Below are positions 1 to 11,690 of a DNA stretch of 11,690 bases, in pieces. The translations under genes were made by a program, and so were the position numbers. The notes under the pieces were generated by a model, which ran no database searches, had not been told where the DNA came from, and saw only the letters and a list, made by a program, of their open reading frames with translations. How positions within the stretch are numbered: the first letter of the stretch is position 1; every line of letters begins with the position of its first letter. The stretch lies in contig JALHTN010000070.1 of NCBI GenBank assembly GCA_022865865.1, forward strand, positions 1 to 11,690, given 5' to 3'. Source of the DNA: Anaerolineales bacterium (GTDB lineage Bacteria; Chloroflexota; Anaerolineae; Anaerolineales; UBA4823).

Positions 1-1044
1 CTGTCCCCTCCCCGCATAGTCGACCTCGTGCGCCAAATGGCCCACCTCCACGACCAGGGTTGTGCTCTTATCCTCGTCACTTCGGGGGCGATCGCTGTCG
101 GTCGTCAAAGTTTGAATTTTCCCCAATTACCCAAGGATATTCCAGCCAAGCAGATGCTGGCTGCTGTTGGTCAGCCGCGTCTCATGGCGCTCTACGAGCA
201 GCTCTTTGGATTATATGGGTTGATGGTCGCTCAGGTGATGCTGACCCGCAATGATCTAGCTTTGCGGACCAGTTACTTAAATTCCCGCAATACGCTGGAA
301 GCATTGATCGCCAGGCGCGTTATCCCCATAGTGAACGAAAATGATACCGTGGCCACAGAAGAGATTCGCGTTGGAGATAATGATTATCTATCTGGTATGG
401 TGGTGACCTTGATCGAAGCCGATTTGTTGGTTTTGTTGACCGATCAAAAAGGATTGTTCACAGCTGACCCACGGCAGGATCCAGGAGCGCGGTTGATCAC
501 CGAGATCACCGATGCGGATATTCCTGAAGAGGTCTGGCAATCAGCGGGTGGTTCCACGAACGGTTTGGGCACTGGTGGGATGGTCACCAAGCTTCAGGCC
601 GCGGATCTTGCCCGCCGATCGGGCGCTAAAGTCGTCATCGCTCGCGGTAGTGATGCGGATATTCTCATCCGCATTGCAGATGGGGATGAGGTTGGCACCC
701 TCTTCCAACCAGCTGCGACTGCCTTGGAAAGCCGTAAGCGTTATATTCTGGCTGGGGGACGGACGGTGGATGCCTTACATGTCGACCAGGGTGCTGTAGA
801 AGCAATAAAAAAGGGGGGCAGTTTGCTTCCTGTGGGTATCTTGCAGGTTGAAGGTGAATTTCAGCGCGGAGATACTGTACGAGTTATCGAACCGTCAGGA
901 AAAGAGATCGCCCGTGGTCTGACAAATTATGCTTCAATTGATTTGCATAAAATTGTCGGAAAGCGATCTGATCGAATTGAAAATATTCTTGGTTTTGTAT
1001 ATGCTGAAGAAGTTATCCATCGCAACAATATGGTGCTGTTATGA
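1..1044 (+). CDS. proB: Glutamate 5-kinase (gamma-glutamyl kinase), 5'-truncated by window edge
   Basis: Catalyses ATP-dependent phosphorylation of L-glutamate to gamma-glutamyl phosphate, the first step of proline synthesis, in the cytoplasm. The reading frame is open from base 1, and the residues before the first ATG (28) already match the family (IVDLVRQ), so the true start lies outside; roughly 25 N-terminal residues are missing and 347 are visible. The amino-acid kinase domain shows VTSGAIAVGR, the NENDTV and GDND substrate/nucleotide region, LTDQKGLFTADP, and the GLGTGGMVTKLQAAD stretch. A C-terminal PUA domain follows from about visible residue 245 (SRKRYILAGG onward, including GSLLPVGI and GDTVRVIE). 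The stop TGA overlaps the proA ATG as ATGA, which suggests translational coupling. The domain order and length are those of the standard bacterial enzyme, and no key motif is missing in the visible part. Confidence 0.97.
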   Translation: MSPPRIVDLVRQMAHLHDQGCALILVTSGAIAVGRQSLNFPQLPKDIPAKQMLAAVGQPRLMALYEQLFGLYGLMVAQVMLTRNDLALRTSYLNSRNTLEALIARRVIPIVNENDTVATEEIRVGDNDYLSGMVVTLIEADLLVLLTDQKGLFTADPRQDPGARLITEITDADIPEEVWQSAGGSTNGLGTGGMVTKLQAADLARRSGAKVVIARGSDADILIRIADGDEVGTLFQPAATALESRKRYILAGGRTVDALHVDQGAVEAIKKGGSLLPVGILQVEGEFQRGDTVRVIEPSGKEIARGLTNYASIDLHKIVGKRSDRIENILGFVYAEEVIHRNNMVLL

Positions 1045-2327
1045 AAACAATGGAAGAATTAGGAGTTAGTGCCCAAAAGGCATCTGGACACCTTGCCAAA
1101 GCTACCAGTGAACAAAAAAATGATGTATTGATTCGTTTAGCTGATTTATTGTTATCAAGAGACGAAAAAATATTCACTGCGAATGAGGTGGATGTGTCTG
1201 CTGGCAAAGAGGCAAGCTTATCAGAAGCGTTGCTGGATCGGCTTACGTTGAACCCATCACGATTATCCGGCATCCTTGACGATCTCCGCCGCGTGGCGGA
1301 GATGCCCGATCCAGTCGGAGAGATTTTCGAGCAGACTGTCTTACCCAATGGTTTGCAGGTGCGCAAACAACGCGTCCCCATTGGTGTTCTCGGTGTGATC
1401 TACGAAGCCAGGCCAAATGTCACCATCGATATTGCCGGTCTCGCGATCAAGACCGGAAATGCGGTCATCCTGCGCGGCGGGAGTGAAACGATCAATTCAA
1501 ACCGGGTGTTGGTGTCCGTTATCCAGGAGGCGTTAACGCAGTGCGGATTGCCAGCCGAAGTCGTCCAATTTATCGATGACATCAGTCGCGAGCGCGTCGC
1601 CGAATTGTTAACTATGCATAGGTACATAGACATGCTGATACCCCGTGGTGGAGCTGCCCTGCACAAGTACTGCCGGGAAAACAGCACGATTCCAGTCATC
1701 ACCGGGGGTATTGGTATTTGCCACCTATATGTAGACCAGTCTGCGGACATAGCACAGTCGGTGCATGTCATTCAAAATGCTAAAGTTCAACGTCCCTCAG
1801 TTTGTAATTCTCTGGATACAACCTTGATCCACCAGGAAGTTGCAGCAGAAATGATCCCTCTGCTCATCAATCGCCTGGCTGAGGATGGGGTTGCTTTTAG
1901 GCTGGATGAATCAGCGATGCAGTTTCTACACATCGAGGGTGACGCAACTGAGACAAAAGGATTTCAAGACAATGTTCAACCTGCTGGAGCAGAGGACTTT
2001 GACACGGAGTGGCTCTCTCTGATACTGGGAGTGAAAGTTGTTTCCGGCCTGGATGAGGCGATCGAGCACATCTCGATTCACAGCACGGGTCATTCGGATG
2101 GCATTCTAACCCAGGATGAAGGTAATGCCCGACGGTTTATTGCCGAGGTTGATTCTGCTGCGGTTTACGTCAACGCCAGTACGCGCTTTACGGACGGTGG
2201 GCAGCTGGGATTGGGGGCAGAAGTAGCCATCTCCACACAGCGATTGCATGCGCGAGGGCCCATGGGTTTGCGCGAGCTAACCACTTATAAGTGGGTCATT
2301 GAAGGTAATTATCAAGTACGAGAATGA
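1041..2327 (+). CDS. proA: Glutamate-5-semialdehyde dehydrogenase (gamma-glutamyl phosphate reductase)
   Basis: Reduces gamma-glutamyl phosphate with NADPH to glutamate-5-semialdehyde, the second step of proline synthesis; it probably channels substrate from ProB. It is 428 residues long, normal for the family, and belongs to the aldehyde dehydrogenase fold. Visible signatures are VIYEARPNVT (about 119-128), the GNAVILRGG cofactor loop (139-147), YIDMLIPRGG (195-204), STIPVITGGIG (215-225), the catalytic cysteine Cys255 in QRPSVCNS, and the C-terminal STRFTDGGQLGLGAEVAIST and LHARGPMGLRELTTYKW motifs. The start ATG at 1041 overlaps the proB stop by four bases, so the two genes form one operon. 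No proC (pyrroline-5-carboxylate reductase) is present in the window. The gene appears intact. Confidence 0.98.
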   Translation: MKTMEELGVSAQKASGHLAKATSEQKNDVLIRLADLLLSRDEKIFTANEVDVSAGKEASLSEALLDRLTLNPSRLSGILDDLRRVAEMPDPVGEIFEQTVLPNGLQVRKQRVPIGVLGVIYEARPNVTIDIAGLAIKTGNAVILRGGSETINSNRVLVSVIQEALTQCGLPAEVVQFIDDISRERVAELLTMHRYIDMLIPRGGAALHKYCRENSTIPVITGGIGICHLYVDQSADIAQSVHVIQNAKVQRPSVCNSLDTTLIHQEVAAEMIPLLINRLAEDGVAFRLDESAMQFLHIEGDATETKGFQDNVQPAGAEDFDTEWLSLILGVKVVSGLDEAIEHISIHSTGHSDGILTQDEGNARRFIAEVDSAAVYVNASTRFTDGGQLGLGAEVAISTQRLHARGPMGLRELTTYKWVIEGNYQVRE

Positions 2328-2331
2328 CTCG

Positions 2332-2345
2332 AAATCAGCTGATTT
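2332..2345. repeat. 14-bp perfect palindrome just after proA
   Basis: AAATCAGCTGATTT is fully self-complementary and begins four bases after the proA stop. It lacks a loop and a long T-tract, so it is a poor intrinsic terminator. It could be a dimeric protein binding site or chance. No downstream gene on this strand makes a role obvious. Confidence 0.4.
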
Positions 2346-2430
2346 AGGATGTTCATGAATTCTAACGCCTTAGGGCTTTGCGCTTCCACAGCGAAAAACA
2401 TGTTCTTAAAGAAGCTTTGCATTTTATTTA

Positions 2431-2679
2431 TTACACCAATAATGTCCGAGAACATTCTTCCATCGATTGCTCAATCCCTTTGCTCATCTCAAACAACAGG
2501 TTCCGGATGTTAATGACAATATCCGTTACTTCCAGCCCTATATCCTCTCTGTCAAATTCGCCCATGGAGTGGATACAATCTCCTGGCTCAACACCTATTA
2601 CGACTGTAATATTATTAATGTTTATCACCCACCAATCACAAGAACAATAGTTCATGGGCAATAATGATATTTGCAACAA
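2431..2679 (-). CDS. Doubtful small frame, possibly a decayed gene fragment
   Basis: This is a reverse-strand frame of up to 82 codons, either from a TTG at 2679 or from the internal ATG at 2655-2653. It contains a hydrophobic strand followed by IGVEPGD and then an acidic, amphipathic helical stretch (GLEVTDIVINIRNLLFEMS), which reads more like protein than random translation. The IGVEPGD plus helix pattern faintly resembles the C-terminal end of HyaD/HycI-type hydrogenase maturation proteases, but the N-terminal half of such a protein is absent upstream: a TGA at 2704-2706 closes the frame. There is no good ribosome binding site. An overlapping forward-strand frame (2467-2664) looks about equally plausible by eye. 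It is best treated as an unproven ORF or pseudogene remnant. Confidence 0.2.
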   Translation of the reverse strand: MLQISLLPMNYCSCDWWVININNITVVIGVEPGDCIHSMGEFDREDIGLEVTDIVINIRNLLFEMSKGIEQSMEECSRTLLV

Positions 2680-2952
2680 AAAGTTATTATCTTTAAAGTG
2701 GTGTCAAAATGATTCCAAACCTAATAACCAAGTCTGCGATAGCAGAACTGGAGAAGTACCTTATCAAAAATAAGTTGTGAGAATGACTGGTGATTTGGGC
2801 GACACTACTTTCTTCAGGAAAGTATGGGTATCTTCAATAATTGGGATCCCTTACCTTGTTAAACCAGCAGCATTTCTGGCAAAGACGAGCGCAGATTCAA
2901 CTTTGGAATCAGAATAAAATTGTACAATTGACAAAGACACTAATGTTGTAAG

Positions 2953-2961
2953 TGTGATAAT
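2953..2961 (+). promoter_or_regulatory. Extended -10 promoter candidate for the hairpin array
   Basis: TGTGATAAT matches the extended -10 pattern (TG, one base, then a near-consensus hexamer). A perfect TTGACA lies at 2928-2933, but the 22-base spacing to the hexamer is too long for normal use, so the extended -10 would have to carry the promoter. An alternative is TTGTAA (2946-2951), 17 bases, then TATAAG (2969-2974). Either would start transcription at or inside the first hairpin. Confidence 0.35.
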
Positions 2962-2967
2962 GAGAAT

Positions 2968-3110
2968 CTATAAGAGCCAGTGGAACCCCAGAACCACCGG
3001 CTCTCATAAAAGGGGAAGATATACAATCTGAGGTGGATGAGGTGAGTCATCCACGTGTATAGAATAAACGAAAAACCCTCCTGGCGCATCCCTCTCCAGG
3101 AGGGTTTTAT
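2968..3110 (+). ncRNA. Candidate structured small RNA: three hairpins ending in a terminator
   Basis: About 140 nt with three consecutive inverted repeats. First, 2973-2983 pairs with 2994-3004 (11 positions, one A·C mismatch, 10-nt loop). Second, GTGGATGA at 3033-3040 pairs perfectly with TCATCCAC at 3047-3054 (6-nt loop). Third is the strong terminator hairpin 3072-3084/3096-3108. A promoter-like extended -10 precedes it. No reading frame of useful length runs through it, and the next gene is on the opposite strand, so it is not a leader for that gene in the + direction. I do not recognise a known family such as 6S, SRP RNA, tmRNA or a common riboswitch. The strand is inferred from the promoter and the TTTT after the last hairpin. 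Confidence 0.35.
3072..3108. terminator. Strong bidirectional intrinsic terminator
   Basis: AAAACCCTCCTGG (3072-3084) pairs perfectly with CCAGGAGGGTTTT (3096-3108) across an 11-nt loop, a 13-bp stem with a GC-rich core. It is followed by TTTTATAT on the + strand and by TTTTTCGTTT on the - strand, so it can end transcription in both directions. On the - strand it lies just after the response-regulator frame and is its natural terminator. Confidence 0.85.
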
Positions 3111-3137
3111 ATCATCCACCTGAATGATTAATGCTGG

Positions 3138-3203
3138 TTATTCGACCAGGTTATTGCGTACAGCAAGTACGATAGCTTCAGCCCGGTTGGATACATCCAG
3201 CTT
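3138..3203 (-). pseudogene. Cut-off C-terminal helix of the response regulator (after in-frame TAG)
   Basis: Reading on in the same frame past the TAG gives KLDV, then SNRAEAIVLAVRNNLVE, then TAA. This is the canonical fourth-helix ending of LuxR/NarL domains, in the right place and of the right length, so the full frame 3138-3788 is 217 codons including the terminal stop. Homologues usually have Ser, Ala or Gly where the TAG sits (IL-x-KL). A TCG to TAG change would account for it. The tail shows no further stop or frameshift, which points to a recent nonsense change, suppression, or a sequence error. Confidence 0.85.
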
Positions 3204-3788
3204 CTACAGGATATGGCTTACATGTGACGAGGCTGTCGCCCGGCTTATGGATAAGCGCTCTGCGATCTCAGGGTTGGTTAAGCCTTCTACCATCAGCGCT
3301 AATACTTCCAATTCTCGAGGTGAGAGATCCTGCCCAACTTGGGGTTTACGCCCGGAGGTGATTAAGCCTTGCGTGACTTCCGGGGACAGGGTTCCGCGAC
3401 CGGCGTTTGCAGACCGGATCGCAGCAGCTAAATTGTCACCTTTTACATTCTTCAGCAGGTAGCTGATCGCTCCAGCTCGAATCGCTTCCTGCACCATGCT
3501 CTTTTCCTGGAAGCTGGTCAGTGCAATGACCTGGGTGGCAGGATTTTGTTCACGAATCAGGCGCGTCGCTTCAATCCCGCCCATGCCCGGCATAATGAGG
3601 TCCATCAAGACAACATCAGGCTGCAGCTGCAGACAAAGTTCAACGGCTTGCATGCCATCGCCGGCTTCTCCGATCAGCGACAGGTCGGGTTGGACTTTGA
3701 GATAGGCTGCTAAGCCGCGGCGCACCATATCATGGTCGTCGACAACTACAATTCGAATTTGCACCTGGTCAGACATACTGTCATCCAT
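3204..3788 (-). CDS. NarL/FixJ-family response regulator, interrupted near its C-terminus
   Basis: A two-component output protein: a receiver domain phosphorylated by a histidine kinase, then a LuxR-type DNA-binding domain. The receiver (about residues 10-128) has the acidic pair Asp17-Asp18, phospho-acceptor Asp63 in VVLMDLIMPGMGG, Thr91 and Lys113. The helix-turn-helix begins near residue 155 (LSPRELEVLALMVEGLTNPEIAERL) and reads through the recognition helix to SSHVSHIL. There an in-frame TAG (3204-3206) ends the protein at 194 residues, short of the roughly 215 usual for the family; the missing conserved tail is still encoded beyond the stop. An SD-like GAGGGAG ends one base before the ATG at 3788 and 13 bases before a second in-frame ATG at 3776, so the exact start is unclear. 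No partner kinase is adjacent. Without its last helix the DNA-binding domain is probably impaired. Confidence 0.85.
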   Translation of the reverse strand: MDDSMSDQVQIRIVVVDDHDMVRRGLAAYLKVQPDLSLIGEAGDGMQAVELCLQLQPDVVLMDLIMPGMGGIEATRLIREQNPATQVIALTSFQEKSMVQEAIRAGAISYLLKNVKGDNLAAAIRSANAGRGTLSPEVTQGLITSGRKPQVGQDLSPRELEVLALMVEGLTNPEIAERLSISRATASSHVSHIL

Positions 3789-3907
3789 ACTCCCTCATGA
3801 TACCAGCATCTAAGAAAATTTTCCTCAGATTAAACTGTGCGCGATGAAATATGACTGCTGCTACCAATAAATAATTTCCCTCGTTATGAAGATTGGTTCG
3901 GTGTCGA

Positions 3908-5332
3908 TCAAATTTGTACCCCTTGCTCTCGATTTGGAGGTGAAACAACCAGGAATATTAGCAGGATGAAGCTAGGGAATATTTGTGTGACCAGGCGTTC
4001 CATGGAAGTGCTCAAATGCCATACCAGGTCCTTTGGCGTGAACAAATAGACCAGAAAGTAGATCCCCGTCAGCAGCGTGATGCGGAGTGCAAGTGACATC
4101 ACGGCGGTTTTCTGGTTCCTGGGAATAGAAATCCCCATGATGATCCCGTAAATCAGCAGGAGCGGGATCAAAGGGAAGATCAGATTGCCATATTCCAGGA
4201 TCTGGTCTTTCACAAACCTGAAAATCATCAGGTAGCGATCAGCAGAGAGAAAAGCGCCGGTCATCGATCCAAAGCTCAGATTCTTGACCAGATCACTGGG
4301 TGGTGCGTAAACGAGTTTGAAATGGATGGTCGCCAGTAATAGCGGTGCCAATCCGATCAGAAAATAACCCCACCAATTTCTGGACCGTGAGAATTTCTGA
4401 GAGGCGAGGTCAATAATTATCTTGGTGATCACCGTGGCACCAAGAAATACCCAACCTTCATTCTTTGTCCATACAGCAGCACCGACCAGCAAGCCAGTGA
4501 CTACCGCCAGGGAATAGCTTGCTTTTGGATTTGATTCGTCAAGGAATAACAGGGTATTTACCCCCAGGAAATAATAAGCAATGGGGATATCTGCGTATAA
4601 CTTGAATGCAAGCGATGTGGAAAGGACCAGCACGCCAATGAGACCAGCTAAAATGCCCTGCAGGTAGCCGCGCTGCAGTTGAATAGAGGTGATCAATAAT
4701 CCCAAAAGTGAGATTTGGAAAATCAAGCTCACCAGGATAGGAACCAACACCGAACGTTGAGCAATCAATACCCAAATACGGGCGATATTGAGGGGCAGCA
4801 GCAGAGGATAATCGGGATGACTCCAGGTGATGACCTCAGAAAAACCCGTCAGCCATTTATCCCCGGAAGAGATGAAGCTCGCACGCAGGTTCCAAATTGC
4901 CCAGGCATCCCAATCCCCGTAAGGGGCAGCTAGGGATTCTCGCAACCAATCATCAAAATAATTAGCCAGCAAAAGAATTAGCAACATTGTGGCTGCGGCA
5001 ACAAGCACCTTGTTGTGCGCAGGTCTGGGGAGAGAAACAATCTCTTGGGGGGTATGGGAGCGCGTATTAACTAAGTAAACAGCAAACAAAATCAGGATGA
5101 GCAGTACTTCGATCGAGACAAGCACGCCTATCGCGTGAGCAGGTGAAAAAATAACGCTCCACATATAGTAGAGGAGAGAGACCAATGCAAACCCCACTGC
5201 TGGGGCGAGAAATAACATCCACAAGTGCCAAAGCCACCTATTTCCTTTCCCATCTCGCGAAAATAATAGGTGAATAATGAGATAACCAATCACAATCGGA
5301 GAGATCAGGGTAAGCAGGATGATCAAGTTCAT
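3908..5332 (-). CDS. Polytopic membrane glycosyltransferase, GT-C type (ArnT/PMT-like)
   Basis: A 474-residue membrane protein with about 12-13 hydrophobic segments (the first four at about 2-24, 35-61, 66-88 and 108-125, then a loop to about 182, then the rest). The large loop after the early helices carries GDWDAWAIWNLRA (Asp140, Asp142) and SHPDYPLLLP (171-180). Acidic residues in this position are the catalytic hallmark of GT-C enzymes, which use lipid-phosphate-linked sugars on the outer face of the membrane. WTKNEGWVF further along also fits such proteins. The acceptor and sugar cannot be read from the sequence. It follows the 144-residue membrane protein gene by 12 bases on the same strand, so the two are probably co-transcribed. 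No clear Shine-Dalgarno precedes the ATG, which suggests coupling. Not a standard characterised family member that I can name. Confidence 0.75.
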   Translation of the reverse strand: MNLIILLTLISPIVIGYLIIHLLFSRDGKGNRWLWHLWMLFLAPAVGFALVSLLYYMWSVIFSPAHAIGVLVSIEVLLILILFAVYLVNTRSHTPQEIVSLPRPAHNKVLVAAATMLLILLLANYFDDWLRESLAAPYGDWDAWAIWNLRASFISSGDKWLTGFSEVITWSHPDYPLLLPLNIARIWVLIAQRSVLVPILVSLIFQISLLGLLITSIQLQRGYLQGILAGLIGVLVLSTSLAFKLYADIPIAYYFLGVNTLLFLDESNPKASYSLAVVTGLLVGAAVWTKNEGWVFLGATVITKIIIDLASQKFSRSRNWWGYFLIGLAPLLLATIHFKLVYAPPSDLVKNLSFGSMTGAFLSADRYLMIFRFVKDQILEYGNLIFPLIPLLLIYGIIMGISIPRNQKTAVMSLALRITLLTGIYFLVYLFTPKDLVWHLSTSMERLVTQIFPSFILLIFLVVSPPNREQGVQI

Positions 5333-5344
5333 TTTGGATTCAGG

Positions 5345-5779
5345 TCAGTTCTTTTGAAATAGGTGGAGAGCTCCGCAATTATTGATCAATTTGAGCGGGT
5401 ATTGTGTGCTGATTTGTGCGGCTTGTTCAGCATCCAGGTTGGAGCCAATGAACCATTGAATTTCATCTTGCTCAACCTCATTATCCAAAGTACTTATTAA
5501 ATGAAGAAGACGGGGTGCAAGGAAGAACTGTGCCCGGTAATAGAGAGAGACAGTGTTTGAATTTGAGGCAGGATCATATGGATTTCCAAAGAATTTTGCA
5601 TCCTCCACGGGCGGTAAGTCCGCGGCGATGCATAGATATTGGGTCGCCTTGTTAAGGTTGAGTTCTCGCCCAAAGAGTGTGGGAAAATCCGGGATTGGTT
5701 TATTGATGGATAGGAGAATAACTACCAGCAAACCAAAAGCTGCAATGTTATTCCGGTGGAAAATATTTCGTATCCGCAT
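5345..5779 (-). CDS. Single-pass membrane protein of unknown function, partner of the GT-C gene
   Basis: 144 residues: a short basic N-terminus (MRIRNIFHRNN), one hydrophobic segment at about 11-27 (signal anchor), and an external domain of about 115 residues. The external part contains YYRAQFFLAPRLLHL (about 80-94), then an acidic stretch and a two-cysteine content (Cys50 region and a Cys near the C-terminus in NNCGALHLF) that could form a disulfide outside the cell. A similar tyrosine/arginine/proline stretch occurs in proteins near envelope glycosyltransferases, by my recollection only. It is the first gene of a two-gene unit with the glycosyltransferase 12 bases downstream, which suggests a shared role in envelope glycan or lipid modification. 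The start ATG at 5779 is preceded by a weak AGAGA. I do not recognise the family with confidence. Confidence 0.65.
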   Translation of the reverse strand: MRIRNIFHRNNIAAFGLLVVILLSINKPIPDFPTLFGRELNLNKATQYLCIAADLPPVEDAKFFGNPYDPASNSNTVSLYYRAQFFLAPRLLHLISTLDNEVEQDEIQWFIGSNLDAEQAAQISTQYPLKLINNCGALHLFQKN

Positions 5780-5835
5780 ATCAATTTCTCTGCAAAATTA
5801 TCAGGCTCAATAAATGGTCCAGCTCGACTTGTTAT

Positions 5836-6137
5836 TCAGTACCTGTGAGACATCCATAATTCAATTGAAAAACCGATCAAAATTTGGGCTATCGCATTAC
5901 CCAATACTCGATCATCAAGACTGGCTTGCGGCCAATGCGATCCGAGACCCCACACCAGATCGGCGGGAAGATAAACCGCATGATGGCAGAGGTCGCCATG
6001 AGCAGTCCCATCACACTGTCCCCGGCACCAAATTCAATGATGTAGAAGGGCAGGATGGGGATGATCATTCCAAATCCCATCATGATCACGACCATGGTAA
6101 AGAAGAGAATTGCTAGATTACGACGGTTATATTGCAT
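5836..6137 (-). pseudogene. Remnant of a major facilitator superfamily (TetA-like) transporter
   Basis: From an ATG at 6137 the frame gives an MFS N-terminus: a basic start (MQYNRRNLAIL), a first helix ending in MGFGMIIPILPFY, a second helix, and the motif-A loop GVSDRIGRKPVLMI between helices 2 and 3. Right after this the frame ends early at TAG (5889-5891). Shifting by one base at about 5908-5909 restores VLGNAIAQILIGF and SIELWM, exactly what should follow in this family, so a single base has been lost there. Similarity then ends near 5851 and the shifted frame stops at 5836-5838. Only about 95 of some 400 residues remain, so roughly three quarters of the gene is gone. No Shine-Dalgarno is visible before the ATG. 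Dead gene; it may have been a drug or metabolite exporter. Confidence 0.85.
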
Positions 6138-6296
6138 GGTAGAAGCTGTGGTTATCGCACCCGGCTTTGATGGGACTCTGTGAGAGATATGGGATTTGAT
6201 AATTTTCAGACCGGATTTGAATTAACCTGGTTATTATAACGGTAATTCTATTGGGTGATTTTTATGATTATTTATAGTGATTAGACCTCTATAGTA

Positions 6297-6324
6297 TTGA
6301 CTAGGGTGGATAAAAGTTTATAAT
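6297..6324 (+). promoter_or_regulatory. Sigma-A-type promoter of the methyltransferase gene
   Basis: TTGACT (6297-6302), a 16-base spacer, then TATAAT (6319-6324): five of six plus six of six matches to consensus. Transcription would start at about 6331, 36 bases before the ATG at 6367. The leader is therefore just long enough for an initiation site at 6367, which supports placing the methyltransferase start there, upstream of the in-frame TGA. Confidence 0.7.
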
Positions 6325-6366
6325 TTAGACTAGATTTATCCTCTATGTTCGATGTGAGAAAATTGA

Positions 6367-7008
6367 ATGACTTGAAACCAGTGTCAGGGAATTGAACAGG
6401 AGTTCAATGAGAAGTACGTCAGAAAAGAGTTGGCGCGCTACAGGAAGGAAGGGGTAGCGGGGACTACACGCCAATTGATTTCAGCTATCTCCAATGCTGA
6501 TGTAGAAGGCATGACACTGCTTGATATTGGTGGAGGCCTGGGTGGGATTCAGCACGCTTTACTTGATCGCGGCGTGGTCCAGGCGACGCATGTGGATGCT
6601 TCATCTGCCTATGTACGTGCAGCCCAAGAAGAAGCACATCAGCGGAATCTGGATGACAGTATCATTTTTCTAGAAGGTGATTTTGTTGATATTGCAAAAG
6701 AAATTCCTGAGGTAGATATTGTCACACTGGATCGGGTGGTTTGTTGTTATGACGATATGCAGGCGTTAATTAATTTATCCGCGAAGAAGGCACGTAAAAC
6801 ATACGGCCTGGTTTTTCCCCGCGATTTGTGGCTGTTTCGTTTGTTTCTGCCCCTTGCGAATTTCTTCCTCAGATTGAGAGGAACACCTTTCCGCATTTTC
6901 CTTCACAGCACAGATCAAATTGACCGCATCATAAAAGATCAGGGGTTATATCCCTATATCCACCAAAAGGCTGGATTTTGGCAAATACTAGTTTACAACA
7001 GGACTTGA
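6367..7008 (+). CDS. Class I SAM-dependent methyltransferase with in-frame TGA at codon 3
   Basis: Rossmann-fold methyltransferase; substrate unknown. The family-like sequence does not begin at the first open start (TTG 6430) but well before it: GIEQEFNEKYVRKEL leads without a break into ARYRKEGVAGTTRQL. Tracing back, the only ATG is 6367, giving M-T-(TGA)-N-Q-C-Q-G-I-E and a 213-residue protein. In homologues I recall, a Cys-rich start (CxxC then GIE) occupies this place, so the TGA stands where a cysteine is expected. SAM-binding motif I is LDIGGGLGG (about 52-60); the acidic end of strand 2 is Asp77 (HVDAS); GDF (104-106) and TLDRVVCCYDD (120-130) follow. A strong promoter 36 bases upstream fits the 6367 start, with a weak GTGAG as ribosome site. 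Either selenocysteine is inserted, or the gene is broken at its start, or translation begins at TTG 6430 and yields a shorter 192-residue protein that keeps the full SAM fold. Confidence 0.75.
6391..6408 (+). promoter_or_regulatory. Small hairpin after the TGA, SECIS-like candidate
   Basis: ATTGAAC (6391-6397) pairs perfectly with GTTCAAT (6402-6408) around the loop AGGA. The loop begins 22 bases after the TGA at 6373-6375, and a G is the second loop base. Bacterial SECIS elements, as described for the family, have a short stem close behind the UGA and a G in the first two loop positions. The stem has only two G-C pairs, so it is weak, and chance is possible. The loop region also holds an AGGAG that could act as a ribosome site for an out-of-frame ATG at 6407. 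Confidence 0.35.
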
Positions 7009-7036
7009 TCGTTCATCACTGAATGATCGATTTTAT
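7007..7036 (+). terminator. Probable intrinsic terminator after the methyltransferase
   Basis: GATCGTTCA (7007-7015) pairs with TGAATGATC (7020-7028) around a 4-nt loop, nine pairs with one G·U, followed by GATTTTAT. The stem starts inside the methyltransferase stop codon. It is moderately strong and probably separates that gene from the TPR-GAF gene, although read-through cannot be excluded. Confidence 0.6.
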
Positions 7037-7079
7037 CCATAATAAAGACCCTATTATCTTGCATTAAGGAAGTGAGTGG

Positions 7080-10000
7080 ATGGAAAAGAAGAAAAAAAAT
7101 AACTCGCAAACCAAGAATAAAAAAATAATAAACGCTGCGGAGCTTTTCGATAAAGGTTCTCAAGCGCAAGCGATTTATGATTATCCTGCCGCGATAGAGC
7201 TTTATACTACTGCGCTAGCTGTTGAGGGTATCACCTCTGAAATGGCATATGAGATTCTCGACCAACGTGCTGAATGCTACGAACGGATGGGGCAATTCAC
7301 TGATGAACTGGATGATCTGGATCAAATGGTTGAGATCGCCCAGGATCTCGAGAAACCTGAACTGCAGGTAGGGATAGTTTTCCGCCAGGTTTTTACTACT
7401 GCACGCAAGGGTGAAAATTCCAAGGTCAGTGAGATTGCAGAGGCAGTAAAAAAGCTTGAGAAAGGTTCGGATGACTATTCAATCTCCGCTGCCGTTAACC
7501 TGGCAGTTGGATACAAGCATTGGGTTCAAGAAGAGAAAGAGGAAGCTCAAGATAATTTTGATAAAGCCTTGCGCATGTACCGGGCAGTGGGAGATAGGCA
7601 GGGGGAAGCAAATACCCTTAGCGCACTGAGTTCAGTCCTATTGGATAGCGGCAACCAGACCCTAGCAGGGAAGTATTCTCTGGATGCTCTAGCAATTTGG
7701 CGATCCCTGGGGAATAGAAAGAGGGAGGCTAGCGCACTTAATGCCTGGTCTTTAACCGCCAGCGATTACGCTCAAAAACGCGATGCCGGAGAAGAAGCCT
7801 TAGAGATCTTCAAGACGATTGGATATCGCTGGGGGCAGGGCCAGATGTACAATAATTTAAGCTTGCTTTATGGGCATCTGGGTCTATACAGCACAGCCCG
7901 TGATTATGCCATGCGGGCTGTTGAAATGGTGCGTGGAATGGGTGCCCTTAGGGGTTTGGCGCTCTACCTGGATAGCTATGCGCGGGCAGAAATGAATTTG
8001 GGTGAGTTCTCCGCTGCAGAGAAAATATTTAAAGAGGGCCAGCAAGTTGCAAAGGAGATCAAAAGCACCATCATTGAGGGCTTCGACTTATATGGTTTAG
8101 GTAGGGTAGCTCTGATGTCCGGTGAAGCTGAAAAAGGCCGCGAAGCGATCCAATCGGCACTGGATACATTTCGAGAAACGAATCTCAGCTCTGATATTCC
8201 CTCAACTACAGCGTGGTTGGGGGCTGCATATCTGGCACTGGACGATCCTCAGACAGCCAGAATGCATACCGCGGAAAGCGTAACCGAGCTGGAAACACTC
8301 GGAATTGGGGGCTCAGAATATCCGCCGCAGGAGATCTGGTGGTGGCATTATCAAGCCTTGACTTACGAAGCGCGACAGCAGTTCGAAGCTGACAGTAAAG
8401 CTGGTGGAATTGTTGAAATTCCAGAGAACGCCTGGGCGGCATTAAAAAAAGCGCGCGAGATAACGCTCGAAGGGATTGTCTCACTGAGTGACGAGGGTTT
8501 ACGACGCAATTATATAAATAAAGTGAGCATTAACCGTACGATCATCGCAGAATGGGCACACCATGCAGCTGCCCGCGGTCTAAATATCGAAGCGAATGAC
8601 TCCCAACCTGGAAATGTTCAGGCACAGCTCCAGCGCCAGCTGGCAATCGGCGTGCGCATGAATGAAAGGCGTGAGATCCAGGCGCTGACTGAATTCATAA
8701 TGGATGAATTAATTGAGCTTAGCGGTTCTGAGCGTGCCATGCTGCTTTTGGTTAATGAGTCAGGGGAGAGATACATTGGGGCCAGCTACGGATTTACTGA
8801 AGAGGAGCAGGACAGATTCCTGCTCCAATCTGCCAAATTGATTGACAGTGTGGAAGTATCCGGCATGCATGACCTCCGCCAGGATATCGATGAGACGGAC
8901 ATCAATGGAACGACGCAGGACCCACAAAAATCGCTGTCTGTGCTGTGCGTGCCCTTGATATCCGGTGGAAAGTCGAGCGGCGTGATCTATGCCGATAATC
9001 ATGCCATCTATGGGAAATTCACCCAGGCAGATGTCGATCTGCTGGCATCCTTTGCCAACCAGGTTTCCGCTGCACTTGAAAACGCACATCTTTATCAAGG
9101 TTTAGAGCAGCGGGTGACTGAGCGTACTGCGGAATTGAGCACCTCGAATGAAGCCTTAGGGCAGCGCAATGCCGAATTGGGAATTATCAACAGCGTCCAA
9201 GATGGATTGGCGACGAAATTAGACTTCCAGGATATCATCGATCTGGTGGGTACGAAAATTCAAGAGATTTTCGGCATCCAGAACATGAGCATATCCATTC
9301 TTGATAGGAGCAGAAAACAGGTCGAAATCCCATTTTATTTGGAAAACGGTAAACGGTTCCCGATCGATCCTTGGCCATTTAAGGAAAATACTGGTGTGAT
9401 TAGTCATGTTCTGTTATCAAAAGAACCAGTGCTGGTTCACGAGAATTTCAGACAATTTGCGGTAGATTTGGGTTCTACGGTGACTTTGGGAGATGAAGAT
9501 GCTCCTATGGCGGAATCCGTAGTCATGGTCCCGATTTTGGTGGGAGGGGAATCTATCGGCACGATTGGTTTGTTCGATCATCAAAAAAACAAGTTCGAAG
9601 AACCTGACCTGCGATTACTAACTACGCTTGCCAGCAGCATGGGTGTTGCATTGGACAATGCCCGTCTCTTTGACCAGACCAATCGTTTGTTAGATGAAAC
9701 ACAACGGCGCAGCGCTGAACTGGCGATCATCAACAGTGTCCAGGAAGCCTTAGCCTCCAAATTAGAGTTTCAAAGCGTGATCGATTTTGTGGGGGACAAG
9801 CTCCGGGATGTCTTGGGTACTGAGAATATTGATATTCGGTTAATTGATAAGAATACAGAAATGGTGCAGTATCTCTATATGTATGAACATGGAGAGCGAT
9901 TCGAGTTTCCACCAGCCCCAATTGCCGGAATTTCTAAATACATGGTTGAGACCCAAGAACCATTGGTGATTATTGAAAACTTACCGGAAAAAATCGCTGA

Positions 10001-11690
10001 AATCGGATCCTATACTTTACCGGGCACAAAAACAGCAAAATCATTGATCGCCGTTCCTTTCACTATCCGGGAAGATTCAATCGGAGTCATTATTGTTGAG
10101 GATTATGAGAAAGAGCATGCTTTTAGCGATTCGGACTTGAATTTGCTCACCACCTTGGCGGCTAGTATGAGCGTAGCGCTGGAGAATGCCCGTTTATTTG
10201 ACGAGACCAATCGTTTGCTGGATGAGACCCAGCAGCGCAGCGCTGAGCTGGCGATTATCAACAGCGTCCAGGAGGGTTTGGCAGAAGAACTGGATATTCC
10301 CAGTATTTTTGAACTGGTGGGAGAGAAAATCCGCGAGATATTTGACGCCCAGGTGGTGCTCATATCAACGTTTGACTATGAAAAGAAAATTCGCACCCAT
10401 CCCTATCATATTGAAAAGGGAGTGCGGACCGACCTTGATCCTTCGCCATTCAATCAACTAACTTACCAACTTGTTGAGAGCCGTAAACAGGTGGTTATTA
10501 ATCAGGATATGGCAACCCGTGCAGAAGAGTTGGGAATGGCTATAAACCCGGGAACCGAAGCTCCTAAGTCACTAATTTTTGTGCCGATGATTGTAGGGGA
10601 TACTGTGATGGGATCGGTAAGCCTGCAGAACGTAGATCGGGAAAATGCCTTTCCAGAATCCGCAGTCAGGCTGTTGAACACTATGACCAGCAGCATGAGC
10701 GTTGCGCTTGAGAACGCGCGATTATTCGACGAGACCAACCGCCTGCTGGATGAAACCCAGCAGCGCAATGCCGAGCTCACTATCCTGAACAGTGTCGGTG
10801 ATGCGATGGCTCAGAAGCAGGATGTGGATACAATCACGCGCATAGTGGGGGATAAGGTACGGGATATCTTCAAGGCAGAATCAACGTCAATTCACTTGTA
10901 TAACTCCCAGGATCAAATTATCACCACACCGTATGGATACGATCGTGGATATGTAGAGACACCATCATTTCGATTTGGCGAAGGTCTGACTTCGGTTGTG
11001 ATCGAAACGCGGCAGCCATTGTTATTTGGTACGGATGAGGATGCGAAACAAAGCGGATCTATAAGTTTAGTACATGGTGAAGATGAAACCATCACTGAGT
11101 CCTATATTGGGGTACCGATTATTGTCGGAGATCGGGTCCTGGGGGTGGTGAGTGTCCAAAGCTATCGCAAACACGCCTATGACGAGTCAAGTGTGCGTTT
11201 ATTGAGCACCCTGGCGACGAGTATGGGTGTAGCGATTGAAAACGCGCGTCTTTTCGAGGAGACCAACCGCTTGCTGTTCGAAAGCCAGCAGCAAGCAGCA
11301 GAAATGGCCACGGTCAACACTGTCGGTAAAGCACTGACCTCCGAATTGGAGATGGATGCTCTGATTGAATTGATCGGAGAGCAGGTTCGGCAGAATTTTT
11401 CCGCCGATATCACCTATGTTGCCTTGTATGACCGGCAAACAAACCTGATTGAATTCCCATATGCTGTAGGAGAAGACCTCGAGTCGATGCAATTTGGAGA
11501 GGGGCTAACCAGCAAAATCATCGAGTCTGCAGAACCCTTGTTAATCAACGAGGATGTTAACCAGCATGTAGATGAAATCGGTGCTACTCACACCGGGGTA
11601 GATGTGCAATCATACCTGGGTGTCCCGATCTTGGTTGGAAAACAGGCGATCGGCGTAATCAGCGTGCAGAGCATGGATGATGTTAAGCAC
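7080..11690 (+). CDS. TPR plus tandem-GAF signalling protein, 3'-truncated by window edge
   Basis: Open from ATG 7080 to the last base: 1537 residues without a stop, C-terminus outside. AAGGAAG at 7066-7072 is a good ribosome site seven bases before the ATG. After a lysine-rich start, residues about 19-440 are helical tetratricopeptide repeats (for example AALNAWS- and YNNLSLLYGHLGLYSTARDYA-type units), a protein-interaction scaffold. A linker (LSDEGLRRNYINKVSINR, about 469-486) leads to a divergent GAF domain at about 520-668. A long signalling helix (VTERTAEL) follows, then five GAF units starting at residues 701, 882, 1058, 1234 and 1410, the last incomplete. Each ends in a joining helix of the type ARLFDETNRLLDETQ. 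GAF domains sense small ligands or mediate dimerisation; the ligands here are unknown. I see no signal peptide or membrane segment, so it is probably cytoplasmic. Similar proteins usually end in a histidine kinase or nucleotide cyclase, but nothing here shows which. Probably its own transcription unit. Confidence 0.9.
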   Translation, partial: MEKKKKNNSQTKNKKIINAAELFDKGSQAQAIYDYPAAIELYTTALAVEGITSEMAYEILDQRAECYERMGQFTDELDDLDQMVEIAQDLEKPELQVGIVFRQVFTTARKGENSKVSEIAEAVKKLEKGSDDYSISAAVNLAVGYKHWVQEEKEEAQDNFDKALRMYRAVGDRQGEANTLSALSSVLLDSGNQTLAGKYSLDALAIWRSLGNRKREASALNAWSLTASDYAQKRDAGEEALEIFKTIGYRWGQGQMYNNLSLLYGHLGLYSTARDYAMRAVEMVRGMGALRGLALYLDSYARAEMNLGEFSAAEKIFKEGQQVAKEIKSTIIEGFDLYGLGRVALMSGEAEKGREAIQSALDTFRETNLSSDIPSTTAWLGAAYLALDDPQTARMHTAESVTELETLGIGGSEYPPQEIWWWHYQALTYEARQQFEADSKAGGIVEIPENAWAALKKAREITLEGIVSLSDEGLRRNYINKVSINRTIIAEWAHHAAARGLNIEANDSQPGNVQAQLQRQLAIGVRMNERREIQALTEFIMDELIELSGSERAMLLLVNESGERYIGASYGFTEEEQDRFLLQSAKLIDSVEVSGMHDLRQDIDETDINGTTQDPQKSLSVLCVPLISGGKSSGVIYADNHAIYGKFTQADVDLLASFANQVSAALENAHLYQGLEQRVTERTAELSTSNEALGQRNAELGIINSVQDGLATKLDFQDIIDLVGTKIQEIFGIQNMSISILDRSRKQVEIPFYLENGKRFPIDPWPFKENTGVISHVLLSKEPVLVHENFRQFAVDLGSTVTLGDEDAPMAESVVMVPILVGGESIGTIGLFDHQKNKFEEPDLRLLTTLASSMGVALDNARLFDQTNRLLDETQRRSAELAIINSVQEALASKLEFQSVIDFVGDKLRDVLGTENIDIRLIDKNTEMVQYLYMYEHGERFEFPPAPIAGISKYMVETQEPLVIIENLPEKIAEIGSYTLPGTKTAKSLIAVPFTIREDSIGVIIVEDYEKEHAFSDSDLNLLTTLAASMSVALENARLFDETNRLLDETQQRSAELAIINSVQEGLAEELDIPSIFELVGEKIREIFDAQVVLISTFDYEKKIRTHPYHIEKGVRTDLDPSPFNQLTYQLVESRKQVVINQDMATRAEELGMAINPGTEAPKSLIFVPMIVGDTVMGSVSLQNVDRENAFPESAVRLLNTMTSSMSVALENARLFDETNRLLDETQQRNAELTILNSVGDAMAQKQDVDTITRIVGDKVRDIFKAESTSIHLYNSQDQIITTPYGYDRGYVETPSFRFGEGLTSVVIETRQPLLFGTDEDAKQSGSISLVHGEDETITESYIGVPIIVGDRVLGVVSVQSYRKHAYDESSVRLLSTLATSMGVAIENARLFEETNRLLFESQQQAAEMATVNTVGKALTSELEMDALIELIGEQVRQNFSADITYVALYDRQTNLIEFPYAVGEDLESMQFGEGLTSKIIESAEPLLINEDVNQHVDEIGATHTGVDVQSYLGVPILVGKQAIGVISVQSMDDVKH
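9180..11690 (+). repeat. In-gene tandem array of GAF-plus-helix units, 528-bp period
   Basis: Units begin at 9180, 9723, 10251, 10779 and 11307: the first is 543 bp, the next three exactly 528 bp, the last cut by the window. The joining helix is the best conserved part. The copies beginning at 9657 and 10185 agree in 78 of 93 bases by eye, while the GAF cores differ much more. The strict period and the conserved linker suggest tandem duplication followed by divergence or selection on helix register. Such an array can also recombine or collapse during assembly. Confidence 0.9.

What the first reader, a model, noticed from the sequence alone, without database searches (positions are those of the whole stretch)
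6367..6408. In-frame TGA at codon 3 of a methyltransferase: candidate selenoprotein with a U-x-x-C start
Seen: ATG-ACT-TGA-AAC-CAG-TGT reads M-T-stop-N-Q-C in the same frame as the methyltransferase. Family-like sequence runs unbroken from just after the TGA into the enzyme. A strong promoter 36 bases upstream places the 5' end before this ATG. A perfect 7-bp hairpin with loop AGGA starts 15 bases after the TGA, in the range described for bacterial SECIS elements, with G as second loop base. The TGA sits where related proteins (from memory) have the first Cys of a CxxC, giving U-x-x-C, a typical selenoprotein redox arrangement. Against: the hairpin is AU-rich, TGC to TGA is one substitution, other genes nearby are damaged, and a TTG start at 6430 would bypass it.
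Basis: partly seen in the sequence, partly recalled or inferred. Interest (0 to 1): 0.75.

Follow-up and report, generated by a model that had tools for sequence, protein, structure and literature searches.

The report
Selenocysteine-containing methyltransferase in uncultured Chloroflexota
A "stop" codon at the very start of a bacterial methyltransferase gene is kept in related bacteria where other relatives have a cysteine codon, so it most likely encodes selenocysteine, and gene catalogues tend to cut the front off this protein.

Summary
ATG-ACT-TGA (6367-6375) leads in frame into a 213-codon SAM methyltransferase. The three nearest of 80 GTDB loci (65-69% identical) carry the same ATG-ACT-TGA; of the other 77 none has TGA there and 65 have Cys. 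In a tree, window and these three genes fall in a clade of 100 rows: 92 gene calls lacking the N-terminus, 3 calls with W at this position, 1 with Cys, 4 TGA. Codons between the TGA and the bypass TTG evolve under purifying selection, so they are translated. All three relatives have selA and tRNA-Sec(UCA); two also have selB and a TGA-containing selD; in the third these were not found. The window's own genome is not held, so its sel genes are untested. No NCBIfam model passes its cut-off; no methyltransferase selenoprotein in a 2026 review's passages matches. Substrate unknown; Sec insertion needs bench proof.

The parts
6367..7008 (+). Predicted selenoprotein gene: 213-residue SAM-dependent methyltransferase beginning M-T-U-N-Q-C, stop TGA 7006-7008
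6373..6375 (+). In-frame TGA at codon 3, predicted selenocysteine; first position of a U-x-x-C motif (second Cys TGT 6382-6384)
   Evidence: Same TGA in L001, L002, L003; of the other 77 loci 65 have Cys and 0 TGA; the second Cys is present in 78 of 80 loci
6391..6408 (+). Candidate bacterial SECIS upper hairpin: stem ATTGAAC/GTTCAAT, loop AGGA, 22 nt between TGA and loop
   Evidence: Stem core ATTGAA/TTCAAT identical in 4 of 4 TGA genes, G in the first two loop bases in 4 of 4; stem codons 4 of 4 identical vs 12 of 103 elsewhere; pairing register ambiguous
6297..6324 (+). Conserved sigma-70-like promoter TTGACT-N16-TATAAT, which would place the transcript 5' end before the ATG
   Evidence: TTGAC and GTTTATAATTTAGA columns identical in the 4 aligned upstream regions; role inferred
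6354..6359 (+). GTGRGA element upstream of the ATG, possible ribosome-binding site
   Evidence: Present in 4 of 4; role inferred
6430..6432 (+). First in-frame TTG after the TGA, a start that a standard gene caller can use
   Evidence: List of frames; the public calls P0032 and P0038, of the genes in L001 and L002, begin one codon further on
5889..6137 (-). 82-codon relic of a divergently transcribed MFS transporter that is a long open frame in L001-L003; context, not part of the selenoprotein
   Evidence: 80-86% identity over 76 residues to the transporters of L001-L003

Best explanation
The gene encodes a selenoprotein: a SAM-dependent methyltransferase with a ChlM-like fold whose third residue is selenocysteine, in an N-terminal U-x-x-C that replaces the C-x-x-C of its relatives. 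Transcription from the conserved promoter starts before the ATG; the ribosome initiates at ATG 6367 and at codon 3 meets UGA, where SelB with Sec-tRNA(Sec), recruited by a hairpin in codons 9-14, inserts Sec. Shown by sequence: conserved TGA, Cys in relatives, purifying selection on the codons behind the TGA, nucleotide-level conservation of the hairpin codons, sel genes in relatives. Inferred: actual Sec insertion, SECIS function, sel genes in the window's own genome, and the role of U3-C6 as a redox-active or metal(loid)-binding pair.
For: TGA at the same codon in the three nearest genomic relatives, 65-69% identical; Cys in 65 of the other 77 loci. Clade of 100 rows with 4 TGA, 3 W, 92 calls lacking the N-terminus and 1 Cys. 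P0061 and P0047 equal P0003 and P0005 beyond their first residue: the same protein called once with W and once cut short, as a TGA would cause and a TGG would not. In codons 4-21 dN is 0.05-0.25 (6 pairs) and dS 0.57-1.8 (the 5 pairs where it could be computed). Hairpin-stem codons 4 of 4 identical vs 12 of 103 (p 3.5e-4). selA 534-538 bits and tRNA-Sec 72-73 bits in 3 of 3 genomes, ARAGORN tRNA-SeC(tca) 3 of 3; selB complete in G002 and in two pieces in G003; selD with one in-frame TGA in G002 and G003, which in G002 reads CAGU: UGA used as Sec at a site where SelD is known to carry it. TGA is also the stop of this gene and of the frames 1-1044 and 1041-2327, against a general code change.
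Against: The window's own genome is not held, so its sel genes are unknown. In G001 neither selB nor selD was found over cut-off (selB again by protein search); three G001 loci looked at contain runs of N, so gaps are possible but not proven. The hairpin is AU-rich: 48-nt folds give -6.6, -9.2, -12.1 and -6.5 kcal/mol, so 2 of 4 miss the published -7.5 limit on that length; consensus folding prefers another register with one covarying pair of 11; 15 of 77 non-TGA homologues have a similar hairpin. selA is common here, 71 of 80 family-bearing genomes searched, so its presence does not single out TGA bearers. The TGA was read in only four genes; the 92 cut-short proteins are indirect, and the 120 listed hits are the best-scoring of 3085, a list that favours full-length among the more distant relatives, so '24 of 24 full-length outside' is a biased control. 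One clade member (P0004) has Cys.
Confidence: 0.88

Rival explanations
1. Decayed start: a Cys codon mutated to TGA and the enzyme now starts at TTG 6430, without its N-terminus; no selenocysteine.
For: TTG is in frame at the same codon in L001-L003; public gene calls use downstream starts; a neighbouring gene in the window is a relic.
Against: Codons 4-21 stay under purifying selection among the four genes, and NQCQGIEREFN-like sequence is shared with distant Cys homologues; the same TGA stands in genes only 65-69% identical.
Confidence: 0.05
2. ATG-ACT-TGA is a conserved two-codon leader ORF that regulates translation of a protein starting downstream.
For: ATG ACT TGA is identical in all four genes; minimal leader ORFs are known elsewhere (recalled).
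Against: Would not explain protein-level conservation of codons 4-21, nor Cys at exactly this codon in 65 of the 77 loci without TGA.
Confidence: 0.04
3. The UGA is read through as Trp or another ordinary amino acid by suppression or a changed code.
For: Some public gene calls read W here (P0002, P0003, P0005).
Against: TGA is the stop of this gene and its neighbours; 65 of 77 non-TGA loci have Cys and none has TGG at this codon; the three relatives' genomes carry tRNA-Sec.
Confidence: 0.03

Closest known systems
Bacterial selenoproteins in general (Cys/Sec pair families, e.g. thioredoxin and PrdB with UxxC)
   Same: In-frame UGA replacing a conserved Cys, U-x-x-C motif, hairpin shortly downstream, sel genes in relatives
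   Different: The protein is a SAM methyltransferase; Sec lies at residue 3; no such family in the passages of the 2026 review's table that were seen
Methyltransferase selenoproteins in print: arsenite methyltransferase (UxxG), MduS (CxxU, 2 Sec), methyltransferase/UXPK-star (UxxG, 2 Sec), all as listed in PMC13188914
   Same: SAM methyltransferase carrying Sec; MduS is listed under PF13649, which the window protein also matches over its gathering score
   Different: One Sec, N-terminal UxxC; no NCBIfam model reached its cut-off and no model named as a selenoprotein is among the 24 matches
Magnesium-protoporphyrin IX methyltransferase ChlM/BchM
   Different: TIGR02021 score 38.3 against a cut-off of 158.9; substrate unlikely to be the same (inference)
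Cys-form relatives (MxCxQCQGIE methyltransferases) of Chloroflexota, Neomarinimicrobiota, Gemmatimonadota and others
   Same: Same family, 41-51% identical in the 77 non-TGA loci; mostly an N-terminal CxxC
   Different: No TGA; the divergent transporter of L001-L003 was not found there except for a weak match in L016 and MFS-like frames in another position in L056 and L066

Membership tests
Bacterial selenoprotein | In-frame UGA with the coding frame continuing behind it under selection | tested here: met
Bacterial selenoprotein | Cys-containing homologues at the UGA position | tested here: met
   65 of 77 non-TGA loci have TGC or TGT at the codon
Bacterial selenoprotein | Other UGA-bearing homologues | tested here: met
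   L001, L002, L003; indirect: 92 calls lacking the N-terminus and 3 with W in the clade
Bacterial selenoprotein | bSECIS: 3-9 nt apical loop, 4-16 bp stem, G in the first two loop positions, 16-37 nt from UGA, MFE at most -7.5 (model quoted from PMC13188914) | tested here: inconclusive
   Loop, stem, G and spacing fit in 4 of 4; energy on 48 nt fits in 2 of 4; pairing register ambiguous
Bacterial selenoprotein | selA, selB, selC, selD in the same genome | tested here: inconclusive
   Own genome not held. In the three TGA relatives: selA 3, tRNA-Sec 3, selB 2, selD 2 of 3
Bacterial selenoprotein | Sec shown in the protein | not testable with these tools
   Needs mass spectrometry or 75Se labelling
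MduS methyltransferase selenoprotein | Two Sec and a CxxU motif (as listed in PMC13188914) | tested here: not met
   One in-frame TGA before the stop, UxxC at residues 3-6; the MduS sequence itself was not compared
Arsenite methyltransferase selenoprotein | UxxG motif; NCBIfam arsenite methyltransferase model | tested here: not met
   Motif is U-N-Q-C; no arsenite methyltransferase model among the 24 NCBIfam matches
ChlM/BchM | TIGR02021 score at or above its cut-off | tested here: not met
   38.3 vs 158.9 bits

The most novel reading that the evidence does not exclude
A new class of selenium-dependent methyltransferase in which the N-terminal selenol/thiol pair (U3, C6), with the invariant C126-C127, binds or activates a soft substrate such as a metalloid or a thiol/selenol, the product being exported by the divergent MFS transporter; and in which Sec is decoded at the third codon, so that SelB-SECIS recruitment overlaps the initiation region.
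Probability: 0.15. Interest if true: 0.8.

Novelty: new member of a known kind. Interest (0 to 1): 0.62.

Why it matters
It would add a selenoprotein family in uncultured Chloroflexota; 96 of the 120 best-listed protein entries fall in its clade, some being one gene called twice, and nearly all of them lack the N-terminus in public gene calls. It would tie selenium to an uncharacterised methyltransferase family found in several phyla and point to a functional residue, since a position where Sec replaces Cys is usually catalytic (established knowledge of selenoproteins). It also offers a case of UGA decoding at codon 3, right after initiation.

Tried and rejected
Chance or read error: rejected because the TGA recurs in three other assemblies. 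Hairpin as proof alone: rejected, as similar hairpins occur in 15 of 77 non-TGA homologues and there is almost no covariation (1 of 11 pairs). selA as a discriminator: over cut-off in 71 of 80 family-bearing genomes, so only permissive. 'Full-length outside, cut short inside' as a clean control: weakened, because the list shows the best 120 of 3085 hits and short distant relatives would rank below it. Viral contigs: no relative. A region-only search for intact N-termini returned only its query, uninformative. Neighbourhood clustering over the 80 loci plus window gave no common partner that explains function. No coordinates of the model were available, so distances between residue 3, residue 6, C126-C127 and the SAM site were not measured. 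I did not run the count of structure pairs or build a covariance model, as only four TGA genes were at hand. Literature: (term sets on selenoprotein or selenocysteine with methyltransferase, Chloroflexi/Chloroflexota, Anaerolineae, metagenom, MduS, double selenoprotein) listed no paper that by title or abstract start concerns a Sec methyltransferase of this kind; only listings and term passages were seen, no whole paper.

Full report
Observation. The window reads ATG-ACT-TGA-AAC-CAG-TGT at 6367-6384, in frame with a methyltransferase ending at the TGA 7006-7008. TTGACT (6297-6302) and TATAAT (6319-6324) lie upstream with a 16-bp spacer.

Homologues. Searching with the frame (Cys typed at the TGA) gave 3085 proteins with E at most 0.001 among 3278 candidates, of which the best 120 are listed. 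Of these 120, 92 are shorter than 205 residues, and none of the 92 has the QCxG-type motif in its first 25 residues; 28 are 205 or longer. Of the 28, P0002, P0003 and P0005 begin MTW or MMTW, as a caller that reads TGA as Trp would give; 23 have C as third letter, P0093 has S, and P0115 has a longer start before a Cys motif. P0061 equals P0003, and P0047 equals P0005, beyond the first residue of the shorter call, which TGA explains and TGG does not.

DNA of relatives. One scan of GTDB contigs confirmed 157 stretches and kept the best 80. The three nearest (L001 CP070785.1, L002 CALBUI010000335.1, L003 CP070764.1; 69, 66 and 65% identical) have ATG ACT TGA at the same codon. Of the other 77, none has TGA, 65 have TGC or TGT and 12 have another codon, several of them with a Cys one codon away; the second Cys of the motif is present in 78 of 80. 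Profile searches: class of G001, 49 of 396 genomes with a match, 1 with an inner TGA; order of G003, 54 of 400, 3 with TGA; family of G003, 7 of 38, 3 with TGA; phylum of G002, 54 of 400 at E 1e-40, 1 with TGA. These sets overlap, three of them are samples of a larger group, and the TGA genomes are always G001-G003. Matches that begin after the N-terminus cannot show a TGA at this codon.

Tree. Of 124 rows, 24 full-length rows form one side (99/99) and 100 the other: 92 cut-short, 4 TGA, 3 W and 1 Cys, P0004. The public gene calls that correspond to L001 and L002 are among the cut-short (P0032, P0038), and P0099 lies next to L003 on almost no branch. So in the genes where DNA was read, cut-short goes with TGA. 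For the remaining cut-short rows this is inference, and some may be short for other reasons such as contig ends. The 24-of-24 contrast is biased, as short distant relatives would score below the 120 listed.

Translation of the stretch behind the TGA. Between TGA and TTG (codons 4-21) dN is 0.05-0.25 over 6 pairs, and dS 0.57-1.8 in the 5 pairs where it could be computed. A protein starting at TTG would not keep this stretch. The promoter and a GTGRGA element are conserved in 4 of 4, consistent with initiation at the ATG.

SECIS. Of 107 amino-acid-invariant degenerate codons among the four genes, 16 are identical in codon. The four codons of the stem (I9, E10, F13, N14) are all identical against 12 of 103 others, Fisher p 3.5e-4; with codon 12 included 4 of 5 vs 12 of 102, p 1.6e-3. 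Codons 7-14 give 6 of 7 vs 10 of 100, p 2.8e-5, but that span was chosen after looking. The geometry fits the bSECIS model quoted in PMC13188914 (passages): G in the first two loop positions and 21-22 nt to the loop in 4 of 4. Against: the energy limit is met by 2 of 4 on 48 nt, consensus folding prefers another register with one covarying pair of 11, and 15 of 77 non-TGA homologues have a similar hairpin. Four hairpins together arose in 65 of 20000 synonymous resamplings, a control that treats the four related genes as independent.

Selenium machinery. G001, G002, G003: selA 536.7, 533.9, 538.3 bits; tRNA-Sec 73.3, 73.3, 72.0 bits, called by ARAGORN as tRNA-SeC(tca) in 3 of 3. selB: complete in G002 (335 bits), in two pieces in G003, the first running into N, not found in G001. 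selD: G002 and G003 over cut-off, each with one in-frame TGA, not found over cut-off in G001; in G002 the TGA falls in CAGU. selA is over cut-off in 71 of 80 family-bearing genomes searched. The window's genome is not held.

Neighbourhood. A divergent MFS transporter is a long open frame in L001-L003 (76-90% identical to each other; its end in L001 runs into N) and a truncated relic in the window. Those of L002 and L003 score 189 and 204 bits against the Tet(A)/Tet(B)/Tet(C) model, whose cut-off is 475, and none of the 25 matches shown reaches its cut-off, so its substrate is open. Among the other 77 loci L016 gave a weak match, and clustering tied MFS-like frames in L056 and L066, in other positions, to it.

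Literature. In passages of PMC13188914 all seven mentions of 'methyltransferase' were seen: arsenite methyltransferase forms, methylated-DNA methyltransferase, MduS and methyltransferase/UXPK-star; none is an N-terminal UxxC methyltransferase. Term passages of PMC12013277, PMC5029168, PMC9312934, PMC2398784 and PMC1088965 show none of this kind either; passages of PMC5736913 concern Sec formate dehydrogenases of Chloroflexi. Subscription literature and preprints were not searched.

Verdict. A new selenoprotein family is the best reading (0.88). It is a new member of a known kind, with a practical consequence: the N-terminus of this clade tends to be cut off in public gene calls.

Noticed in passing
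window 5889-6137 (-): Relic of an MFS transporter, 82 codons, where L001-L003 have frames of 402-469 codons in the same divergent arrangement.
   Followed up: partly
window 3204-3788 (-): Response regulator (LuxR-type by eye) ending at an in-frame TAG before its usual end (read by eye); L002 and L003 have related 212-213 codon frames on the same side of the methyltransferase.
   Followed up: partly
L101 1219-2472 (-), L102: selD of G002 and G003 contains an in-frame TGA, so SelD looks like a selenoprotein in this lineage.
   Followed up: partly
L017, L021, L023, L048, L068 upstream of the methyltransferase: Several Cys-form genes follow related frames that look like ABC-transporter ATPase C-terminal parts (resemblance recalled, not searched; cluster of 8 loci).
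   Followed up: no
window 7080-11690 (+): Very long open frame running off the window, with repeated GAF-like stretches after a TPR-like start (names by eye, not searched).
   Followed up: no
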